DNA of 58,034 nucleotides from a virus, in the IMG/VR virus record IMGVR_UViG_3300028800_000107, positions 1 through 58,034 of that record; one strand, given 5' to 3'. Below the pieces are notes generated by a model, which was given only the letters and a program-made list of their open reading frames with translations, did not search any database and was not told the origin of the DNA. Numbering within the stretch: position 1 is the stretch's first letter; each line of letters begins with the position of its first letter. Positions 1 to 58,034 of the stretch are shown here, in pieces. Made by a program: the position numbers and the translations under genes.

Positions 1-259
1 TCCAAAGCCCTGTTGAGCCGTCCCAGTTGCGTAATTTGCTCCAGCCGTTAGAACATTTCCCCCAAGTCCCATTGTAGTGCCAAGATTTTGAACGGCCTTC
101 TGCCCCCAGTCCTGCGCAAATTGGAAGCCTGGGATTTGAGACAGGACGGAAGTTTGATTAGCGCCGGGGGTTAAAAGGGCCTTCAAGGTATTCGCAGCAC
201 CACCAGCTATATCCAGACCTGACCCGACGACATTTTGGCCGGAGCTAAGGACATTCTGC
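1..259. repeat. Terminal direct repeat (circular-assembly overlap), left copy
   Basis: Positions 1-259 align without gaps to 57776-58034. There are three differences: 21 (T versus C), 144 (G versus T) and 163 (G versus A). It lies inside a coding region and keeps the frame open, so it is most simply the overlap of a circular or circularly permuted molecule. Confidence 0.9.
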
Positions 260-546
260 CCGGTATTAACAATATTCCCGGCGGAATTAATAACCGGTTG
301 CTCTGCCGATGAAGCATTCTGAAACATCTGCAAGATCGCGGCTAAACCTTGTTGCCCATACCCTTGCTGTGCAGCCAGAGCTTGCTGACCAAATCCCACT
401 TGAGCATTCGAGGCATTTTGAGCGGCATTGGAACCAATCAGAGCAGAACCGACTGATCCAAGCGCACCTAATGCGCCGCCAGCAAGCAACCCGCCTCCAA
501 CCCCAAGGCTCCCAATACCAGCTATTGCCGATCCGATGAATGCCAT
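1..546 (-). CDS. Gly/Ala-rich virion (ejection-type) protein, N-terminal part, spans circle junction
   Basis: The ATG at 546 opens a frame that runs off position 1 and continues in the copy at 57775-57344, giving a 325-aa protein when the genome is circularised. It is built from Gly/Ala/Asn/Gln-rich low-complexity stretches with an N-terminal hydrophobic Gly-rich segment (MAFIGSAIAGIGSLG). It overlaps the upstream cupin-like gene by 25 nt, so it belongs to the late operon. Position between the gp10-like hub and the internal proteins matches where P22-like phages keep ejection proteins; that function is inferred from place and composition only. Confidence 0.7.
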   Translation of the reverse strand, partial: MAFIGSAIAGIGSLGVGGGLLAGGALGALGSVGSALIGSNAAQNASNAQVGFGQQALAAQQGYGQQGLAAILQMFQNASSAEQPVINSAGNIVNTGQNVLSSGQNVVGSGLDIAGGAANTLKALLTPGANQTSVLSQIPGFQFAQDWGQKAVQNLGTTMGLGGNVLTAGANYATGTAQQGFG

Positions 547-962
547 TCGATAACCTTGATATGCTCTAAATATTCTTTTTCAGTATCGGCAATGAAATAA
601 GCTTCGATCTTCTCAATATCCGTTTCATCGGTCGCTAAAATAGTCGTCCAGACAGATTCTTCGTGAGCATAGGCTATACGTTTTGTCCCCGGAGGGGAAA
701 CGGTAGTAAACGGTGCCTTAACTCTCTCAATCTTGTTCTCATCAACCCAGACCGAAAGTTCTCCCTTGGAGAGAATATTAAGTTGCTGGTATTTATGGAT
801 TTTGCCTGTGACTAAAACGCCCTTCGGTATTGTAATTTCTCTCGCATAAACCCCGTCAGAAAAATAATGTCTGACCGGAATTTCCAACTGAGGCTGTTGT
901 AACATCAATTCTTCTATCGCGAGTACCTTTTCGCGCATTGAGGAATTGACTAGATCAACCAT
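522..962 (-). CDS. Cupin-like small virion-module protein
   Basis: The protein is about 146 aa and mostly beta-strand in character. A central run (PVRHYFSDGVYAREITIPKG, then IHKYQQLNILSKGELSV and FTTVSPPGTKRIAYAHEES) has the Gly/Pro-spaced pattern of a single cupin or jelly-roll barrel, a type often seen beside podovirus tail genes. Its role is unknown. The start is uncertain: ATG at 962 overlaps the upstream gene by 8 nt, ATG at 1034 would overlap it by 80 nt, and neither has a clear ribosome-binding site. Confidence 0.6.
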   Translation of the reverse strand: MVDLVNSSMREKVLAIEELMLQQPQLEIPVRHYFSDGVYAREITIPKGVLVTGKIHKYQQLNILSKGELSVWVDENKIERVKAPFTTVSPPGTKRIAYAHEESVWTTILATDETDIEKIEAYFIADTEKEYLEHIKVIEWHSSDRQ

Positions 963-1389
963 AGGAAAAAAACTGCGTTTGATCCCAACATTCAAATATT
1001 CTAAGGCTTCCGACCCCAAGAGTATACGGAGCATTCACGCCCAACGCATCAATCTGTGCTGCAAATGGTGGATAGATTTTCAGAGAACTCCCACCGCCGT
1101 TGTAAAATTGAATATCATTCCCCGGCATTAGAGGAAGAATGATAGCCCCAGACCCTCCACCTACTGTTTGAAACCAATTCCAGTCATAAGCCACGCCAAG
1201 AGCGTCTAACTGTGTAGAACCTGTAGACTGTAAAGGAGGTGAGACTTTAGGAACGATACCCGTTCCACCACCGGTTCTATTAAAAAACCCTAAGAGAAGC
1301 TGGCGACCGTAACTTGTAGTCGGTATTCCGTCTTTATCGACTAGCGGGGTTCTTGGGTTCCAGTTTGCCGAATAAGACTGGATGCTCAT
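955..1389 (-). CDS. Small beta-rich virion-module protein
   Basis: This 144-aa protein starts at an ATG that overlaps the gp10-like stop codon (ATGA), so translation is probably coupled. The C-terminal half reads ILPLMPGNDIQFYNGGGSSL followed by an aromatic tail (FECWDQTQFF). That pattern resembles the C-terminal module of the exported proteins at 3895-4359 and 18564-19190. No family is recognised; a fibre- or decoration-type role is an inference. Confidence 0.65.
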   Translation of the reverse strand: MSIQSYSANWNPRTPLVDKDGIPTTSYGRQLLLGFFNRTGGGTGIVPKVSPPLQSTGSTQLDALGVAYDWNWFQTVGGGSGAIILPLMPGNDIQFYNGGGSSLKIYPPFAAQIDALGVNAPYTLGVGSLRIFECWDQTQFFSYG

Positions 1390-2888
1390 GACGACCCGCC
1401 GATAGGATCGACATAAGCCCCGTTCAAAGCACCACACATTTCAGCCGTGGAGGAGAACTCTAGAACCCAATCTCTAGACAATCCATTTCCGCGCCATCGC
1501 ATCATAGCCCTGTAACGTCCCGAACTATTGCCTGCTTTGAGACGATTATTCCCATACTTCGCGCCACCATTCCGGGAAATCCTTAAACTCACTGTAGGAG
1601 CCGCGACCTGCCCTAAAGGACCAAATCCAGAGCTAAACCCCGAACTCCATGGGCTTGTGTATTGAGTGACTTCACCCGTTCCAGGTCTGGTTCCTGTCTC
1701 AACATCGGCTGTAATAGCCGATAAATTCACATACTTAAGGTCGTTCGTGAAATGCGGGAATGATCTAATCCACGGGATGGCTGTCCCGTTATCCGTATAG
1801 GTGAATGGATCGATTTGATAGAGTGACCCATTCGTCCAATCGAGGGCAAGATTAATTCCATAAGCATAGGCACAAAACGTATTCTTGGCCCGATGGAAAT
1901 CTCCATGAAGGTCAATTGAATTGTCTTCGTGCCACTGTTGTGTTGCTTCATCATATCCCCATGTCGTATCAGCCGATGGGAAGTGAAGTTTGTAAAAACT
2001 ATGGCCTAGAATTTGATAAACCGAACCAATTGCGTCATCGACCTTGGCATAACCCAACATGGCCTTTTCGATGGCATGTGTGGAAATACGCTGTGCCACG
2101 TTCTGCGCGTTACCACGCATGACCATTCTGGCACCTTCCGGGCTTTCGCTTAACCAGTAAACATTTGTATCCATCTTGGCCGGAGAATATTGGGCTACAC
2201 AACCTTGCTCAATAATAACGCCCGGCATAATCTGGAATGGAAACGGCGTAGCACCGGCGTTAAACCAGACTTCCGACTTCTGAGGCCCGAATAACCAGAC
2301 TTCGCGTTCAATCGCTACCACACAAAGGATATTATCAGGCCACGCGGTTTTAATACCGACATACAGGGCGTTAAACGTCACGGTATCCGAAAGCGTGCTG
2401 TACCATTCATTCGTGCCGGGCTTATTCAGAATGATAAAGCTGTCGATGAAATCCGCTCTTGTCGAACCGTAGAAGTTCGCATCGGTAATTTCTGTCATTA
2501 CCCGTGTAGTAAGATTTATGGTATACCCTTGTGGGGAGTTATCTACTACAAGCGCACTCACACCGTTATCGACAATGTAAACCGGGGTAGTTGCTGAAGT
2601 CAGAAGATTCCCAACGACTGTATAATTATAATCTCGGTCGATGTAGTAAACCGTTTGACTGATAACGGCGTACAAATCCCCCTTGGTCGTTTGGTAAATA
2701 CACCTGGCTAAACCTGGAGCCGGAGCATTCTTGAGCAGTTTAAGTCCCGGACGTGGATAGTGAGTGACCGGGAATGGCGCTTTGATATTGTCCGGGTTTT
2801 TCTCAGGGAACAAGTTTACGCATCGCTGCGCGCTCGCGATATAGGATTCGGAGCTATAAGCCCCGCTCGTTAACGGCAGTGCAACCAT
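1386..2888 (-). CDS. Packaged DNA stabilisation / tail hub protein, P22 gp10-like
   Basis: The 500-aa protein has the features of the P22 gp10 stabilisation family (P22 gp10 is about 470 aa). These are an N-terminal RCVNLFPE segment near residue 25, beta-propeller-like repeats through residues 60-370, and VWLFGPQKSEVWFNAG near residue 205. In P22 this protein joins the gp4 ring below the portal and closes the packaged capsid. It lies downstream of the gp4-like gene at 4571-5338 in the expected order, with four small genes between. Confidence 0.8.
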   Translation of the reverse strand: MVALPLTSGAYSSESYIASAQRCVNLFPEKNPDNIKAPFPVTHYPRPGLKLLKNAPAPGLARCIYQTTKGDLYAVISQTVYYIDRDYNYTVVGNLLTSATTPVYIVDNGVSALVVDNSPQGYTINLTTRVMTEITDANFYGSTRADFIDSFIILNKPGTNEWYSTLSDTVTFNALYVGIKTAWPDNILCVVAIEREVWLFGPQKSEVWFNAGATPFPFQIMPGVIIEQGCVAQYSPAKMDTNVYWLSESPEGARMVMRGNAQNVAQRISTHAIEKAMLGYAKVDDAIGSVYQILGHSFYKLHFPSADTTWGYDEATQQWHEDNSIDLHGDFHRAKNTFCAYAYGINLALDWTNGSLYQIDPFTYTDNGTAIPWIRSFPHFTNDLKYVNLSAITADVETGTRPGTGEVTQYTSPWSSGFSSGFGPLGQVAAPTVSLRISRNGGAKYGNNRLKAGNSSGRYRAMMRWRGNGLSRDWVLEFSSTAEMCGALNGAYVDPIGGSS

Positions 2889-2889
2889 T

Positions 2890-3894
2890 TCATTCCCGGT
2901 AAAGCAATGCTTTGAAAGTATTGTCTTCGATCTTAATCAACGTCTTGCCAAAATTAATCAGGAATGGAGAGGCGGAAACCACCGAAACCATGTCAAACCC
3001 TGAAAATCTCGCAAACCGATTGTATAAAATGATCGCCTTTTCAGGTCTTCCGGAAAACATCATATCGTAAAATGCCCCGATATGAATTTTATAACAATCG
3101 TCGGTTTCAACTTTAGGAGCGAAACCAAGCCTCATGATTTCGGTCGTAAGCTTGCCCTGAAATTCAAGTCCATCGTCTAATAGAGACAGGTCTTGATAAA
3201 CCCAATCGTCATATCGGATAGACCTAAACTCAACATCGATATTGCCGTTTTCTGTCGGCCAGATATTTTTACGTTCAAATTCTTTCTTCGCGCTGGTGGC
3301 GTTGCATAAATTAAGGATAGGCTGATTTACTACTGGCACCATAAACAACAGCGTCATGCAATCAGTCTGCGTAAACATGATCTTATAAGCAGACCTCGCA
3401 TACGCTAAAGCGTGTTTATAATCCCTGTCCAAGAAAATCGGTTGGACTTCATAAATCCCCGGCTCCTTGCAGCAAAACAGGAAGCCTCCACGGCTACCCA
3501 TTAGAAGAATGTTTTGCTGGTCTGCGATAAGCGGAGAGGCATCGATCTTTTCGGTTCCTGGGATTGAAACCAGAGGGAAGACCGAAGGGTCGTTGAGAAT
3601 CTCGTTAACTTTTACCGGATCAAAGCTTCTTACAAGCTGTTCCGGAATGTCATCTGGTCGATAGTCAGCGGCGGATACCACATTATATCCGCCTTCCTCT
3701 TTTCCATCGTATCCATTGCTTCCATTCGGCTTGAATACGGTATCGCCGGACGCACTGGCGCATCCGGAGGTAATTTGCTCACCAAGAACATCTGGGTTCT
3801 CGGATCGAACCACCCGTAATACAGTTTGCGGATTCTCATTGTGCTTTCTTGCGTCTTGAACCCGGCGTCGTTCTTTATTACGGGATTTTCCCAT
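2890..3894 (-). CDS. GNAT-like phage protein with basic N-terminus
   Basis: The protein is 334 aa. The first 30 residues are basic (MGKSRNKERRRVQDARKH). Residues 110-250 look like an acetyltransferase-type fold found in some phage structural operons: a hydrophobic strand GFLFCCKEPGIYEVQPIFL, then the helix HALAYARSAYKIMF and the strand CMTLLFMVPVVNQPI. I see no clear acetyl-CoA loop. It starts directly after the TAA of the upstream gene. It occupies roughly the place of gp14 in P22, but the function is not established. Confidence 0.6.
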   Translation of the reverse strand: MGKSRNKERRRVQDARKHNENPQTVLRVVRSENPDVLGEQITSGCASASGDTVFKPNGSNGYDGKEEGGYNVVSAADYRPDDIPEQLVRSFDPVKVNEILNDPSVFPLVSIPGTEKIDASPLIADQQNILLMGSRGGFLFCCKEPGIYEVQPIFLDRDYKHALAYARSAYKIMFTQTDCMTLLFMVPVVNQPILNLCNATSAKKEFERKNIWPTENGNIDVEFRSIRYDDWVYQDLSLLDDGLEFQGKLTTEIMRLGFAPKVETDDCYKIHIGAFYDMMFSGRPEKAIILYNRFARFSGFDMVSVVSASPFLINFGKTLIKIEDNTFKALLYRE

Positions 3895-4359
3895 TTACTG
3901 AGCAGCCCAGTTTCCATTCTTGGCACAATAGAACAGCTTGGACGTATGAGTAGACGCCGTAGCCGTGGTGGCATTGTTAATCGTGTCTTGAGCGGCAGTA
4001 ATGGGGTTATTCGTTACACCGGGATAGAACGTCAAGGTATTTGCACCGTTATTATATACCTTGAACTCGGTTCCCTGATAGCAGAAAGGAAGTGCAACGC
4101 CAGCACTCGAACCAACCGTATCCACTTCAATAAGAGCAATACCGGACGGAAGTTGCGTAGCGGTGGCCTGCGTCGTACCAGCGGCAGAAATCGCATACTG
4201 ATAGGATAAGTTCTGCCCACCAGCCAAACCGTTAAGCCAAGTACCGTCTACAAGAGCCGGGCCGCCTGAAACCGGAGGGGTTCCTACAGTAGCAAGCGCG
4301 CTACCCATAATCGCAACGATAAGACCGCCAATAAACATATTTGAAATAGTCTTGAGCAT
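3895..4359 (-). CDS. Exported decoration-type protein (signal peptide)
   Basis: The 154-aa protein begins with a Sec-type signal peptide (about residues 1-24, hydrophobic core FIGGLIVAIMGSA and an ALA|TV cleavage site). The mature part is Thr/Ala/Gly-rich. Its C-terminal module (ALPFCYQGTEFKVYNNGANT, then LTFYPG and a final KNGNWAAQ) recurs in other proteins of this genome. A virion decoration or surface role is inferred. A signal peptide is odd for a protein between gp4-like and gp10-like genes. Confidence 0.65.
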   Translation of the reverse strand: MLKTISNMFIGGLIVAIMGSALATVGTPPVSGGPALVDGTWLNGLAGGQNLSYQYAISAAGTTQATATQLPSGIALIEVDTVGSSAGVALPFCYQGTEFKVYNNGANTLTFYPGVTNNPITAAQDTINNATTATASTHTSKLFYCAKNGNWAAQ

Positions 4360-4364
4360 GAAAT

Positions 4365-4571
4365 TTATCCTTCTGTTTTACGTTTAGCGCGCATTGAATC
4401 GTTTGGTCTAACTCTAACATCTGGATTTGGAACGGTCCAAATCTCTCCGGTATCGTCAATGACAATCACAAATAATAAATGGTGTTCCTGCCCATAATCA
4501 ATGATTGCGAAGGCATAACCTGTACCTTTAGGACATTCGACCGGGATATGGGTCTTAAGTTCTGTGAACAT
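4365..4571 (-). CDS. Small hypothetical protein
   Basis: This 68-aa protein starts at an ATG sharing one base with the upstream TAA (TAATG), so it is translationally coupled to the gp4-like gene. A strand-rich middle (HLLFVIVIDDTGEIWTVPNP) is followed by a basic tail (RAKRKTEG). No family is recognised. Confidence 0.6.
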   Translation of the reverse strand: MFTELKTHIPVECPKGTGYAFAIIDYGQEHHLLFVIVIDDTGEIWTVPNPDVRVRPNDSMRAKRKTEG

Positions 4572-5338
4572 TAAGAGCCGACATCATCGGACTGGTAAGA
4601 GTACGCCCGGTTGCGATTTCGGAGAAAGGACGGCATTCGCAAAGTACCGACAGCCTGATTAGCAAGACGAATGGTATTGAGCGCATCTCGCGCCATACTG
4701 TCTACCGCAGGATCGGGTGGAAGCTGGTAAGACGCTCTTAGGCGTCTAGCCAATGTCCAATTTAAAGCCGCTTCATACTCGGGTGGGAAGTTAATAGTCT
4801 GCGCAACACTGCTAAATCTCGGCAGTACAACCTTAAACCCGATATGAATTTCATAGATGTCGGATTGCGGAACAGGCCACGGCTTTAGTGTTCCTACAGG
4901 CCATTCCGGATCGTAGAAAATACGCCAAGCTAATGTACCTACGTTCTTAACAGTAATACGTGCATAGTCCTCATGACTCTGAATAATGTCCAGATGAATA
5001 TCTGCAAACAAACCACTAGGCGGATTTTGATTTAAAAACCGCAGGAAGGCGTATTCGAGCCTGTCAGGTCTGGGATTTATATTAACTGTCGCCCCCAGAC
5101 CAACACTGTAATTCTGCGCACCTGTGCAGACAAACGAATAATCCTGAATACGATAGACTAGCCACCGCTTTCTAGCCCATTGAGCCAGAAGCCAGTTAAC
5201 TTGGCGAAAGGCCCGATTTAAAACTTCAGGCTCAATCGCTTCATCTACACCCACTATTCCCGCATCCACCAGCGCATTGGTCAGCAATACCCCGCAGGTA
5301 TCGACTGGCAATGCCGGTTCTGATGGAGGGGTAGCCAT
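4571..5338 (-). CDS. Tail accessory factor, P22 gp4-like
   Basis: The 255-aa protein is mostly helical. Its N-terminal helix pair is LLTNALVDAGIVGVDEAIEP then LNRAFRQVNWLLAQWARKR, followed by strand-rich YSFVCTGAQNYSVG. This matches the gp4 head-completion/tail-accessory family that binds under the portal. P22 gp4 is shorter (about 166 aa). The C-terminal helices with PPEYEAALNWTLARRLR are typical of the longer relatives. It is coupled to the upstream gene by a one-base stop/start overlap. Confidence 0.7.
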   Translation of the reverse strand: MATPPSEPALPVDTCGVLLTNALVDAGIVGVDEAIEPEVLNRAFRQVNWLLAQWARKRWLVYRIQDYSFVCTGAQNYSVGLGATVNINPRPDRLEYAFLRFLNQNPPSGLFADIHLDIIQSHEDYARITVKNVGTLAWRIFYDPEWPVGTLKPWPVPQSDIYEIHIGFKVVLPRFSSVAQTINFPPEYEAALNWTLARRLRASYQLPPDPAVDSMARDALNTIRLANQAVGTLRMPSFLRNRNRAYSYQSDDVGS

Positions 5339-6132
5339 TATTTCGTTACTTCAGTCTTGAGGCGTTCAAGCGACCAACGGCCATCGACTTTAATGCCCTT
5401 GGACTTGGCTTCTGCCTCCCAAGCCGCACGTTCTGCGGCAGGATCAAGTGCGGTCAAGACAGGGCTATCCACAATGGATTCATCCTCAACATCAAGTTCT
5501 GCCGGGAATGACACCGGGGCAATTTCATCAATTGCCTCTTGGGTTTTCTTCCAAGCCTGGAATGCAAGGAACTCGTCCCATTGTTTGGAATCGACCTTAT
5601 CCGGATTAACCGACCCACCTTGTTTCAGGGCAGCAACAACGGCAGCCGTGACTTCCGGGAGAACAGTGTTAAGCAATTCCCGGTTGCTTGAACTCTGGGA
5701 TTGCTGAGTTGGCACGTAGTTCTTACCCTGTTCAAGTTTTGACGGGTTGAACTTCGTTGTACCCGCATAAGGCTGCGGACGCCACGGCGAATTGTCCTGC
5801 CAATCCCAAACATGGTCACGGCCATATCGTCCTTTTTCTTCCATCGAAGCTTCACGGTAACATACGCCCAATTCCGCAGCTTCAAACTCATCCTTGACAA
5901 TTCTCGGCTGTTCGGTCGGATGAAACAACCAAGCCGGAAACGGTCTAAACCCAGTGCGGTTAAAATAATGCCGGATGGATTTTATTTCGCTCCAATCCGG
6001 CATCACAGGTTTCGGGGGCGGAAGGTTAAAACTCAACACGTCCCCATCGGACATAATGACTTTTGCGCCTTCGCCAGCAATATCTGGCGAAAGAGTACCG
6101 ACTTCACGCTTAGAGGGCATCACAAAAGCCAT
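5338..6132 (-). CDS. Hypothetical head-module protein with C-terminal HeH/SAP-like motif
   Basis: The 264-aa protein has an N-terminal region rich in Pro, Trp and Tyr (residues 25-130), a Gln/Ser linker, and an acidic region. Its last 30 residues resemble the small helix-extended-helix (SAP/HeH-like) domain at the ends of some phage proteins (AKSKGIKVDGRWSLERLKTE). That domain can contact nucleic acid or coat. The gene lies between coat and gp4-like genes; its role is unknown. Confidence 0.6.
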   Translation of the reverse strand: MAFVMPSKREVGTLSPDIAGEGAKVIMSDGDVLSFNLPPPKPVMPDWSEIKSIRHYFNRTGFRPFPAWLFHPTEQPRIVKDEFEAAELGVCYREASMEEKGRYGRDHVWDWQDNSPWRPQPYAGTTKFNPSKLEQGKNYVPTQQSQSSSNRELLNTVLPEVTAAVVAALKQGGSVNPDKVDSKQWDEFLAFQAWKKTQEAIDEIAPVSFPAELDVEDESIVDSPVLTALDPAAERAAWEAEAKSKGIKVDGRWSLERLKTEVTK

Positions 6133-6143
6133 TTTTATCTCCG

Positions 6144-6536
6144 TTAGGCGGGTTTAACCGCAGTGACAGGTTTACCTTCAATTACCGGCGGAATGATCTC
6201 AATTGGAGCATCAACTACCGGTTCTTCTACAACGACTTCCTTACCGCTGGTCGCTATCTTTTCCTCGTCCTCATTCTTGACGAGAACGGTGATCTCACCA
6301 TTAGCGCGGTTAACGTGATAGTCAGCAAAGCCAGGAGTGCTGACCACAGCAGGAGCGCCGTCAACTTCCTTACGAAAAACATGGCTGTCATGAACGACAA
6401 CCCATTTCGGAAATTCAATACCAGGATCGGCCTTGGGAAGAACGACCTGTTGAACACCGGCAATTGCGCCAGTGTTCTTGTCGATGGCAAAGCCGGTTTC
6501 AACGTCGATAACGTGTGTTTCGGGAGTGATGGCCAT
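6144..6536 (-). CDS. Hypothetical head-module protein
   Basis: This 130-aa protein has an acidic, Pro/Val-rich C-terminus (about residues 95-130). The N-terminal part contains HVIDVETGFAIDKNTGAI and FPKWVVVHDSHVFRK. It lies in the virion operon downstream of the HNH gene. No family is recognised; a minor capsid role is possible from position only. Confidence 0.6.
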   Translation of the reverse strand: MAITPETHVIDVETGFAIDKNTGAIAGVQQVVLPKADPGIEFPKWVVVHDSHVFRKEVDGAPAVVSTPGFADYHVNRANGEITVLVKNEDEEKIATSGKEVVVEEPVVDAPIEIIPPVIEGKPVTAVKPA

Positions 6537-6545
6537 GTGTAGCTC

Positions 6546-7292
6546 CTATGTATTTGTTTCTAAAATTGGACTGGCGGAAGTAAGTTCCTGCCATTCCTGC
6601 TTAACAAAAGCATGATAGGCGGCCAATCGTTCCTTATCGGAAGTGATTTCATCTAATTCATTAATCTTCAAATCGCGTTCGTCGTCAGACATAATAATTC
6701 GGCCAATTTCACAGAGCCAGTCTATTGGATGCTTAGAATGTTTATTTCCATTACATGACCGACAAAGCCATTGTAGATTCCAAATCCAATTAGAGCCGCC
6801 ATTTATAAGAGGAAAGATATGATCTAGATGTTTTGTACTATCTAAATCTACCGAACATCCGACGCATTTTTTATTTTGCTCTAAAAATAATTCCTTAAGT
6901 TGGGTTAGTGTATGAGAGCCTTCGGCTTTTCTCTGTCTAATTTTACGATCACGCCTATGTTTCCGCAAAACTTCACGATCTGTAGACAAATATTTTATTC
7001 TGTCTTTTGCTCTCATCTTTTCAGGGTATCTTTTACGATATAGACGATCCTTTTCCTTATGCTTTTCTAGATTGCGCAATTTATGCAGTCTATCGGTCTC
7101 GCGTATTCTCTCTGGATTATCGCGCCGATATGCAATCAACCTATCACTATGACAAGTTGCACAAGTTCCGTTAGCTGTAATCTTTTCGACATAGTGACCA
7201 TGTTTACATGGCTTGCCTGTGAAGTATCGTTTTAAGCCTAATGCTTTTGCTTCTGACCGTGATATTATCTGCGTAGTCACTTTGAACCTCAC
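6546..7292 (-). CDS. HNH homing-type endonuclease inserted behind the coat gene
   Basis: The 248-aa protein has an N-terminal Cys/His module (GKPCKHGHYVEK, then GTCATCHSDR), a long basic helical linker with Arg/Lys-rich YRKRYPEKMRAKDR, and an HNH core at about residues 140-190. The core comprises CVGC, LDHIFPLINGGSNWIWNLQW and CRSCNGNK. The layout matches free-standing phage HNH homing nucleases. It is AT-rich compared with its neighbours and interrupts the coat-to-gp4 series, which suggests insertion by homing. Confidence 0.85.
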   Translation of the reverse strand: MRFKVTTQIISRSEAKALGLKRYFTGKPCKHGHYVEKITANGTCATCHSDRLIAYRRDNPERIRETDRLHKLRNLEKHKEKDRLYRKRYPEKMRAKDRIKYLSTDREVLRKHRRDRKIRQRKAEGSHTLTQLKELFLEQNKKCVGCSVDLDSTKHLDHIFPLINGGSNWIWNLQWLCRSCNGNKHSKHPIDWLCEIGRIIMSDDERDLKINELDEITSDKERLAAYHAFVKQEWQELTSASPILETNT

Positions 7293-7308
7293 TGTTCAAT
7301 GCTGATTA

Positions 7309-7342
7309 GAACCTCGCCAATGTTCAAGCATTGGCGAGGTTC
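7309..7342 (-). terminator. Strong hairpin downstream of the coat gene
   Basis: There is a perfect 14-bp stem (gaacctcgccaatg with its complement) around a 6-nt loop, 36 nt after the coat stop codon. On the minus strand no T-run follows the stem, so it may be an attenuator or RNA-processing/stability hairpin rather than a full terminator. The only T-run (TTTT) is on the plus-strand side. Such a hairpin would raise coat mRNA over downstream genes. Confidence 0.6.
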
Positions 7343-7377
7343 GATTTTATCAGAATATCATTTGATATCCAAACATA

Positions 7378-8637
7378 TTAGGGCGTGGAATCAGCGACCT
7401 GCACACACCATTCAGGGCGCGGGATGCCAGACCCAAAGAGAATATCCAGCCTATCGATTGGTTGGTCAGTCGAAGGCTCGTAGCACACGAGGCTCCGCAT
7501 ACTCAGCCGGTCATACTCATGACGTGCCGCTGCGATGACGCCCTTTTCATTTGGCGGAATCCACAACGGGGCGACAACGAGAGTGATCGCGTCCGGCGCA
7601 TAGGCGAGATTTTCGCGATAGGTCGTGCTGGCATTTGCGAATGGGGTAATGGTCGCATTCGCAGCAGGGCTTGCCGTGACCGTCTGGTACTGTTGCGGGG
7701 TGTAGGGAAGACCGGCGTAGGGAGTGCTATTCGCCGGGGGGATGATCGGCGGATAGAATTGGATCGTGGTAGCTCCCTGCGCAGCATTGGCCGTTGCAAC
7801 GAACTGGGCAAGCGTACCCAAGCTCGAATAGTTCACCCGGTTAACCGCGTTAACACCGGCAATCGTAAACACGTCGCCAGCATTGATAGTGCCGCCCAAA
7901 GCAGTAACCGTAAGCGTCTGACCGGTCTGCGAAGCGCCCGACACCGTACCGGTCACAAGCGTACCAGTAGTGTGAGAAACGACTGACTGATCTTCAAACA
8001 ACCGGAACTGCAAGGCTTCATACATCATACCGGTGTTGTACTGACGGCTGATGGAATCGACCGGGTTCAACAGACCGCGAAGGGCTTGCTGAATACGAGT
8101 ATCCGAACGGGGAGCAAGGACGCATTTGCGCATACCCATTTCACCGAAGTTCGGAGCCGAGTTTTCCTCCAGCAATGCGCGGGCAAGAGCAATCGGGCCA
8201 TCCGTGATCGGCAGAATGTTGTTGTTTGCGTCCACGTTCGCCGTAATGTTGCGAACCGCCGTGGCCGTGTTGACCATGACCTGAAGCGCAACGTTCGCGG
8301 CCAAGGCATTGACACGCGGAAGCACGATGCGTTCCATGTAGTCATCAATGTCCAAGGTCGTTTCAGCCGAAGTGAAAGCAACGTCAACATGGCGTTGCGT
8401 AGCAACGGTAAGCAAGAACTGCTGTTCCGTGGTGTCCTGGATCGAAATGCCGGGGCCGTCCGTCACGGTATACTGGTTGGCGTAACGAATGCGAAGCTGA
8501 GCGCCGATACGGGCACCTTCGATACCGAACTGACTTTCAAACTGACGTGAGATGTTTTGAATAAAATAATTTGTGTTCAAGAACATGCGAATTGAATAGC
8601 GAGTAATCATACTCGGAGTGAGAATATTATTAGCCAT
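7378..8637 (-). CDS. Major coat protein, P22 gp5-like
   Basis: The 419-aa length is close to P22 coat (430 aa). The N-terminal arm MANNILTPSMITRYSIRMFL and the segment HVDVAFTSAETTLDIDDYME fit the P22-type HK97 fold. Residues about 222-345 form an inserted domain with GDVFTIAGVNAVN, the hallmark of the I-domain insertion of this family. The C-terminus (DILFGSGIPRPEWCVQV) is also typical. The gene is preceded by a 169-nt leader and followed by a strong hairpin. Confidence 0.85.
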   Translation of the reverse strand: MANNILTPSMITRYSIRMFLNTNYFIQNISRQFESQFGIEGARIGAQLRIRYANQYTVTDGPGISIQDTTEQQFLLTVATQRHVDVAFTSAETTLDIDDYMERIVLPRVNALAANVALQVMVNTATAVRNITANVDANNNILPITDGPIALARALLEENSAPNFGEMGMRKCVLAPRSDTRIQQALRGLLNPVDSISRQYNTGMMYEALQFRLFEDQSVVSHTTGTLVTGTVSGASQTGQTLTVTALGGTINAGDVFTIAGVNAVNRVNYSSLGTLAQFVATANAAQGATTIQFYPPIIPPANSTPYAGLPYTPQQYQTVTASPAANATITPFANASTTYRENLAYAPDAITLVVAPLWIPPNEKGVIAAARHEYDRLSMRSLVCYEPSTDQPIDRLDILFGSGIPRPEWCVQVADSTP

Positions 8638-8806
8638 GGGGATGGCTCCCTAAAAATTGTTCGCGCCATCACCAGGCGCATAGTTGGCAATGTGATTAAA
8701 AAAATCACGGTTATTGTCTGGTCCCGAAGCAGACAAGGGCGGGAAACCGTGGAAAACCGCTCCACGTTGACGACCTGCTAATCCGCAGGCTGGCCTTCAA
8801 ATAAAT
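8638..8806 (-). promoter_or_regulatory. Structured leader before the coat gene
   Basis: This is the longest non-coding stretch of the head module (169 nt). On the minus strand it holds several short inverted repeats: CCTGC...GCAGG, CGTGGA...TCCACG, GTGATT...AATCAC and GCGCC...GGCGC. AGGGAG lies about 8 nt before the coat ATG. I see no clear sigma-70 promoter. A role in raising coat translation or in processing the scaffold-coat message is inferred. Confidence 0.4.
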
Positions 8807-9613
8807 TTAACGTTTAGCCGAACGCCGTTTCATCATTTCCTGAAAACCAGCGGTAAAATCATCATCACTCGCATCATCCGTCCGCCAATCGACAACCTTA
8901 CTTGCGCTCGGTTCGACCGGAGGAGCCGGGGGCGGGGCCTTGGAAACTGTTTTCGGGGTAGTTTTAGATACCGGGGGAGACGTGGTGGGAGACGTGGACG
9001 CAGGCGTAACTGGAGTCTTGGCGGTAGCCATTGAAATCCTCGTTAGTTCGGCAATACGCCGAGTAGGGTCCATTTGAACCAGCGCAATTGCACGCTCCGG
9101 CTCCTTTGCAATCTCAGTGAGAAGCTTGTGGGCGTTGGCGCGGTCTACAGCCATGACCTGGGAAACGAATGAGTTGTCATCCGCACCAACGGCATTCAAA
9201 ATGCGAATGGTGTCATTAAAGGCCGGGCCAAAGTCTCTAAGGCCATCCCCGCGCATTGTCTCAACATCGCGAAGGAACAATTTGAAATCAGCCCTGCGGT
9301 CTACATCAGCATCGTCGGAAGTGGGCGGGGCGGGAGGCTGATTATTCCCATTCGCAAGCCGTTCGGCCAAAGCCTTGGCGTCGTTAGCCTCGCGTGAAAG
9401 CCTCGCAATTTCGGCTTCCTGTTCCCGCGATTTAGCCCGAAGACCAGTGACAACCGAGATAGGAACGCGCTGTTCTTGCGGCGGTTCTGGTGGATCAACA
9501 GGCGTCTCTACAGCTTCAACCGGATCAACAACCGGTGCATCTGCCGGAGGATCGACTGGAGCCGGGGTGCCAGCTTCATCAGGTTCTTGCCAAACTGGGG
9601 CGGGCAGTTTCAT
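8807..9613 (-). CDS. Scaffolding protein, P22 gp8-like by position
   Basis: The 268-aa protein is acidic and Pro-rich at the N-terminus. It has a coiled-coil segment (REQEAEIARLSREANDAKAL), a Pro/Thr-rich linker, and a short basic C-terminal helix (GFQEMMKRRSAKR), like the coat-binding tail of P22-type scaffolds. The ATG at 9613 is preferred because GAGG sits 6-9 nt upstream; an in-frame ATG at 9637 would overlap the preceding gene. It lies between portal and coat genes, as expected. Confidence 0.75.
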   Translation of the reverse strand: MKLPAPVWQEPDEAGTPAPVDPPADAPVVDPVEAVETPVDPPEPPQEQRVPISVVTGLRAKSREQEAEIARLSREANDAKALAERLANGNNQPPAPPTSDDADVDRRADFKLFLRDVETMRGDGLRDFGPAFNDTIRILNAVGADDNSFVSQVMAVDRANAHKLLTEIAKEPERAIALVQMDPTRRIAELTRISMATAKTPVTPASTSPTTSPPVSKTTPKTVSKAPPPAPPVEPSASKVVDWRTDDASDDDFTAGFQEMMKRRSAKR

Positions 9614-9620
9614 TTGTACC

Positions 9621-10058
9621 TCAATGCCGCGTTGCAATGTTGTTCATAAGTTTAGCTCTGAGGTTCGGTGTGGTGCCGAACTTCTCGATGATTTTCTTGT
9701 TCTCGAACTTGTCACCGACGAACTGTTGCGTATTGGGGGAAAGCTGAAGCCGGTTGTCGGTTTCTTGTCCCTGCGCCATTTGGGTCTGCAACACCAAGGC
9801 AAGGTGCATCTTGCGAGCGTCTTCCGGTTTAGTCTTTGGATCGGCAAGTTTTTCCGCATACATCTGCCGGACAGCAACTACAAAGGTTTTCCAGTTTGCA
9901 TTGGCGAATTTGTATTCATCCGGCCAGTTCACCCGGAACTTAGCCGAACGGGCCATGCCGTGATATTCACCGGCCACCTTCTTTGCATCCTCGCAAAGCA
10001 TACGGATAAGGCCCATGGCCTCATCTTGGGTGATTTGTTCGCCGTTAATCTCGATCAT
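9621..10058 (-). CDS. Hypothetical head-module protein
   Basis: This 145-aa, mainly helical protein lies between portal and scaffold genes. It includes MIEINGEQITQDEAMGLIRM and WKTFVVAVRQMYAEKLADP, and a Gln-rich C-terminal part. No family is recognised. It could assist portal or scaffold assembly, but only position supports that. Confidence 0.6.
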   Translation of the reverse strand: MIEINGEQITQDEAMGLIRMLCEDAKKVAGEYHGMARSAKFRVNWPDEYKFANANWKTFVVAVRQMYAEKLADPKTKPEDARKMHLALVLQTQMAQGQETDNRLQLSPNTQQFVGDKFENKKIIEKFGTTPNLRAKLMNNIATRH

Positions 10059-10200
10059 CGCTTTTCCGACCCGGATTGATCTTCATTTCGTTAGAACTTT
10101 TAATACCCGCCTTCATGTCCATATCCGTAGGCGGATTGGTTCCAAGGCGATCAGGCATTCCGGTAGTCGGCATGGGCTTAGGGGATGGAGGCTTTGTCAT
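10045..10200 (-). CDS. Small Pro-rich protein
   Basis: The 51-aa frame starts with MTKPPSPKPMPTTGMPDRL. Its ATG overlaps the stop of the upstream gene (ATGA), and its end overlaps the start of the next gene by 14 nt. The tight packing supports a real gene. It is likely disordered; function unknown. Confidence 0.5.
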   Translation of the reverse strand: MTKPPSPKPMPTTGMPDRLGTNPPTDMDMKAGIKSSNEMKINPGRKSDDRD

Positions 10201-10490
10201 AGTTTAATATCCGCGCTAATCGTCATGGAATATCCCTGCACTTTAGCGGTTTGTTTATCCAATTCAACTACCCGTTCACTTGAAGCGTTAAGTTTACGCT
10301 GTGTTTCGATCAGTTGAGTATGGACATTCAAGAATAGCTCTTGAAGTTTCTCATATTCGTTTGCTGCGTTCTCAAGTAATTCCCGTGACATTGCAGGAAT
10401 AGATTTAATATCCCTAGCAATTATCCGAATATCGTCAACCGGATTTGTCATTTCTGACAATATATTGTGAGTATCGGCAAACGGGTTCAT
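10197..10490 (-). CDS. Small coiled-coil protein downstream of portal
   Basis: The 97-aa protein is largely one predicted coiled coil (ENAANEYEKLQELFLNVHTQ to ASSERVVELDKQTAKVQG). It overlaps the portal stop by 4 nt, so it is coupled to portal translation. Unknown function; an assembly accessory role would fit the position. Confidence 0.55.
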   Translation of the reverse strand: MNPFADTHNILSEMTNPVDDIRIIARDIKSIPAMSRELLENAANEYEKLQELFLNVHTQLIETQRKLNASSERVVELDKQTAKVQGYSMTISADIKL

Positions 10491-12676
10491 TGGGTGTTTA
10501 CTTGCCCATTCGCCGGGCCTTGCGGACTAAGCTCGGCTTCATTTAGCTGCGAGATCGTATCGTAGATATGCTCATGACCCATGACTAACAATTGATGCTC
10601 CATTTCCGCCTTTTGTTTCGGCGTCAGCATCAATTCAGTCAGGATTTTAAGCTGAGTTTCCATTCTCTTGGTGTCGGCCTCAAAGGCTTGGACGTTTCTA
10701 CGTTCGTCGCGGCCACGTACCTTCAGATTTGCATCCGCAAGCTTTGTCATTAGCTCCGCATTGATAGCTGTAAGCCGTTGGTTTTGCTGTTGAAGTTGCA
10801 CAACCTGCGGCTCCATATTCTCATTGAACAGATAAGGCTTTGTAGCCTTGATTTCCTTTTCCAATCGCTCGGCAATCTTGTCCGCTCCGGGGAAGTCGCC
10901 ATACCTAAAGAGCAGGTCCGAACAAGACGCCGCAATTTCATTATTGCTGCGAAGAATGAGCGACATGGCCGTAAAGGCTTCCTGCCGCTGCGTCGCATAA
11001 GACGGGCCAGGATCGGAAACACATTCGTATTGCCCAATCTTGGGGTTAAATGCGAGTGTAGCCGCCTCCTCGTCGTCCTTTTCCTTCTGCAATTCTTGAA
11101 CAGCATCGGCTTGATCGGGATCAATCTGAAGCCAGCTTTTCTCCCCATCATCACCTTCGATATGTAAAGCGCGTTTGGTATCGTAAATCTTGGGGATCAA
11201 ATCGAGAAGCTGGACGCCGATAAACCTGTCCATATCGGCAAGGTGCTCGACAAAATGATACGTCGAAGTCTCACCCTGTTCCTTACGTTCCCCTAAAGCC
11301 GCGCCGGATTCCGGTAGTTGATTGTCTCTCTGGCCTGTGGATTGCTGCCACTGACCGGAAATCATCATCATCTGCCGTTCGGCGGTCTGTTGTGCCCTTT
11401 CATGGGCTTCGGACGGGGCAGGCGGGGATAACCTTTGAGGCGCATCGATCCGCTGAAGTTCCGTAGGGGCTTCGTCGTCAATGTCGTTATAGAGAATAAC
11501 CGGGAACCCATTGATATTCAGTGTCTTGAACTGTTCCTGACCCTCAATCGCACGGGCCGGAGCAATAAAAGGGGACTTCGGCTGTAATGCTACGATTTCC
11601 ACCGACATCGATGCGTTGTAGTTCAACATCCGTTGAGCATCGATCAAAGGACGCGTATGACCCTTTCTATCCAAGGTGGCGTCAATAACCAACTCTCGCC
11701 CGACACAACGGCAAATCGGAATGTACTTACCGGCCCAATCTCCGCGATCAATGATCTGGTCACCAGCGATTAAAAACCACTCGACTTCATTGTTTGTGAC
11801 TGGACGGGTTTTACCATCGATAACACCGTTTTTAATATCTTCACGAAGCTGCTTGTAGATTTCCTGTCCGCTTTCTTCCTTGATCTCAGAAGCCAGCTTC
11901 TCGACCCAATCATCACTCTCGGACGGCTTGTAGGAAAGCAGCGTGTCCTTGGTATCTTTTTTACGATAATACTTAACAAGGATGATTTCCTTGTCGGACA
12001 TCCAATCGACAAAGCCACTGTCAATCGGTGAAGTGCCTACCTTGTCCTTCCACTTCGGATATTTCTTGTTAAATTCCTTGCGCGGCATACGCTCAAAGAC
12101 AAACCCAAAATTAGCATCCGAACCGTCAGGCTCTCTAATCCATGGGTCTAGATAAACTCCGGTCGGATCGCGAGAGGCTTTGAGGTAAATGTCCTGGTCG
12201 AAAGACTTATCAGAAACATAAGCAGTTTCGATCAGCATATACCCTATGCCGCCGTCTACCTGTTGTTCGCAAACTTTTCTACGTTGCGAACTCCCCTTTG
12301 AAATATATTGAATACGGTCAATTAAGGTCTGCATCACCTGCGCAGACTTGTAGCTCGCCTTCCCTCCAATGGGTCTTACTTTGGCTCCAAACCCATTCTT
12401 CGAGATTGTATTGATAATCAGGTCATTGTGAACGCGGGTATCATTGATTGTGAGGCATGGCATATCGTTGCCATCGCCTGTTCGCTGTTCATAGATTTTA
12501 GTCGGCCACTGCCAGGCATTTCGAGCATCAGCATTGGCAAACTTAATATCTTCGCGTGTTCGCTCGTCCTCGACGCCCTGCCAATCCTTGCACGCCTTCC
12601 AGCGTTCATTGGCCTCTAGAACAATGCCATCATCGCCCTTTGGTAAGGTGTCTTCGTCTGTGCTTCCGAACAGCAT
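10487..12676 (-). CDS. Portal protein, P22 gp1-like
   Basis: The 729-aa length is almost the same as P22 portal (725 aa). Family features include the N-terminal FANADARNAWQWP, PCLTINDTRVHNDLIINTI near residues 75-95, VRPIGG, and DPTGVYLDPWIREPDGSDA near residue 170. A C-terminal helical barrel rich in Gln and Met follows (PQVVQLQQQNQRLTAINAEL). It forms the dodecameric DNA channel and docks the terminase. It starts immediately after the stop of the 50-aa gene linked to terL. Confidence 0.85.
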   Translation of the reverse strand: MLFGSTDEDTLPKGDDGIVLEANERWKACKDWQGVEDERTREDIKFANADARNAWQWPTKIYEQRTGDGNDMPCLTINDTRVHNDLIINTISKNGFGAKVRPIGGKASYKSAQVMQTLIDRIQYISKGSSQRRKVCEQQVDGGIGYMLIETAYVSDKSFDQDIYLKASRDPTGVYLDPWIREPDGSDANFGFVFERMPRKEFNKKYPKWKDKVGTSPIDSGFVDWMSDKEIILVKYYRKKDTKDTLLSYKPSESDDWVEKLASEIKEESGQEIYKQLREDIKNGVIDGKTRPVTNNEVEWFLIAGDQIIDRGDWAGKYIPICRCVGRELVIDATLDRKGHTRPLIDAQRMLNYNASMSVEIVALQPKSPFIAPARAIEGQEQFKTLNINGFPVILYNDIDDEAPTELQRIDAPQRLSPPAPSEAHERAQQTAERQMMMISGQWQQSTGQRDNQLPESGAALGERKEQGETSTYHFVEHLADMDRFIGVQLLDLIPKIYDTKRALHIEGDDGEKSWLQIDPDQADAVQELQKEKDDEEAATLAFNPKIGQYECVSDPGPSYATQRQEAFTAMSLILRSNNEIAASCSDLLFRYGDFPGADKIAERLEKEIKATKPYLFNENMEPQVVQLQQQNQRLTAINAELMTKLADANLKVRGRDERRNVQAFEADTKRMETQLKILTELMLTPKQKAEMEHQLLVMGHEHIYDTISQLNEAELSPQGPANGQVNTQ

Positions 12677-12829
12677 TTACTTTTTGCTCATCCAGCCAGT
12701 GCCGCGATTAGGCGTAACGTCCATGACTTTAGGCTCCGTAATCCTCGCAGCCTTTCTCAAAGCCAGCTTAAATTCATCGGTTTTCCAGCGATCCTCTTTG
12801 ACTTCAACCTTCACCTCTTGGCCATCCAT
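12677..12829 (-). CDS. Small basic protein sharing its C-terminal peptide with TerL
   Basis: The 50-aa protein starts (MDGQEVKVEVKEDRWKTDEF) inside the last codons of terL and ends NRGTGWMSKK, against ERGTGWMAKR at the TerL C-terminus. The codons of the shared peptide differ at most third positions, so the peptide rather than the DNA is conserved. Its stop touches the portal ATG. AGAGGTACAGG upstream could serve as ribosome-binding site. Function unknown; possibly a docking or assembly peptide. Confidence 0.6.
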   Translation of the reverse strand: MDGQEVKVEVKEDRWKTDEFKLALRKAARITEPKVMDVTPNRGTGWMSKK

Positions 12830-14463
12830 CCTGTACCTCTTTCGCCGGGAAGTTGAACATTTGGCCTAATCGGAGTGATTTGAGACGTAATCCGTTGAAA
12901 CTTTTTCATAGCGGCGATAATGCCCTTTTCGCCCTCGGACCATGCCATGACAATCGCATCGCCCTTATCCGGGCTTCGGCCCAGTCTCTCAGGCTTCTTA
13001 AGTTCTTCCTTTAGCTCGATTTGAATACCCCTTGGAGTGAGTTTCCACCTTGGAGCAGTTAAATCCGCCAGAATTTGAGGATCGGGAGGAAGGGCAATCG
13101 GTGAACCGCCATCCTGATCTGGGTCTAGCGCCTCTCTAAACCTCCAATGTACTTCGCTTCGCTTGTTTGCAAATTCAAGTTGCTTGTCTTTCGTTCGTTC
13201 TCCGGAGGAATTGGCCCCATTAAACGGACGCACATTGATGTTGTTGTCGTTCAATCTCTGTTTAGCCGCGCCACCATACCCGCCACCCATGTCCATGACG
13301 ACTACGGCATTATTCCTTCGTACTTCAACTACTAAACCGGCGACGTGAGAACCTGTCGGAGTAAGAATACCGGGTCTTTCAATCAATGGTGCGTACCAGG
13401 GGCCGTGTCGCGGCGCTAGAATCGTCCTGTCTATTCCGCCTTGTGCAACGTCTACCCCAATTGCCGTCATCAAAGCATTATTAGGAGGGCTTTCCGTCCA
13501 TCGCGCCTGTGCAGCCTTCACCCAAGCAGTAGGAACAACCTGCCATTCGTGATCTTCACGACCTACGACAAAATCGCCATTCAAAAGCTGGCTTCTAAGC
13601 GGTTCCGGAAGGGCCTGAAGCTGTGCTTTATACCCCGTATTCGCGAGATAAGGATTGTTCCTCAACAAGGACTGAATAAATGTCCTCGTCTGTGGAAAAA
13701 CCACCTCGGTATTCAAGTCGCCCTGATTAACTTCTTCATCCGTGGCATAGCGCCATTCCAAGGCCCCGGTAAATACAATTGGAGAACCATCTGGAACCCA
13801 AACTGTAGTTCCATCCTTATCGGGCGCGGTTACAGCCCAGCGAAGTTCACCTTGTCTAGCAGGGTTAGAGAATGTCGGATTGATCCAAGGCGCAAACCAT
13901 TCTATCAGCCATTCGCCTTCACCGCCGGTCGGGGGGTTACTAGCAATAATAGCCCTACGTCTTTGCTTAGGATCGACACTTCGCATCCAGCCCATGACAA
14001 AGCGGACTTTTTGCTTTGCTAATTGCGCCCCTTCATCAAACCCGATGAAGTCATGAGGGCGTCCACGCCAGCTTTCTTCCGATCCAGGCTTTTCAAGATG
14101 GCCTAATTCCAGAAGCTTGCCCTCCCTACGGAGGGTCTTGAGGCTTCCATTCCACCCATCGTAACCAGCCAGAGCAATAATGCGGTCTTCAATGCCCCGA
14201 AGGTCCGTGCTTTGCTTGCGAAAAATAACACTGTTCTGGTGGTTATTTAACGCAACACCACAGACCAAATCCGTTTTACCCCCTCCACCTCCTCCGCCAA
14301 ATAGCAGCAAATCGGCTTCGGAATAATAAGCCTGTAACTGCGGTTCATTACGCGGGTCTGGAAGCCAGCAAGATTTCAATTCAGGGGCCAAAAGCCTGTC
14401 TAGTTCTATCTTTTCCTTTTCGCTCAATCCCATAACATAAGCAAAAGGATCGGCAATGTTCAT
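12811..14463 (-). CDS. terL: Terminase large subunit
   Basis: The 550-aa packaging motor has a Walker A loop GGGGGGGKTD at about residues 56-65, a Walker B with catalytic Glu in HDFIGFDEGAQ at about 138-147, and a coupling-type segment AIIASNPPTGG. The RNase H-like nuclease domain starts near GVDVAQGGIDRT (about residue 330). The last catalytic region is near RLGRSPDKGDAIVMAW. The ATG overlaps the stop of a 23-codon frame. It is separated from the small subunit gene by a 4.7-kb cargo block, which is unusual. Confidence 0.9.
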   Translation of the reverse strand: MNIADPFAYVMGLSEKEKIELDRLLAPELKSCWLPDPRNEPQLQAYYSEADLLLFGGGGGGGKTDLVCGVALNNHQNSVIFRKQSTDLRGIEDRIIALAGYDGWNGSLKTLRREGKLLELGHLEKPGSEESWRGRPHDFIGFDEGAQLAKQKVRFVMGWMRSVDPKQRRRAIIASNPPTGGEGEWLIEWFAPWINPTFSNPARQGELRWAVTAPDKDGTTVWVPDGSPIVFTGALEWRYATDEEVNQGDLNTEVVFPQTRTFIQSLLRNNPYLANTGYKAQLQALPEPLRSQLLNGDFVVGREDHEWQVVPTAWVKAAQARWTESPPNNALMTAIGVDVAQGGIDRTILAPRHGPWYAPLIERPGILTPTGSHVAGLVVEVRRNNAVVVMDMGGGYGGAAKQRLNDNNINVRPFNGANSSGERTKDKQLEFANKRSEVHWRFREALDPDQDGGSPIALPPDPQILADLTAPRWKLTPRGIQIELKEELKKPERLGRSPDKGDAIVMAWSEGEKGIIAAMKKFQRITSQITPIRPNVQLPGERGTGWMAKR

Positions 14464-14531
14464 CTAAGTGTCCAAGCCATGATCAGCATCGACGGTGTGC
14501 AGTAGAGCATGAAAGCGTGCCAGATGAGCAT
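14460..14531 (-). CDS. Possible 23-aa hydrophobic coupling peptide
   Basis: A 23-codon frame (begins MLIWHAFMLYC) shares its first base with the upstream stop (TAATG) and its last bases with the terL ATG (ATGA). It is hydrophobic enough to span a membrane. It may be a genuine micro-protein or only a device that passes ribosomes to terL. Confidence 0.3.
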   Translation of the reverse strand: MLIWHAFMLYCTPSMLIMAWTLR

Positions 14532-16390
14532 TAGTTAGCCTGAGTGCTGACTATATTTATAGAATTAATGCCATCTTGCATAGCATTCTCCACGATGAAA
14601 TAATTTCCGTGAACTGTAGCAAAGAATGCGTCCGTAGCAGACACGGATTGCCCGTTTACCGTCACGGTCACGGTCGATCCACTTATGGAAACACTGGAAT
14701 CCTGAAAGGAGCCGTCATTTGGCAGAGAGGTATAATTCAGTGTTGCCAGTGTTGTAAAAACACCATTTACTCTTTTCTGGACAAAAGCGGCAGTTTGTTG
14801 AATTTGAATGTGGATACAATTATCTATTGTTCCTGCGACGTTGTAGACAAGAACAGCAAGCGTGCCGTCGCCGGTACTGCCTGACGATGCCTTAAAATAA
14901 AACTTGTTAGAAATCGTCGCTGGCGGCACCCCGAAATTTTCTTCAAGATAGCTCGTATTGTTTTGATCCTCAACAAACGCCTTGCTTGCAATGTACCCGT
15001 TTGTTGCTGGCGGCAACGGGTAAGTCGCGATAAATGGTCCATAAAAGGCATAGGCTGCGCCGACTGGCGGGTTAGACATAATGCCGGGCAAAGTGTTCGC
15101 TCGGTTGAAGCTATCGTAAAATATAGGCACCGAGATATTGGCTGTCGGAAACCATGTTGCTCTGGCAACATAGCCGCCCCACTGATTGCCGCTAGAATCT
15201 TTCCCTAGTCGTTCAGTCGTTAATCCTGTTGGTTGCGTAACGGCGGATTCAAGAAAGGGGACGCCATTGTTGAGCGTATAACTTGCGAGAGTCCCGGCCC
15301 AAGCCATCGAGACTGAAAAGCTAGTATTATCGGCTACAACAGCTATGGCTCGATCAGATCGAGTAGTGCTGCCGGACACGACTACAAAATGAATAAACCG
15401 CGAGCTATCTCGGTAGATCGTATAACGGTTGTTCTGAGAACCGTCGTCGCGTTGCCATAGAACCTGTGTTCCGGTTCCGACAGGGGTTGTTGCGGTTATT
15501 GTAATTCGAGGTAGTGCTAGAAACGCAGATGAAGTTAAAGAGGTAGCGTCTGCATTGCGTGTGGCGCTGCCGCCAACAGTCGTAATGTACGAGGAAAGCG
15601 GTATCTGTTTTTCTAATTGATATCCACCGAAGTCGGCATTCCCGCTGCCTGCCCCGCCAGCAGGGTAAAACTGTGTGAATAGAGTCGTGTTACTGTTATT
15701 CGTTACGGTGGTGGATACGCGCCAGCCGCCACTAACCGACTGAACCGTTCCTGTACCAGTCGTGTTGAGACTAATTGCCCCAGTAGTGATATTGAAATCA
15801 ATAGTTGAGCTAGCTCCACCGGCAATACCAACAGCCCACCTTGCTGTCTGCCCTCCGGCCTTTGCTGCAACGTAAATAGATGCGCGGTAAGAACCAGTAT
15901 CCGCAGTTATTGTTGTGTTTTTCTGTCTGTCTCCGCCTGCCGATGTTGTTGCTGCTGTGGAATAGAATGTCGTTGATCCATTAGGGCCCACTGTAGCTGA
16001 ATTGGCGATGGAGCAATTTGTAGCTATATTAAAAAATAAAGCGCCCTGCTCGGAAGGAAATCCAAGGTTTGTGCTGGCTGTTTCAATTAAATCGCCAATG
16101 TCGGTTATTCGGTTTGTATTGGCGAAAAACTGATTTAGAAAACCGGATGAAGTGGCAGCGTAAGAATTTGTGGTTTGCGTGCGTGCCGTTGTCAACAATG
16201 ACGTTACAGGTTGATAGCCATTTCCTTGTACCCAACACTCGGAGATCAATATGGCTAATGGACAGTCAACCGCCGCGCCCTTAATAACAATTTCAGGCGA
16301 TCCAGAAAGCAATACGCGCTGATTTGGCGTCAGTGCATGGCTCGGCGCGACCAGCGCAAGGACCGTCGCTAGTGCTGCAAGGAAGCGCAT
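14531..16390 (-). CDS. Exported LamG/CBM-like multi-domain surface protein
   Basis: The 619-aa protein starts at the ATG at 16390 (2 nt after the upstream stop), giving the signal peptide MRFLAALATVLALVAPSHA. Residues about 130-290 form a carbohydrate-binding-like sandwich seen in phage particle proteins (SYRASIYVAAKAGG, SGGWRVSTTV, FGGYQLEK ending SSYIT). Residues 290-430 look like a second concanavalin/LamG sandwich. The C-terminal 190 residues form another beta domain. It probably binds sugar polymers. Whether it is on the virion or exported to the cell envelope is open. Confidence 0.7.
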   Translation of the reverse strand: MRFLAALATVLALVAPSHALTPNQRVLLSGSPEIVIKGAAVDCPLAILISECWVQGNGYQPVTSLLTTARTQTTNSYAATSSGFLNQFFANTNRITDIGDLIETASTNLGFPSEQGALFFNIATNCSIANSATVGPNGSTTFYSTAATTSAGGDRQKNTTITADTGSYRASIYVAAKAGGQTARWAVGIAGGASSTIDFNITTGAISLNTTGTGTVQSVSGGWRVSTTVTNNSNTTLFTQFYPAGGAGSGNADFGGYQLEKQIPLSSYITTVGGSATRNADATSLTSSAFLALPRITITATTPVGTGTQVLWQRDDGSQNNRYTIYRDSSRFIHFVVVSGSTTRSDRAIAVVADNTSFSVSMAWAGTLASYTLNNGVPFLESAVTQPTGLTTERLGKDSSGNQWGGYVARATWFPTANISVPIFYDSFNRANTLPGIMSNPPVGAAYAFYGPFIATYPLPPATNGYIASKAFVEDQNNTSYLEENFGVPPATISNKFYFKASSGSTGDGTLAVLVYNVAGTIDNCIHIQIQQTAAFVQKRVNGVFTTLATLNYTSLPNDGSFQDSSVSISGSTVTVTVNGQSVSATDAFFATVHGNYFIVENAMQDGINSINIVSTQAN

Positions 16391-16391
16391 C

Positions 16392-17183
16392 TTAATTCTG
16401 CGGGCCTGACAGTTGTACACGGACCAACTTGTTTTCGTCTGCCGTATCGGTCGAGACAGTCACGGGACAGACGTAGACGTTCTGGCCCGGCGACGTGTCC
16501 ACATTCTTGTAGTCCCATGTGACGCCTGCAACACTCGCATAAGTATTAGCGTCGCCAGTTGTTGAGGCCGGAGCCGCTGGCGTAATCGAAAACGGCGACG
16601 TGATGAGAAATGCATCGTCGGTGTCGGAGCCTACGAAAGCCACGTTGTCGGTACATGTTGTATTGACGGGATTCTTCTGCCAGATGCGAAGCACAAGCTG
16701 CCCGGTTGAAGCGCCCGTCGATTTCCAATTCAAGTTGGTGATGATTCCGGAGCCACCAGCCGTGCGGGCGATAGCAACCAAGAATAATCCGCCAATTGAC
16801 GTGCCAGCAGCATGCGACGAATTCGCCGGAGTGGCCGTGGCTGAGATGACACCACTATCAAACCCGCCGGAGTTTAGCGTGTTCGTCACAAACGCATTCA
16901 CCCCCGGAACTGTTACTGCTCCCGGCGAAGTTCCATAATTCGATGGTGCACCAAGAGCGCTTCCATCCCAGTTTTTGACGTTAATATCTTGCGTACCACC
17001 TGGGGTGAATGCGCCTGTGACAGGCAACGGAACCGTCGAACTAACGGGCTGGCACCCCCCCAACGGGTTTCTATCCGTTGGGGGATAAGTGACGCATGGC
17101 GCGACTACTTGATCTGGCGTCTGTGCAAACGCGCTGACTTGCAGCCCTAAAAGAAGGGCAATCGCGAGATAAAGTTTTTTCAC
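16392..17183 (-). CDS. Exported beta-rich protein of unknown function
   Basis: The 263-aa protein has a clear signal peptide (MKKLYLAIALLLGLQVSAFA, cleavage before QTPD) and four to five Cys in the mature part (including PCVTYPP, GGCQP, TTCTDN, YVCPV), which could form disulphides after export. The middle contains NLNWKSTGASTGQLVLRIW, typical of phage beta-sandwich surface proteins. It is the first of a pair with the LamG-like gene downstream. Confidence 0.65.
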   Translation of the reverse strand: MKKLYLAIALLLGLQVSAFAQTPDQVVAPCVTYPPTDRNPLGGCQPVSSTVPLPVTGAFTPGGTQDINVKNWDGSALGAPSNYGTSPGAVTVPGVNAFVTNTLNSGGFDSGVISATATPANSSHAAGTSIGGLFLVAIARTAGGSGIITNLNWKSTGASTGQLVLRIWQKNPVNTTCTDNVAFVGSDTDDAFLITSPFSITPAAPASTTGDANTYASVAGVTWDYKNVDTSPGQNVYVCPVTVSTDTADENKLVRVQLSGPQN

Positions 17184-17205
17184 GGGAATTACCTCGCGAT
17201 CACAA

Positions 17206-17424
17206 CTATTTGGGCATTGCCACGTGCTCTTCGACCGGGCTGGAAGGCTTGGTGCCGCCCGGATCGTGATTGCCCTTGGCGTCCGGTTTCTGACCGCCTT
17301 CGCCCTTCTGCGTATTCAAAGCCATCGAACTGCCCATGATACCACGGACGTTGCCGATGTTGTTGCCGCGTTCCATACCGCGCTCTTCGCGGGCTTCGCT
17401 GCGCTCATCACGAGATTCTTTCAC
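17206..17424 (-). CDS. Small disordered hydrophilic protein
   Basis: This 72-aa protein begins at GTG, which overlaps the upstream stop (TAGTG) and has a good AAGGAG 8-9 nt upstream. The N-terminus is Arg/Glu-rich (ESRDERSEAREERGMERG) and the rest is Gly/Pro/Lys-rich. Function unknown. Confidence 0.5.
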   Translation of the reverse strand: MKESRDERSEAREERGMERGNNIGNVRGIMGSSMALNTQKGEGGQKPDAKGNHDPGGTKPSSPVEEHVAMPK

Positions 17425-17623
17425 TATCGTTCTCCTTGTTTGAAGCTCGGTAACATACCGAACGCTCGGTGGTAGTCGGTATTAAATGGATAAATCCCAA
17501 TAGCAGTTTTCAACTCAGTTTCTTTTACCAGGAAATTCTCAGCCCGTTGCCCGGCGCTGAAATGCCACGCCGCTGATAACGTCAGTATACCGTATGCCGT
17601 ACCAATTCCTAGCAGCGTGCCCC
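17424..17623 (-). pseudogene. Out-of-frame C-terminal part of the O-antigen ligase/polymerase
   Basis: This frame continues the membrane protein at 17539-18564 after a one-base shift at the run of four G (plus strand CCCC, 17620-17623). Dropping one G joins FIGAIVAG to TLLGIGTAYGILTLSAAWHF, restoring a last membrane helix and a 50-residue tail, and ends exactly at the next gene's start. It may be a real frameshift mutation, a homopolymer error, or recoding. Confidence 0.6.
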
Positions 17624-18564
17624 GCCACAATAGCCCCGATAAAGGCAGTTCCAGGCATGTGGAAAGGATAGCCAAGCATTGCCTCAATGAGGAGCGCCGA
17701 TAGGACAATCAATTGCTCCCATGAAGCCAAGGCGAAAATCATCAAACCAATAATCAACGCAAGTCCTAGACCAACCGCACCTGTCTCAACCAGCAATTCT
17801 ATAGCGTCGTTATGAGCGTGTTGAACCAGCATATGGGGCAGGGAAGATTTGAACCCGGCTTGGAACGTGCCTATTCCACTCCCGTTAACCGTCACAACCC
17901 TCGTTGCATCGCGCCATGTAGCAAAACGTTCCTGAAGCGGAACAATATTTGTAAAGTCCCGATGCTGCGTCAAAAACAGCAGAGCCACCATACCGGCGAT
18001 CAGTAAGGACATTAGACGGCGATCCAGAAGACCGCCGATCAATGCCGTTGAGACTATAGCTGTTCTCGACTGAGAGAGTATCAGCGTCGGGACTAACCAT
18101 ACGAAGGGGTACCATGAGATTGAAACCATGCCTAGAATTGTTAATGCCGTGAACTCTCCTAACATATTCGGATTATCAAAGGTTCCGAATTGGGCATAGG
18201 TCATCAAGTCTGACCCTAGCCAGTGCCCGGTTACGAGAATGAACGAAATCACTAATCCCAATGCTGACGCGATGTAAAACCGCTCCAGGTTCCCAGTCTC
18301 AAACCCTATGACAAATACCGTAAGCCAGAGGCTTAACTTCAACAGCGCATCAATCGAATCAAGCGGGCTGATCGACCATGCGTAAGTCAGGCAGCACCAC
18401 CCGAAGAACACCGCTAAAGCCGTATGGACTAACGACCATCTAGGCTTCAGCCATAACAGCATGACGGGGCATAGACTAATCACACCCCACTTCGGAATAA
18501 CCGCCGCGTCTGCCAATCCCGGCCAATATGCAGCCGGAACGGCAAACGCGAACAGTTCTAACAT
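17539..18564 (-). CDS. O-antigen ligase/polymerase (Wzy_C/WaaL-like) membrane protein, frameshifted at its 3' end
   Basis: The frame encodes about 341 aa of a multi-spanning membrane protein with the family signatures SRTAIVSTALIGG (about residue 165) and the periplasmic-loop motif HAHNDAIELLVETGAVGLG (about residue 255). Known members join or polymerise O-antigen sugars at the inner membrane. ATG 18564 is chosen because it overlaps the upstream stop (TAATG); a GTG at 18579 is the alternative. The last 27 residues of this frame look non-native. With one base removed near 17620 the protein would be 379 aa. A phage copy could change the host surface after infection. Confidence 0.75.
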   Translation of the reverse strand: MLELFAFAVPAAYWPGLADAAVIPKWGVISLCPVMLLWLKPRWSLVHTALAVFFGWCCLTYAWSISPLDSIDALLKLSLWLTVFVIGFETGNLERFYIASALGLVISFILVTGHWLGSDLMTYAQFGTFDNPNMLGEFTALTILGMVSISWYPFVWLVPTLILSQSRTAIVSTALIGGLLDRRLMSLLIAGMVALLFLTQHRDFTNIVPLQERFATWRDATRVVTVNGSGIGTFQAGFKSSLPHMLVQHAHNDAIELLVETGAVGLGLALIIGLMIFALASWEQLIVLSALLIEAMLGYPFHMPGTAFIGAIVAGHAARNWYGIRYTDVISGVAFQRRATG

Positions 18565-19190
18565 TAGATGCGGAACCACGTAGCCAGAGCGGCATCATAG
18601 ATGAAACCAGCCACGCCACCAGCAGTCGCGGAGGTCGGAGCATTTGAAACCGTCTGACCCGCCGCACCGCTAATAGTCAACGTCGATACGGTTTGAGTAG
18701 ACGAAATGCGAACCTGCTGACCATCAATTGGCGTCGATGGCAACGTGAGCGTCAATGTTGAATAAGTCGTAGTGCCACCGATGATGTAGTAGCAGACCTG
18801 ATTGGCAATCGTCGCGGTTGAAGCGTTCGGGCTGAGAATGGCATACGAACCACCCGCAATCTGGCAGGTCGTCACCACCGCACTGGACGGGCTAGCACCG
18901 CCAGCCAAACCAGTATCAACCGGGAATTTCTCAGCACCCGTCAGCGACGGAGGACCAGCCGGAACAGTCTGAGCGCAAATCGATGAACCCGTGCCCTGAG
19001 TAGAGCCAGGAACCAGACCATACGGACCCTGCGTACTCGGCAAGCTCGTACCGCTAACCGTCGATGCGCAAAATGAAGCACCGCCAATGATCGGCAGCGT
19101 CGTCCACAAGCCAGCCGCATAGGCTACCGTGGTGTAAACGATGGCCGCTAGAAAACTACCGGCAATCAAACCCTTATAGGTTCGTGTCAT
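18564..19190 (-). CDS. Exported decoration-type protein (signal peptide)
   Basis: The 208-aa protein has a signal sequence (core GLIAGSFLAAIVYTTVAYA) and a low-complexity Gly/Ser/Thr/Ala mature part. The C-terminal module (LTLTLPSTPIDGQQVRIS, then VSTLTISGAAG and a final AALATWFRI) resembles that of 3895-4359 and of the fibre at 49740-52277. AAGGAG lies 7-8 nt before the ATG. Likely a surface or virion decoration protein. Confidence 0.65.
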   Translation of the reverse strand: MTRTYKGLIAGSFLAAIVYTTVAYAAGLWTTLPIIGGASFCASTVSGTSLPSTQGPYGLVPGSTQGTGSSICAQTVPAGPPSLTGAEKFPVDTGLAGGASPSSAVVTTCQIAGGSYAILSPNASTATIANQVCYYIIGGTTTYSTLTLTLPSTPIDGQQVRISSTQTVSTLTISGAAGQTVSNAPTSATAGGVAGFIYDAALATWFRI

Positions 19191-19265
19191 CTAAAGCTCC
19201 TTAAGGAAAATGCCGGGGACCGGCGATAGACGGATTTTTAATAAGGCGATCCGCCGCGCCGTTCG

Positions 19266-19703
19266 TTACTTTACCGAATGCTTTGCTAGAAAAACAGTCA
19301 ACGCCTTAACTCGGTCTTCGTCTGTAATGTTCACGTTAATGGGCTTATTTGGATCACCCCCCTCAACTGAAATAGCCGATAACTTGGGGTGCGTATAGGC
19401 CGCCGCGTCTCTCGCGCACTCTTGGGCCATTTGCCTAAGCCCTGCGGCTTTCTTGGCCTGCGCTAGTAGCAGTTTGAATTGTTCTTCCGGCTCAAGTTTG
19501 CCGCCGCCCATTTCAGCAACGGTTAAACCTTCAATGAGTTTTTCAGCGTCCAATGCGACCTGTTGAAAGTGCCGCATGTTCTCAAGCATCACCTCTAGAG
19601 GTGCCTTGCCTTGAGCAAGGGCTTGGCTGGCAATTTCCTGAGTGCGTTTTGTCAGAGCGCCCTTGCGTCTCCCAGCACCCTCTCGCTTGCCTCCACGGGC
19701 CAT
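19266..19703 (-). CDS. terS: Terminase small subunit (probable)
   Basis: The 145-aa protein starts with the basic Gly-rich MARGGKREGAGRRKGALTKR common in small terminases. It continues with a helical central region (PLEVMLENMRHFQQVALDAE) and RDAAAYTHPKLSAISVEG, the AA.Y.HP.L signature of this type. It would bind the packaging start site and load TerL. Unlike in most phages, terL is not next to it. Confidence 0.65.
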   Translation of the reverse strand: MARGGKREGAGRRKGALTKRTQEIASQALAQGKAPLEVMLENMRHFQQVALDAEKLIEGLTVAEMGGGKLEPEEQFKLLLAQAKKAAGLRQMAQECARDAAAYTHPKLSAISVEGGDPNKPINVNITDEDRVKALTVFLAKHSVK

Positions 19704-19751
19704 AATGATTGTCTTTGATTTATTTCAAGAATTAGTCCCGTTTCGGACCTA

Positions 19752-19767
19752 TGTTTCACGGGAAACA
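19752..19767. promoter_or_regulatory. parS-like palindrome
   Basis: TGTTTCACGGGAAACA differs by one base from the bacterial ParB-binding consensus TGTTTCACGTGAAACA, and it lies in the non-coding gap before terS. It also resembles the Noc-type half sites. It could recruit host ParB, or be an operator with similar symmetry. Confidence 0.5.
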
Positions 19768-19774
19768 CATCCTA

Positions 19775-19963
19775 CTATAACGGCAGTACACGCGCGCCAC
19801 AAATCTCAATCTGCCAGCCCGCATGGCAAATAGCGTCCCATTCATCTTTCGCAACAAAAACGGTTGTAATCGTACCGTGCCGTCTGCCAGTTTCAAGAAT
19901 GGAAAATGCGATCTCGTGAATCGCATCATATCTGCGTACCGCTTCGTATTCCGGTCGGTTCAT
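19775..19963 (-). CDS. Small hypothetical protein
   Basis: The 62-aa protein begins MNRPEYEAVRRYDAIHEI and ends with a strand-rich part (TITTVFVAKDEWDAICHAGW). It lies between the NusG-like gene and the parS-like site. An upstream in-frame ATG (19975) would add four residues. No family recognised. Confidence 0.5.
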   Translation of the reverse strand: MNRPEYEAVRRYDAIHEIAFSILETGRRHGTITTVFVAKDEWDAICHAGWQIEICGARVLPL

Positions 19964-20094
19964 GGTTCTGCCCAATAATCCAAACAGCCATCGCCCGACT
20001 AGGCTGGCTGCATACTGGTTTCAACCGAAACGGTCGTCTAGCCTCGCACCTACAGGTACGCCGACTATCCGAGTGCCAAAACCTTACTTGCTTT

Positions 20095-20610
20095 TCATGA
20101 CATTGCAAGCCCTGGGGGAGCGTTCTTAAGGCTGCTTTCCTCTATTTCAATCGGAACTTCCGATCCTAGAAGGTTCATCAAGATTTTTATCCGCTTGCGG
20201 GGAGAGGCTGATTGGACTTTCGCGATGATGCCCATGAACGGGCCATCCTGCACTTCCACATCGTCCCCAGGCCGGAACTTTGATTTCTTTTGGGTAAAGT
20301 CGAAGGCACCCGCTTTCTCAGCCATTCTTAGAACCTCTATTACTCGATTAGGGACCGGTGTAGGGCTTCCAGCGTTCTCAATGATATACTCTACCCCCCG
20401 ACAGTGTTTTATCGCACCGTAGGGGTCCGTATGGGCAAAGCGGGCGAACAAATAACGGGTGAACAATCCCTCAACCACTACCGCTACTTTCCTTCGGATA
20501 ACCACCGATCTGGTCTGGATCGGTAAAAACGTCTCATACCCTAGTTTGCTGATTTCATCCCGCGCCTCAAATTCCCTTCGCGGTCGTGTATAAACAGCGT
20601 GGAAATTCAT
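20095..20610 (-). CDS. NusG/RfaH-like transcription elongation factor
   Basis: The 171-aa protein has the NGN domain at the N-terminus (MNFHAVYTRPRREFEARDEI, then LPIQTRSVVIRR and EGLFTRYLFARF) and a KOW domain near residue 115 (PGDDVEVQDGPFMGIIAKV). These factors bind the RNA polymerase clamp and suppress pausing and termination. AGGAAA lies before the ATG. Its place just before terS suggests it drives the roughly 35-kb late transcript past internal hairpins. Confidence 0.85.
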   Translation of the reverse strand: MNFHAVYTRPRREFEARDEISKLGYETFLPIQTRSVVIRRKVAVVVEGLFTRYLFARFAHTDPYGAIKHCRGVEYIIENAGSPTPVPNRVIEVLRMAEKAGAFDFTQKKSKFRPGDDVEVQDGPFMGIIAKVQSASPRKRIKILMNLLGSEVPIEIEESSLKNAPPGLAMS

Positions 20611-20622
20611 GTAAATTTCCTA

Positions 20623-20853
20623 TTACTTTTGTATAGATTCGGCTGCAAAGCCGGAGACGCAGTAAGACGCTATAACTTTTGGAACTGGCCCCTGCATGTA
20701 TGTATCCCAAGCAAATACTGGCAGTTTTTCACCGATGCTCTTTTTGGCTGCTTCCATACATAGATTTTCTGACGGGTAATAGTTGATCGTCGGCCCCATG
20801 AAATACCCGCTCTGTGGGGAATAAATAGAAATCAGCAACATCCCAACTTCCAT
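20623..20853 (-). CDS. Small hypothetical protein
   Basis: The protein is about 76 aa, with a hydrophobic start (MEVGMLLISIYSPQSGYFMG) and two Cys. The ATG at 20853 sits 7-8 nt after AGGAGG; the ATG at 20859 is too close to that site. No family recognised. Confidence 0.5.
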   Translation of the reverse strand: MEVGMLLISIYSPQSGYFMGPTINYYPSENLCMEAAKKSIGEKLPVFAWDTYMQGPVPKVIASYCVSGFAAESIQK

Positions 20854-20855
20854 TT

Positions 20856-21104
20856 TCATTCCTCCTTGAGTGCTGCGTCGATCATTGCTCTGTAAACATC
20901 TTCATTCTGAACAGAGCTCGCATCTAAATAACTTGAAACCTGTCCGACATTGAGCATTGCAGGCGAAGGATTGCGCATTGCCCAAATAGCAGCCTTAGCG
21001 CGGACAATCATACCATATTGCTGATCCGCCGATAACGCATCGTATGGTATCATAACACCATGCGAACCATGTATTGCCCTCGCAACTTTCTCAACCATAG
21101 TCAT
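20856..21104 (-). CDS. Small hypothetical protein
   Basis: The 82-aa helical protein (MTMVEKVARAIHGSHGVMIP, then YRAMIDAALKEE) resembles short phage proteins of the MIDKVARAI...MI.AAL type. It overlaps the preceding gene by 4 nt (ATGA). Confidence 0.55.
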   Translation of the reverse strand: MTMVEKVARAIHGSHGVMIPYDALSADQQYGMIVRAKAAIWAMRNPSPAMLNVGQVSSYLDASSVQNEDVYRAMIDAALKEE

Positions 21105-21196
21105 TCAATCATCCTTGTAACCATTAAAATACCCATACAAAACCCTGTCGCTCCGGCCAATAATACAATAATTCCAAGGTATTGGACGAATGTCAT
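21101..21196 (-). CDS. 31-aa single-pass membrane peptide
   Basis: The peptide is almost wholly one transmembrane helix (FVQYLGIIVLLAGATGFCMG). It starts one base after the upstream stop and ends in an ATGA overlap. The packing supports expression; function unknown. Confidence 0.45.
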   Translation of the reverse strand: MTFVQYLGIIVLLAGATGFCMGILMVTRMIE

Positions 21197-21197
21197 A

Positions 21198-21470
21198 TTA
21201 TTTTTTCTGGGCATCGTTGGCATTTGCATCCGGCTTGGCTTCTTGAGCTTTACCTGCCGCTGCTTGCTGCTCCAGGACTTGCTGGCGAAGGTTATCGATT
21301 AGCTGTGAGGCATCACGATATGGCATCATCCCGATAGCACTCGCGATCTTGTTTACGTCCTGTGGGGATACCTTGAGTAGGTAAAACGGCGGGTCGATCA
21401 TCTTTGGCGCGTCTTGCGCAAAGGCAGGGAGGGCGAAAAGAACAGAAGTCGCGATAAGAAGTTTTTTCAT
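21198..21470 (-). CDS. Exported periplasmic small protein
   Basis: The 90-aa protein has a textbook signal peptide (MKKLLIATSVLFALPAFA, cut before QDAP). The mature part has one short helical domain (SPQDVNKIASAIGMMPYRDA) and a Gln/Ala/Lys-rich tail. It would act in the periplasm; role unknown. Confidence 0.6.
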   Translation of the reverse strand: MKKLLIATSVLFALPAFAQDAPKMIDPPFYLLKVSPQDVNKIASAIGMMPYRDASQLIDNLRQQVLEQQAAAGKAQEAKPDANANDAQKK

Positions 21471-21564
21471 TGGGTTCCTGTTTTCAGATTGTTTAGCATA
21501 ATCATCCGGTTAATGCTAATTCTCGGACGTTTTAGTTAGGTTGGTAACTTCATGGACCGGCCCA

Positions 21565-21693
21565 TTATTTACGAGAGGGGAACACTGGACGATCCAGCCA
21601 TCCACCTTTTCCATGGTAGCCAACTTCAAACCCGGCAAGTGCTGATAGTGAACTGCACAAAAGACAGACTAGAAAAACGTGCCAAAGAGACAT
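21565..21693 (-). CDS. Small exported or membrane protein
   Basis: The 42-aa protein starts at ATG 21693 with AAGGAAG 8 nt upstream; longer in-frame starts lack a site. The N-terminus is hydrophobic (LWHVFLVCLLCSSLSALA), followed by GFEVGYHGKGGWLDRP. Unknown function. Confidence 0.45.
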   Translation of the reverse strand: MSLWHVFLVCLLCSSLSALAGFEVGYHGKGGWLDRPVFPSRK

Positions 21694-21707
21694 GACATTC
21701 TTCCTTG

Positions 21708-21890
21708 TTATCGACCATTCGCATCGCGGACTAGCGTTGCTTTCCATCCTTTGTGCTTGAAGTAGCCGCGCAAGAAATCTGTTTTCTTTCCGATGCACCA
21801 TTTAAGGATTGGTGCAGCGTTCATGCACATGCCGAACTCGTTTATCTCAAGACCAGCGCAAAAGTGAGGCGCATCAACCCTGACCAGCAC
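21708..21890 (-). CDS. Small hypothetical protein (GTG start)
   Basis: The 60-aa frame starts at GTG with GGGAG 6-7 nt upstream. It contains three Cys and a basic C-terminus (KHKGWKATLVRDANGR). No family recognised. Confidence 0.4.
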   Translation of the reverse strand: MLVRVDAPHFCAGLEINEFGMCMNAAPILKWCIGKKTDFLRGYFKHKGWKATLVRDANGR

Positions 21891-21899
21891 GGTGGCTCC

Positions 21900-22034
21900 C
21901 TATTTGATGTCTGCTTTGGAGAACACAATACTGGCAATGCAAACGCCGACAATCCACGGGAACAGCGCAGGCCAAAACGTCCAAACTATCGCCAAGGCTC
22001 CGCCGAAGAAAACTGTCGCCGCTATAAATGCCAC
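21900..22034 (-). CDS. 44-aa two-helix membrane protein (GTG start)
   Basis: Two hydrophobic segments, FIAATVFFGGALAIVW and LFPWIVGVCIASIVF, are separated by a tight Pro-containing turn. AGGGAG precedes the GTG at good distance. Its size and topology could fit a small holin or an inner-membrane effector; nothing decides between them. Confidence 0.45.
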   Translation of the reverse strand: MAFIAATVFFGGALAIVWTFWPALFPWIVGVCIASIVFSKADIK

Positions 22035-22046
22035 TGCCGTTCTCCC

Positions 22047-22214
22047 TTATTTTTCACACTTTTTAAGGAACTCAACCGCTTGGTTGCGCGGCATTTCCTC
22101 AACGGTTTCCATTGCCTGAATATCTTTGTTGCCATGCAGGAACGAAAGGTCGTCTTTGTCGCCATACCATCCTGACCACTCGCCTTTAATCTTAAATCTA
22201 AATCGACGGCGCAT
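22047..22214 (-). CDS. Small hypothetical protein
   Basis: The 55-aa protein has a basic start (MRRRFRFKIKGEWSGWYGDK) and an amphipathic C-terminal helix (EEMPRNQAVEFLKKCEK). It ends just before the ribosome-binding site of the next gene. No family recognised. Confidence 0.5.
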   Translation of the reverse strand: MRRRFRFKIKGEWSGWYGDKDDLSFLHGNKDIQAMETVEEMPRNQAVEFLKKCEK

Positions 22215-22232
22215 GGTCAGCCTCCCTAGTTG

Positions 22233-22421
22233 TTAGCCTGCTATTTCGCCAATAAGCGCAAAGGCTAGTGCCGCCTCTATACGATCAACCATTTCATGAT
22301 ATGCCTTTTCGCAAGCCTTGGCCCTGTCCGGGTAACGAACATTTTGCGCGCTCATATAGTCTGACACCGCCGAAGCGATGGCATGGGCATGCTCGGTGGC
22401 TAGTGTTAGTGGCTTTGCCAT
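22233..22421 (-). CDS. Small helical protein
   Basis: The 62-aa protein (MAKPLTLATEHAHAIASAVS, ending EAALAFALIGEIAG) starts at ATG 22421 because GGGAG lies 9 nt upstream. A GTG at 22451 has no such site. Unknown function. Confidence 0.5.
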   Translation of the reverse strand: MAKPLTLATEHAHAIASAVSDYMSAQNVRYPDRAKACEKAYHEMVDRIEAALAFALIGEIAG

Positions 22422-22463
22422 GTCGTCGGCTCCCTTGTTAAAGTCAGTCACGATACGTAAACG

Positions 22464-22694
22464 TCACCGTTTACTGCGCGGCGGCGTGCCGTTGCAGACA
22501 ACATCAATCTCCGCGTCAGTCTCCCCGCGCCGTGAGGCTGGCGTAACCCCCCATACAATATCGATCACCTTCACAGCGGTTGTGTCCCCTGCGTTACCGA
22601 TTACAAGCTTGTCACCAATTCGCGGGACTGCTGACCAACGCCGCATTCCGAAATCTTTTCCGTTCAGTACGATATGTAGCAAAAGAGGCGGCAT
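22464..22694 (-). CDS. Small strand-rich protein
   Basis: The 76-aa protein contains IGDKLVIGNAGDTTAVKVID, which reads like a small SH3-type barrel. It has a basic tail (PPRSKR). No close family recognised. Confidence 0.45.
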   Translation of the reverse strand: MPPLLLHIVLNGKDFGMRRWSAVPRIGDKLVIGNAGDTTAVKVIDIVWGVTPASRRGETDAEIDVVCNGTPPRSKR

Positions 22695-22738
22695 AGGTTA
22701 TCTCTTGTTGCAGCAGAAAAGATCAAGCGCTTTTGGTT

Positions 22739-22966
22739 TCACTGTCGTTCCCGTATTCTGAGGCGCTTCAAAAACTCTGATTGTTTCTTTCGTTCCGGCA
22801 TAAATGCTGATGTTTGGAAGTGCCCGCACCATTCATCTAAACAAGTTTTTGGAAATCCTTGATGCGTTGGCGGATTGGCTCGACATTCCCCTTCGATGGC
22901 GTTTTGGTCATTAGAATTGTTGCTGCACTTGGACCAGTACCAGCAAATCTCGCAATTTCCTGACAC
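22739..22966 (-). CDS. Small Cys-rich (zinc-binding-like) protein
   Basis: The 75-aa protein starts at GTG with AAGGGAGG 8 nt upstream. Cys spacing CEICWYWSKC then GECRANPP and TCLDEWCGHF resembles the small Cys-rich phage proteins that often lie in early or middle operons. Metal binding is inferred. Confidence 0.55.
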   Translation of the reverse strand: MSGNCEICWYWSKCSNNSNDQNAIEGECRANPPTHQGFPKTCLDEWCGHFQTSAFMPERKKQSEFLKRLRIRERQ

Positions 22967-22984
22967 GCTTGGCCTCCCTTCCTG

Positions 22985-23251
22985 TTATGAGTTGAATGTG
23001 GTGAAAAGCCGATGCTGTCCGGCCTTGCTCCATGTGTTTGGCACTTCCATAATTTCCTTAAGCTCCACGAGCCGATCAACGCAGGCGAGCATATCCCAGG
23101 AATCTCCGGTGCAGCCGCCGATGATCTTCTCGCACGTTGCTGCGCCTGATTTTGCAATCAGCGCCTTAGCTTGATCGCGAATTTTCAAGAACATTACTTG
23201 CCCATCTTCCGTGAATACGTGGGGCCGCTGCACTGCATATTCGTAGGCCAT
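22985..23251 (-). CDS. Conserved-type small phage protein
   Basis: The 88-aa protein (MAYEYAVQRPHVFTEDGQVM, then GGCTGDSWDMLACVDRLVEL) has the composition of a widespread short phage protein of unknown role. ATG 23251 has AGGGAG 9 nt upstream; the GTG at 23260 overlaps that site and is rejected. Confidence 0.55.
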   Translation of the reverse strand: MAYEYAVQRPHVFTEDGQVMFLKIRDQAKALIAKSGAATCEKIIGGCTGDSWDMLACVDRLVELKEIMEVPNTWSKAGQHRLFTTFNS

Positions 23252-23263
23252 GTCCGGCACTCC

Positions 23264-23872
23264 CTAGTTTTGAACGATCTGTTTTGACAATCTGCCGGTC
23301 AAACCACCGCGCGGCCCGAGGCCGCCGCGACTAATTGCCCGCGCCGCTGTCGAGGCCGACCATCCTTTCATGTGCGGAGACGCCAATGCAGCCGCAGCGG
23401 TCGGATAGTCCGCGCGATTGCCCCACGCCTTCATGGCCGTGTGCTTGTCCGTTTTCTTTGTAGGCTTTCTTCCGCCAATGCCGCGCCTGCTACCGCCAGC
23501 GCGCGCCGTTCCGCGCCGTTCGTTTGCCCAATCCTCGGTAGCGCGCAACGTGGATTCGACGTGCGCCATGTCGTGCAAATCGGCGGCTTGATCTGGATCG
23601 AGAATGCGAACGCCAGCGCCGCGCTTGAACACGCCTTTGTACGGCGGTTCGGCTTTGTCGTCCTGTCCGATCAAAACCCACCGGAGGTCATCTTTGTTCG
23701 TCGCGAGGCATGAGAGCGAATACACGACGATAAAATTCCCCTTGCGCAGCGAATTGACCAATGCGTCGCGATCAGCGGCGTCGTAAATAATACTCGCGCC
23801 CGCAGCCTCAAGCGCGGCTGTCTGCTTGCCGAGGCCGTGCTGCCTCGTCTTGTTCCGAAATCCCCGAAGCAT
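23264..23872 (-). CDS. Serine-recombinase-like protein lacking the usual catalytic serine
   Basis: The 202-aa protein follows the resolvase plan: GKQTAALEAAGASIIY, then DALVNSLRKGNFIVVYSLSC and LATNKDDLRWVL, and a C-terminal HTH-like part (AAAALASPHMKGWSASTAAR). The N-terminal strand that normally holds the nucleophilic Ser reads GFRNKTRQHG, with Lys or Thr at its place, and the conserved Arg pair is altered. A stop codon lies in frame just upstream, so nothing is missing. It may bind DNA without cutting. It is the first gene after the divergent promoter. Confidence 0.55.
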   Translation of the reverse strand: MLRGFRNKTRQHGLGKQTAALEAAGASIIYDAADRDALVNSLRKGNFIVVYSLSCLATNKDDLRWVLIGQDDKAEPPYKGVFKRGAGVRILDPDQAADLHDMAHVESTLRATEDWANERRGTARAGGSRRGIGGRKPTKKTDKHTAMKAWGNRADYPTAAAALASPHMKGWSASTAARAISRGGLGPRGGLTGRLSKQIVQN

Positions 23873-23908
23873 GAATTGTTATAACTCCGCCGCAAATTCT
23901 GATAAATG

Positions 23909-23949
23909 CTATTACGAGTATTGACAAACAATGTCAAGCGTGTTTTATA
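23909..23949. promoter_or_regulatory. Divergent promoters sharing a TTGACA dyad operator
   Basis: Plus strand: TTGACA (23921-23926), 17-nt spacer, TTTATA (23944-23949). Minus strand: TTGACA (23937-23932), 17-nt spacer, TAATAG (23914-23909). The two -35 boxes form one dyad, TTGACA-N5-TGTCAA. A protein bound there would control both directions. Confidence 0.75.
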
Positions 23950-23955
23950 GGGATT

Positions 23956-24177
23956 ATGAACAAAGACACCAGCCACCTTTCAGCCCTCCGCACGCGCCTT
24001 TCCCATGAGCGGGACTATCTGGCGCGGGCCAAAACCCAGGGCGAACGCGACCTCCGCACGGTCTGGATTGCTCAAATCGAGCGCGAGATTGAAAAGGAAA
24101 CGGCGTTTATCGGCGTGACGGAAACCGAGCTCCCGGCCATGACGGATGATGAATTGCTCGCCGCCTTAACCTCTTAG
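23956..24177 (+). CDS. Small helical protein, first gene of a plus-strand early operon
   Basis: The 73-aa, highly charged coiled-coil protein has RTVWIAQIEREIEKETAFIG in its middle and the C-terminus MTDDELLAALTS, a short acidic end common in such phage proteins. It follows the promoter at 23921-23949. Function unknown. Confidence 0.65.
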   Translation: MNKDTSHLSALRTRLSHERDYLARAKTQGERDLRTVWIAQIEREIEKETAFIGVTETELPAMTDDELLAALTS

Positions 24178-24193
24178 AACAAGGGCCACCAGA

Positions 24194-24502
24194 ATGCCAG
24201 TGGATTTGCCGACTGATCCTTCGTCCTACATCGTGACTGCCTATCATCGATATGGCGGGATGATGCAGACCTCCCCTCTTACGGCAGAGGAGCAAAAATA
24301 TGACGACACATGCCGCGAGATTGATCGACTAGAGGGTCTCATCGGCGCAAAGTCCATGAGCCTTTTTACCGCAGCGGACTTTATGTGGTTCAATAATTTT
24401 GTAACCAAGATGCATTTTTTCCGAAAGCAGCCGCAACTTGATCGTCAACTTCTCGACCTTAAATCTCTACTAGCTTCGCTTGAAGCCCGCGAAGCCAGAT
24501 AG
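24194..24502 (+). CDS. Hypothetical helical protein
   Basis: The 102-aa protein has an N-terminal part with PSSYIVTAYHRYGGMMQTSP and a helical C-terminal half ending LKSLLASLEAREAR. It is preceded by AACAAGGGCC, a leader shared with the next genes. No family recognised. Confidence 0.55.
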   Translation: MPVDLPTDPSSYIVTAYHRYGGMMQTSPLTAEEQKYDDTCREIDRLEGLIGAKSMSLFTAADFMWFNNFVTKMHFFRKQPQLDRQLLDLKSLLASLEAREAR

Positions 24503-24516
24503 TAACAAGGGCCGCC

Positions 24517-24669
24517 GTGAAAACCGCTGATATGTTGAAGATCGTTAGAGTGCTGATTGCCGCTAAGCGGAAGGCGGTTAAGGGCGGCTGTGATCGGCGC
24601 TTGATCCGGGCGCTTGATATTGCCACCTATGAAGCCGGAATTGAACTCGGGCAATCTCTGAAAGACTAA
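24517..24669 (+). CDS. Small basic helical protein (GTG start)
   Basis: The 50-aa protein (VKTADMLKIVRVLIAAKRKA, ending ELGQSLKD) starts at GTG after the shared AACAAGGGCC leader. Unknown function. Confidence 0.5.
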   Translation: MKTADMLKIVRVLIAAKRKAVKGGCDRRLIRALDIATYEAGIELGQSLKD

Positions 24670-24684
24670 CAACAAGGGCCTGCC

Positions 24685-25053
24685 ATGCTTCATCTTCCGC
24701 AGTTTGGGGCTTTCGTCGCACTCTTAGTGACGCACTGGGTTGCGGATTTTATTTGTCAGACCCATTGGCAGGCGTCGAACAAGAGCAAGAATAACGTGGC
24801 TCTCGGCAGGCACGTAGGCACCTATACCGCCATTCTCGCTCTTTCCTCGGTTGTCTTGTTCGGGGTCACTGCCGCCGTGGGCGCCTTCGTGATCGTCAAC
24901 GGCGTGTTGCACTTCGGAACGGACTACTTCACCAGCCGCGCGACCTCAAAGCTATATGCCAAACAAGACTGGCATAACTTTTTCGTGGTCGTCGGATTCG
25001 ACCAGTTAATCCATCAAACGACTCTTGCAGCAACGATGCTGCTGATCTTGTAA
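24685..25053 (+). CDS. DUF3307-like membrane protein
   Basis: The 122-aa protein has three to four hydrophobic helices. The first carries HWVADFICQTHWQASNKSKN, the H..aDF..Q..W.a..KS motif of the DUF3307 family. Family function is unknown. It lies in a short early operon of otherwise soluble small proteins. Confidence 0.65.
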   Translation: MLHLPQFGAFVALLVTHWVADFICQTHWQASNKSKNNVALGRHVGTYTAILALSSVVLFGVTAAVGAFVIVNGVLHFGTDYFTSRATSKLYAKQDWHNFFVVVGFDQLIHQTTLAATMLLIL

Positions 25054-25065
25054 GAAGGGCCCCCG

Positions 25066-25269
25066 ATGCCGTTTAACAAAAAACACTGTGTTAAAGGCGA
25101 GTGCGAAAGGCAGCAATTGCGCGAGGCGTTGCGAAATGCTCGCGCGCAACTCGCTACGTTGGGCGGCACCGCTGGCGTTCATATGGGCGAGGAAGATGCC
25201 CATACCTCCGGCTGCGATATGGTGCAGCGAGCCGTCATTATGAACATAGATGAAGCATTGAAGGATTAG
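25066..25269 (+). CDS. Small helical protein
   Basis: The 67-aa protein has a coiled-coil middle (ECERQQLREALRNARAQLAT) and a short C-terminal helix. The leader GAAGGGCCC precedes the ATG. Function unknown. Confidence 0.5.
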   Translation: MPFNKKHCVKGECERQQLREALRNARAQLATLGGTAGVHMGEEDAHTSGCDMVQRAVIMNIDEALKD

Positions 25270-25276
25270 CCCCGAA

Positions 25277-25456
25277 ATGAGCAAAGAACTTTTCATCGTA
25301 GCGCATGAAGAACTGATCGAAAAATATCTTGAGCAACATCCCGAAGCGACCGAAGCCGAAGCTTACGACAAGACCGCTGATGGTGCTTACGACCGGATGA
25401 CCGACAAGCTGGCCGACATGGCTGATCGCCTCCGCGACCGCGCCAAATACGAGTAG
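25277..25456 (+). CDS. Small acidic helical protein
   Basis: The 59-aa protein (ELIEKYLEQHPEATEAEAYD, then LADMADRLRDRAKYE) has the composition of short rhizobial phage proteins. It is the last plus-strand gene before a convergent gap of 40 nt that contains a weak inverted repeat (CCCTT...AAGGG). Confidence 0.55.
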   Translation: MSKELFIVAHEELIEKYLEQHPEATEAEAYDKTADGAYDRMTDKLADMADRLRDRAKYE

Positions 25457-25496
25457 CACTGTTCCCTTCATTAAGGGCATGCGGTGCCTCGTTCCT

Positions 25497-26138
25497 TCAT
25501 GCCGAGTACGGCTGTTTTGCCGACATTGCGCGGCTTCCATTCAATTCAATCGGTTCTCCAACTAAATAAAACCAGGCTCCAGAATTATCCCACTGCATTG
25601 GTGGGTCAATGCCTTCGTGCGCCTTGTGATAATCTTTGAGATATTCCGACCATTCGGAAGTCCCCTTATCGCACCAGAGGCGTTTACCGTCTTTGGTTTT
25701 TTGCAAGTGCCTTGGTTTCCCCCTTCCCGTCTTCTTAAGTTCTTTTATATCTTTCTTACTATTGGGGGTTCTGGATAATGGTTCTGTACCGCACAGTTGC
25801 GGTATCTTAACTTGATTTTGCGGTATCTTGATTTCAGTCCTATTAGTTTCCATGTTTGATACCGCAGATTGCGGCTTCAAGACTTCCGGCATCAATAGGT
25901 GGTAGAGAGTGCTTTGTCGGCGGCGGGTCTTTTTCTCAAGAAAACCACGTTCCACAAGCTCTTGCAGCCTTCGCTGGATGGAATCCACCGACTGTTCGCT
26001 TTGACGGGCTAGGAGAGCCTGGGATGGCCAGCAAATGCCAAACTGATCTGCGTAGTTGGCTAATGCGACTAGCACTAACTTCGCGCTTGGGCTTCCTGTC
26101 TCTTGAGACAGTGCCCAAGCAATAGCTTGGACGCTCAT
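25497..26138 (-). CDS. HTH_36-type replication/DNA-binding protein
   Basis: The 213-aa protein has an N-terminal winged-helix domain with the HTH_36 pattern: SPSAKLVLVALANYADQFGI, CWPSQALLARQ, then DSIQRRLQELVERGFLEK. A Lys/Thr-rich linker and a C-terminal segment with Trp/Tyr follow. In many phages this fold begins replication initiators (lambda O-like). Since no polymerase or helicase is visible, it is a candidate for recruiting the host replisome. Confidence 0.7.
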   Translation of the reverse strand: MSVQAIAWALSQETGSPSAKLVLVALANYADQFGICWPSQALLARQSEQSVDSIQRRLQELVERGFLEKKTRRRQSTLYHLLMPEVLKPQSAVSNMETNRTEIKIPQNQVKIPQLCGTEPLSRTPNSKKDIKELKKTGRGKPRHLQKTKDGKRLWCDKGTSEWSEYLKDYHKAHEGIDPPMQWDNSGAWFYLVGEPIELNGSRAMSAKQPYSA

Positions 26139-26288
26139 ATGCGGGCCACCCTTATGGCTATGTTAGACTTGTCCGGTAATCCCGTAAGGGCGAGAAAGAG
26201 GAGCTACCTCCTGTCCCGGCAACAAGTCGACGCCAAACTTTAGCAAATGCAGAAAGACGGCGCAAGTTCCGCATTTATAACCGGCAAT

Positions 26289-26363
26289 TGGTGCCGTCAG
26301 ATGGATTTGAACCACCGACCCGCTGCTTACAAAACAGCCGCTCTACCTCTGAGCTATAACGGC
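26289..26363 (-). tRNA. tRNA-Thr (TGT)
   Basis: Cloverleaf on the minus strand with a 7-bp acceptor (GCCGTTA/TGACGGC, one G-T pair), D arm GCTC...GAGC, and anticodon loop TTTGTAA giving TGT (reads ACA). The T loop is TTCAAAT and CCA is encoded. Confidence 0.85.
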
Positions 26364-26385
26364 ATAGGAAGCCCGTACAGTCGTT

Positions 26386-26462
26386 TGGTGCCGCCGGTTG
26401 GTGTCGAACCAACACTTGAGGGATTTTAAGTCCCTTGCCTCTGCCAATTGGGCTACGGCGGC
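26386..26462 (-). tRNA. tRNA-Leu (TAA), short variable loop
   Basis: Acceptor GCCGCCG/CGGCGGC, anticodon stem AGGGA/TCCCT with loop CTTAAAA (anticodon TAA), T arm GTTGG-TTCGACA-CCAAC, CCA encoded. The anticodon reads UUA (Leu), but the variable loop is only about 5 nt, short for a leucine tRNA. Confidence 0.8.
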
Positions 26463-26465
26463 ATT

Positions 26466-26540
26466 TGGTAGGACCGGAAGGATTTGAACCTCCATCGAGG
26501 CCGTTATGAGCGGCTGGCTTTACCGTTAAGCTACAGTCCT
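26466..26540 (-). tRNA. tRNA with CAT anticodon (Met or Ile2)
   Basis: Acceptor AGGACTG/CGGTCCT (one G-T pair), anticodon loop CTCATAA (CAT), T arm GGAGG-TTCAAAT-CCTTC, CCA encoded. The paired first base argues against an initiator. Elongator Met and lysidine-modified Ile2 cannot be told apart by eye. Confidence 0.8.
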
Positions 26541-26541
26541 G

Positions 26542-26612
<71 letters not shown>

Positions 26613-26614
<2 letters not shown>

Positions 26615-27185
26615 ATCGTTTATCTAATAGATCGGCCTTTCGCGGGGCACGACGACCCGTCAGAATCCACATAGTTTCGGAATATGGGATCGCCGTTATG
26701 CGGTTGCGTGGTTCACCCATGTCGCACTTAGGTTTTAAGTATTGTCCATCGGAGGTCATCAATCCGCTTTCTATATCTGAGGCCATAGTCCCGCTGCCAA
26801 GCGTTTGTTTTTTGCGCGTGACCGGAAACTGTCGTTCCGTTGGGACTGCCTTAAACGATGGCTGAAAATGCTTAGGCTTTTTAGCGACAGGAACTACGAA
26901 ATACTTCGGCCTCACCACCGGCAGACGATAAGGACGCGCAACAAAATCCTCATAAGACCGATCTGATTTAGCGTTGTTGCAATTGTTGCAAGCCAGAACA
27001 AGATTCTCACGCGCGTTCGTGCCGCCCTTTGATTTTGGAATAACATGATCCAGAGTTGCGTGATCTAGCGACGGATCATCGTTCAAATAATTTACGCGGG
27101 TCGGCTTACGGCAGTAATGGCATTTCTTGCCACACTCCGCGATAATTCGCTCAAGCATCTGCTTACGGAAGAATGAAAGGCTCAC
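26613..27185 (-). CDS. HNH endonuclease
   Basis: The 190-aa protein has an HNH core at residues 15-75: CGKKCHYCRKPTR, ATLDHVIPKSKGGTNARENL, then CNNCNNAKSDR. The C-terminal half is basic and shows no clear domain. It lies directly upstream of the tRNA-Arg gene, a typical setting for a homing nuclease near tRNAs. Confidence 0.8.
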
Positions 27186-27270
27186 GACACAACCTCAATG
27201 AAATAAAAGATGACAAGCCAGCTAAAGAGCTAGCGCCATGTTTTAGTTATTGGGTGTGTTCTTAAGAGTT

Positions 27271-27684
27271 TCATGGCGGACTTGTATCATCAGAAGTCGG
27301 ATTATTCAATAAATTTTTTGAGGGGAATTTACCGGACCTTTTCCAAAGATTTTCAATCGGTTGTTCTTTAGTCCGCTGCGCTCCACGTTTATTATTACAT
27401 TCCCAACAAGCAAGCGCCCAACGCGGTTCTTTGTTAACCGGGTTAATTGTTCTAGTCGGGTCATATTTATCGCGGAGATGTTCGAGTGTGGCTAATGTTA
27501 GCGGCAATCGTTTCCATCGCTCTACGCCATCGCTACCAATTTTTAAACCGTGTGTTTCTTTTTTTGTTGGGTCTGATCTAAGATCATTCCAGTGCATCAT
27601 GTTGCGCTGGCACCAGCAGCATTTGCCGCCCTGTAAAATCCAGAGACGGTGACGGCGGTTTCGTTTCTGGTCTTTGGTGCCCAT
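27271..27684 (-). CDS. HNH-like endonuclease
   Basis: The 137-aa protein has a zinc-ribbon-type core (GGKCCWCQRNM, later LATLEHLRDKYDP, then ACWECNNKRGAQ). The first HNH His is replaced by the E-H pair in TLEHL, a variant seen in phage HNH proteins. It is the second of two tandem HNH genes in this operon. Confidence 0.65.
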   Translation of the reverse strand: MGTKDQKRNRRHRLWILQGGKCCWCQRNMMHWNDLRSDPTKKETHGLKIGSDGVERWKRLPLTLATLEHLRDKYDPTRTINPVNKEPRWALACWECNNKRGAQRTKEQPIENLWKRSGKFPSKNLLNNPTSDDTSPP

Positions 27685-27709
27685 TGATCCTTTTCAACTC
27701 GTTAGTGGG

Positions 27710-28009
27710 TTACCAAACGTCTTCAGAGAATAGTCTATCGTCGGTAGACGTATAAGGGATGCCGTCATTGTCTCGGCGTCCGGCGATAATCTGCCCTGCG
27801 GCCTCGGCAATCTTGCGACCCTCCAAACGATCTACAAACCGACCTTGGGTAGCGCCGTCGCCAGCAATAAACCCCTGCTCCCCGCCAACAAACTGATATG
27901 CCGGATTGGTTTCAATGATGTGCCGGATCACGTCATGGTGCCGTCCCGGTCTATCAACAGACCAGACTCGACCATTAAAACGTATTGCAGACGCAATGAT
28001 ATGTTCCAT
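27710..28009 (-). CDS. Conserved-type small phage protein
   Basis: The 99-aa protein has the pattern DRPGRHHDVIRHI, GGEQGFIAGDG, IAEAAGQI and a terminal DRLFSEDVW, typical of a widespread phage protein without known function. It lies downstream of the DnaA-like gene. Confidence 0.65.
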   Translation of the reverse strand: MEHIIASAIRFNGRVWSVDRPGRHHDVIRHIIETNPAYQFVGGEQGFIAGDGATQGRFVDRLEGRKIAEAAGQIIAGRRDNDGIPYTSTDDRLFSEDVW

Positions 28010-28020
28010 AGGAATGCTCT

Positions 28021-28659
28021 TTATAGTTTTATAACAGACCTATATTTACGGTTGCAGTAAGTCTCACTCAATGGGAAATGACGGCGGCAACTTTCCATTG
28101 CTATCATCGCAACATGTTCTAGCGGTTTGTTTAGAGCCCACCATATCTCCGCCATTACAGGCTGCATTCTTTCGATGGAATACATTATGGTCGTATGGTG
28201 TCTATAACCGAATTGTCTGCCTATTTCAGGATAGCTTCGCCGCGTAAAGATATTGCAAAGAGCTATCGCAACCTGCCGAGGTAACACTACGAGTTTGTCC
28301 TGTCGCCTCGATAGTAAATCATTCCGGCTCACTCCAGCCGCCGCGCAAACTGCATCCTGTATTTCGTGCATCATGTAAACCACGTCCGGCGATAATGCCT
28401 TAACAGGGTCTTCCTCAATCGTCGGAATAGTGAAGTCATATTCGGTCGGCATTTCCCAGAAAGATGGCGGGAAATAATCTGTGGAAAACACTGGATTTGG
28501 TGTCTTTACTGACTTGCGTTTTAGGTCAATCCCCAGGTCTGGAACTGCCTTCGCAGCTAGTCTAGCGCGTAGCTCCCGGCGGGTTTGGGCAATCTGGCGT
28601 TGAAGGGGGGAGGGTTGGGATTCGTCGTAATGAAGGGACACGGTACACTCCAGGTTCAA
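28021..28659 (-). CDS. DnaA domain IV-like DNA-binding protein
   Basis: The 212-aa protein carries, at about residues 108-175, a domain matching the DNA-binding C-terminus of DnaA: AAGVSRNDLLSRRQDKLVVL, LPRQVAIALC, EIGRQFGYRHHTTIMYSIER. The last part holds the DnaA-box recognition helix (normally GgRdHtTVlhA). No AAA+ domain is present; the first 100 residues are Pro/charged. It could bind DnaA boxes at the host origin or in the phage genome. It shares 4 nt with the GapR-like gene. Confidence 0.75.
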   Translation of the reverse strand: MNLECTVSLHYDESQPSPLQRQIAQTRRELRARLAAKAVPDLGIDLKRKSVKTPNPVFSTDYFPPSFWEMPTEYDFTIPTIEEDPVKALSPDVVYMMHEIQDAVCAAAGVSRNDLLSRRQDKLVVLPRQVAIALCNIFTRRSYPEIGRQFGYRHHTTIMYSIERMQPVMAEIWWALNKPLEHVAMIAMESCRRHFPLSETYCNRKYRSVIKL

Positions 28660-28949
28660 GAGCGAAGGGCGTTCTCAAGTGCACTCTGGCCTAATGGGCT
28701 GTCAGCAAAAGCGCCCAACTGGTTCCTGATTTCCTCCACCGCTTCTTGCTTCGCGCGCCGCTTTTCTTCGTCCTCGCGCATTTGCCGGATATGCTCCCGA
28801 AGGCCCTTCACGTTAAGACCGCTCTCTTTTGCTTGTGCGTAAATGTCTTTCACTTCGTCGGCTATAACTTGTTTTGCGTCTAGCCGATCATTGATGCGGT
28901 CGATGTAGCTCTTGATTAATGCTGCGGAGTTGTGACCAGAGTTTCCCAT
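28656..28949 (-). CDS. GapR/DUF2312-like nucleoid-associated protein
   Basis: The 97-aa protein fits the GapR family (about 89 aa in Caulobacter). It has IKSYIDRINDRLDAKQVIAD, EVKDIYAQAKESGLNVKGLR, then IRQMREDEEKRRAKQEAVEE. GapR clamps overtwisted DNA and aids replication and chromosome order in alphaproteobacteria. A C-terminal stretch of about 20 residues is extra. AGGAG precedes the ATG. It is cotranscribed with the GcrA-like and DnaA-IV genes. Confidence 0.8.
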   Translation of the reverse strand: MGNSGHNSAALIKSYIDRINDRLDAKQVIADEVKDIYAQAKESGLNVKGLREHIRQMREDEEKRRAKQEAVEEIRNQLGAFADSPLGQSALENALRS

Positions 28950-28957
28950 TTTATCTC

Positions 28958-29137
28958 CTATTGAGGTTGATCTTCTGACGGATGAGGAAGCGGGCCTTCA
29001 TGCTCAAAAACATGGGCTAAATCTCTGCAATCAATCCAGCCGCCGCACAGAAAGCATTTTATAAAATGCTCTCTTTCATCGGCTGGCAAGCTATCAACTT
29101 GTTGCCCGATATATTTTTTGCGCGCGATTGCAAACAT
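28958..29137 (-). CDS. Small Cys-containing protein
   Basis: The 59-aa protein has a basic N-terminus (MFAIARKKYIGQQVDSLPAD) and CFLCGGWIDC, likely metal-binding, with an acidic His/Pro-rich tail. Unknown function. Confidence 0.5.
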   Translation of the reverse strand: MFAIARKKYIGQQVDSLPADEREHFIKCFLCGGWIDCRDLAHVFEHEGPLPHPSEDQPQ

Positions 29138-29143
29138 GATTAG

Positions 29144-29479
29144 TTATAGTGGCGTCTGTGAAACTTTAATTGGCTTATCGTCCTTGACCGTCTCTCGGTC
29201 GAGAATTTCGCGAAGAATAGCCATGCCGGTGTCAGTGGATTTTTCGATGACTGGACGGAAGCGCCAAGGAAGCCATCCACCCTCGCCATAATGAGTCGTC
29301 CAACTGTAAGGCGCGCAGTGCATTCCTTCCAGAAGGATCATTGCCGACGGAGTAAACCCCCTGATTGTGTATACCATACCAAGGCAAGGGTATTTACCGT
29401 TGGTTAGATAGCTGAGATGAGGATTGCGAAAATTGGTAGCATCCACACACACCACTTTCTGCCCCACATGAAACGCCAT
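29144..29479 (-). CDS. SH3-like small phage protein
   Basis: The 111-aa protein begins with VGQKVVCVDATN, then VYTIRGFTPSAMILLEGMHC, and ends RFRPVIEKSTDTGMAILREI. This is the pattern of a common phage protein with an SH3-type barrel and unknown role. Confidence 0.65.
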   Translation of the reverse strand: MAFHVGQKVVCVDATNFRNPHLSYLTNGKYPCLGMVYTIRGFTPSAMILLEGMHCAPYSWTTHYGEGGWLPWRFRPVIEKSTDTGMAILREILDRETVKDDKPIKVSQTPL

Positions 29480-29505
29480 CTTTCCCTCCTATCGTTAATG
29501 GATAC

Positions 29506-29859
29506 TTAGCGATCTTTGGTTATTTCGACCAACTGGCCGTCAGTAAATTTGGCGTTGTATTCGTGCCAACAGTCACCATCGCTGCCGTAGAAATTGACCA
29601 CGCCATGATAACACGAATCGTGCAAACTCTTTACGACTCGCAGCATCCCGCACGCTGCGAGCAGACCATCCTCGTCGGGATATGGGCGCTCTGCTTTGGG
29701 GACTAGATGAGTTTCGTCTATTTGCTCCAGCATCAATCTGCCATCTTTGGTGATGACGTGGGTCACCATCTCGCAAAGAAAGTCCTTCGTTTGCAATTCA
29801 TGGCCATCCCAACCGTCAGGAAGTTGGGCTTCGCATCGGAGGTAGTCAAACATACCCAT
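29506..29859 (-). CDS. Conserved-type phage protein
   Basis: The 117-aa protein starts MGMFDYLRCEAQLPDG and includes LQTKDFLCEM and GVVNFYGSDG. It matches a common family of short phage proteins without known function. Confidence 0.65.
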   Translation of the reverse strand: MGMFDYLRCEAQLPDGWDGHELQTKDFLCEMVTHVITKDGRLMLEQIDETHLVPKAERPYPDEDGLLAACGMLRVVKSLHDSCYHGVVNFYGSDGDCWHEYNAKFTDGQLVEITKDR

Positions 29860-29870
29860 TGATCGTTATC

Positions 29871-30311
29871 CTATTGCGAGTGCGCAACGCGCGGTTGGAA
29901 AGCCAGCCGCCGATGATCGCGACACCAGGAACAGCCTTCCTCGGCTACCTGAATGCCGCAATAGATCGCCGCTTTGGTGTCGTCATTCATGATCCATTTA
30001 CACGAATTATCTGTTATTTCACAGATACTTAGGTTAAGTGGAGCAAAGGGAATTTCAGCCATTTTAGGAGCCTCCCGATAAGGAAACTTGTGCCTAATTC
30101 TGATACGCTTCTTACGCGGCTTCTGTTCGCGTGGTGCGCGTTTGGGTTGGCTCGCCGACAAAAACCGTAAGCCCATGCGCCGCGCCTTGCCAATACATGA
30201 GTTCCTGCTGAAACCGATAACCGCGCCAGTTTGCCTTGCGGTCATCTTTTCCGCGATGCACTCACGTAGCGCATCCTCGTTCGTCTTTGTCCATGTCGGC
30301 TTAAAGATCAT
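29871..30311 (-). CDS. GcrA-like cell-cycle transcription regulator
   Basis: The 146-aa protein has both halves of GcrA. The N-terminal HTH (residues 7-50) reads WTKTNEDALRECIAEKMTAR then IGFSRNSCIGKARRMGLR; in GcrA this is RNAVIGK.HRLGL. The C-terminal sigma-70-contacting part has CKWI, YCGIQVAEEG and CRDHRRLAFQPR, against CKWP...FCG...YC.eHaR.AYQP. GcrA brings RNA polymerase to GAnTC-methylated promoters in alphaproteobacteria. A phage copy may redirect S-phase genes or activate phage promoters. Confidence 0.85.
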   Translation of the reverse strand: MIFKPTWTKTNEDALRECIAEKMTARQTGAVIGFSRNSCIGKARRMGLRFLSASQPKRAPREQKPRKKRIRIRHKFPYREAPKMAEIPFAPLNLSICEITDNSCKWIMNDDTKAAIYCGIQVAEEGCSWCRDHRRLAFQPRVAHSQ

Positions 30312-30514
30312 TGCATTTTCTTCCGGCGTTCAATCTCCAGCGCCAAGCCCTTGCGTAGCTTTGCTGCCGTCTTTGGGTACACGATTTTCCCCGCCTTCAA
30401 TCGTTTATGGATTGTACCGTTCTTTAGAATGCGTTTGCCAAGCGTGCTTGGCTGAAGCCCCGTCAATTTAGAAGCTCGCATTAATTCGGCTAGGAGGCGC
30501 TGTGAATCGGTCAT
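30308..30514 (-). CDS. Small HTH DNA-binding protein, possible regulator
   Basis: The 68-aa protein has a probable HTH (TGLQPSTLGKRILKNGTIHK then AAKLRKGLALEIERRKK). It is the first gene after the promoter at 30573-30545, whose -35 lies in a dyad shared with other early promoters. It is therefore a candidate for the protein that binds those dyads. It overlaps the GcrA-like start by 4 nt. Confidence 0.55.
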   Translation of the reverse strand: MTDSQRLLAELMRASKLTGLQPSTLGKRILKNGTIHKRLKAGKIVYPKTAAKLRKGLALEIERRKKMQ

Positions 30515-30544
30515 GAACTGACTTTCGTTGCTTCAATGAAAATT

Positions 30545-30573
30545 CTTCTATCAGCTAGTTGTTTTTCTGTCAA
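30545..30573 (-). promoter_or_regulatory. Early promoter with dyad operator
   Basis: Minus strand TTGACA (30573-30568), 17-nt spacer containing CAACTAG, TAGAAG (30550-30545). GTTG...CAAC overlaps the -35. The box and spacer resemble those at 32841 and 37253. It would serve the operon from the HTH gene to the HTH_36 gene. Confidence 0.65.
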
Positions 30574-30624
30574 CCTGTGATAAGGTGGCCGTTAACGTAT
30601 CCAACAATGATCAACAGAGATAAC

Positions 30625-31485
30625 ATGAAATTTAGAACTAGAGCAGAACGAGACGCATCGGCTACTGACCCTGGTGGGCGCTATCGCGCGAGGTCAACTA
30701 ATAACGTCGCTCCAGTTGGCATGAACTATCTTAGCGATTTGATCATTCGTCCGGGCATCCAGAAGTATTTTCGTCCTCTGCTGCTTTATCGCGGCAACAT
30801 GAATTACGGGCACGCGCATCGTCTCTGGAACATGACAGTTCTCATGATGGCGTCAGAGTGCGAAACTCTGTCCGATGGAATTAAAGTGTTGCACAACCCG
30901 AATTTTGCGCAGCTGTGCGGACCCGTAAAGGCGGTTCCCAAAACAACACTCATGAGTTTCTTTGGCAGGTTGTGGAACTCGCCAGACGTAACCGACGTAC
31001 TTCCGGGCATGACTGAGTACGTTAAGTCCATGCGCCTTGGCCCCTGTTGGCTTACTCCGGTAGAGCTTGAAAGCGACCATCAATTTGTCGCGCCTTGGCG
31101 CGTTTCAAACCACCCAGATTTTTACCCACAAGCAGAAAAACCTGAGAATGGGATTAGAAACTTATTCTACCCATACATAGCTCATGATCCAGAAAAGAAA
31201 ACGGACGGGCACAAAATCGCGGTCATGGTCAATGAAATGGTGCCACGATGGCTCCCCGAAGGAATTCGGGCCGATGCTTGTCAGGAACTAGTCGTTGGCC
31301 TTTTGTCTGGCGAGGTGCCTGCTGGCGAAGCCCATGATTGGGTCCATAAATACGTGAACAAAATGTTTAAAATGCATCCCCACCTTGGCCGCCCCGAATT
31401 TAGGGACGCGCAGCGAAGCCGCTCGCTAGATAATCTATTTGTTGGCAAGGATGGTGATCAGATTTCTTATACGGAGCGCGTCTAA
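30625..31485 (+). CDS. Hypothetical protein with weak sigma region-2 resemblance
   Basis: The 286-aa protein (start MKFRTRAERDASATDPGGRY) has AGAGATAAC before this ATG; an ATG at 30607 lacks a site. Near residue 220, WLPEGIRADACQELVVGLLS followed by KYVNKMFKMHPHL resembles the helical core of phage sigma-factor-like proteins. The likeness is weak. It leads the long plus-strand operon and is coupled (TAATG) to the next gene. Confidence 0.5.
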   Translation: MKFRTRAERDASATDPGGRYRARSTNNVAPVGMNYLSDLIIRPGIQKYFRPLLLYRGNMNYGHAHRLWNMTVLMMASECETLSDGIKVLHNPNFAQLCGPVKAVPKTTLMSFFGRLWNSPDVTDVLPGMTEYVKSMRLGPCWLTPVELESDHQFVAPWRVSNHPDFYPQAEKPENGIRNLFYPYIAHDPEKKTDGHKIAVMVNEMVPRWLPEGIRADACQELVVGLLSGEVPAGEAHDWVHKYVNKMFKMHPHLGRPEFRDAQRSRSLDNLFVGKDGDQISYTERV

Positions 31486-32225
31486 TGCCGCAAGGTCATC
31501 GTCGTAATGGGGGCAGGCAGCCTAAATATAAGAATATCGAGCGTACTACGCTGGCCGATATCTCTCCTGTTGAATCTAATGGATGGGAAGAGGAGTCGGA
31601 ACGATATTTTGCCGAGCATAGGCTTAATGAGTTCAAGGCATCAAAAATACATGGCAAGCGCGCGGCTTGGAAAGTGCAGCCAAACCCCGAACTGGAAGAT
31701 GTAGTTAAGAGATATATTGCTGCTCGTAATATTGCAGAAACGCCAAGTGATGGGTCAATAAAACTTGATCACCACAACAGAGAGATTCTAACAACGCCAG
31801 AGAAGGTCCGCCTTGAAACCCCAGGCCATGTATTGGAGCCGATGCAAACGGCATCAGCCTCCCGCGACATTCTGTTGCAAATGCTTATTGCTAGAAAAAT
31901 AGCACATGGGCATTTCCATGCGGGGCGGCGTTGGCAGTGGGACCGCGAGGCGGCAGTACTTCAGCCAAGCACTTCTATTGACTGGTCGCAATCCTCACCA
32001 AGTCAATACCAGAGCAGCGAGTTGAGTGAGCGCCAGTGGGACGCTATCCGACGCCGTAAGCAATTTACGACGCAGTTCGGAATAGCGGCAGCAACAATGT
32101 TGGATTTTCTTTTAGAACCAGATCGTGGCCATGCCGAGTTAATGAAATTAACAGACCTTCCAGCAATTCAAATTGAATGCGCACTGGAAGAATTGCTCGA
32201 TAAAATATGCGAGTGTTTTGCCTAG
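31485..32225 (+). CDS. Hypothetical DNA-interacting-type protein
   Basis: The 246-aa protein has a basic N-terminus (MPQGHRRNGGRQPKYKNIER). A helical C-terminal half holds ARKIAHGHFHAGRRWQWDRE, a pattern familiar from rhizobial phage and prophage proteins, and later KQFTTQFGIAAATMLDFLLE. No precise family is named. Translationally coupled to the upstream gene. Confidence 0.5.
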   Translation: MPQGHRRNGGRQPKYKNIERTTLADISPVESNGWEEESERYFAEHRLNEFKASKIHGKRAAWKVQPNPELEDVVKRYIAARNIAETPSDGSIKLDHHNREILTTPEKVRLETPGHVLEPMQTASASRDILLQMLIARKIAHGHFHAGRRWQWDREAAVLQPSTSIDWSQSSPSQYQSSELSERQWDAIRRRKQFTTQFGIAAATMLDFLLEPDRGHAELMKLTDLPAIQIECALEELLDKICECFA

Positions 32226-32241
32226 AAACGGGAGAAATCGA

Positions 32242-32493
32242 ATGACAACCAAAAGTAGCGCCAACGAATTTATTCGCGGCTTAAATGATCTGAGTGATGA
32301 GTTGCATAAAGAAAGCCCAGACGATTATTTTCCTGGGGATGAAACGGAACGAAGAATGAAAGAGACTATGAACCGCATGTTTGGCCGTCCTCCGTCTATG
32401 AATCTAAGGACAGGTCAAAATCTTTCGCCTCCATTTATTGATGCCGCAGAACTCAAGAGGCTCGGTTACCCTTGTGATAATGGGTTAGAATAA
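32242..32493 (+). CDS. Small hypothetical protein
   Basis: The 83-aa protein starts at ATG 32242 with GGGAGAAAT upstream. Acidic N-terminal half (SDELHKESPDDYFPGDETER) and a Pro-rich end. The next reading frame continues directly after its TAA in the same frame. Confidence 0.5.
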   Translation: MTTKSSANEFIRGLNDLSDELHKESPDDYFPGDETERRMKETMNRMFGRPPSMNLRTGQNLSPPFIDAAELKRLGYPCDNGLE

Positions 32494-32550
32494 ATAAGTT
32501 GTCCAATTTGCGGAGATTCTAAGTTCTACAAAACCGCGCGTAATTGTCGA

Positions 32551-32799
32551 ATGCGCTGTGCTAATCCTGCCTGCAAATGTGATTTTTCTAATACTATGAT
32601 TAGCCGTGGGAAAAAACCTCAAGAGTGGTACGAAACTGTAACTGCCATGCATGCAAGCGGTCTAAACGCCCGACAAATCGCAGCTACCTTAGGCGATCCG
32701 CGCAATACATATAAAAGTGTCTGGACCTTTCTAAAGAGACGAAAACTAGAAGCAGTTAATCCAGGTACCGCAACACATAGCCTTCGCAGCGACAATTGA
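32551..32799 (+). CDS. Zinc-ribbon/HTH protein, apparently lacking its first codons
   Basis: From the first ATG the product is 82 aa, with CANPACKCDF and an HTH-like helix pair (HASGLNARQIAATLGDP). In the same frame, between the TAA at 32491-32493 and this ATG, codons for CPICGDSKFYKTARNC supply the first CxxC of a complete transposase-type zinc ribbon, but no ATG/GTG/TTG exists there. So the true product may begin by stop readthrough or a rare start codon, or the gene is broken. Confidence 0.45.
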   Translation: MRCANPACKCDFSNTMISRGKKPQEWYETVTAMHASGLNARQIAATLGDPRNTYKSVWTFLKRRKLEAVNPGTATHSLRSDN

Positions 32800-32840
32800 C
32801 CGCTAGGTTTCCAATCCCATAAAATAATACACAATAATGG

Positions 32841-32869
32841 TTGACAGGCATTCAACTAGGCTGTACGGT
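32841..32869 (+). promoter_or_regulatory. Early promoter with GTTGA-N7-TCAAC dyad
   Basis: TTGACA (32841-32846), 17-nt spacer containing TTCAACTAGGC, weak -10 TACGGT (32864-32869). It is nearly identical in -35 and spacer to 37253-37281. The run of small genes starts 23 nt later. Confidence 0.7.
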
Positions 32870-32891
32870 AAGGTCATCAAGGGGAAAGAAC

Positions 32892-33137
32892 ATGACACAC
32901 GCTTACGAACCGGAATACTACCGCCGCCCAGACTGTGATAAATCAGAGGCCAATAACATTCTCTCCGGTATGGAGAAGGAGGCCGCAGCTAAGACCGATG
33001 GCGCACACAAGCTGTTCGCTGGAAAGTGGCTTTCGGTCTTCAGTGTGGATGGGGTCTTATCCTATCGTCTTGAAGGATCGTGGTCAGGCCCGATGGTGCC
33101 GCGCAATGTAGCGGTTAGCTTTCTGGCCCGTGCCTGA
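32892..33137 (+). CDS. Small hypothetical protein
   Basis: The 81-aa protein begins MTHAYEPEYYRRPDCDKSEA, with AAGGGGAAAGAAC leader upstream. C-terminal half strand-rich (GKWLSVFSVDGVLSYRLEGS). Function unknown. Confidence 0.5.
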   Translation: MTHAYEPEYYRRPDCDKSEANNILSGMEKEAAAKTDGAHKLFAGKWLSVFSVDGVLSYRLEGSWSGPMVPRNVAVSFLARA

Positions 33138-33165
33138 CACATAAATTCAATCAAGGGGAACACAA

Positions 33166-33339
33166 ATGACCGACACTTTTTACGCGATCTATTCACCTTC
33201 CAAAGATAAATGGCTTGATGAAAACGATGAGTTTGGCCCCTTCGCCAAAGCCGTTCGTTTCAGTTCGCCGTCCTTCGATCTTGGCAATGATGGCGATCAG
33301 CGTTGGGTAGGCCCTTGCAACGAGGGGGATTACAAGTGA
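33166..33339 (+). CDS. Small hypothetical protein
   Basis: The 57-aa protein (MTDTFYAIYSPSKDKWLDEN) has the repeated leader AAGGGGAACACAA before its ATG. Its stop overlaps the next start (GTGA). Confidence 0.5.
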   Translation: MTDTFYAIYSPSKDKWLDENDEFGPFAKAVRFSSPSFDLGNDGDQRWVGPCNEGDYK

Positions 33340-33566
33340 ACAGCCTCTCCCATACCCAAGCAGAGGAAGCCTCTGCGCTCTGCGGGCAAATGCTTGAAAT
33401 CATCCGCCGTATCGAGCGCGACTTTGCGGAAATGAAAGCGGCCTCCGCTGCCTTTGAGGCCAACCTAAAACCTCCCTGCTACGAGCATGTCGCCGTCCAT
33501 CATCTAGACGGCAATCCGCGCAACAACGATCCGGCGAACCTCATGTTCGTTCCTGGAAGCCGCTAA
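33336..33566 (+). CDS. Small HNH-motif protein (GTG start)
   Basis: The 76-aa protein has a coiled-coil first half (GQMLEIIRRIERDFAEMKAA) and HVAVHHLDGNPRNNDPANLM, which is the HH..N...N..NL core of HNH nucleases without zinc ribbons. Too short to be a usual nuclease; possibly a reduced HNH derivative. Confidence 0.5.
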   Translation: MNSLSHTQAEEASALCGQMLEIIRRIERDFAEMKAASAAFEANLKPPCYEHVAVHHLDGNPRNNDPANLMFVPGSR

Positions 33567-33596
33567 CCGGGTGCTTAAGGAACAAGGGGAAATACA

Positions 33597-33914
33597 ATGA
33601 CACATACACCAGGGCCGTGGGAGGTTAAGTATTCTAAACAAGGATACGCATATGCTATCAATGCGCCAAAAGACGCGGGTATTCCAGGTGCGGTCGGTTG
33701 TGTTGTCCGTTGGGGTGGCATTGGGTCACCAGCCGGGAAGGGAAAAGACAACGCGCGCCTGATCGCCGCCGCGCCGGCCCTTCTCACGGAACTTAAACAA
33801 GCGCGGTTATATGTGAAAGTAATTTATGATCGCACGCCGACTCCGGACAAAAAAATTCACTTTGATCTAACCCAGATCGACGCTGCTATCGCCAAGGCTG
33901 AGGGTCGCACATGA
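33597..33914 (+). CDS. Conserved-type phage protein (HTPGPW...ARLIAAAP)
   Basis: The 105-aa protein carries both conserved parts of a very common phage family: MTHTPGPWEV at the start and DNARLIAAAPALLTELKQAR in the second half. Function unknown. AAGGGGAAATACA leader before the ATG. Confidence 0.75.
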   Translation: MTHTPGPWEVKYSKQGYAYAINAPKDAGIPGAVGCVVRWGGIGSPAGKGKDNARLIAAAPALLTELKQARLYVKVIYDRTPTPDKKIHFDLTQIDAAIAKAEGRT

Positions 33915-34075
33915 ACCCTCGCATCGTCCTGATCGAAACCCTCCGGCTCCTGGCCTGCCTGTTCTGCGCTGGCGTGTTCCTGACGGTCCTGTACTTCACC
34001 ATACCGGAACGCAATAAATCGGAATGGTGCAACGTCAAGTCGATGGAATGCTACGAGCGGCTTGGGTCGCGCTAA
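33911..34075 (+). CDS. 54-aa single-pass membrane protein
   Basis: One helix, LLACLFCAGVFLTVLYF, then a polar C-terminus with two Cys. ATGA overlap with the upstream gene. Function unknown. Confidence 0.5.
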   Translation: MNPRIVLIETLRLLACLFCAGVFLTVLYFTIPERNKSEWCNVKSMECYERLGSR

Positions 34076-34111
34076 TCTTTTACACGCATAAGCAAACAAA
34101 GGGGAATTATC

Positions 34112-34279
34112 ATGATTAGCTTGGAAAACTTTAAGGAGGCAATTTCTCACCTACGTGAAGCGTCCCGACTCTTGGGCGAAGGGGAGAAACTAACCGAGAT
34201 AGAGATAATGGCTGCGTTCCGTCGCGGCATTCAGGAAGTTGGCGAAACATGCATAGCGAGCCGGGATACTGCTCGCTAA
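34112..34279 (+). CDS. Small helical protein
   Basis: The 55-aa protein (MISLENFKEAISHLREASRL) has the AAAGGGGAATTAT leader. Charged amphipathic helices; function unknown. Confidence 0.45.
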   Translation: MISLENFKEAISHLREASRLLGEGEKLTEIEIMAAFRRGIQEVGETCIASRDTAR

Positions 34280-34307
34280 CATTTGCAAAAGAATAAAGGG
34301 GAATAAC

Positions 34308-34472
34308 ATGGACTACGAAGCCAGGATCGCGGACATTCAAGGCGCTATCCGCATCAAGACCAGCGCTCGGCAATCAACTGCCGTTCTCGTCAACAAATTA
34401 GCCAAGGTCCGCACGTTGCAGATCAAGGCTGAAATGCGCGACGAACGCAAACGGCTTAAGGCCAAACAATAA
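34308..34472 (+). CDS. Small coiled-coil basic protein
   Basis: The 54-aa protein (MDYEARIADIQGAIRIKTSA, ending DERKRLKAKQ) has the AAAGGGGAATAAC leader. Function unknown. Confidence 0.45.
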   Translation: MDYEARIADIQGAIRIKTSARQSTAVLVNKLAKVRTLQIKAEMRDERKRLKAKQ

Positions 34473-34510
34473 CGTTTCACAGTGCGCGGCCCCTGCCGCT
34501 GCCGTGGAAC

Positions 34511-34550
34511 CTCCGGGCGCGGTGAGTTCCCCCCTTGTCCGCGCCCGGAG
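34511..34550 (+). terminator. GC-rich hairpin before the recombination genes
   Basis: A perfect 12-bp stem (CTCCGGGCGCGG and complement) with a 16-nt loop, followed by CCTTTC. It could be an attenuator between the small-gene run and the recombination genes; the T-run is too short for a confident terminator. Confidence 0.5.
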
Positions 34551-34573
34551 TGCCTTTCAACAGAGGATGTAAA

Positions 34574-35554
34574 ATGACCGATCAGTTCCAATGGTGGCGG
34601 AATGCCTTGCAGGGTGTGCGGGGTGACATTCACGAAGGCGAACCGAAGGCGGGATATTACCGTAACAGATGCAAGGGCGAACAAGCCCAAGCGGTAGTTT
34701 ATTGGCACGATTCGCACGACAACGCGCTGCGCTGTAAGGTGGACGGTAAAGACGTTCCAGAGCAACGTGCTCTTGAAATATGGCCTTTCGCAAGCAAAGA
34801 GCCGGTCCAATACGAGGCTTACAAGGCCAAACAAGATACCGGCAATTGGCCCGATATGGACGCCTCAATCCAGCCGAATGGGAAGGGTCACAATAACCCG
34901 CCAGAGGAAACCGAAGCTGAATCCATCAAGCGCCAGATTGATGCTGCCGCCGCTGGTATCGGACAATATGACAAGATAGTGGACGAAGAAACCAAGGCTA
35001 AGGCGCAATCCCTGCGTTCCAGGCTTCTAGAATTAGCTGGACAGGCCAAGAAAACGCATAAGAAAATCAAAGACCCACTTTGGGAGCAAGTGAAGGAAAT
35101 CGACAATACCTACTTGCCATTAGCAAAAGAGGCCGAAGCCTTTGCTAAGCAGGTTCGCGATGCAATGGACGCCTACGATACGGCTGAATTGCGTAAGGCA
35201 CAGGAATCCGAACGAAAAATCCGTGAGGAACGCGAGAGGATCGAGCGCGAAGCTGCCGAAGCCACACGCAAGGCGGAAGAAGAAGGCAAGCCCACTCCGG
35301 TATTTACGCCGCCGCCAATGCCAGAACCGGCCCCGGCATTCCAACCTACCGTTACGAAAGGTGCATATGGCCGCGCTGCGTCAAACAAGATTGTTAAGAC
35401 CGTCACAGAAATAACAGATTGGAACGAACTATTCGGTTTCTTAAAAACTCATGTCGAGTTGAAAGAACTTATGCTTAAATTGGCGCAGCGTGCCGTTGAT
35501 AAAAACTTCGACGTGCCGGGCGTTAAAATAGAGGAAAGGGTAAAAAACACATGA
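34574..35554 (+). CDS. Coiled-coil protein preceding RecT
   Basis: The 326-aa protein has an N-terminal RNRCKGEQAQAVVYWHDS region, a long coiled coil at about 130-240 (LRKAQESERKIREERERIER), a Pro-rich hinge, and a C-terminal domain (LMLKLAQRAVDKNFDVPGVK). Such proteins lie beside single-strand annealing genes in rhizobial phages and may act with them. Overlaps the RecT-like start by 4 nt. Confidence 0.55.
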   Translation: MTDQFQWWRNALQGVRGDIHEGEPKAGYYRNRCKGEQAQAVVYWHDSHDNALRCKVDGKDVPEQRALEIWPFASKEPVQYEAYKAKQDTGNWPDMDASIQPNGKGHNNPPEETEAESIKRQIDAAAAGIGQYDKIVDEETKAKAQSLRSRLLELAGQAKKTHKKIKDPLWEQVKEIDNTYLPLAKEAEAFAKQVRDAMDAYDTAELRKAQESERKIREERERIEREAAEATRKAEEEGKPTPVFTPPPMPEPAPAFQPTVTKGAYGRAASNKIVKTVTEITDWNELFGFLKTHVELKELMLKLAQRAVDKNFDVPGVKIEERVKNT

Positions 35555-36411
35555 GCGTAGTTCCTATGGAAAATCCAAAGCTGCCAGCAATCCAAAGCGG
35601 CAATGCCGTTAAGGCTATTGTTCCGAATGATTTTGAATCCGCCTTCCGCATTGCCAATGCGGTTTACAAATCAGGCATGGCCCCCAAGGGAATAGACACG
35701 CCCGAAAAGGCGATGATTGTTATCATGCACGGCATGGAAGTTGGCATGACGCCAATGATGGCGCTCCAATCAATCGCATCTATAAACGGTCGCCCGTCTA
35801 TTTTTGGCGATGGTGCGCTTGGGCTTGTCCAGGGTTCCGGCCTTATGGAATGGCATAAGGAATGGTTTGAAGGCGACGAAGCCAACGGCACATTGAAAGC
35901 CATTTGCGAGGCTAAACGAAAGGGCGATAAGGAAATTAAACACGGCGAATTTTCGATTGCTGACGCCAAGAAAGCGCAGCTTTTTGGAAAGGCTGGCCCA
36001 TGGACGCAATATCTTAAACGAATGCTACAAATGCGTGCCCGTGGCTTTTCCTTGCGTGACGGGTTCTCTGACGTTCTCAGGGGACTTCACATCGCGGAGG
36101 AAGCACAGGATATTGTACCAGTTAAGGATATTACGCCACGCGACGAAGAACCGCCCGCGCCGATGACCATTGAATCATCGCGGTTTGACGTTTCTGAGGA
36201 ACCTAAACTGGTTGAAGTTGTAGCGTCAACTCAGACGCCGGACGAGTTGCTGAAATGGATTGAGACGCGGCTAAGCGAAGTGAATGAGGCTTACGACCTG
36301 GGAGACGTTTGGGAGTCCGAATGCCTACCGCGTCTTGACGGCGCTTTCCCGCCTGATAGGGAAGCCGCAGAAGCTATTTACCGTAAGCATGAGGCGCGAC
36401 TTGAGCCTTGA
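35551..36411 (+). CDS. recT: RecT-family single-strand annealing protein
   Basis: The 286-aa protein has the RecT-like core: PEKAMIVIMHGMEVGMTPMM, ALQSIASINGRPSIFGDGAL, then FGKAGPWTQYLKRMLQMRAR and DGFSDVLRGLHIAEEAQ. These proteins anneal complementary strands during phage recombination and replication. No partner exonuclease is recognised in the window. Confidence 0.8.
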   Translation: MSVVPMENPKLPAIQSGNAVKAIVPNDFESAFRIANAVYKSGMAPKGIDTPEKAMIVIMHGMEVGMTPMMALQSIASINGRPSIFGDGALGLVQGSGLMEWHKEWFEGDEANGTLKAICEAKRKGDKEIKHGEFSIADAKKAQLFGKAGPWTQYLKRMLQMRARGFSLRDGFSDVLRGLHIAEEAQDIVPVKDITPRDEEPPAPMTIESSRFDVSEEPKLVEVVASTQTPDELLKWIETRLSEVNEAYDLGDVWESECLPRLDGAFPPDREAAEAIYRKHEARLEP

Positions 36412-36418
36412 GATTGCC

Positions 36419-36832
36419 ATGCGCAGAGAGGGCAACCGGCTAGCCCCGGTTGACCCTATTTCTGAGGAGGACTTGCAGAAGGTATCTTGCAAAAAGGACG
36501 TGTTGGTGACAGTGCGCTCACCCCGCAACATACGTCAGTTTAGACTAGCTTGGGCACTCGCATCTAAGGTTGCTGCGTCGTGCGACTTCCTGCATGATTC
36601 CGAAGATGCGATGGATTGGCTTAAAATAAAGGCGCGGCACGTCAAGATGCTTCAAGACCCGCGCACTCAACAGGTAGCTATCATTCCGAAGTCAATTGCG
36701 TTTGCATCGCTAAGTCAAGATGCATTCAAGCGCGTTCTAGACCGCATGGTATATGTGACCATAACCGAGATCATTCCCGGCCTAGATGAAGGCAATCTCC
36801 GAGCGGAAATATCTGCAATGGTGGGTGCGTGA
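36419..36832 (+). CDS. DUF1367/NinB-like phage protein
   Basis: The protein is about 137 aa: MRREGNRLAPVDPISEEDLQ, VTVRSPRNIRQFRLAWALAS, IPKSIAFASLSQDAFKRVLD. The pattern fits small phage recombination-associated proteins of the DUF1367/NinB kind. The start could also be ATG 36389, which overlaps recT by 23 nt. It lies in the recombination block. Confidence 0.55.
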   Translation: MRREGNRLAPVDPISEEDLQKVSCKKDVLVTVRSPRNIRQFRLAWALASKVAASCDFLHDSEDAMDWLKIKARHVKMLQDPRTQQVAIIPKSIAFASLSQDAFKRVLDRMVYVTITEIIPGLDEGNLRAEISAMVGA

Positions 36833-36854
36833 TCCTTTACAAGACCATAAGGCC

Positions 36855-37256
36855 ATGACGGACATACCGCGCCAGATATTCCCGCGCCTCGACAAGACGG
36901 CAACGCGGTCAAGGTTCGACAAGAACCAAAAGAAGTTTCCGGAGTATCGGCAGAAAGTACGGGACTGCGGTTGTATAATTCCAGGCTGTAATGCCCCAGC
37001 ACAATGTGCGCACCTTCGTTTCTCGTCAGCTAAATATGGGAAGGTTAATCCAGGAGTAGGATCAAAACCACATGACAAATTTAGTCTTCCGCTCTGTCAA
37101 TGGCATCACCTTGATTCGCCTGACGCACAACATAAAATGTCTGAGGAAGAATTTTGGGCTAGCTGGGGGATAGACCCATTATTGGTGGCTGAAAGGCTTT
37201 GGGAGGCCAGAAATTACCTCGAAAAAATGTGCGAAATAGTCAGAAATAAGGGTTGA
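36855..37256 (+). CDS. HNH-like (DUF968-type) nuclease
   Basis: The protein is about 133 aa, with GCIIPGCNAPAQCAHLRFSS and PHDKFSLPLCQWHHLDSPDA, the C..C...H...D...PLC..HH pattern of DUF968/NinG-type phage nucleases. These may resolve recombination intermediates. ATG 36855 is used; ATG 36786 would overlap the preceding gene by 47 nt. Confidence 0.65.
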   Translation: MTDIPRQIFPRLDKTATRSRFDKNQKKFPEYRQKVRDCGCIIPGCNAPAQCAHLRFSSAKYGKVNPGVGSKPHDKFSLPLCQWHHLDSPDAQHKMSEEEFWASWGIDPLLVAERLWEARNYLEKMCEIVRNKG

Positions 37257-37281
37257 CAGACGTTCAACTAGGCGGCATATT
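37253..37281 (+). promoter_or_regulatory. Early promoter with GTTGA-N7-TCAAC dyad
   Basis: TTGACA (37253-37258), 17-nt spacer containing TTCAACTAGGC, CATATT (37276-37281). It overlaps the end of the upstream gene and starts a fresh transcript for the second half of the plus-strand region. Confidence 0.75.
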
Positions 37282-37364
37282 GAGGGGGTAAAACAAGGGA
37301 ATGTGGCTGGAAGGGATTCTAGCCTTTTCAACGAGTCAAGGATAGTGACAGGAGCAACCAATCA

Positions 37365-37550
37365 ATGCCTGACCTGAACAAAGAAGAAATATACGCGATG
37401 GAAAATCTTTCCAAACTCGTCAGCAATGCGGTGCGGTCGAAAACCATTCTCAAGACGCTCACCAAGCTCCAGGACAAGGGGATGATTACCTTTGATCCGA
37501 TGGCTGGCGAAGCTGCTTTGACCGAGGATGGACGCCGCGCGCTTCGTTAG
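37365..37550 (+). CDS. Small winged-helix-like protein
   Basis: The 61-aa protein has TILKTLTKLQDKGMITFDPM then AALTEDGRRALR, which reads like a minimal winged helix. AGGAGCAACC precedes the ATG. It could be a small regulator; unproven. Confidence 0.5.
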   Translation: MPDLNKEEIYAMENLSKLVSNAVRSKTILKTLTKLQDKGMITFDPMAGEAALTEDGRRALR

Positions 37551-37580
37551 CGCAGTCGGGACATAAGGGATAAGGCCGAT

Positions 37581-37793
37581 ATGGACCTAGAACAGCTTCA
37601 TTGGTGCGAAAAGTGCGCCTGCAATATGAGCCGCGCCGAGGTCATGGATGAACAGTGCTGCGTCTACTTTGAGTGTCCACTGGAGCAGAAATTTAAGATG
37701 CCGCCAGTTTGTGACGGGTGCGGGAAGGGCTACGCCGATCAGCCTTCAAAGCTTTGCCCCGGATGCCAAGCGTACCGCGATCATCAGCATTGA
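37581..37793 (+). CDS. Small Cys-rich zinc-binding-like protein
   Basis: The 70-aa protein has four Cys pairs or half-pairs (WCEKCACN, QCCVYFEC, VCDGCGKG, LCPGCQAY), consistent with two zinc knuckles. Function unknown. Confidence 0.55.
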   Translation: MDLEQLHWCEKCACNMSRAEVMDEQCCVYFECPLEQKFKMPPVCDGCGKGYADQPSKLCPGCQAYRDHQH

Positions 37794-37813
37794 TACGGAA
37801 TAAAGGACACCAA

Positions 37814-38068
37814 ATGCCGATGTTTAGGAAGAAGCCGGTAGTCATAGAAGCATGGCTCAATCAGCCTGACCTGGGCGGATGCCCAAAATGGTTCACCGAC
37901 GAGTTGGGTAAGTCGATAAGAGGCAGCGGCGGGATGCCGGTTTATTTTATCAAGACGCTGGAAGGTGAAATGCGGGCTGATCCGGGCGACTGGATCATCC
38001 GTGGCGTGAAGGGTGAAATTTACCCCTGTAAGCCCGACATCTTCGCCGCGACATACGAGCCGGCTTAA
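37814..38068 (+). CDS. Conserved-type phage protein (PGDWIIRGVKGE family)
   Basis: The 84-aa protein starts at ATG 37814 (FRKKPVVIEAW) and has the highly conserved end EMRADPGDWIIRGVKGEIYP with CKPDIFAATYE. One of the most common short phage proteins; function unknown. Confidence 0.8.
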   Translation: MPMFRKKPVVIEAWLNQPDLGGCPKWFTDELGKSIRGSGGMPVYFIKTLEGEMRADPGDWIIRGVKGEIYPCKPDIFAATYEPA

Positions 38069-38101
38069 TCGCCGCTATTGTTGACAGAACAGGGCAACCA
38101 A

Positions 38102-38266
38102 ATGAGACGCTGGAAGGGCTCGATCCTGATTGATCGTTGGATTGAAGATAAGGCGTTGGTCCTTGTCGGCGGTGCTGCTGTGCTTTCACAGATGCAGCAA
38201 TGGAAGATGCTCGAAAAGAACATCGCTGACGCTCTGCGCGAAGCCTACGAAAAAGACCGCGATTAA
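38102..38266 (+). CDS. Small hypothetical protein
   Basis: The 54-aa protein has a hydrophobic part (ALVLVGGAAVLSQ) and an amphipathic tail. AGGGCAACC lies before the ATG. Confidence 0.45.
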   Translation: MRRWKGSILIDRWIEDKALVLVGGAAVLSQMQQWKMLEKNIADALREAYEKDRD

Positions 38267-38287
38267 CGACTGACAAAGGGGCTGGAC

Positions 38288-38437
38288 ATGGACGAACTTG
38301 GCGAACGCATCATCCGGGACAAGGCGACCGTTCTAGAAAAGCACAAGCTTGCCGACGAACTGGAAAAACAGGCCGCGCACCTTCGACGGGAAGCCGACGA
38401 GATTGAACGGCTTCTCGAATTGGCTCGCCGCCGCTAA
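38288..38437 (+). CDS. Small coiled-coil protein
   Basis: The 49-aa protein (HKLADELEKQAAHLRREADE) is one predicted coiled coil, with AAAGGGG upstream. Function unknown. Confidence 0.45.
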   Translation: MDELGERIIRDKATVLEKHKLADELEKQAAHLRREADEIERLLELARRR

Positions 38438-38457
38438 CGCCCGAGAAAGGATAGCAA

Positions 38458-38637
38458 ATGGACGACCAAAGAATTGAGCAAGCAATCCAGGGCGTCATCG
38501 ACGTAGCGGCTTCAAACTTTCCGTCCTCGACCGACATCACTATTTCGTCGAATGGCAACAACTCCGCTTCCGTGAAGGTGCCTCACTATGTCTTAAAGGG
38601 CCTTTTGGAGGCGGCGAAGAAGGGCCGCGCTAAGTAA
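38458..38637 (+). CDS. Small hypothetical protein
   Basis: The 59-aa protein (MDDQRIEQAIQGVIDVAASN, ending LLEAAKKGRAK) has AAAGGATAGC before the ATG. Function unknown. Confidence 0.45.
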   Translation: MDDQRIEQAIQGVIDVAASNFPSSTDITISSNGNNSASVKVPHYVLKGLLEAAKKGRAK

Positions 38638-38668
38638 ACGACATTGACCGCCAGAACAGGCTAACGAA

Positions 38669-39217
38669 ATGCCATTCAACGCCAAACTAGAATACCTGGG
38701 CAAACAAACATCCTTCGGGTGGCTTGTCGCGCACAAGTCATGGGATGGGACTGATTGTCTTGTTTGGCCGTTCTCTCGCAATGGCGAGGGCTACGGCATG
38801 GTGGCGGTCGGAAACCCGGTCCAGGATATCCGCAAAGCTAACCGCGTAATGTGTGAGCTTGCGAACGGCGAAGCACCCTCTGACGCGCACGTCGCGGCTC
38901 ATTCTTGCGGCAATGGACATGGTGGCTGCGTCCACCCGAAACATCTTTCTTGGAAAACGCAGGCAGAGAACGAGGCTGACAAAAAACTGCACGGCAACGC
39001 GGGCGGCGGACGCGGCAATAGGACGAAGATAACTGCCGCCCAAGTCGCGGAAATGCGCGCCAGCAAGGGCATCATTACTGCCGCTGAACTTGGAAAACGG
39101 TTTGGCCTTACTCGGGCTGGCGTTCGGTACTGGCAGGACAGCAAGCACGATCCGGTGCCGCCTGGAATGTCACCAGCATCGCTTCGCAGGCGCGGTGAAA
39201 ATCAAGACTCTAGATAA
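38669..39217 (+). CDS. HNH homing endonuclease with C-terminal HTH
   Basis: The 182-aa protein has the HNH_3 core RKANRVMCELANGEAPSDAH, VAAHSCGNGHGGCVHPKHL and SWKTQAENEADK. A DNA-binding HTH follows (ITAAELGKRFGLTRAGVRYW). It is related in layout to the gene at 42818-43321, so the two may be copies of one homing lineage. Confidence 0.85.
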   Translation: MPFNAKLEYLGKQTSFGWLVAHKSWDGTDCLVWPFSRNGEGYGMVAVGNPVQDIRKANRVMCELANGEAPSDAHVAAHSCGNGHGGCVHPKHLSWKTQAENEADKKLHGNAGGGRGNRTKITAAQVAEMRASKGIITAAELGKRFGLTRAGVRYWQDSKHDPVPPGMSPASLRRRGENQDSR

Positions 39218-39249
39218 GCCATCAACAATCACAAACTAGGAGACAGAAG

Positions 39250-39411
39250 ATGACTAAGAAGACCAAGCCGGAACCGACCAAGAACATTCCTACTTTTTAT
39301 GCAGGACAACTTCTGGGCTCAGGTGGTCCGTTCGTGGCTGCCGATGAAAATGGCGTCGCATGGCGCATTGATCCTGAAACTGGCATCGGCACGAAAGTGG
39401 TCTTTAAGTGA
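39250..39411 (+). CDS. Small hypothetical protein
   Basis: The 53-aa protein has a basic N-terminus (MTKKTKPEPTKNIP) and a Gly-rich middle. AGGAGACAGA precedes the ATG. Function unknown. Confidence 0.45.
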   Translation: MTKKTKPEPTKNIPTFYAGQLLGSGGPFVAADENGVAWRIDPETGIGTKVVFK

Positions 39412-39448
39412 GCCGCTAGCCTTCTTCTCTCATTATGGATAATGAATT

Positions 39449-40102
39449 TTGAGCCGAATTGAAACCATAGCCGAAGGCGTCACCCTCTACTTGGGGGACT
39501 GTCGGGAAATCATGCCGACTCTGCCGAGGGTGGATGCGGTCGTGACGGACCCGCCCTATGGGATCGGTATCAATAAGAGCAATCGGCTATCCATCAGCCG
39601 AGGGCATGGCGGCGAAACGTGGGACAACGAGGCCGCCGATCTGGCGTGGCTTGTCCCGATGGAAGTCCCGTCCATCGTCTGGGGCGGGAATTACTTCATC
39701 CTGCCGCCGAGCCGCGCCCCGCTAGTATGGGACAAGAACAACGCGGGCCGGGATTTTGCTGACTTTGAAATGGCGTGGACCAACTTGGACATGGTCGCGC
39801 GCCGCATAGTGTTCCGTCCGATGAATATGGACGGCGGGAAGCTACACCCGACGCAGAAGCCTATCGAGGTAATGCGCTGGTGCATTAGCTGGCTACCGGA
39901 CGCCGCTATGACCATTCTGGACCCTTACATGGGATCGGGGTCTACTGGGGTGGCAGCCGTCAAAATGGGGCGGCACTTCATCGGCATCGAACGCTCGCCC
40001 AAATACTTTGACATTGCCTGCAAGCGAATTGCCGAGGCGATGACCCAGCCGGATATGTTCGTAGAGCCGCCCAAGCCCGTCAAGCAGGAGGCCATGTTTT
40101 GA
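39449..40102 (+). CDS. Beta-class DNA methyltransferase
   Basis: The 217-aa protein has the catalytic motif IV DAVVTDPPYGIG (about residues 29-40), motif VIII-like WDKNNAGRDFADFE, and motif I (AdoMet binding) LDPYMGSGSTGVAAVKMGRH near residue 160, then FIGIE. Catalytic before AdoMet motif is the beta-class order, as in CcrM. Target base and site cannot be read from sequence. The start is TTG with GGATAAT upstream. Confidence 0.85.
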   Translation: MSRIETIAEGVTLYLGDCREIMPTLPRVDAVVTDPPYGIGINKSNRLSISRGHGGETWDNEAADLAWLVPMEVPSIVWGGNYFILPPSRAPLVWDKNNAGRDFADFEMAWTNLDMVARRIVFRPMNMDGGKLHPTQKPIEVMRWCISWLPDAAMTILDPYMGSGSTGVAAVKMGRHFIGIERSPKYFDIACKRIAEAMTQPDMFVEPPKPVKQEAMF

Positions 40103-40260
40103 GCCTGCTATTTGACCCCAAGATATTCAACTACGTCATCATGACGCTTTATGCCGTGAACGTAGGGCGCTGGGCGCTTAGCGGCGGCTGGGTGGATTCT
40201 TTCTATTGGCTTTGTGCGCTCGGGATCACGGCGACCGTGACCTGGGGCTACAGCCGCTAG
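40099..40260 (+). CDS. 53-aa membrane protein (TTG start)
   Basis: Starts at TTG overlapping the methyltransferase stop, with AGGAGG 7 nt upstream inside that gene. Two hydrophobic segments (IFNYVIMTLYAV and FYWLCALGITATVTW). Function unknown. Confidence 0.5.
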   Translation: MSLLFDPKIFNYVIMTLYAVNVGRWALSGGWVDSFYWLCALGITATVTWGYSR

Positions 40261-40331
40261 CGCTAATATGGTGCAAAGAAACTCAAAATGATTCAGTGTG
40301 TTGCATCCAACAATATCAAGGAGTTGCGAAC

Positions 40332-40517
40332 ATGACGCATGTTAACAAAGACCAAAACACGGAATCCGAACGCAATATGCATTCGATTGAAGACCTGACC
40401 TATCTCGTCGGCCTGCACGCCAAAACGCGCGCCATGAACAAGAAGCTTTCGCCGGTTCTGGAACGCACCGAGGCCGAGGCTATCGCGCGGCTGGAAACGG
40501 CAAAAGCTGGCCGGTGA
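40332..40517 (+). CDS. Small helical protein
   Basis: The 61-aa protein (IEDLTYLVGLHAKTRAMNKK) has a strong AAGGAG 8 nt before ATG 40332. Function unknown. Confidence 0.5.
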   Translation: MTHVNKDQNTESERNMHSIEDLTYLVGLHAKTRAMNKKLSPVLERTEAEAIARLETAKAGR

Positions 40518-40546
40518 GGTTTATGGGCCGAAAGGGGACTGGATAG

Positions 40547-40720
40547 ATGCGCTTAACCGCCACCATAGCCTGCGTGATTGTTGGTATCGACTGCGCTGCA
40601 AAAGCCGTAGGGAGCGAGCCGCAGGTAATGTTCGCGAACGACCACATTTGGATGTGGTGGCTGTTCGCAACCTGGTGGGTTTTTGCCGGGATGCGAGTGA
40701 TGCTGAACGGTGCTGAATAA
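40547..40720 (+). CDS. 57-aa membrane protein
   Basis: A N-terminal hydrophobic stretch (ATIACVIVGIDCAAKAVG) and a Trp-rich second one (IWMWWLFATWWVFAGM). Overlap with no neighbour; GGGGACTGGATAG leader. Function unknown. Confidence 0.45.
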   Translation: MRLTATIACVIVGIDCAAKAVGSEPQVMFANDHIWMWWLFATWWVFAGMRVMLNGAE

Positions 40721-40749
40721 TCGTGATCATAAAACACAGAGAAATGCTA

Positions 40750-41274
40750 ATGAATATCGCCTTTAGCCGACACTTCGCCATGCCGAGCGCCGAGACTTTC
40801 GGGATCAAGCCGATTGGTGACTTCGTGCGCGGCTACATGGCGAAGGCGACCGTTAGCGTCGATCCGTTCGCCCGTAACCGGGACTGGGCGACCCACACCA
40901 ACGACATCAACCCGACGACCTCTGCGCAGTCGCACCAGGACGCAGAAGCCTTCCTCGCCGATCTGGCTGCCAGTGGCATCCGCGCCGACCTCGCCCTGTT
41001 CGATCCGCCATATTCCCCAAGGCAGGTTTCCGAACACTACAAGGCCGCTGGCCTACCCGTGACCGCAGAGGATACGCAGAACGGGCGGCTCTACAAACGC
41101 ACCCGCGATGCGCTCGACAAGATCATGCTCCCTGGTGGGATTGTCCTTTCGTTCGGCTGGCAATCTGCCGGCATGGGCATCGGACGCGGGTACGAGCTGA
41201 TCGAGACGATGCTTGTCGCACATGGCGGCGGTCACAACGACACTATCTGCATCGCAGAACGCAAAAATAAGTGA
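40750..41274 (+). CDS. DPPY-motif phage protein (methyltransferase-like)
   Basis: The 174-aa protein belongs to a common phage family: VDPFARNRDWATHTNDINP, LALFDPPYSPRQVSEHY, then IVLSFGWQSAGMGIGRGYEL and HGGGHNDTICIAE. It has the DPPY motif of amino-methyltransferases, but I see no FxGxG AdoMet motif, so activity is doubtful. ATG 40744 is an alternative start. Confidence 0.7.
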   Translation: MNIAFSRHFAMPSAETFGIKPIGDFVRGYMAKATVSVDPFARNRDWATHTNDINPTTSAQSHQDAEAFLADLAASGIRADLALFDPPYSPRQVSEHYKAAGLPVTAEDTQNGRLYKRTRDALDKIMLPGGIVLSFGWQSAGMGIGRGYELIETMLVAHGGGHNDTICIAERKNK

Positions 41275-41295
41275 TGGTCAGGAGAGGTAAAGGAC

Positions 41296-41484
41296 ATGGA
41301 ATTGAAACTCATTCGAGATGTACCGAAGTCGGAATGTCCTTGGCTCGATAAGGACATGAAAAAAGGCGCGGTCGTCTACAGCTACAATGGGCCGACCTAC
41401 GGCGCTATTGGGTCAGGCATTGCCTGCACTAAGCGGCCCGATGAAACGCCGTTTTTTGAGCTTCCCGGAAATGCAGTTTCTTGA
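41296..41484 (+). CDS. Small conserved-type phage protein
   Basis: The 62-aa protein has KKGAVVYSYNGPTYGAIGSG and PFFELPGNAV, a familiar short phage pattern with an SH3-like feel. GAGAGGTAAAGG leader. Function unknown. Confidence 0.6.
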   Translation: MELKLIRDVPKSECPWLDKDMKKGAVVYSYNGPTYGAIGSGIACTKRPDETPFFELPGNAVS

Positions 41485-41494
41485 GGGGTGGCCA

Positions 41495-41677
41495 ATGGCC
41501 AAGGAATGGAAATGCCCGACTTGTAAGCAGTGGGTGCCGGAAGCGTATCACGCGCACATGCACGCGGCTTTCATTCGAGATCGCGTTCAAAAATGGGAGC
41601 CGCCAGTCGTGACCGGTAAGTTCGAATATTGGGACACGGTTCGGAAGCAAAACGACGAAGTTCGTGAAGCGCCTTAG
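41495..41677 (+). CDS. Small zinc-knuckle-like protein
   Basis: The 60-aa protein starts at ATG 41495 (GAGGGG upstream) with CPTCKQWVPEAYHAHMH, a CxxC plus His pattern. Function unknown. Confidence 0.5.
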   Translation: MAKEWKCPTCKQWVPEAYHAHMHAAFIRDRVQKWEPPVVTGKFEYWDTVRKQNDEVREAP

Positions 41678-41713
41678 CGACGTTGAAGTGCAGCAAAGGA
41701 TAGAGGTTGCGAA

Positions 41714-41923
41714 ATGATCTTAACGCACGGCGAAAAGCAAATGCTCGATGTAATCCTCAAACTATCGTGCGAGGCACAATTCGAGTTTGCCCAAGCGATA
41801 GCCGCCAACGTTGGGTACGAGCTTACTCCCGACATTGGTGAGGTACGCGGAATCTCACTTACTGAGCGAGTCGAGAAGTTAGAGGCAGCAGTGCGCGATC
41901 TTAACCCTGGTTTGAATATCTAG
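41714..41923 (+). CDS. Small helical protein
   Basis: The 69-aa protein (CEAQFEFAQAIAANVGYELT, then LTERVEKLEAAVRDLNP) has a C-terminal coiled coil and AAGGATAGAGG upstream. Function unknown. Confidence 0.5.
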   Translation: MILTHGEKQMLDVILKLSCEAQFEFAQAIAANVGYELTPDIGEVRGISLTERVEKLEAAVRDLNPGLNI

Positions 41924-41962
41924 CCTTGATGACTAGAGACTGTCACTGAATTGGAGGATGCA

Positions 41963-42085
41963 GTGAGGATTTTTTGGTGCTGGATAGCTCACCGCAGGTC
42001 ACATCGGCTACTCTGCCAGTCGTGGCGCTATCGGAAGGCAAATTTTGTAACATGCCTCAAATGCCGCAGCGCATGGCATACGTAG
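41963..42085 (+). CDS. 40-aa basic Trp/Cys-rich protein (GTG start)
   Basis: GTG start with GGAGG 6-7 nt upstream. The product is Arg/Trp-rich (RIFWCWIAHRRSHRLLCQSW) and ends with TCLKCRSAW, a CxxC. The pattern resembles tiny zinc-binding phage proteins. It overlaps the next gene by 34 nt in another frame. Confidence 0.45.
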   Translation: MRIFWCWIAHRRSHRLLCQSWRYRKANFVTCLKCRSAWHT

Positions 42086-42237
42086 ATAGATCGCTACCGA
42101 ATTACCCCGAGCCTCTTACGAAAGAGGAATTGAAGCTGATCCACGAAAATCAAACTGCTATATTGGAATGGCTTAAATCACTAGGACACGAGATCGAAGA
42201 TGGATATCGGGAAACTACTCCGCGACGAAAAAGCTAA
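42052..42237 (+). CDS. Small hypothetical protein
   Basis: The 61-aa protein (MPQMPQRMAYVDRSLPNYPE) has a helical middle (KLIHENQTAILEWLKSLGHE) and a basic end. A TTG at 41974 would give a longer product. Function unknown. Confidence 0.45.
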   Translation: MPQMPQRMAYVDRSLPNYPEPLTKEELKLIHENQTAILEWLKSLGHEIEDGYRETTPRRKS

Positions 42238-42364
42238 ACTCGAATGCGACTTCGCTTTGGCAATTGCTGAACGCGACAAGCTTGTTGACCAACTGATTGA
42301 GGTGAGGGTCGATCTGCGAGACGTGGAGCGTCGGCTTGCTGCGCTCGACAAGCCGAAGGATTGA
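42200..42364 (+). CDS. Small coiled-coil protein
   Basis: The 54-aa protein (MDIGKLLRDEKAKLECDFAL, then RVDLRDVERRLAALDKP) overlaps the preceding gene by 38 nt in another frame. Function unknown. Confidence 0.4.
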   Translation: MDIGKLLRDEKAKLECDFALAIAERDKLVDQLIEVRVDLRDVERRLAALDKPKD

Positions 42365-42399
42365 GATGCTTATCGTGTCGTCAATAGCGGAGAATTGAA

Positions 42400-42564
42400 A
42401 TGATCGTTCCAAATTACGGCCCGAATTGGCGGCGTAAAATTCCGAAAATGTCGCCGTTCCTCTGGCACGTACAATCACGCCACTCTAGCATCTTCCAAAC
42501 CATCCGAGTTGCGCCGTGGAATGCTCGCCGCCGACCGATCAAAACCAAGATTGTTTCTAGGTAG
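42400..42564 (+). CDS. Small very basic protein
   Basis: The 54-aa protein is rich in Arg/Lys and aromatic residues (NWRRKIPKMSPFLWHVQSRH). GCGGAGAATTGAA leader. May bind nucleic acid; inference only. Confidence 0.4.
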   Translation: MIVPNYGPNWRRKIPKMSPFLWHVQSRHSSIFQTIRVAPWNARRRPIKTKIVSR

Positions 42565-42573
42565 GGAACGCTA

Positions 42574-42648
42574 ATGAACAACCCTTTGCTGTGGCTATTT
42601 TTGTTCGGCGCGGCTGTGATCGCTGCTAATTTTGTGCAGCATATTTAG
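42574..42648 (+). CDS. 24-aa membrane peptide
   Basis: A single hydrophobic helix (LLWLFLFGAAVIAANFV) after a GGGAACGCTA leader. Micro-protein of unknown role. Confidence 0.35.
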   Translation: MNNPLLWLFLFGAAVIAANFVQHI

Positions 42649-42654
42649 GTACAA

Positions 42655-42831
42655 ATGACTTCACGCCGGGAAGGACAATTCAAGTGCGTTGCCTGTGGTC
42701 GGATCACGGTCCAACCAATAGACGAGGATCATCCTCTCCATGAGATTCGGTCATGGTGCTGTGGGTGTTCGTTCGAGCGCGTGTGGTTCAAGGCCATAGA
42801 TCAGCAGAAAGTATCAAATGAGCAGAAGTGA
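42655..42831 (+). CDS. Small zinc-binding-like protein
   Basis: The 58-aa protein has FKCVACGRITVQPIDEDH and SWCCGCSFERVW, two Cys pairs fit for one zinc site. It overlaps the HNH start by 14 nt. Function unknown. Confidence 0.5.
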   Translation: MTSRREGQFKCVACGRITVQPIDEDHPLHEIRSWCCGCSFERVWFKAIDQQKVSNEQK

Positions 42832-43321
42832 TGCGGGGCATGGCGAGCAATACCTGTGGCTCCAGTCTTTGGTTGGCCACAAGGGGGAAGAATGCATACC
42901 ATGGCCTCATGGTGGTAATTGGAATGGCTATGGCCATCTTGGCATCAATGGAAAGGTTTATAAGGCTCATCGCATTATGTGCGAGTTGGCGCACGGAAAT
43001 CCGCCGATAAAGGGCCTTGTCGCTGCACATTCCTGCAAGGATCGTTCTTGTGTAAATCCTGACCATCTTAGCTGGAAAACGCCGCGCCAAAACTTAATGG
43101 ACCGCCACAGAGACGGGACGCTGACAAAGAAACGATGGACTAAATACGGTACGCTAACCGATAACGAATTGCGAGAAATTTGCGTTCTTAAGGACTATCT
43201 GAATCAGCGTGAGATAGGTGTTATATTCGGTATTTCATACCAGCACGTAAGCGTTATTCAGAATGGCAAATTAAAGCGCCAACAGAGCATGAAAAAGGAC
43301 AAAGAAGATGCCGAACGGTGA
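42818..43321 (+). CDS. HNH homing endonuclease with C-terminal HTH
   Basis: The 167-aa protein has the HNH_3 core YKAHRIMCELAHGNPPIKGL, VAAHSCKDRSCVNPDHLSWK, TPRQNLMDRHRDG, then an HTH-like end (NQREIGVIFGISYQHVSVI). Layout matches 38669-39217. It overlaps both neighbours, so it is well embedded. Confidence 0.85.
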   Translation: MSRSDAGHGEQYLWLQSLVGHKGEECIPWPHGGNWNGYGHLGINGKVYKAHRIMCELAHGNPPIKGLVAAHSCKDRSCVNPDHLSWKTPRQNLMDRHRDGTLTKKRWTKYGTLTDNELREICVLKDYLNQREIGVIFGISYQHVSVIQNGKLKRQQSMKKDKEDAER

Positions 43322-43520
43322 TTGCGTCACAAATGAAAATATAAACGGCATCATCCGTTCAGTCTGCGAAATGACAGATGACGAGCAAGAGCAGTTATCC
43401 ATCCTAGCAAATGCTTTTGTGGTTGTTTGTAAATCAATAGGCATTTCTAAGAATCATGCTGCCGCCAATATCAAGACTATGTTCACGCACGATCATTTCA
43501 CAGCGCCGGTTGAACATTAA
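43308..43520 (+). CDS. Small hypothetical protein
   Basis: The 70-aa, mainly helical protein (TDDEQEQLSILANAFVVVCK) overlaps the HNH end by 14 nt. Function unknown. Confidence 0.5.
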   Translation: MPNGDCVTNENINGIIRSVCEMTDDEQEQLSILANAFVVVCKSIGISKNHAAANIKTMFTHDHFTAPVEH

Positions 43521-43530
43521 CGGTGAGCAT

Positions 43531-43620
43531 ATGCGCTGGATTGAACAACACCTCGTCGGTCTAACCTTCTTTGCAATAGGCGCGGCGTTTGTGCTTCACG
43601 GATTCGGCCTCATAAAGTGA
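43531..43620 (+). CDS. 29-aa membrane peptide, last gene of the plus-strand operon
   Basis: Single helix (LVGLTFFAIGAAFVLHGFGL); GGTGAGCAT leader. Its last codons and stop form the left side of the operon terminator. Confidence 0.4.
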   Translation: MRWIEQHLVGLTFFAIGAAFVLHGFGLIK

Positions 43621-43631
43621 GGCCGTTTCTT
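43605..43631 (+). terminator. Rho-independent terminator of the plus-strand operon
   Basis: Stem CGGCCTCA/TGAGGCCG (8 bp), loop TAAAG, then TTTCTT. It lies at the convergence with the minus-strand cassette at 43644-45179. Confidence 0.85.
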
Positions 43632-43643
43632 GAGCGAAGAATG

Positions 43644-43766
43644 CTACCCCCTAATCTGATCATCCCATGGCGTCTCGATTTCCGCATAATCTGGATCGAT
43701 TGCGCAGAGCAATGCGATTAGAATGAACGCGCCGACGATGCCGCCCAATACGAATGGGTCTATCAT
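43644..43766 (-). CDS. 40-aa single-pass membrane protein
   Basis: A hydrophobic helix (FVLGGIVGAFILIALLCAI) and an acidic tail (DPDYAEIETPWDD). ATGA overlap with the lipoprotein gene upstream. With the next two genes it forms an export-linked cassette. Confidence 0.5.
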   Translation of the reverse strand: MIDPFVLGGIVGAFILIALLCAIDPDYAEIETPWDDQIRG

Positions 43767-43867
43767 TTGCAGGTCGTGGTTACGCCGCAGATGAAGAACT
43801 TGCCGCTCTGGCCGTCAACGCAACTGGCTAGGGTGAGGCAGAGAATGATTGCTGCGAATACTCTCAT
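43763..43867 (-). CDS. 34-aa lipoprotein
   Basis: Signal sequence with lipobox (FAAIILCLTLASC, Cys lipidated) and a short mature part with two more Cys (FFICGVTTTCK). ATGA overlaps on both sides. A tiny outer-membrane lipoprotein next to an exported hydrolase-like protein could act like an o-spanin or inhibitor; not proven. Confidence 0.5.
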   Translation of the reverse strand: MRVFAAIILCLTLASCVDGQSGKFFICGVTTTCK

Positions 43868-44445
43868 AGGCGTCGTCCTTGGTTAAGCGCGATATGGCTG
43901 CCGTTTGGATTGACTACATGATAGCCCCGAAGGGAAACCGTGTGAAGGCGGGTTAATCCACGCCCTGAGTTTCCATCGTGAGCTACTACCGTGCCGTCGC
44001 CGTTTACGGATTCGATGATGAAAACATGATGCCATCTCCAAGCTGCCATGCCTGGGGCTGGGGAAGTCGATGGGAAGCGCCGCCAGTTTGCAGCTAGGTT
44101 TAATTCCGGGATGATCCGGCCAAATACCTTGATGCTGGCAGAGCAACCACAATAGGCCACGGGGCACCCTGACGGACGGCCACCTATTACACCTTCGGCA
44201 AAATCATAGCTTCTAACCGGCGCAATGATGTTCCTGCCCATAGGAGAAGGCCGTGTATAGGTTTGATTGTCGCCGTAGGCAGGAATGGCTGCGGTGTCAA
44301 AAATAACCGCTGTACGGGCTTTATTTTGGACGGCACGGGTGTAGTGCTTATGACTTGCGTGGTGGCGATGTTTGGCTTCGGCTTGGGTAGAAACGGCTAC
44401 GATGCAAAAAGCGGCTATCAAGGCCGCCAATGTCTTAAGTGGCAT
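43864..44445 (-). CDS. Exported Cys/His hydrolase-like protein, possible endolysin or wall peptidase
   Basis: The 193-aa protein has a signal peptide (LAALIAAFCIVAVSTQAEA). The domain has GGRPSGCPVAYCGCSASI, LNLAANWRRFPSTSPAPG, WRWHHVFIIESVNGDG and VVAHDGNSGRGLTRL. The Cys-then-His layout resembles CHAP/NlpC-like peptidases that cut peptidoglycan cross-links. The catalytic Cys is probably one in AYCGC and the His is in HHVF. Not proven. Confidence 0.55.
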   Translation of the reverse strand: MPLKTLAALIAAFCIVAVSTQAEAKHRHHASHKHYTRAVQNKARTAVIFDTAAIPAYGDNQTYTRPSPMGRNIIAPVRSYDFAEGVIGGRPSGCPVAYCGCSASIKVFGRIIPELNLAANWRRFPSTSPAPGMAAWRWHHVFIIESVNGDGTVVAHDGNSGRGLTRLHTVSLRGYHVVNPNGSHIALNQGRRL

Positions 44446-44544
44446 TGGTGTCTCTCCTAGTCGGGTTTAATGGCGTAGTCGGCGCTACCTCCAAAGCGCT
44501 GGAAAAATTCAAGACGATCAGACTACAGAATTATGACCGCTAGG

Positions 44545-45018
44545 TCAAACATAAAGGTTTTGAACAGCCACTCGTAAGATAGACGGGCTACTTCCGACAT
44601 GGAAGCGAGTTTTATAAGCCACTCGTATTATATCCGACACAGTGACCCCAGCAGCCCGCGCCGCAATGATAAGCTGATTATCAAGCTCGGCGCTCAACCT
44701 AATTTTTAATGTCTTATCCTTTGCATTTAACCTACTAACTGGCCGCCAACCGGCAAAATTACGCGATGGTATGCCAAGAGAAACAATAAACTCCATCAGT
44801 TGGAGGCCGGGAGAAAATAATTCTCTAGTCAGGTGAAATTCTCTAAATCTTAAATGCATTGCCGATTCTTCAAATCGAGAACCGTCCATAATTGCCAAAA
44901 GCTTTAATTGGTGTGCGACCGCGTTTGATTGCAACACCTTAATTCTCTCGAAAGGATTGTTGGAATATCCAATCTTTATTGGCCCGCTTTCGCCATATTG
45001 GATAAAATATACACTCAC
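44545..45018 (-). CDS. GIY-YIG (T5orf172-like) protein with ribbon-helix-helix domain
   Basis: The 157-aa protein (GTG start, GTGA overlap) has a N-terminal GIY-YIG-type domain: VYFIQYGESGPIKIGYSNNP, FERIKVLQSN, then FEESAMHLRFREFHLTRELF with the catalytic Arg and Glu. A C-terminal ribbon-helix-helix follows (LKIRLSAELDNQLIIAARAA). It may cut DNA at sites chosen by the RHH, or act as a repressor. The gap 44446-44544 holds only a start-less 19-codon frame. Confidence 0.7.
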   Translation of the reverse strand: MSVYFIQYGESGPIKIGYSNNPFERIKVLQSNAVAHQLKLLAIMDGSRFEESAMHLRFREFHLTRELFSPGLQLMEFIVSLGIPSRNFAGWRPVSRLNAKDKTLKIRLSAELDNQLIIAARAAGVTVSDIIRVAYKTRFHVGSSPSILRVAVQNLYV

Positions 45019-45179
45019 CGACCAGCCCTCACTGTAGCTCTATTCTGAATGCGTAACCGCTTGGCCCGCAATAGGATCATTTTTTCCGAAAGCAATTTAA
45101 TGCGCCTTTCTAGGCGTATCAAATCTCTTTTATCAGAAGCGGTTAGCTTAGCTTTCCAGTCTCTATTTTTTGTTGTCAT
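45015..45179 (-). CDS. Small basic coiled-coil protein
   Basis: The 54-aa protein (NRDWKAKLTASDKRDLIRLE, then RLRIQNRATVRAGR) is highly basic at its end. First gene of the minus-strand cassette after the divergent promoter; probably binds nucleic acid. Confidence 0.5.
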   Translation of the reverse strand: MTTKNRDWKAKLTASDKRDLIRLERRIKLLSEKMILLRAKRLRIQNRATVRAGR

Positions 45180-45186
45180 GTGAAAC

Positions 45187-45229
45187 ACGTTACAATTCTC
45201 TTGACCTTCCTGTCAAGCGGCTATAAATA
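45187..45229. promoter_or_regulatory. Divergent promoters sharing a CTTGAC-N6-GTCAAG dyad
   Basis: Plus: TTGACC (45201-45206), 17-nt spacer, TAAATA (45224-45229). Minus: TTGACA (45216-45211), 18-nt spacer, TAACGT (45192-45187). The perfect 6-bp dyad covers both -35 boxes, as at 23.9 kb. Confidence 0.75.
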
Positions 45230-45260
45230 GACATTCTCGAAACAAAGGAGAACGCCGAGC

Positions 45261-45428
45261 GTGATTATAGATCGCGAAATAAAAATTACTCTTGCCCCTC
45301 GCGAGGATGGCGGCCTACGGGTTTGGTCTGATGATCTACCTGGATTGATCCTGTCTGGTGTGGATCAAGAGGCAGTGTTGGCAGACTTAGATATTGCTAT
45401 CATCGAACTTTGCAAATATCGAAAATAG
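45261..45428 (+). CDS. HicB-like small protein (GTG start)
   Basis: The 55-aa protein reads REIKITLAPREDGGLRVWSD, DLPGLILSGVDQEAVLADLD. This is the GGlrv.s.DLPGl...g.d...a..d...A pattern of HicB/DUF1902-type antitoxin folds. AAGGAG precedes GTG. No HicA partner is seen, so it may be a phage antitoxin or regulator. Confidence 0.6.
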   Translation: MIIDREIKITLAPREDGGLRVWSDDLPGLILSGVDQEAVLADLDIAIIELCKYRK

Positions 45429-45458
45429 AAATCCGAAAATCCATAAGTGAGGCCGAGC

Positions 45459-45647
45459 GTGCCGCCGATCAGATTGCCACAACACACATGGAATTTTATA
45501 TTTGATTTGTGTGCGGCCAGCGCGTTCGGAGCAGTGATGGCGGCGGCGATATACCTTTCAGGCATGAACCGTTTTGTTGGCGGAATTATTACTGGCGGTT
45601 TTGCAGTCCATCAATTTTTTCGATTGCGGCGCAATGATGCGCCGTAA
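45459..45647 (+). CDS. Small membrane protein (GTG start)
   Basis: The 62-aa protein has two hydrophobic stretches (AASAFGAVMAAAIYLSG and VGGIITGGFAVHQFF). GTG 45459 has GAGG upstream; GTG 45447 is an alternative. Function unknown. Confidence 0.5.
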   Translation: MPPIRLPQHTWNFIFDLCAASAFGAVMAAAIYLSGMNRFVGGIITGGFAVHQFFRLRRNDAP

Positions 45648-45663
45648 CAATGGAGTACCGAGC

Positions 45664-45849
45664 ATGGATAGATTTGGCAACCTGTCAGAAGATCAGCGCC
45701 GCCGCTATATGGCGCAGTCGCTCGGCTGCAACCCAGATGAACCAGATGGCTGGCCGAACAAGATTATTGACGACCTCGTGCACATTCGTCTCACTAAGGG
45801 GTCTGGTGAGTATTACCAGCAACTCGGTTATCTGCTTAACCTGCGGTAG
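45664..45849 (+). CDS. Small hypothetical protein
   Basis: The 61-aa protein (MDRFGNLSEDQRRRYMAQSL, ending YYQQLGYLLNLR) has TGGAGTACC before ATG 45664. Function unknown. Confidence 0.5.
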   Translation: MDRFGNLSEDQRRRYMAQSLGCNPDEPDGWPNKIIDDLVHIRLTKGSGEYYQQLGYLLNLR

Positions 45850-45862
45850 GGAGACTGACGAA

Positions 45863-46255
45863 ATGGACTGGAAAGTTGGCGATTGGGTCGTCTTTGATTT
45901 GGCGATTGGGCAGATCGTGAGGATGGATCACTTTGAGGAATTTTCGGACGGATCATTTAATACATCTGGTCGGCTCAAGGGCCGTTTTAGGCCGCTCACG
46001 CTTCGCAACAAAAGGACGGTCGAATATTTTGACCATTACTACAGCAAACTTCGAGAGATTGACGGCGAAGCCGGGTTTAACTATCCAGACATTTTGCAGC
46101 ATTTTGCACAACTTTCCTTGAGGGCGATGGACGGCCCAGAAGATGGAAAAGATGATCCTTACGAACTGGCGCAGCAATTTGTGAAAGATGCCAAGCAGTA
46201 CAAGAATCCAATTCAAGGCATTCCGCTGTTCCGTCGCAAATTAAGCAATGGTTGA
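45863..46255 (+). CDS. Hypothetical protein
   Basis: The 130-aa protein has an N-terminal SH3-like part (WKVGDWVVFDLAIGQIVRM, then RLKGRFRPLTLRNKRTVEYF) and an acidic helical C-terminus. AGGGAGACTG upstream of ATG 45863. Last gene before the bidirectional terminator. Confidence 0.55.
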   Translation: MDWKVGDWVVFDLAIGQIVRMDHFEEFSDGSFNTSGRLKGRFRPLTLRNKRTVEYFDHYYSKLREIDGEAGFNYPDILQHFAQLSLRAMDGPEDGKDDPYELAQQFVKDAKQYKNPIQGIPLFRRKLSNG

Positions 46256-46291
46256 TCCAACAAAGTATGGCACGGCTTAGATCAAATAGCA

Positions 46292-46319
46292 AAAAGCCGC
46301 CCCGCAAGGGACGGCCTTT
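46292..46319. terminator. Bidirectional rho-independent terminator
   Basis: Stem GCCGCCCC/GGGACGGC with one mismatch and a GCAA loop, flanked by AAAAA and TTT. On the minus strand it ends in TTTTT and closes the late operon; on the plus strand it ends the 45.26-46.26 kb operon. Confidence 0.85.
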
Positions 46320-46341
46320 GACTGTTAACACATTGTTACGA

Positions 46342-46512
46342 CTAAATGTGCCCTAGCAAAATCAGAATAATCAAGACGACTAGGATTAGACCAATTCCGC
46401 CACCGCCATAATAACCAGTGCCGTAAAAGTGTCCCGGTCCGCCGAACGAACCCCAAGGGGCTAATCCACCGAATAATAGGATCACAACGACGATGATTAG
46501 TATGAGGCCCAT
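46342..46512 (-). CDS. DUF3309 membrane protein, last gene of late operon
   Basis: The 56-aa protein has two helices (LILIIVVVILLFGGLAPW and IGLILVVLIILILLGHI) joined by a Gly/Tyr-rich loop (GTGYYGGGG). This is the exact plan of DUF3309, a small membrane protein common in rhizobia. Function unknown; in this place it might take part in lysis. Confidence 0.8.
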   Translation of the reverse strand: MGLILIIVVVILLFGGLAPWGSFGGPGHFYGTGYYGGGGIGLILVVLIILILLGHI

Positions 46513-46514
46513 GG

Positions 46515-46820
46515 TTACGGCGTTGTCGGAGGGACTGGCGTACCAGACAATGCGGCAAAGTCACTTTTCAATGTCGCAGTGGCAGCCGTTACCTGTTTGT
46601 CGAGAGTGTCAATCGCAGGATCGTTGCTGGCAGCCTGCGCTGCCGTAACGGCAGCGGTAATGTCAGAAACGGCTTCCGAGATTAGCGCAGCAATGTCGGT
46701 CTTGAGGGTGTCGATAGCGGCCAATGTAGCCTCCTGATTGGTTAGGATTTGTTGCAGCATTCCACGTATATCGGCGTCAAAGCTATACTGTCGCCGTATG
46801 AACGCGATAAGACTGCGCAT
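46515..46820 (-). CDS. Helical protein in lysis region
   Basis: The 101-aa protein has a basic start (MRSLIAFIRRQYSFDADIRG), a long coiled coil (QATLAAIDTLKTDIAALISE-like region) and a Pro/Thr tail. No membrane segment. Function unknown. Confidence 0.5.
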   Translation of the reverse strand: MRSLIAFIRRQYSFDADIRGMLQQILTNQEATLAAIDTLKTDIAALISEAVSDITAAVTAAQAASNDPAIDTLDKQVTAATATLKSDFAALSGTPVPPTTP

Positions 46821-46853
46821 GGTTTTCTCTGTGGGTAGAAACCAAATAACGCG

Positions 46854-47069
46854 CTAGCCGCCGTGCGGTTCCCTGCCATTAGAGCCGGGAGTGGAAAAAA
46901 GAGTTATCTCCACCATGTAAGTAGCCCCCTGAATAAATACGTCTGTCGTGGTGTTTACAGACATGATTTCAGGCTGTGAGCCAGTGTTTTTGTAGTTGTC
47001 GCGAACGAAAATAGCGCGGTTTATGCCGTTATTAGGACCGGTCGATTGGCAGTAGAACTTTTCGCGCAT
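46854..47069 (-). CDS. Small strand-rich protein
   Basis: The 71-aa protein (NNGINRAIFVRDNYKNTG, then TTTDVFIQGATYMVEITLFS) starts one base after the upstream stop. Possibly a particle or envelope protein; no family. Confidence 0.5.
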   Translation of the reverse strand: MREKFYCQSTGPNNGINRAIFVRDNYKNTGSQPEIMSVNTTTDVFIQGATYMVEITLFSTPGSNGREPHGG

Positions 47070-47070
47070 G

Positions 47071-47316
47071 TCATTTCGCGCCTAGTTCTTCATGTACTTC
47101 AGCGCGGCCTTGTAGAACGCCTTCAGCCTTTGAGGATTTTGCGGTTAGATTCACTAGCTCGGTTTTCATGCCGTCAGTAGCGCGAACAACCGTTTCAACT
47201 TTAGAAACCACAGCGTCAGTCTTTCTCCCATTGCGGTATGAAATCAACGTACTACCGATAACACCCAAGAGGGTTGCGAGCGATGTGATTAGCTGCGCCC
47301 CCTCTCCCGCAGTCAT
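47071..47316 (-). CDS. Single-pass membrane coiled-coil protein
   Basis: The 81-aa protein has one N-terminal helix (LITSLATLLGVIGSTLISY) and a following coiled coil (VSKVETVVRATDGMKTELVN). The shape resembles i-spanin or other lysis accessory proteins. ATGA overlap upstream. Confidence 0.55.
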   Translation of the reverse strand: MTAGEGAQLITSLATLLGVIGSTLISYRNGRKTDAVVSKVETVVRATDGMKTELVNLTAKSSKAEGVLQGRAEVHEELGAK

Positions 47317-47828
47317 GGGATAATCTCAAACGTAGCTTCTGCCGTCATACCTGTAATAGGCATGAACTTCTCAAACCAATTGCAAATACCGACATTCTCG
47401 ATCTTGATCCTCCATACCCCAGGTTGATGGGCTAGGAGTTTGGGAATTTGCAAGTCGCGGAATTTATTAGCAAACCTTCCTGAATGCGGAGGGGTATCTA
47501 CAGAGTGATATTCGCCTTGCATAAGTGTGCCACCGCGTTCATCAATGAACGTCTGTTTTGCAGTGACATTGCAAAGCCTGGACCACATTCCGGACTTATG
47601 AAGCTGTACGGCTCCTTTGTCTTCCGTCTGAGCCATAATTGACGCGGCTGATACTGTGCGAGGCTCAACCCAAATCGAATCCAAAGTCACGGGCTTTACA
47701 TACTGAGAAGCGCATTCAATGATGACAGCCGAGAGAATGATAGAACTCAATATCATAACGATAGCTGGAATGCCGTGGCACGCCGCTAATTCATATCCGA
47801 ACAAACGATAAGGCGGGTTGTGGATCAT
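47313..47828 (-). CDS. Membrane-anchored hypothetical protein
   Basis: The 171-aa protein starts at ATG 47828 (ATGA overlap). It has one transmembrane helix (IPAIVMILSSIILSAVII) and a strand-rich C-terminal domain with PGVWRIKIENVGICNW. Likely periplasmic. Function unknown. Confidence 0.55.
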   Translation of the reverse strand: MIHNPPYRLFGYELAACHGIPAIVMILSSIILSAVIIECASQYVKPVTLDSIWVEPRTVSAASIMAQTEDKGAVQLHKSGMWSRLCNVTAKQTFIDERGGTLMQGEYHSVDTPPHSGRFANKFRDLQIPKLLAHQPGVWRIKIENVGICNWFEKFMPITGMTAEATFEIIP

Positions 47829-48028
47829 GGCGTTGTCCCGTGAAAGAGGAACGTCCATAACGCCGATCCCGTTCCCGCCATTGTCAATAGCCCACCTGCA
47901 ATCTTCGCCCACAGAACCCATGCCTTTCTTTGTTCGTACCCAAACAAATGCTTCGCCCATAACAGCCTATGTTGCTGTCCTTCGACCTTCGAGAGCGGGC
48001 CTTGTTCAAAGTCCTTTAGATCGAGCAT
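47825..48028 (-). CDS. Small membrane protein
   Basis: The 67-aa protein has a charged N-terminus (MLDLKDFEQGPLSKVEGQQH) and one C-terminal helix (WAKIAGGLLTMAGTGSALWT). It starts directly after the upstream stop. Confidence 0.5.
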   Translation of the reverse strand: MLDLKDFEQGPLSKVEGQQHRLLWAKHLFGYEQRKAWVLWAKIAGGLLTMAGTGSALWTFLFHGTTP

Positions 48029-48394
48029 TCAAGGGACGCCTTGCGCCCGCGCCCACCAACGCTCGGTTTCATCGTTAGTCCATCCCGGAGGATCAATCCC
48101 GACGATATGAGACGTTATATTAGCTAGCTGTTGGTCTGTTACTGGATCGGTATTACCGGCATTTTGTTTAAGCACAGAAGCAAGTGTGCTTAGCTGTGCA
48201 AACAAGTCCGGAGCGGCTTTCTTTGCCGCCGTGAACGCCGCCGGGCCTTCGGTAATGGCCTCCTTAATCAAAGGGAGTGCGGTTTCTGCATAGGGTTCGA
48301 TGTTTTGCAGAAATGCAATTACCGGGGCAGCCGGAGGGTAGGCAATCGAGGCCACATAACTAAGACCGCTTAGAATGGTTCCTATGGCGCTCAT
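48029..48394 (-). CDS. Hypothetical helical protein in lysis region
   Basis: The 121-aa protein has a moderately hydrophobic start (IGTILSGLSYVASIAYPPAA), a helical middle, and a Trp-rich C-terminus (GWTNDETERWWARAQ). Stop/start overlaps on both sides. Function unknown. Confidence 0.5.
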   Translation of the reverse strand: MSAIGTILSGLSYVASIAYPPAAPVIAFLQNIEPYAETALPLIKEAITEGPAAFTAAKKAAPDLFAQLSTLASVLKQNAGNTDPVTDQQLANITSHIVGIDPPGWTNDETERWWARAQGVP

Positions 48395-48765
48395 TAGTTA
48401 CCAGCCTTTGCAGCTTTGAGCGCAGCGGATGCCGATTTGTAAGCAGCCGACGTGGCATTGATGGCGGAAGTAATGTCATTTACGGCCTGTGCATTAGCAC
48501 AGTAGGAATTAAGTGCAGCGTTCGCCGCAACCAATCCTTGACCAACCGAGTTTGAACTACCGACAATATCACTCAAGGACGATGCTACACCCTGAATGCT
48601 CGTACAGTTGTTATAAAGAGTAGTGCTGACTTTCGCGATTGCGCCGTCAACTGCCGTAACATCGTTGGTGAAATTGTTCACACCATTCTGGAAGTTAGTC
48701 GATGAAGTAGTGGAACAACCCGCCAAGAGTACGGCAAGCAGAATAAGCGGAGTAATATGTTTCAT
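48394..48765 (-). CDS. Lipoprotein
   Basis: The 123-aa protein has a lipoprotein signal (LILLAVLLAGC with lipidated Cys) and an Ala/Asn/Ser-rich helical mature part (AAYKSASAALKAAKAGN). With the membrane proteins around it, it could be a spanin-type outer-membrane component. Confidence 0.65.
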   Translation of the reverse strand: MKHITPLILLAVLLAGCSTTSSTNFQNGVNNFTNDVTAVDGAIAKVSTTLYNNCTSIQGVASSLSDIVGSSNSVGQGLVAANAALNSYCANAQAVNDITSAINATSAAYKSASAALKAAKAGN

Positions 48766-49112
48766 GACGCGGCCTTTGCGGTTGCAGTAACGGCGGCTTC
48801 AGCCGCAGGCGTGGCTTCAATCTTTGCATTCTCAGGTGCAACGGCCATCGTGGCAAGTGTTGCATTAGCCTGTTCGTTAACGACAATCTTCTCAACTCCA
48901 GGCATAGCCTGAACTGCCGCGATCTGGGCTCCCTGACCACCTAGCAATGCGTTAATGCCAGCGAGAAGGCTTGTCAGCAAAGTCGATGCTGAAACAATAT
49001 CCTTGGTAATTGCTGGCCCAAATAGTTCGTTAAGTTGCGCAGTCGATGCGCCTAGAACGCCTACGATAACGATAGCAATGCTAAAGAGTTGCCCGCGAGT
49101 GAGGTTCACCAT
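48762..49112 (-). CDS. Holin-like membrane protein (putative)
   Basis: The 116-aa protein has two hydrophobic segments (LFSIAIVIVGVLGASTA and LLTSLLAGINALLGG) and an Ala-rich tail. It lies directly downstream of the GH25 lysozyme. This protein type is common in rhizobial phages; holin function is inferred. Confidence 0.55.
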   Translation of the reverse strand: MVNLTRGQLFSIAIVIVGVLGASTAQLNELFGPAITKDIVSASTLLTSLLAGINALLGGQGAQIAAVQAMPGVEKIVVNEQANATLATMAVAPENAKIEATPAAEAAVTATAKAAS

Positions 49113-49122
49113 AATCTCCTGT

Positions 49123-49719
49123 TTAAGAGGCCCATTCCGAAGTTAGTTGCTGCGTCGTTCCGTTATAGAAATTGAAGTCAATCATCCCGTCAGTGCCGGG
49201 GAGTTTCCCAGTTTCGGAGAACTGCCATAACCAAGGCTTAACCCAACTTCTCTGAGTGACTGCTACAGGTCCGTATTGCGGTAACCAAAGACGATGCGAC
49301 CCTAGAAATGAATCTACATTGTGCCCCAGAATATCCTTGACGCGATTGCCACTATATAAAACCAACTTTCTCCCAAGCCTAATATCGGCCTCATGGAGGA
49401 ATGTAGACGCCTGCGCTAAAGACATTTGAGAGGTGGGATTTGCTTCAAAGTCGAGCGCCATCAAGGTTTGATTATCTGCGTCCGCGTGATCTAGAAACTC
49501 ATTAATCTGCGCAATGACATTATCGCCGGTATTGAAAGTATAAGCGCCCCAAAGCAACCCGGCGTCCGTCGCCAACTTCCTACGGCTTTCATACATCGGG
49601 TCCGCATAGTTTGAACCTTGCGTACATTTATGAATAACTCCGACGATTCCAGCCTCTTTCAAGGCTGAGAAATCATTGATCGTATTATGATGAGAAATAT
49701 CGATGACGTTCGGTATCAT
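49123..49719 (-). CDS. GH25 muramidase endolysin
   Basis: The 198-aa protein is one GH25 domain: VIDISHHNTINDFSALKEAG, VIHKCTQGSNYADP, LMALDFEANP with the catalytic Asp/Glu, LVLYSGNRVKD, RLWLPQYG, LWQFSETGKLPGTDGMIDFN. It cuts the glycan backbone of peptidoglycan. It has no signal peptide, so it needs a holin. Confidence 0.9.
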   Translation of the reverse strand: MIPNVIDISHHNTINDFSALKEAGIVGVIHKCTQGSNYADPMYESRRKLATDAGLLWGAYTFNTGDNVIAQINEFLDHADADNQTLMALDFEANPTSQMSLAQASTFLHEADIRLGRKLVLYSGNRVKDILGHNVDSFLGSHRLWLPQYGPVAVTQRSWVKPWLWQFSETGKLPGTDGMIDFNFYNGTTQQLTSEWAS

Positions 49720-49739
49720 TTGTGTTCCAGATAGTTTGT

Positions 49740-52277
49740 CTACGAGAATTCCTGAATGGTGCAGTAACCAGCGCCACCGGCTTGACCACTAGCAGCAACG
49801 CCACCGAGAGATGATGCGCCACCACCACCACCACCCATAACGCCAGCGGTACTTGTTATCGTTCCGCCGCTACCTGCATTTTGGCCAGAGCCGCCGCCTT
49901 CGCCACCACCGAAGCCGCCTAACGCGATAGAAAGGCCAATGGCCGCAATGTTGTTTGTCGATTGACCGTTATTGCCACGCGCGCCTTTGATTTTAATATC
50001 TCCGGTACCACCGGTACCACCAGCCCCCCCAGCCCATGAACCCTGCGCCGTACTAGCCGCGCCGCCAGAACCTCCTTTCGCTACTAGCGTTGTAGTAGCG
50101 AAGGTAGAATCTCCACCAGCACCGCCAGCGGTAGGACCAGTAGAACCAGCCGTACCGCCAGCACCAATCGCAATAGTATAGGTACCGCTAATGCCGGTAA
50201 TGTGTTTTATTACCAGCTCGCCTTCACCACCTCCACCAGCTGCCGTAATGTCGCTTGCAGCGGCAGACGCACCGCCGCCACCGCCGCCTGCATGACAAGC
50301 CGCAATGATCTGAGTAGTCCCGGAGGTGGGCGTATAAGTACCAGTACCGCCGCCAGCGATGGTCTGAGTACAGCCAGAGGCACAGAAGGTTTGATAGCCG
50401 AGTAAGTTGCCTGTGCTGGTAAGAGTGACTGTAGAACCGGCAGAGCCGACACTCACACCGCCTAAACCAGTAATGGTTATGCCGCCGGTCAATCCGTTGA
50501 TGTTGGAAACACCAGCGACCGAAGCGGAGTTAAGCGCGCCTACGGTAATTTTACGAATCGCTCCATCGGATGCGGAATAATAAGGAACGTAGTCATTCGA
50601 GGCGTTCGGAGTATTGTTAGCCGTCAAGCCCGTAACAGTCGTCGGACTAGTTCCAAGGCTGGTTGAAGACAAAGTACCGAAAGTCAGCGTGCTAACAACA
50701 TTGAAGTTAGTCGTTCCGGTAGGAACGTTTGCTGCAACCGATCCCGCGCTATTAACCAAACTCACATCGTTTGTAGAACCCTGACCGGAATATAGCGCGC
50801 CATTCGTGGCTGAAGCATAAATACCAGCTTTGCCATTGGTAAGCGTCGGGGCAGACGTTCCAGAAACCAATAACGAGCCAGTCAGGGATTCCGAAGCGCC
50901 TGTAATAGTCCCAGTGAAAGTCGGGCTGGCGCTAAGAACCATACTCCCGGTTCCAGTGACGGAATTTGAAAGAGTAACGCCGCCATAAGTTAAGGCAGCG
51001 TTTAACGTAGTCGCCGCGCTAAAGGTCTGCGCAGCGGTCCAGGTCTGAATGGTCCCTAAAGCTGCAATGGTGTCAGTCGCTGTAATGGGAAGGGTAAGAG
51101 TATTGGTCCCCGCTCCGGTCAAGCCAGAATTAAGCGTAGTAGAACCAGTGCTGGTTCCTCTCAGAAGAAAATCAGTATTTGCGAAGGTTTGAGCGCCGGT
51201 CCAAACATTTGCGTGGCCTAGAGCAATAGATGCGACAACCGCCCCAGTCGTTGGGGAAATTGTTAGAGTACCGTCGCTGTTGCTGACCGAAGAAACATTC
51301 GCTCCTGAAACAAGAGCGACCGTTCCCGTAGCAGCGGGGAATGTGATTGTAAAATTAGACGCACCGGCATTCGCGCTCGCAAACGTAGTGAAGCCCGTAG
51401 AACTGCCGAGCATCAACAAGTCGCTATTCGTGAAAGTCTGCGGTGCCGTCCAAGTCTGAGTAATGCCCAATCCGGCCACGGTTGCGGAAGTGGCCGGGAA
51501 GGTCATTTTCGTAGAATCTGTACCGTCAAACTCCAGAGACTTATCAATCGTCAATGTTTTACCATTGAGGATGGTCAGAGTAGAACCTGAAGCCGGAGTA
51601 GTGATCGTTAATTTATTAACCGTGGTAGCTGACGCCACGCCAAGGGTTGGCGTAATGAACGTAGGCGAATTGTTAAACGCTACCAATCCCGTTCCGGACG
51701 TGCCGTTTACGGTATTACCCTGAATAGCCGCTACAGTCGTTACACAGGAACCTGCCGTAGTCGTTACGTCCCCCGTGAGGGCAGGCATACTTGGACAGTT
51801 TACCGCCTGAGTACCGCCGATCCAGAGTTGGTAATTCGTGCCGTCAGAGATAATCCAGGCTTGCTGGTTAGGCGTGAGGGTGAGAGTAGACGCACCACCA
51901 ATTGTCGAAGTCGTCGGAGTAATAACGACATTCCCCGAACCCAGGTTACGGACAAAAACGTTCCACGGAAAGAACGGGAGGATGGCTTTTGGAAGGGCGA
52001 CATTCACTGTTCCTGAATTTGTGAACGTGACAAGCTGCCCATAGTCACCGGCTACAAACGTATATGACGTTCCAACCTGTGCATTAACTCCGGTATATTG
52101 TTGATATGAGTTAAGAAGGTTGGTCTGAAAAGTCCTGACGGCGGCAGGCGTAATTGCTCCGGCAGAATTGTCCGGGAACGTACTATTGATCTGCGATTGC
52201 ATCGCGCTCTTTGTGTATTGGGCATAGCTTTGCCCGCTACAGAAAATAAGAGATAGCGCGAGTAAAAATCTAAGCAT
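49740..52277 (-). CDS. Large fibre/adhesin with signal peptide and glycine-rich tip
   Basis: The 845-aa protein begins with a signal peptide (LRFLLALSLIFCSGQSYA). Residues 40-160 form a beta module (NVALPKAILPFFPWNVFV, SGNVVITP), then Thr/Ser-rich fibre repeats with returning TWTAPQTFTN/VWTGAQTFAN/TWTAAQTFSA. The C-terminal 230 residues are packed with Gly runs (GGGGGG, GAGGTAGS, GGFGGGEGGG), like polyglycine-helix receptor-binding tips. Likely host adhesin. Short cysteine pairs occur near residue 635. Confidence 0.7.
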   Translation of the reverse strand: MLRFLLALSLIFCSGQSYAQYTKSAMQSQINSTFPDNSAGAITPAAVRTFQTNLLNSYQQYTGVNAQVGTSYTFVAGDYGQLVTFTNSGTVNVALPKAILPFFPWNVFVRNLGSGNVVITPTTSTIGGASTLTLTPNQQAWIISDGTNYQLWIGGTQAVNCPSMPALTGDVTTTAGSCVTTVAAIQGNTVNGTSGTGLVAFNNSPTFITPTLGVASATTVNKLTITTPASGSTLTILNGKTLTIDKSLEFDGTDSTKMTFPATSATVAGLGITQTWTAPQTFTNSDLLMLGSSTGFTTFASANAGASNFTITFPAATGTVALVSGANVSSVSNSDGTLTISPTTGAVVASIALGHANVWTGAQTFANTDFLLRGTSTGSTTLNSGLTGAGTNTLTLPITATDTIAALGTIQTWTAAQTFSAATTLNAALTYGGVTLSNSVTGTGSMVLSASPTFTGTITGASESLTGSLLVSGTSAPTLTNGKAGIYASATNGALYSGQGSTNDVSLVNSAGSVAANVPTGTTNFNVVSTLTFGTLSSTSLGTSPTTVTGLTANNTPNASNDYVPYYSASDGAIRKITVGALNSASVAGVSNINGLTGGITITGLGGVSVGSAGSTVTLTSTGNLLGYQTFCASGCTQTIAGGGTGTYTPTSGTTQIIAACHAGGGGGGASAAASDITAAGGGGEGELVIKHITGISGTYTIAIGAGGTAGSTGPTAGGAGGDSTFATTTLVAKGGSGGAASTAQGSWAGGAGGTGGTGDIKIKGARGNNGQSTNNIAAIGLSIALGGFGGGEGGGSGQNAGSGGTITSTAGVMGGGGGGASSLGGVAASGQAGGAGYCTIQEFS

Positions 52278-52285
52278 GATTTATC

Positions 52286-53923
52286 TCAATGGACGTTAAC
52301 GGACTCGTACCATCCGTTCACATAAAATGAATTTGAAGTTGAAGTTGAGCAGTATGTCACTTGCTGAGGCGTGATAATTGAGAAGATAAATGGAATATTC
52401 AGAGAGGCCGAACCGGATAGACCTGTACCATCAAGATAAGGCGTTACGGCCTGCGTCTGACTTATTGCAATGACCTGACCTGCAATGACGATAAGGTTTC
52501 CAATGCCCTGAGTTGCCGTAATTGGTAGTTGAGAAATTGTCAGGACTTGATAATTCGCACCGTTGCAGTTTCCGCCTGTCACTGTATGAACGACGATGGC
52601 AGAGTTTGTAATGTTCGTAGCGTTTCCTCGGATGACAAAGCCGGGAAGAATACTACCAGCCGTAGAAGTGATCGTTCCAACGCGGCATTTATATGTATAG
52701 CCGCTTGGAAGCGTCGGGGCTGTATAGGAAGTGGAAGCAAGGCTCGCAATCGCCGCGCCGTTATCGATTAGCCAGATATTATAGATCGTATTGGCTGTGA
52801 GACTTCCAGTATCCAGACCGTTTATACCATTGGTCTGCAAATTCAGCGTCAGAGAAACATTGCTACGGTTAAGAGCAAGGCCAGTCGAGGAAATCGTAAG
52901 CGCGCTCGTACTGGTAATATCAATCGACGTATTGGGAGTACCGGTATCATTAATGGCGACAAACCCAACTGCTCCACAAAGAGGGGCAGAGGAACCGGAA
53001 GGCGACTGAATTGCGGTATTAAGTAGAATGAAAGCAGCGTTACTCTCGCTGTAAATAACGCTTATGACATTGTTCTGTACGATTTCCCCGCCAGTCAGAG
53101 AGACGGGACCAGCGGTTGTGGATTTCAGGATAGAATAAGGACCAATTCCAGAGGGCGTTAAAGTCGTTGCCCCGGTATTAGTTGAAATCGCAATGAAATT
53201 GATAATCGTTCCGTCAGTGGCATTAAAGCCTGGATCGGTGACGGTAATTGCATTGGGAGTGCCAGCGGCAAGTCCGGCCCAAAACGTGCTATTATAAGCC
53301 GAAGTGTCTGTAGTGGTCTGGTCCCAAATCGTATTCCCAAGGGAATCCTTCAGGATTTGACGATAGGAACCCGTACCGTAGACGACCGCGCATCCGTTGG
53401 CATCGAGTTGAACCGGATTTGTATTCTGGTGAATTGCCGCCTGATCGGAATTAAACCACGTCTGTTTATACGTGGTCGTGTTCGGATAATAGTAAGTAAC
53501 CGTACCACCGGCTAGAGATTGATTGATATAGACGCTGGAAACCGATATGGAAAATCCAGTGACATTGCCGATATTCCCGGAAGCCGTAGTGAGAACATCG
53601 CCTACAACGTACTGAGAACCAGGATTTAGAATAGCTACCGCAGTAACGGCACCGCCGGAAACCGTGATATTTGCCGTTACGCCAGTTCCAGACCCTCCGG
53701 TAAGGGCTACGCCGCCGTAAGTCCCTGAAGTCCCTCCGCTACCGCCTACAATCGGCCCTAAAAGACCGACAAACCCGGTTCCAGTAGTGCCGGGACCGCC
53801 AGAAGTAGGGGCAAGAGCCTGAAAACACTGTTCGCCATTGGGCAAAAGTGTCGCAGCCGCATGTGCGCCATTGAGGGTTAGCGCGACGAACGCCAATGCT
53901 ATAAGATAGCGGAGTGTTTTCAC
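52286..53923 (-). CDS. Tail fibre with P22-type head-binding-like segment and signal peptide
   Basis: The 545-aa protein has a signal peptide (LRYLIALAFVALTLNGAHA). Residues about 140-215 read TYYYPNTTTYKQTWFNSDQA, NPVQLDANGCAVVYGTGSYR, QILKDSLGNTIWDQ. This is the head-binding pattern at the N-terminus of many podovirus tail fibres. The remainder is Thr/Ser/Ile beta-rich. It would attach at the tail; why it has a signal peptide is unclear. Confidence 0.7.
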   Translation of the reverse strand: MKTLRYLIALAFVALTLNGAHAAATLLPNGEQCFQALAPTSGGPGTTGTGFVGLLGPIVGGSGGTSGTYGGVALTGGSGTGVTANITVSGGAVTAVAILNPGSQYVVGDVLTTASGNIGNVTGFSISVSSVYINQSLAGGTVTYYYPNTTTYKQTWFNSDQAAIHQNTNPVQLDANGCAVVYGTGSYRQILKDSLGNTIWDQTTTDTSAYNSTFWAGLAAGTPNAITVTDPGFNATDGTIINFIAISTNTGATTLTPSGIGPYSILKSTTAGPVSLTGGEIVQNNVISVIYSESNAAFILLNTAIQSPSGSSAPLCGAVGFVAINDTGTPNTSIDITSTSALTISSTGLALNRSNVSLTLNLQTNGINGLDTGSLTANTIYNIWLIDNGAAIASLASTSYTAPTLPSGYTYKCRVGTITSTAGSILPGFVIRGNATNITNSAIVVHTVTGGNCNGANYQVLTISQLPITATQGIGNLIVIAGQVIAISQTQAVTPYLDGTGLSGSASLNIPFIFSIITPQQVTYCSTSTSNSFYVNGWYESVNVH

Positions 53924-54022
53924 AATCTATCCTTAACGGTAGTTCTAATGACTAATCCAGAAATCGGAATGCTAACTTTTTGGGTATCGTGTTGGATATT
54001 TTACTTTTATTGGACAGGTCAC

Positions 54023-55552
54023 TTACAAATAATTTTGAGGAGAATATTGCAATTGCGGCACTGGAGTTAAAGCATTCGGCAGCATAGCCTTCGGCGGAAT
54101 GTAAGGTATACTGCTATTCGTGATTGTATTCAAAATATTTGAACCGCGCGACGGCGACAAAGCGGAATTTATCAACCGATTTGCATACCAATCACTCCTA
54201 AGCGCAGCGCCCGCACCAGCGTTAATCAATCCTTTAGAAAGAGCCGCGCCTCCACCAATAATTCCGAGTTTTGCCGCCAAAATAGGATTGGTGAAGGCGA
54301 GCGCGGTTTCTGCACCACCAGCGCCTCCTAGACTAAGAAGTTTCGCAACGCTCAGCCTTGGTTCGGTGCCACTTTGCGGCATTTGTTTTAGAAACCGTTG
54401 GCCGATACGCGAAAGATCGCCAAGTTCACCACCACCGCCATAGGCCATATTATTATATGAGTTTCTAGTCGCACCCATTAAGAGAGCGGGACTAATATCT
54501 CCAGTAGGAGATTTTTCAACTAGAGGCTCAATTGTTTTCATTGCCTTATATTGTGCATTCGTCATCTTCAATTGAGACTGCACTTCTGCTGGGGCAGAGC
54601 GATTTAGGGCTCCAATTAGAGCGTCCTTAACTTGACCTGCATAATATTTTACATTGGTATCGCCAGATTTAGTCGCGCGATCAAGAGGCGAACCAGTGCG
54701 GATAAGAGACTGATAGGTTTCCCCATCAATCTCTCCGGTGCCCTTAATCTTATCGAGAATATTGCTAATCTGACCATGAACAATTGAACGCTCATTAGGT
54801 GCAAGGGTAGTATTTGCATCCGAGGCAATTTGATTAAATTGTTGCCCTAGTTGGTCATCTGCCTTAATTGTAGTTTTCTTGGCAATATCTTCATAAGATT
54901 GCCCAAGCCTAGTACGCGCCGAATCCATGACTTCGGGTGTAATCTTATCTGCCTTTTCGCCAATCGTATTAGCCACCGCACGATTAAACGACGATTGCTG
55001 ATCGGCAATATTAGCGCCATATCCAGAAAATGGCTTTGTCGGCAACGTCGCATCTAGCCAGCGGATAGGTTGACTTTCCGAGATTTGACCGCCACGGATA
55101 GGAATGCCGTAAGTATCTCTCGCAAGCTGTGCAAGTTGAGCAGTTTCCGGTTGGACCAATGGCTTTGAAATAGCGCCAATGTTAGTCGGTATTGCTCCGG
55201 TTCCAATCGTTCCAGACAACGCAGTAAGACGTGGGATGTTAGAAACGTCTTCTCCGCCAATCATATTTTCAGATTGCGGGACGGTCGCTTTACCTTGCGC
55301 AACATCTCCAGGGTAAGTAAGGCCGCTTGCAATAGTCTTTGCAATCTGCACAGGCCACGTATCAGCCCAGCCAAATTGCTTCTTTGCCTCTACGGGCTTA
55401 TCTCCCTTGAGATAAAGACTTGTAATATCTTCTGGTTGTGCAGCCGGAACTTCGTCCTTTCCAACGGCGGGAGCTTCAACGCCTTGTTTCAAATAAGGCG
55501 CTAGAAGCGTCGCTGGATCATTAGGAACTGGATAGGTCCAATCATCCGCCAT
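54023..55552 (-). CDS. Internal virion (ejection-type) protein
   Basis: The 509-aa protein has a Pro-rich start, a large helical middle (RAVANTIGEKADKITPEVMD), a Gly/Ala-rich hydrophobic region near 410-450 (LAAKLGIIGGGAALSKGLIN) and a Pro/Asn-rich end. The type and place, just before the fibres, match P22 gp16-like pilot proteins that enter the host envelope with DNA. A 100-nt AT-rich gap follows it upstream of the fibre gene. Confidence 0.6.
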   Translation of the reverse strand: MADDWTYPVPNDPATLLAPYLKQGVEAPAVGKDEVPAAQPEDITSLYLKGDKPVEAKKQFGWADTWPVQIAKTIASGLTYPGDVAQGKATVPQSENMIGGEDVSNIPRLTALSGTIGTGAIPTNIGAISKPLVQPETAQLAQLARDTYGIPIRGGQISESQPIRWLDATLPTKPFSGYGANIADQQSSFNRAVANTIGEKADKITPEVMDSARTRLGQSYEDIAKKTTIKADDQLGQQFNQIASDANTTLAPNERSIVHGQISNILDKIKGTGEIDGETYQSLIRTGSPLDRATKSGDTNVKYYAGQVKDALIGALNRSAPAEVQSQLKMTNAQYKAMKTIEPLVEKSPTGDISPALLMGATRNSYNNMAYGGGGELGDLSRIGQRFLKQMPQSGTEPRLSVAKLLSLGGAGGAETALAFTNPILAAKLGIIGGGAALSKGLINAGAGAALRSDWYANRLINSALSPSRGSNILNTITNSSIPYIPPKAMLPNALTPVPQLQYSPQNYL

Positions 55553-56834
55553 TTTGCTTTTCCAAAAGTTTATGACGATGAGCTATGCCGAGCGAAGTTT
55601 TAAAACGGTTATATTCATCGCTCCCCGGCTTCATTGAAGCCAGATATTTCTTCTGTGCGTCGGCAGACATTAAATCAAACCCATAGGCAATTGGGTCTTG
55701 CTGATTATTAAATTGAGCAGCCCATTCCTGATATTTATCTTTAGGAACGTGGACACCTTCAAGAGCCTGGGCTTGTGCAAGTCGCTGGAGAGATAGGTCA
55801 GTTTTTGCAAGATCGCTGGCGCTTGCCTGATTAAGATCGATATTTGGCGCTCCATGAAATGCAGCCACCATCTTATCAGTCGATCCAATATCCGCATTGC
55901 GAAGTACGTTTTGCGTATAATATTTCCGCAATTCCTCAACTGGTTTTGTCGAGCCCGGTTTGATAATTCCAAGACCTTCGGCAATGTTTTTAACAGTATT
56001 TGTACTTTCAGTTCCGATTCCTTGACCTGTCGGGCCTACTTCATCAAGTAGATGCACAATCTTTGTAAGCGGTGTAACGCGCGATGCATAATTAGCCGCT
56101 CCACCCAATGCGCCAGCAGAGGCAGTACCCGATGCCGAGCCAGATGCAGTTTGAGCCGCAGTTTCAGCTGGCGACAAGCCGGTTTGCATCGTCGCACCAC
56201 CGGCTGCTTGGGTACCATAGCCAGCGGCCCCCAACGGAACCTTCTGCGGCGCGCCTTCTGCGGTTGGTGGACCTTCGACACGGCCAGCAGCCGTAGCGGC
56301 TCCCATCAGCCTGTTCTGCAACGTCACAAGGCCATTCTTGATGCCTTTCGGATCATTCGTAATGCTGTCAATAACCCCGTTTATCATTTCAGACGGGATG
56401 CCAGTGTTCCGACTGAGAGTAACAGCATCGTTGTGAAGGTCTTCCGAAGTAACATTCGGCTGGTTAGAGCGACCGGCAAGCCACTGTTGCACAAATCCAT
56501 TCTGCTTTGCAGTTAGGTCAAAAGCAGAAGTATTATTTTCGATTTGCTGTTTTCTCTGAGAGAGAATACCGCTTGTAGCCTCTTGCCCCATGAATGCGGC
56601 ATTAGGATCGTTCTTGATTATATCGGCGGTCTTATCGAGGTCTACCGTACCATCCGGCCTTAAAGATTGTTGGAATGCAGAGCCTACCGCCTGCTTTGCG
56701 GCAAGCGTTTTTGCAATCATCTGAAACTGATTTAGCCCGCTAAGCGTACTGATAAGCTTAGACGGATCGCCGTTTAGCAAACCTTGTGTAGGCTGTGCTG
56801 GTTGTGGATACAACGCGGAGACTGAATCAGCCAT
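55542..56834 (-). CDS. Internal virion (ejection-type) protein
   Basis: The 430-aa protein is mostly helical, with an Ala/Gly/Thr-rich linker at about 195-245 and a conserved-looking helical C-terminus (AYGFDLMSADAQKKYLASMK). It overlaps the next gene by 11 nt. In P22-like phages this position holds gp20-like ejection proteins. No sequence family is recognised. Confidence 0.6.
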   Translation of the reverse strand: MADSVSALYPQPAQPTQGLLNGDPSKLISTLSGLNQFQMIAKTLAAKQAVGSAFQQSLRPDGTVDLDKTADIIKNDPNAAFMGQEATSGILSQRKQQIENNTSAFDLTAKQNGFVQQWLAGRSNQPNVTSEDLHNDAVTLSRNTGIPSEMINGVIDSITNDPKGIKNGLVTLQNRLMGAATAAGRVEGPPTAEGAPQKVPLGAAGYGTQAAGGATMQTGLSPAETAAQTASGSASGTASAGALGGAANYASRVTPLTKIVHLLDEVGPTGQGIGTESTNTVKNIAEGLGIIKPGSTKPVEELRKYYTQNVLRNADIGSTDKMVAAFHGAPNIDLNQASASDLAKTDLSLQRLAQAQALEGVHVPKDKYQEWAAQFNNQQDPIAYGFDLMSADAQKKYLASMKPGSDEYNRFKTSLGIAHRHKLLEKQNGG

Positions 56835-57340
56835 TACGCACCTTTATAATTAGATTGCATCATGGCGCTAATATCTTGCATGTGATTTTCAGGGTCGGAA
56901 TCATGCAACTTGTTTTCAAGTTCGTAATTTTCCGTACCGACTGCCGAAGCGCGATGATGATCTAGAACAAGATTTCTAGCCTGTTCGTTTTGAACGTAAT
57001 CCTGCTCGATCCATTTCTTTTGCTCGAACGGGCGATCAGGAACCATCGCAAGCTTTGCAACCGCCGCTGTGGCAGGAACAATTCTGTCGGCCACTAGCTT
57101 TGTCACGCCATCTATAATAGCCGATTTCATATCAGCCTTACCCAAGTTCGGATTTTCCAGAAGTTTGGTCAACTCAGACTGAATGGCGGAAAGGTGACGC
57201 AACGCTGCAACCGTCTGGGAATGCGTTGGTGCTGGCTGTTGCTGCGGGCCACCTTGAGAAGCAGTTTGAGGTTGCGCCATAGGTTGCCCCATTGGCTGCA
57301 ATGCCTTTTTCTGCGGGGCTTCTGGTGTTGAAAGTCTCAT
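56834..57340 (-). CDS. Internal virion (ejection-type) protein
   Basis: The 168-aa protein has a Gln/Pro-rich N-terminus and a helical domain (SQTVAALRHLSAIQSELTKL, then MKSAIIDGVTKLVADRIVPA). Place and size resemble gp7-like proteins of P22. It starts 4 nt after the stop of the junction-spanning gene. Confidence 0.6.
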   Translation of the reverse strand: MRLSTPEAPQKKALQPMGQPMAQPQTASQGGPQQQPAPTHSQTVAALRHLSAIQSELTKLLENPNLGKADMKSAIIDGVTKLVADRIVPATAAVAKLAMVPDRPFEQKKWIEQDYVQNEQARNLVLDHHRASAVGTENYELENKLHDSDPENHMQDISAMMQSNYKGA

Positions 57341-57343
57341 TTA

Positions 57344-58034
57344 TTATCCTAGAGCGTTCACGCCACTAGATGAAGCGCTAATTCCTGGTCCAGAATAAAC
57401 ACCACCGCCAGAAGGCGACCCTGTGATATTGCCGCCGTTGCCTTTTAACAGGCTACTCAATAGGAACGAATTTCCTAGAGAATTTGTTGCACCAGTAAGG
57501 CCGCCACTCAAAGCGTTTGCGCTTCCAAGAATACCGGAAGCCGTAGAACTACCGATATTGCTTAATGTATTCCCGGTATTCGTAGAAAGACCGCCGAACA
57601 GAGAGCCAATACCGCTACCTGCGCCAGTAGCAGCGCCAGCAATGCCACCTGCACCTGATGCCATCCCTCCAATGCCGGTTGAAATCAATCCGGAGCCGAC
57701 ATTTGATAGGCCAGTACCGGTATTCGCAATGTTTGTGCCGCCGCTTAACAGACCTTGCAATTGAGTTACGAGATTTCCAAAGCCCTGTTGAGCCGCCCCA
57801 GTTGCGTAATTTGCTCCAGCCGTTAGAACATTTCCCCCAAGTCCCATTGTAGTGCCAAGATTTTGAACGGCCTTCTGCCCCCAGTCCTGCGCAAATTGGA
57901 AGCCTGGGATTTGAGACATGACGGAAGTTTGATTAGCACCGGGGGTTAAAAGGGCCTTCAAGGTATTCGCAGCACCACCAGCTATATCCAGACCTGACCC
58001 GACGACATTTTGGCCGGAGCTAAGGACATTCTGC
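57344..58034 (-). CDS. Gly/Ala-rich virion (ejection-type) protein, C-terminal part, runs off the window end
   Basis: The frame is open at 58034 and continues into 1-546 when the genome is circularised. Repeats of G-A-G-S and NTGTGLSNVGSGLISTG-like segments are rich in Gly, Asn, Ser and Ala. The three base differences between copies give M/L and A/T changes and one silent change. No internal start is needed; the gene is 978 nt in the circle. Confidence 0.7.
   Translation of the reverse strand, partial: QNVLSSGQNVVGSGLDIAGGAANTLKALLTPGANQTSVMSQIPGFQFAQDWGQKAVQNLGTTMGLGGNVLTAGANYATGAAQQGFGNLVTQLQGLLSGGTNIANTGTGLSNVGSGLISTGIGGMASGAGGIAGAATGAGSGIGSLFGGLSTNTGNTLSNIGSSTASGILGSANALSGGLTGATNSLGNSFLLSSLLKGNGGNITGSPSGGGVYSGPGISASSSGVNALG
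57776..58034. repeat. Terminal direct repeat (circular-assembly overlap), right copy
   Basis: Second copy of positions 1-259; differences at 57796 (C), 57919 (T) and 57938 (A). See the left copy. Confidence 0.9.

Follow-up and report, generated by a model that had tools for sequence, protein, structure and literature searches.

A C-terminal tryptophan peptide of TerL that follows P22-like portals and is copied in a small adjacent protein

The terminase large subunit, TerL, and a 50-residue protein encoded beside it end in nearly the same peptide in the viral DNA described here (IMG/VR record IMGVR_UViG_3300028800_000107, 58,034 nucleotides, referred to throughout as the window). From sequence comparisons, we consider it reasonably probable that this tail, which in its broader form is a terminal W-[ML], is a portal-docking motif of TerL, and that the small protein is an accessory that mimics it.

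The features of the locus are listed in Table 1. The genes are found on the minus strand in the order TerL, 50-residue ORF, portal, and the preliminary description had correctly placed the first two at 12677–14463. TerL and the small ORF overlap by 19 nt, the portal ORF begins directly after the small ORF, and the portal is clearly P22-like, since it scores 418 bits against Pfam PF16510 (P22_portal), for which the curated cut-off is 26.1; it also matches the P22 portal structure (PDB 3lj5) at 9.8e-11. No terminase small subunit (TerS) was recognised beside TerL in the window, at 14531–19190 (−). A tail-like protein (phrog_5939) was found in this region, and a weak match to an O-antigen ligase (Wzy_C), below the cut-off, is located at 17539–18579. 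The codons GAA AGA GGT of the TerL tail (12811–12843 (−)) resemble a ribosome binding site placed just 5′ of the small-ORF ATG. This stretch is absent in L002, L003, and L165, which have TAATG or TGATG overlaps instead.

Table 1. Features of the TerL–portal locus in the window.
Feature	Position	Strand	Basis
TerL (550 aa), "TerL1" family	12811–14463	−	PHROG phrog_2; Pfam Terminase_6N; AlphaFold2 model
C-terminal tail of TerL, ERGTGWMAKR, proposed portal-docking motif	12814–12843	−	conserved in relatives; low pLDDT
Small protein, 50 aa (MDGQEVKVEVKEDRWKTDEFKLALRKAARITEPKVMDVTPNRGTGWMSKK), of a family with RW, a middle segment and PNRGxGWM as tail	12677–12829	−	no PHROG or Pfam match
Tail of the small protein, NRGTGWMSKK, copy of the TerL tail	12680–12709	−	sequence match, codon comparison
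P22-like portal, 729 aa, proposed docking partner	10487–12676	−	Pfam PF16510, 8e-125; phrog_156; PDB 3lj5
Major head protein	7378–8637		phrog_283
Scaffold	8807–9637		phrog_8865

The tails of TerL and the small protein are identical at seven of their ten terminal residues. The C-terminal decapeptides of all window ORFs of at least 40 aa (442 ORFs) were compared, and this pair was the single best of 97,461; the composition-based chance of such a match is 1.2e-7 for one pair. On the ranking and the probability together, a chance origin is rejected. All five of the shared residues that have degenerate codons are coded differently in the window (TerL/small protein: R AGA/CGC, G GGT/GGC, T ACA/ACT, G GGA/GGC, K AAG/AAA), and when seven phages are pooled the two tails differ at 22 of 33 such codons. 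Recent duplication of the DNA is rejected, given that the shared codons mostly differ. The preliminary description had reported the common peptide and its divergent synonymous codons, and had proposed that the peptide is kept by selection on the protein; all of this was borne out, and in relatives, too, the peptide is seen on TerL as well as on the small protein.

An AlphaFold2 model of TerL was built from an alignment of 53 sequences (pLDDT 90.6, pTM 0.70). It matches the structures of Sf6 gp2 and E217 TerL, with Z of about 20, and also aligns with the D6E and P74-26 terminases. The matches to TerL structures in the PDB stop at about residues 511–523, the last helix spans residues 499–529, and residues 533–550, which include GTGWM, are mostly below pLDDT 50. 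The tail is thus predicted to be disordered and to lie beyond the nuclease domain; in this predicted structure it occupies the flexible, extreme C-terminal position that is characteristic of docking tails of the P22, T3, and lambda type. In TerL relatives from IMG/VR (61–81% identity) the tail is kept, with G545 and W546 invariant, while the linker that precedes it is hypervariable. The consensus of the tail is [LM]PxERGxGWM followed by basic residues.

When the TerL tail was searched for as a DNA pattern, the same tail turned up on a second TerL family, designated TerL2 (L165, L187, L162/L178, L217, and others). The cores of TerL1 and TerL2 give no significant match to each other by blastp or hhalign. 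Their only similarity is in the N-terminal 29 or so residues (E 7e-6) and, by blastp, in the tail, whereas the portals encoded behind both types are mostly 62–79% identical to the window portal. Phages thus seem to have exchanged their motor cores, with tail and portal staying together. The N-terminal similarity consists of a peptide DPxAYIASLSxxxKAxLDxLLAPEL (TerL residues 3–31, window 14371–14457 (−)). Both ends of the protein are therefore kept while the motor core differs, and the N-terminal peptide may be a second docking segment.

The type of tail was compared with the type of portal. Portals were typed with an HMM of the window's portal group, extended with members confirmed by Pfam; the portals of L259 and L261 are P22-like by Pfam. 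Over both families, tryptophan occurs within the last six residues of TerL in 59 of 60 cases with a P22-like portal, against 15 of 119 with other portals. The counts are 27/28 against 10/90 for TerL1, and 32/32 against 5/29 for TerL2, noting that a Fisher test on such counts ignores phylogeny. On a tree of TerL1 cores the portal label changes six times, and among five independent pairs the tail changes together with the portal in four and in the opposite sense in none (sign test p 0.125, too few pairs to be significant alone); the TerL2 pairs were uninformative. Even so, lone members such as L026 and L035 have a P22-like portal and a tryptophan tail amid relatives that have neither. An exception is presented by TerLs of the L069/L072 type, which end GAWMTLL or GSWMTLLQ and thus carry a W[ML] tail with an unlike portal, that of L072 being PF04860.

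Known phages follow the same pattern. All 11 of those checked that have the window's portal lineage (PAE2, DSL-LC05, phiAX1, ctNMl277, P26218, VvAW1, 1.183.O, PBR31, EBPR1, CV-1-33, and BA3) have a TerL ending in W[ML]x0-2. Their portals are 26–38% identical to the window portal, and their TerLs belong to Terminase_3, to Terminase_6, or to no Pfam family. No tryptophan tail was found in P22, Kosakonia phage Kc166B, or Acidovorax phage AP1, whose PF16510 portals are diverged. It is therefore one lineage of portals, and not the whole Pfam family, that the motif marks. A different shared tail, [YH]DPY, ends the TerL homologues L229, L230, L232, and L234 (DC33, BPP-1, 4316, and RapA). The portal in these phages is Head-tail_con (PF12236), as checked for DC33, BPP-1, and 4316, suggesting another portal-specific tail.

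The small ORF is complete in seven phages, namely the window, L002, L003, and L012, which have TerL1, and L165, L162, and L187, which have TerL2; a partial copy is present in L164. Wherever the contig extends far enough to show the neighbour, the copy adjoins a portal of the P22-like type. Overall identity to the window copy is 34–38%, with divergent bodies, in which R14, W15, A23, D37, PNRG, and WM are invariant. None of the seven complete copies has a broken reading frame. In pairwise comparisons dN is less than dS (for L002/L003, 0.29 and 0.83 respectively), so that the small protein behaves as a translated and selected gene. The two tails retain separate signatures in all seven phages, PNRG in the small protein and [ED]RG in TerL. 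Within a genome they nevertheless agree at variable sites, the residue after WMx being K/K, R/R, G/G, and so on, and the tails paired as they occur match better than 99.2% of re-pairings; near relatives are included in this comparison, and the matching within genomes is therefore suggestive only.

The small protein was found at seven of about 57 TerL–portal junctions inspected, and is therefore accessory and dispensable for the clade. L004, L005, and L007 have no small ORF, and their portal gene begins at the stop codon of TerL. The preliminary description had named absence of the paired motif from relatives as evidence against its proposal: six relatives have the pair, although most do not. 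The pattern PNRGx[GN]WM occurs in just 13 stretches of IMG/VR, and eight of these are confirmed family members. IMG/VR was scanned twice by alignment and once with a DNA pattern, which returned only these loci. There was no match in cultured phages at E 10. There was also none in Pfam or PHROG; at 50 aa the protein would be short for a TerS. The junction itself (window 12677–12829) looks like an insertion hotspot, with unrelated genes in L225, L227, L244, L246, L255, L256, and L011. Judged by eye, these include genes for a zinc-ribbon-like protein and for a membrane peptide, together with one resembling a DNA methyltransferase.

That TerL tails can be portal-binding elements is already known. 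P22 TerL lacking residues 483–499 does not bind the procapsid form of the portal (PMC5290284). The last residues of the lambda gpA C-terminus (Aam42) are needed for prohead binding (PMC4856287), and the same is stated for the T3 gp19 C-terminus in work cited in PMC5290284. The P22 protein (gp2) likewise has a C-terminal tail and a portal homologous to that of the window (PF16510; PDB 3lj5), but its tail is basic and proline-rich (KIPAPIRPVRRGR) and lacks W-M, whereas the window TerL ends GERGTGWMAKR and does not have the tail of P22 proper (lederbergvirus type). We know of no small protein in P22 with a copied TerL tail. Lambda gpA and T3 gp19 belong to other TerL families and work with other portals, and to our knowledge neither phage has a TerL-tail mimic.

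Two other accessory proteins bear some resemblance to the small protein. The P22 tail accessory factor gp4 uses an extended C-terminal tail to bind the portal (PMC5290284), but it is larger, has its own domain, and attaches to the portal at its lateral bottom, and no copy of a TerL tail is described for it. The lambda packaging chaperone gpFI is likewise a small accessory that helps terminase to meet the prohead (PMC4856287), but it is proposed to act from the coat lattice via non-specific DNA binding, and no shared tail is described. A literature search for a terminal-tryptophan motif, a W-[ML] tail code, or a TerL-tail mimic, with subscription papers mostly outside its reach, found nothing relevant.

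The association with the portal could arise if the shared tail binds some other P22-type head protein (coat, scaffold, or TerS) and accompanies the portal only through gene linkage, the small protein then being, for example, an accessory of scaffold or TerS. Coat and scaffold genes do adjoin the portal, both in the window and in known relatives. However, it is the portal or prohead that the TerL C-terminus binds in P22, T3, and lambda (PMC5290284, PMC4856287), and we regard this explanation as unlikely. It is also conceivable that TerL or TerS is the partner of the small protein, which would regulate the motor by imitating an auto-inhibitory contact of the tail inside the terminase, given that a copy of the tail could compete for any site that the TerL tail occupies, even one on TerL. 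This is quite improbable, since the tail is common to two dissimilar TerL cores and yet follows the type of portal.

The small ORF might otherwise have come from gene insertion at the junction, as a copy of the 3′ end of terL that is now worn and has no function. The many unrelated genes inserted there in relatives would fit this, as would the layout of the ORF (body, linker, tail), which loosely resembles the end of TerL. Set against it are dN/dS below 1, residues that are invariant over divergent bodies, the distinct PNRG and [ED]RG signatures, differences at most of the shared degenerate codons, and the intact frame in all seven complete copies, and together these make it very doubtful.

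The preliminary description also raised the possibility of a −1 frameshift, giving a TerL with the second tail. In all seven phages the small ORF is indeed in the −1 frame relative to TerL, because of an ordinary overlapping start (GGA TGG ATG contains ATG GAT) or a stop–start overlap (TAATG, TGATG, or GTGA, the last type being used in L162). The overlap is short and variable, the −1 frame being open for only 31–118 nt before the TerL stop, and six of the seven phages, including the window, have no in-register slippery heptamer within it; the sole example, in L012, is 118 nt upstream. A programmed frameshift yielding a minority of TerL with the second tail is therefore barely credible.

We return to the docking motif. 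The preliminary description had suggested a docking tail for the portal or procapsid, and everything found here points to a docking tail specific to the P22-like head module, most likely to the portal; its idea that the small protein could be a competitor or cofactor would also fit. By analogy with P22, the W-[ML] tail would be the portal-docking peptide of this portal lineage: a short linear motif on a flexible extension of TerL beyond the nuclease domain. This motif would engage the P22-type head module, with the clip of the dodecameric portal as the most likely site. The junction protein, of 50–70 aa, would be an accessory in which a short RW-containing module bears a copy of the motif (PNRGxGWM). 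This protein and TerL probably dock on one and the same portal ring, because the shared peptide tracks the type of ring, and because the peptide is found on an independent short module the small protein may bind the same pocket, as a small competitor or placeholder. We infer physical binding to the portal, a common pocket for the two tails, and a regulatory role.

The portal ring has 12 subunits and there are about five TerL subunits, so that docking sites are left free. The small protein could hold free pockets until TerL arrives, could help to displace TerL once packaging ends, or could tether another factor. A fuller reading combines two proposals, that the small protein is a dedicated mimic of the TerL tail that fills portal docking sites and so controls assembly or release of the motor, and that the C-terminal peptides of TerLs amount to a portal-specific code for docking, through which phages can swap whole motor cores while the tail is kept. 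We put this combination forward tentatively, its prospects being somewhat poorer than even.

What is known of how terminase recognises its portal comes from a few deletion studies, and model phages differ in their contact residues. A W-[ML] tail found on dissimilar cores and with one portal lineage offers a peptide of defined sequence with a likely partner, and W546A is an easy mutation by which to test it. The shared tail suggests how phages can exchange motor cores, and a natural mini-protein bearing this peptide would be at hand as a competitor in motor docking or as a probe of it.
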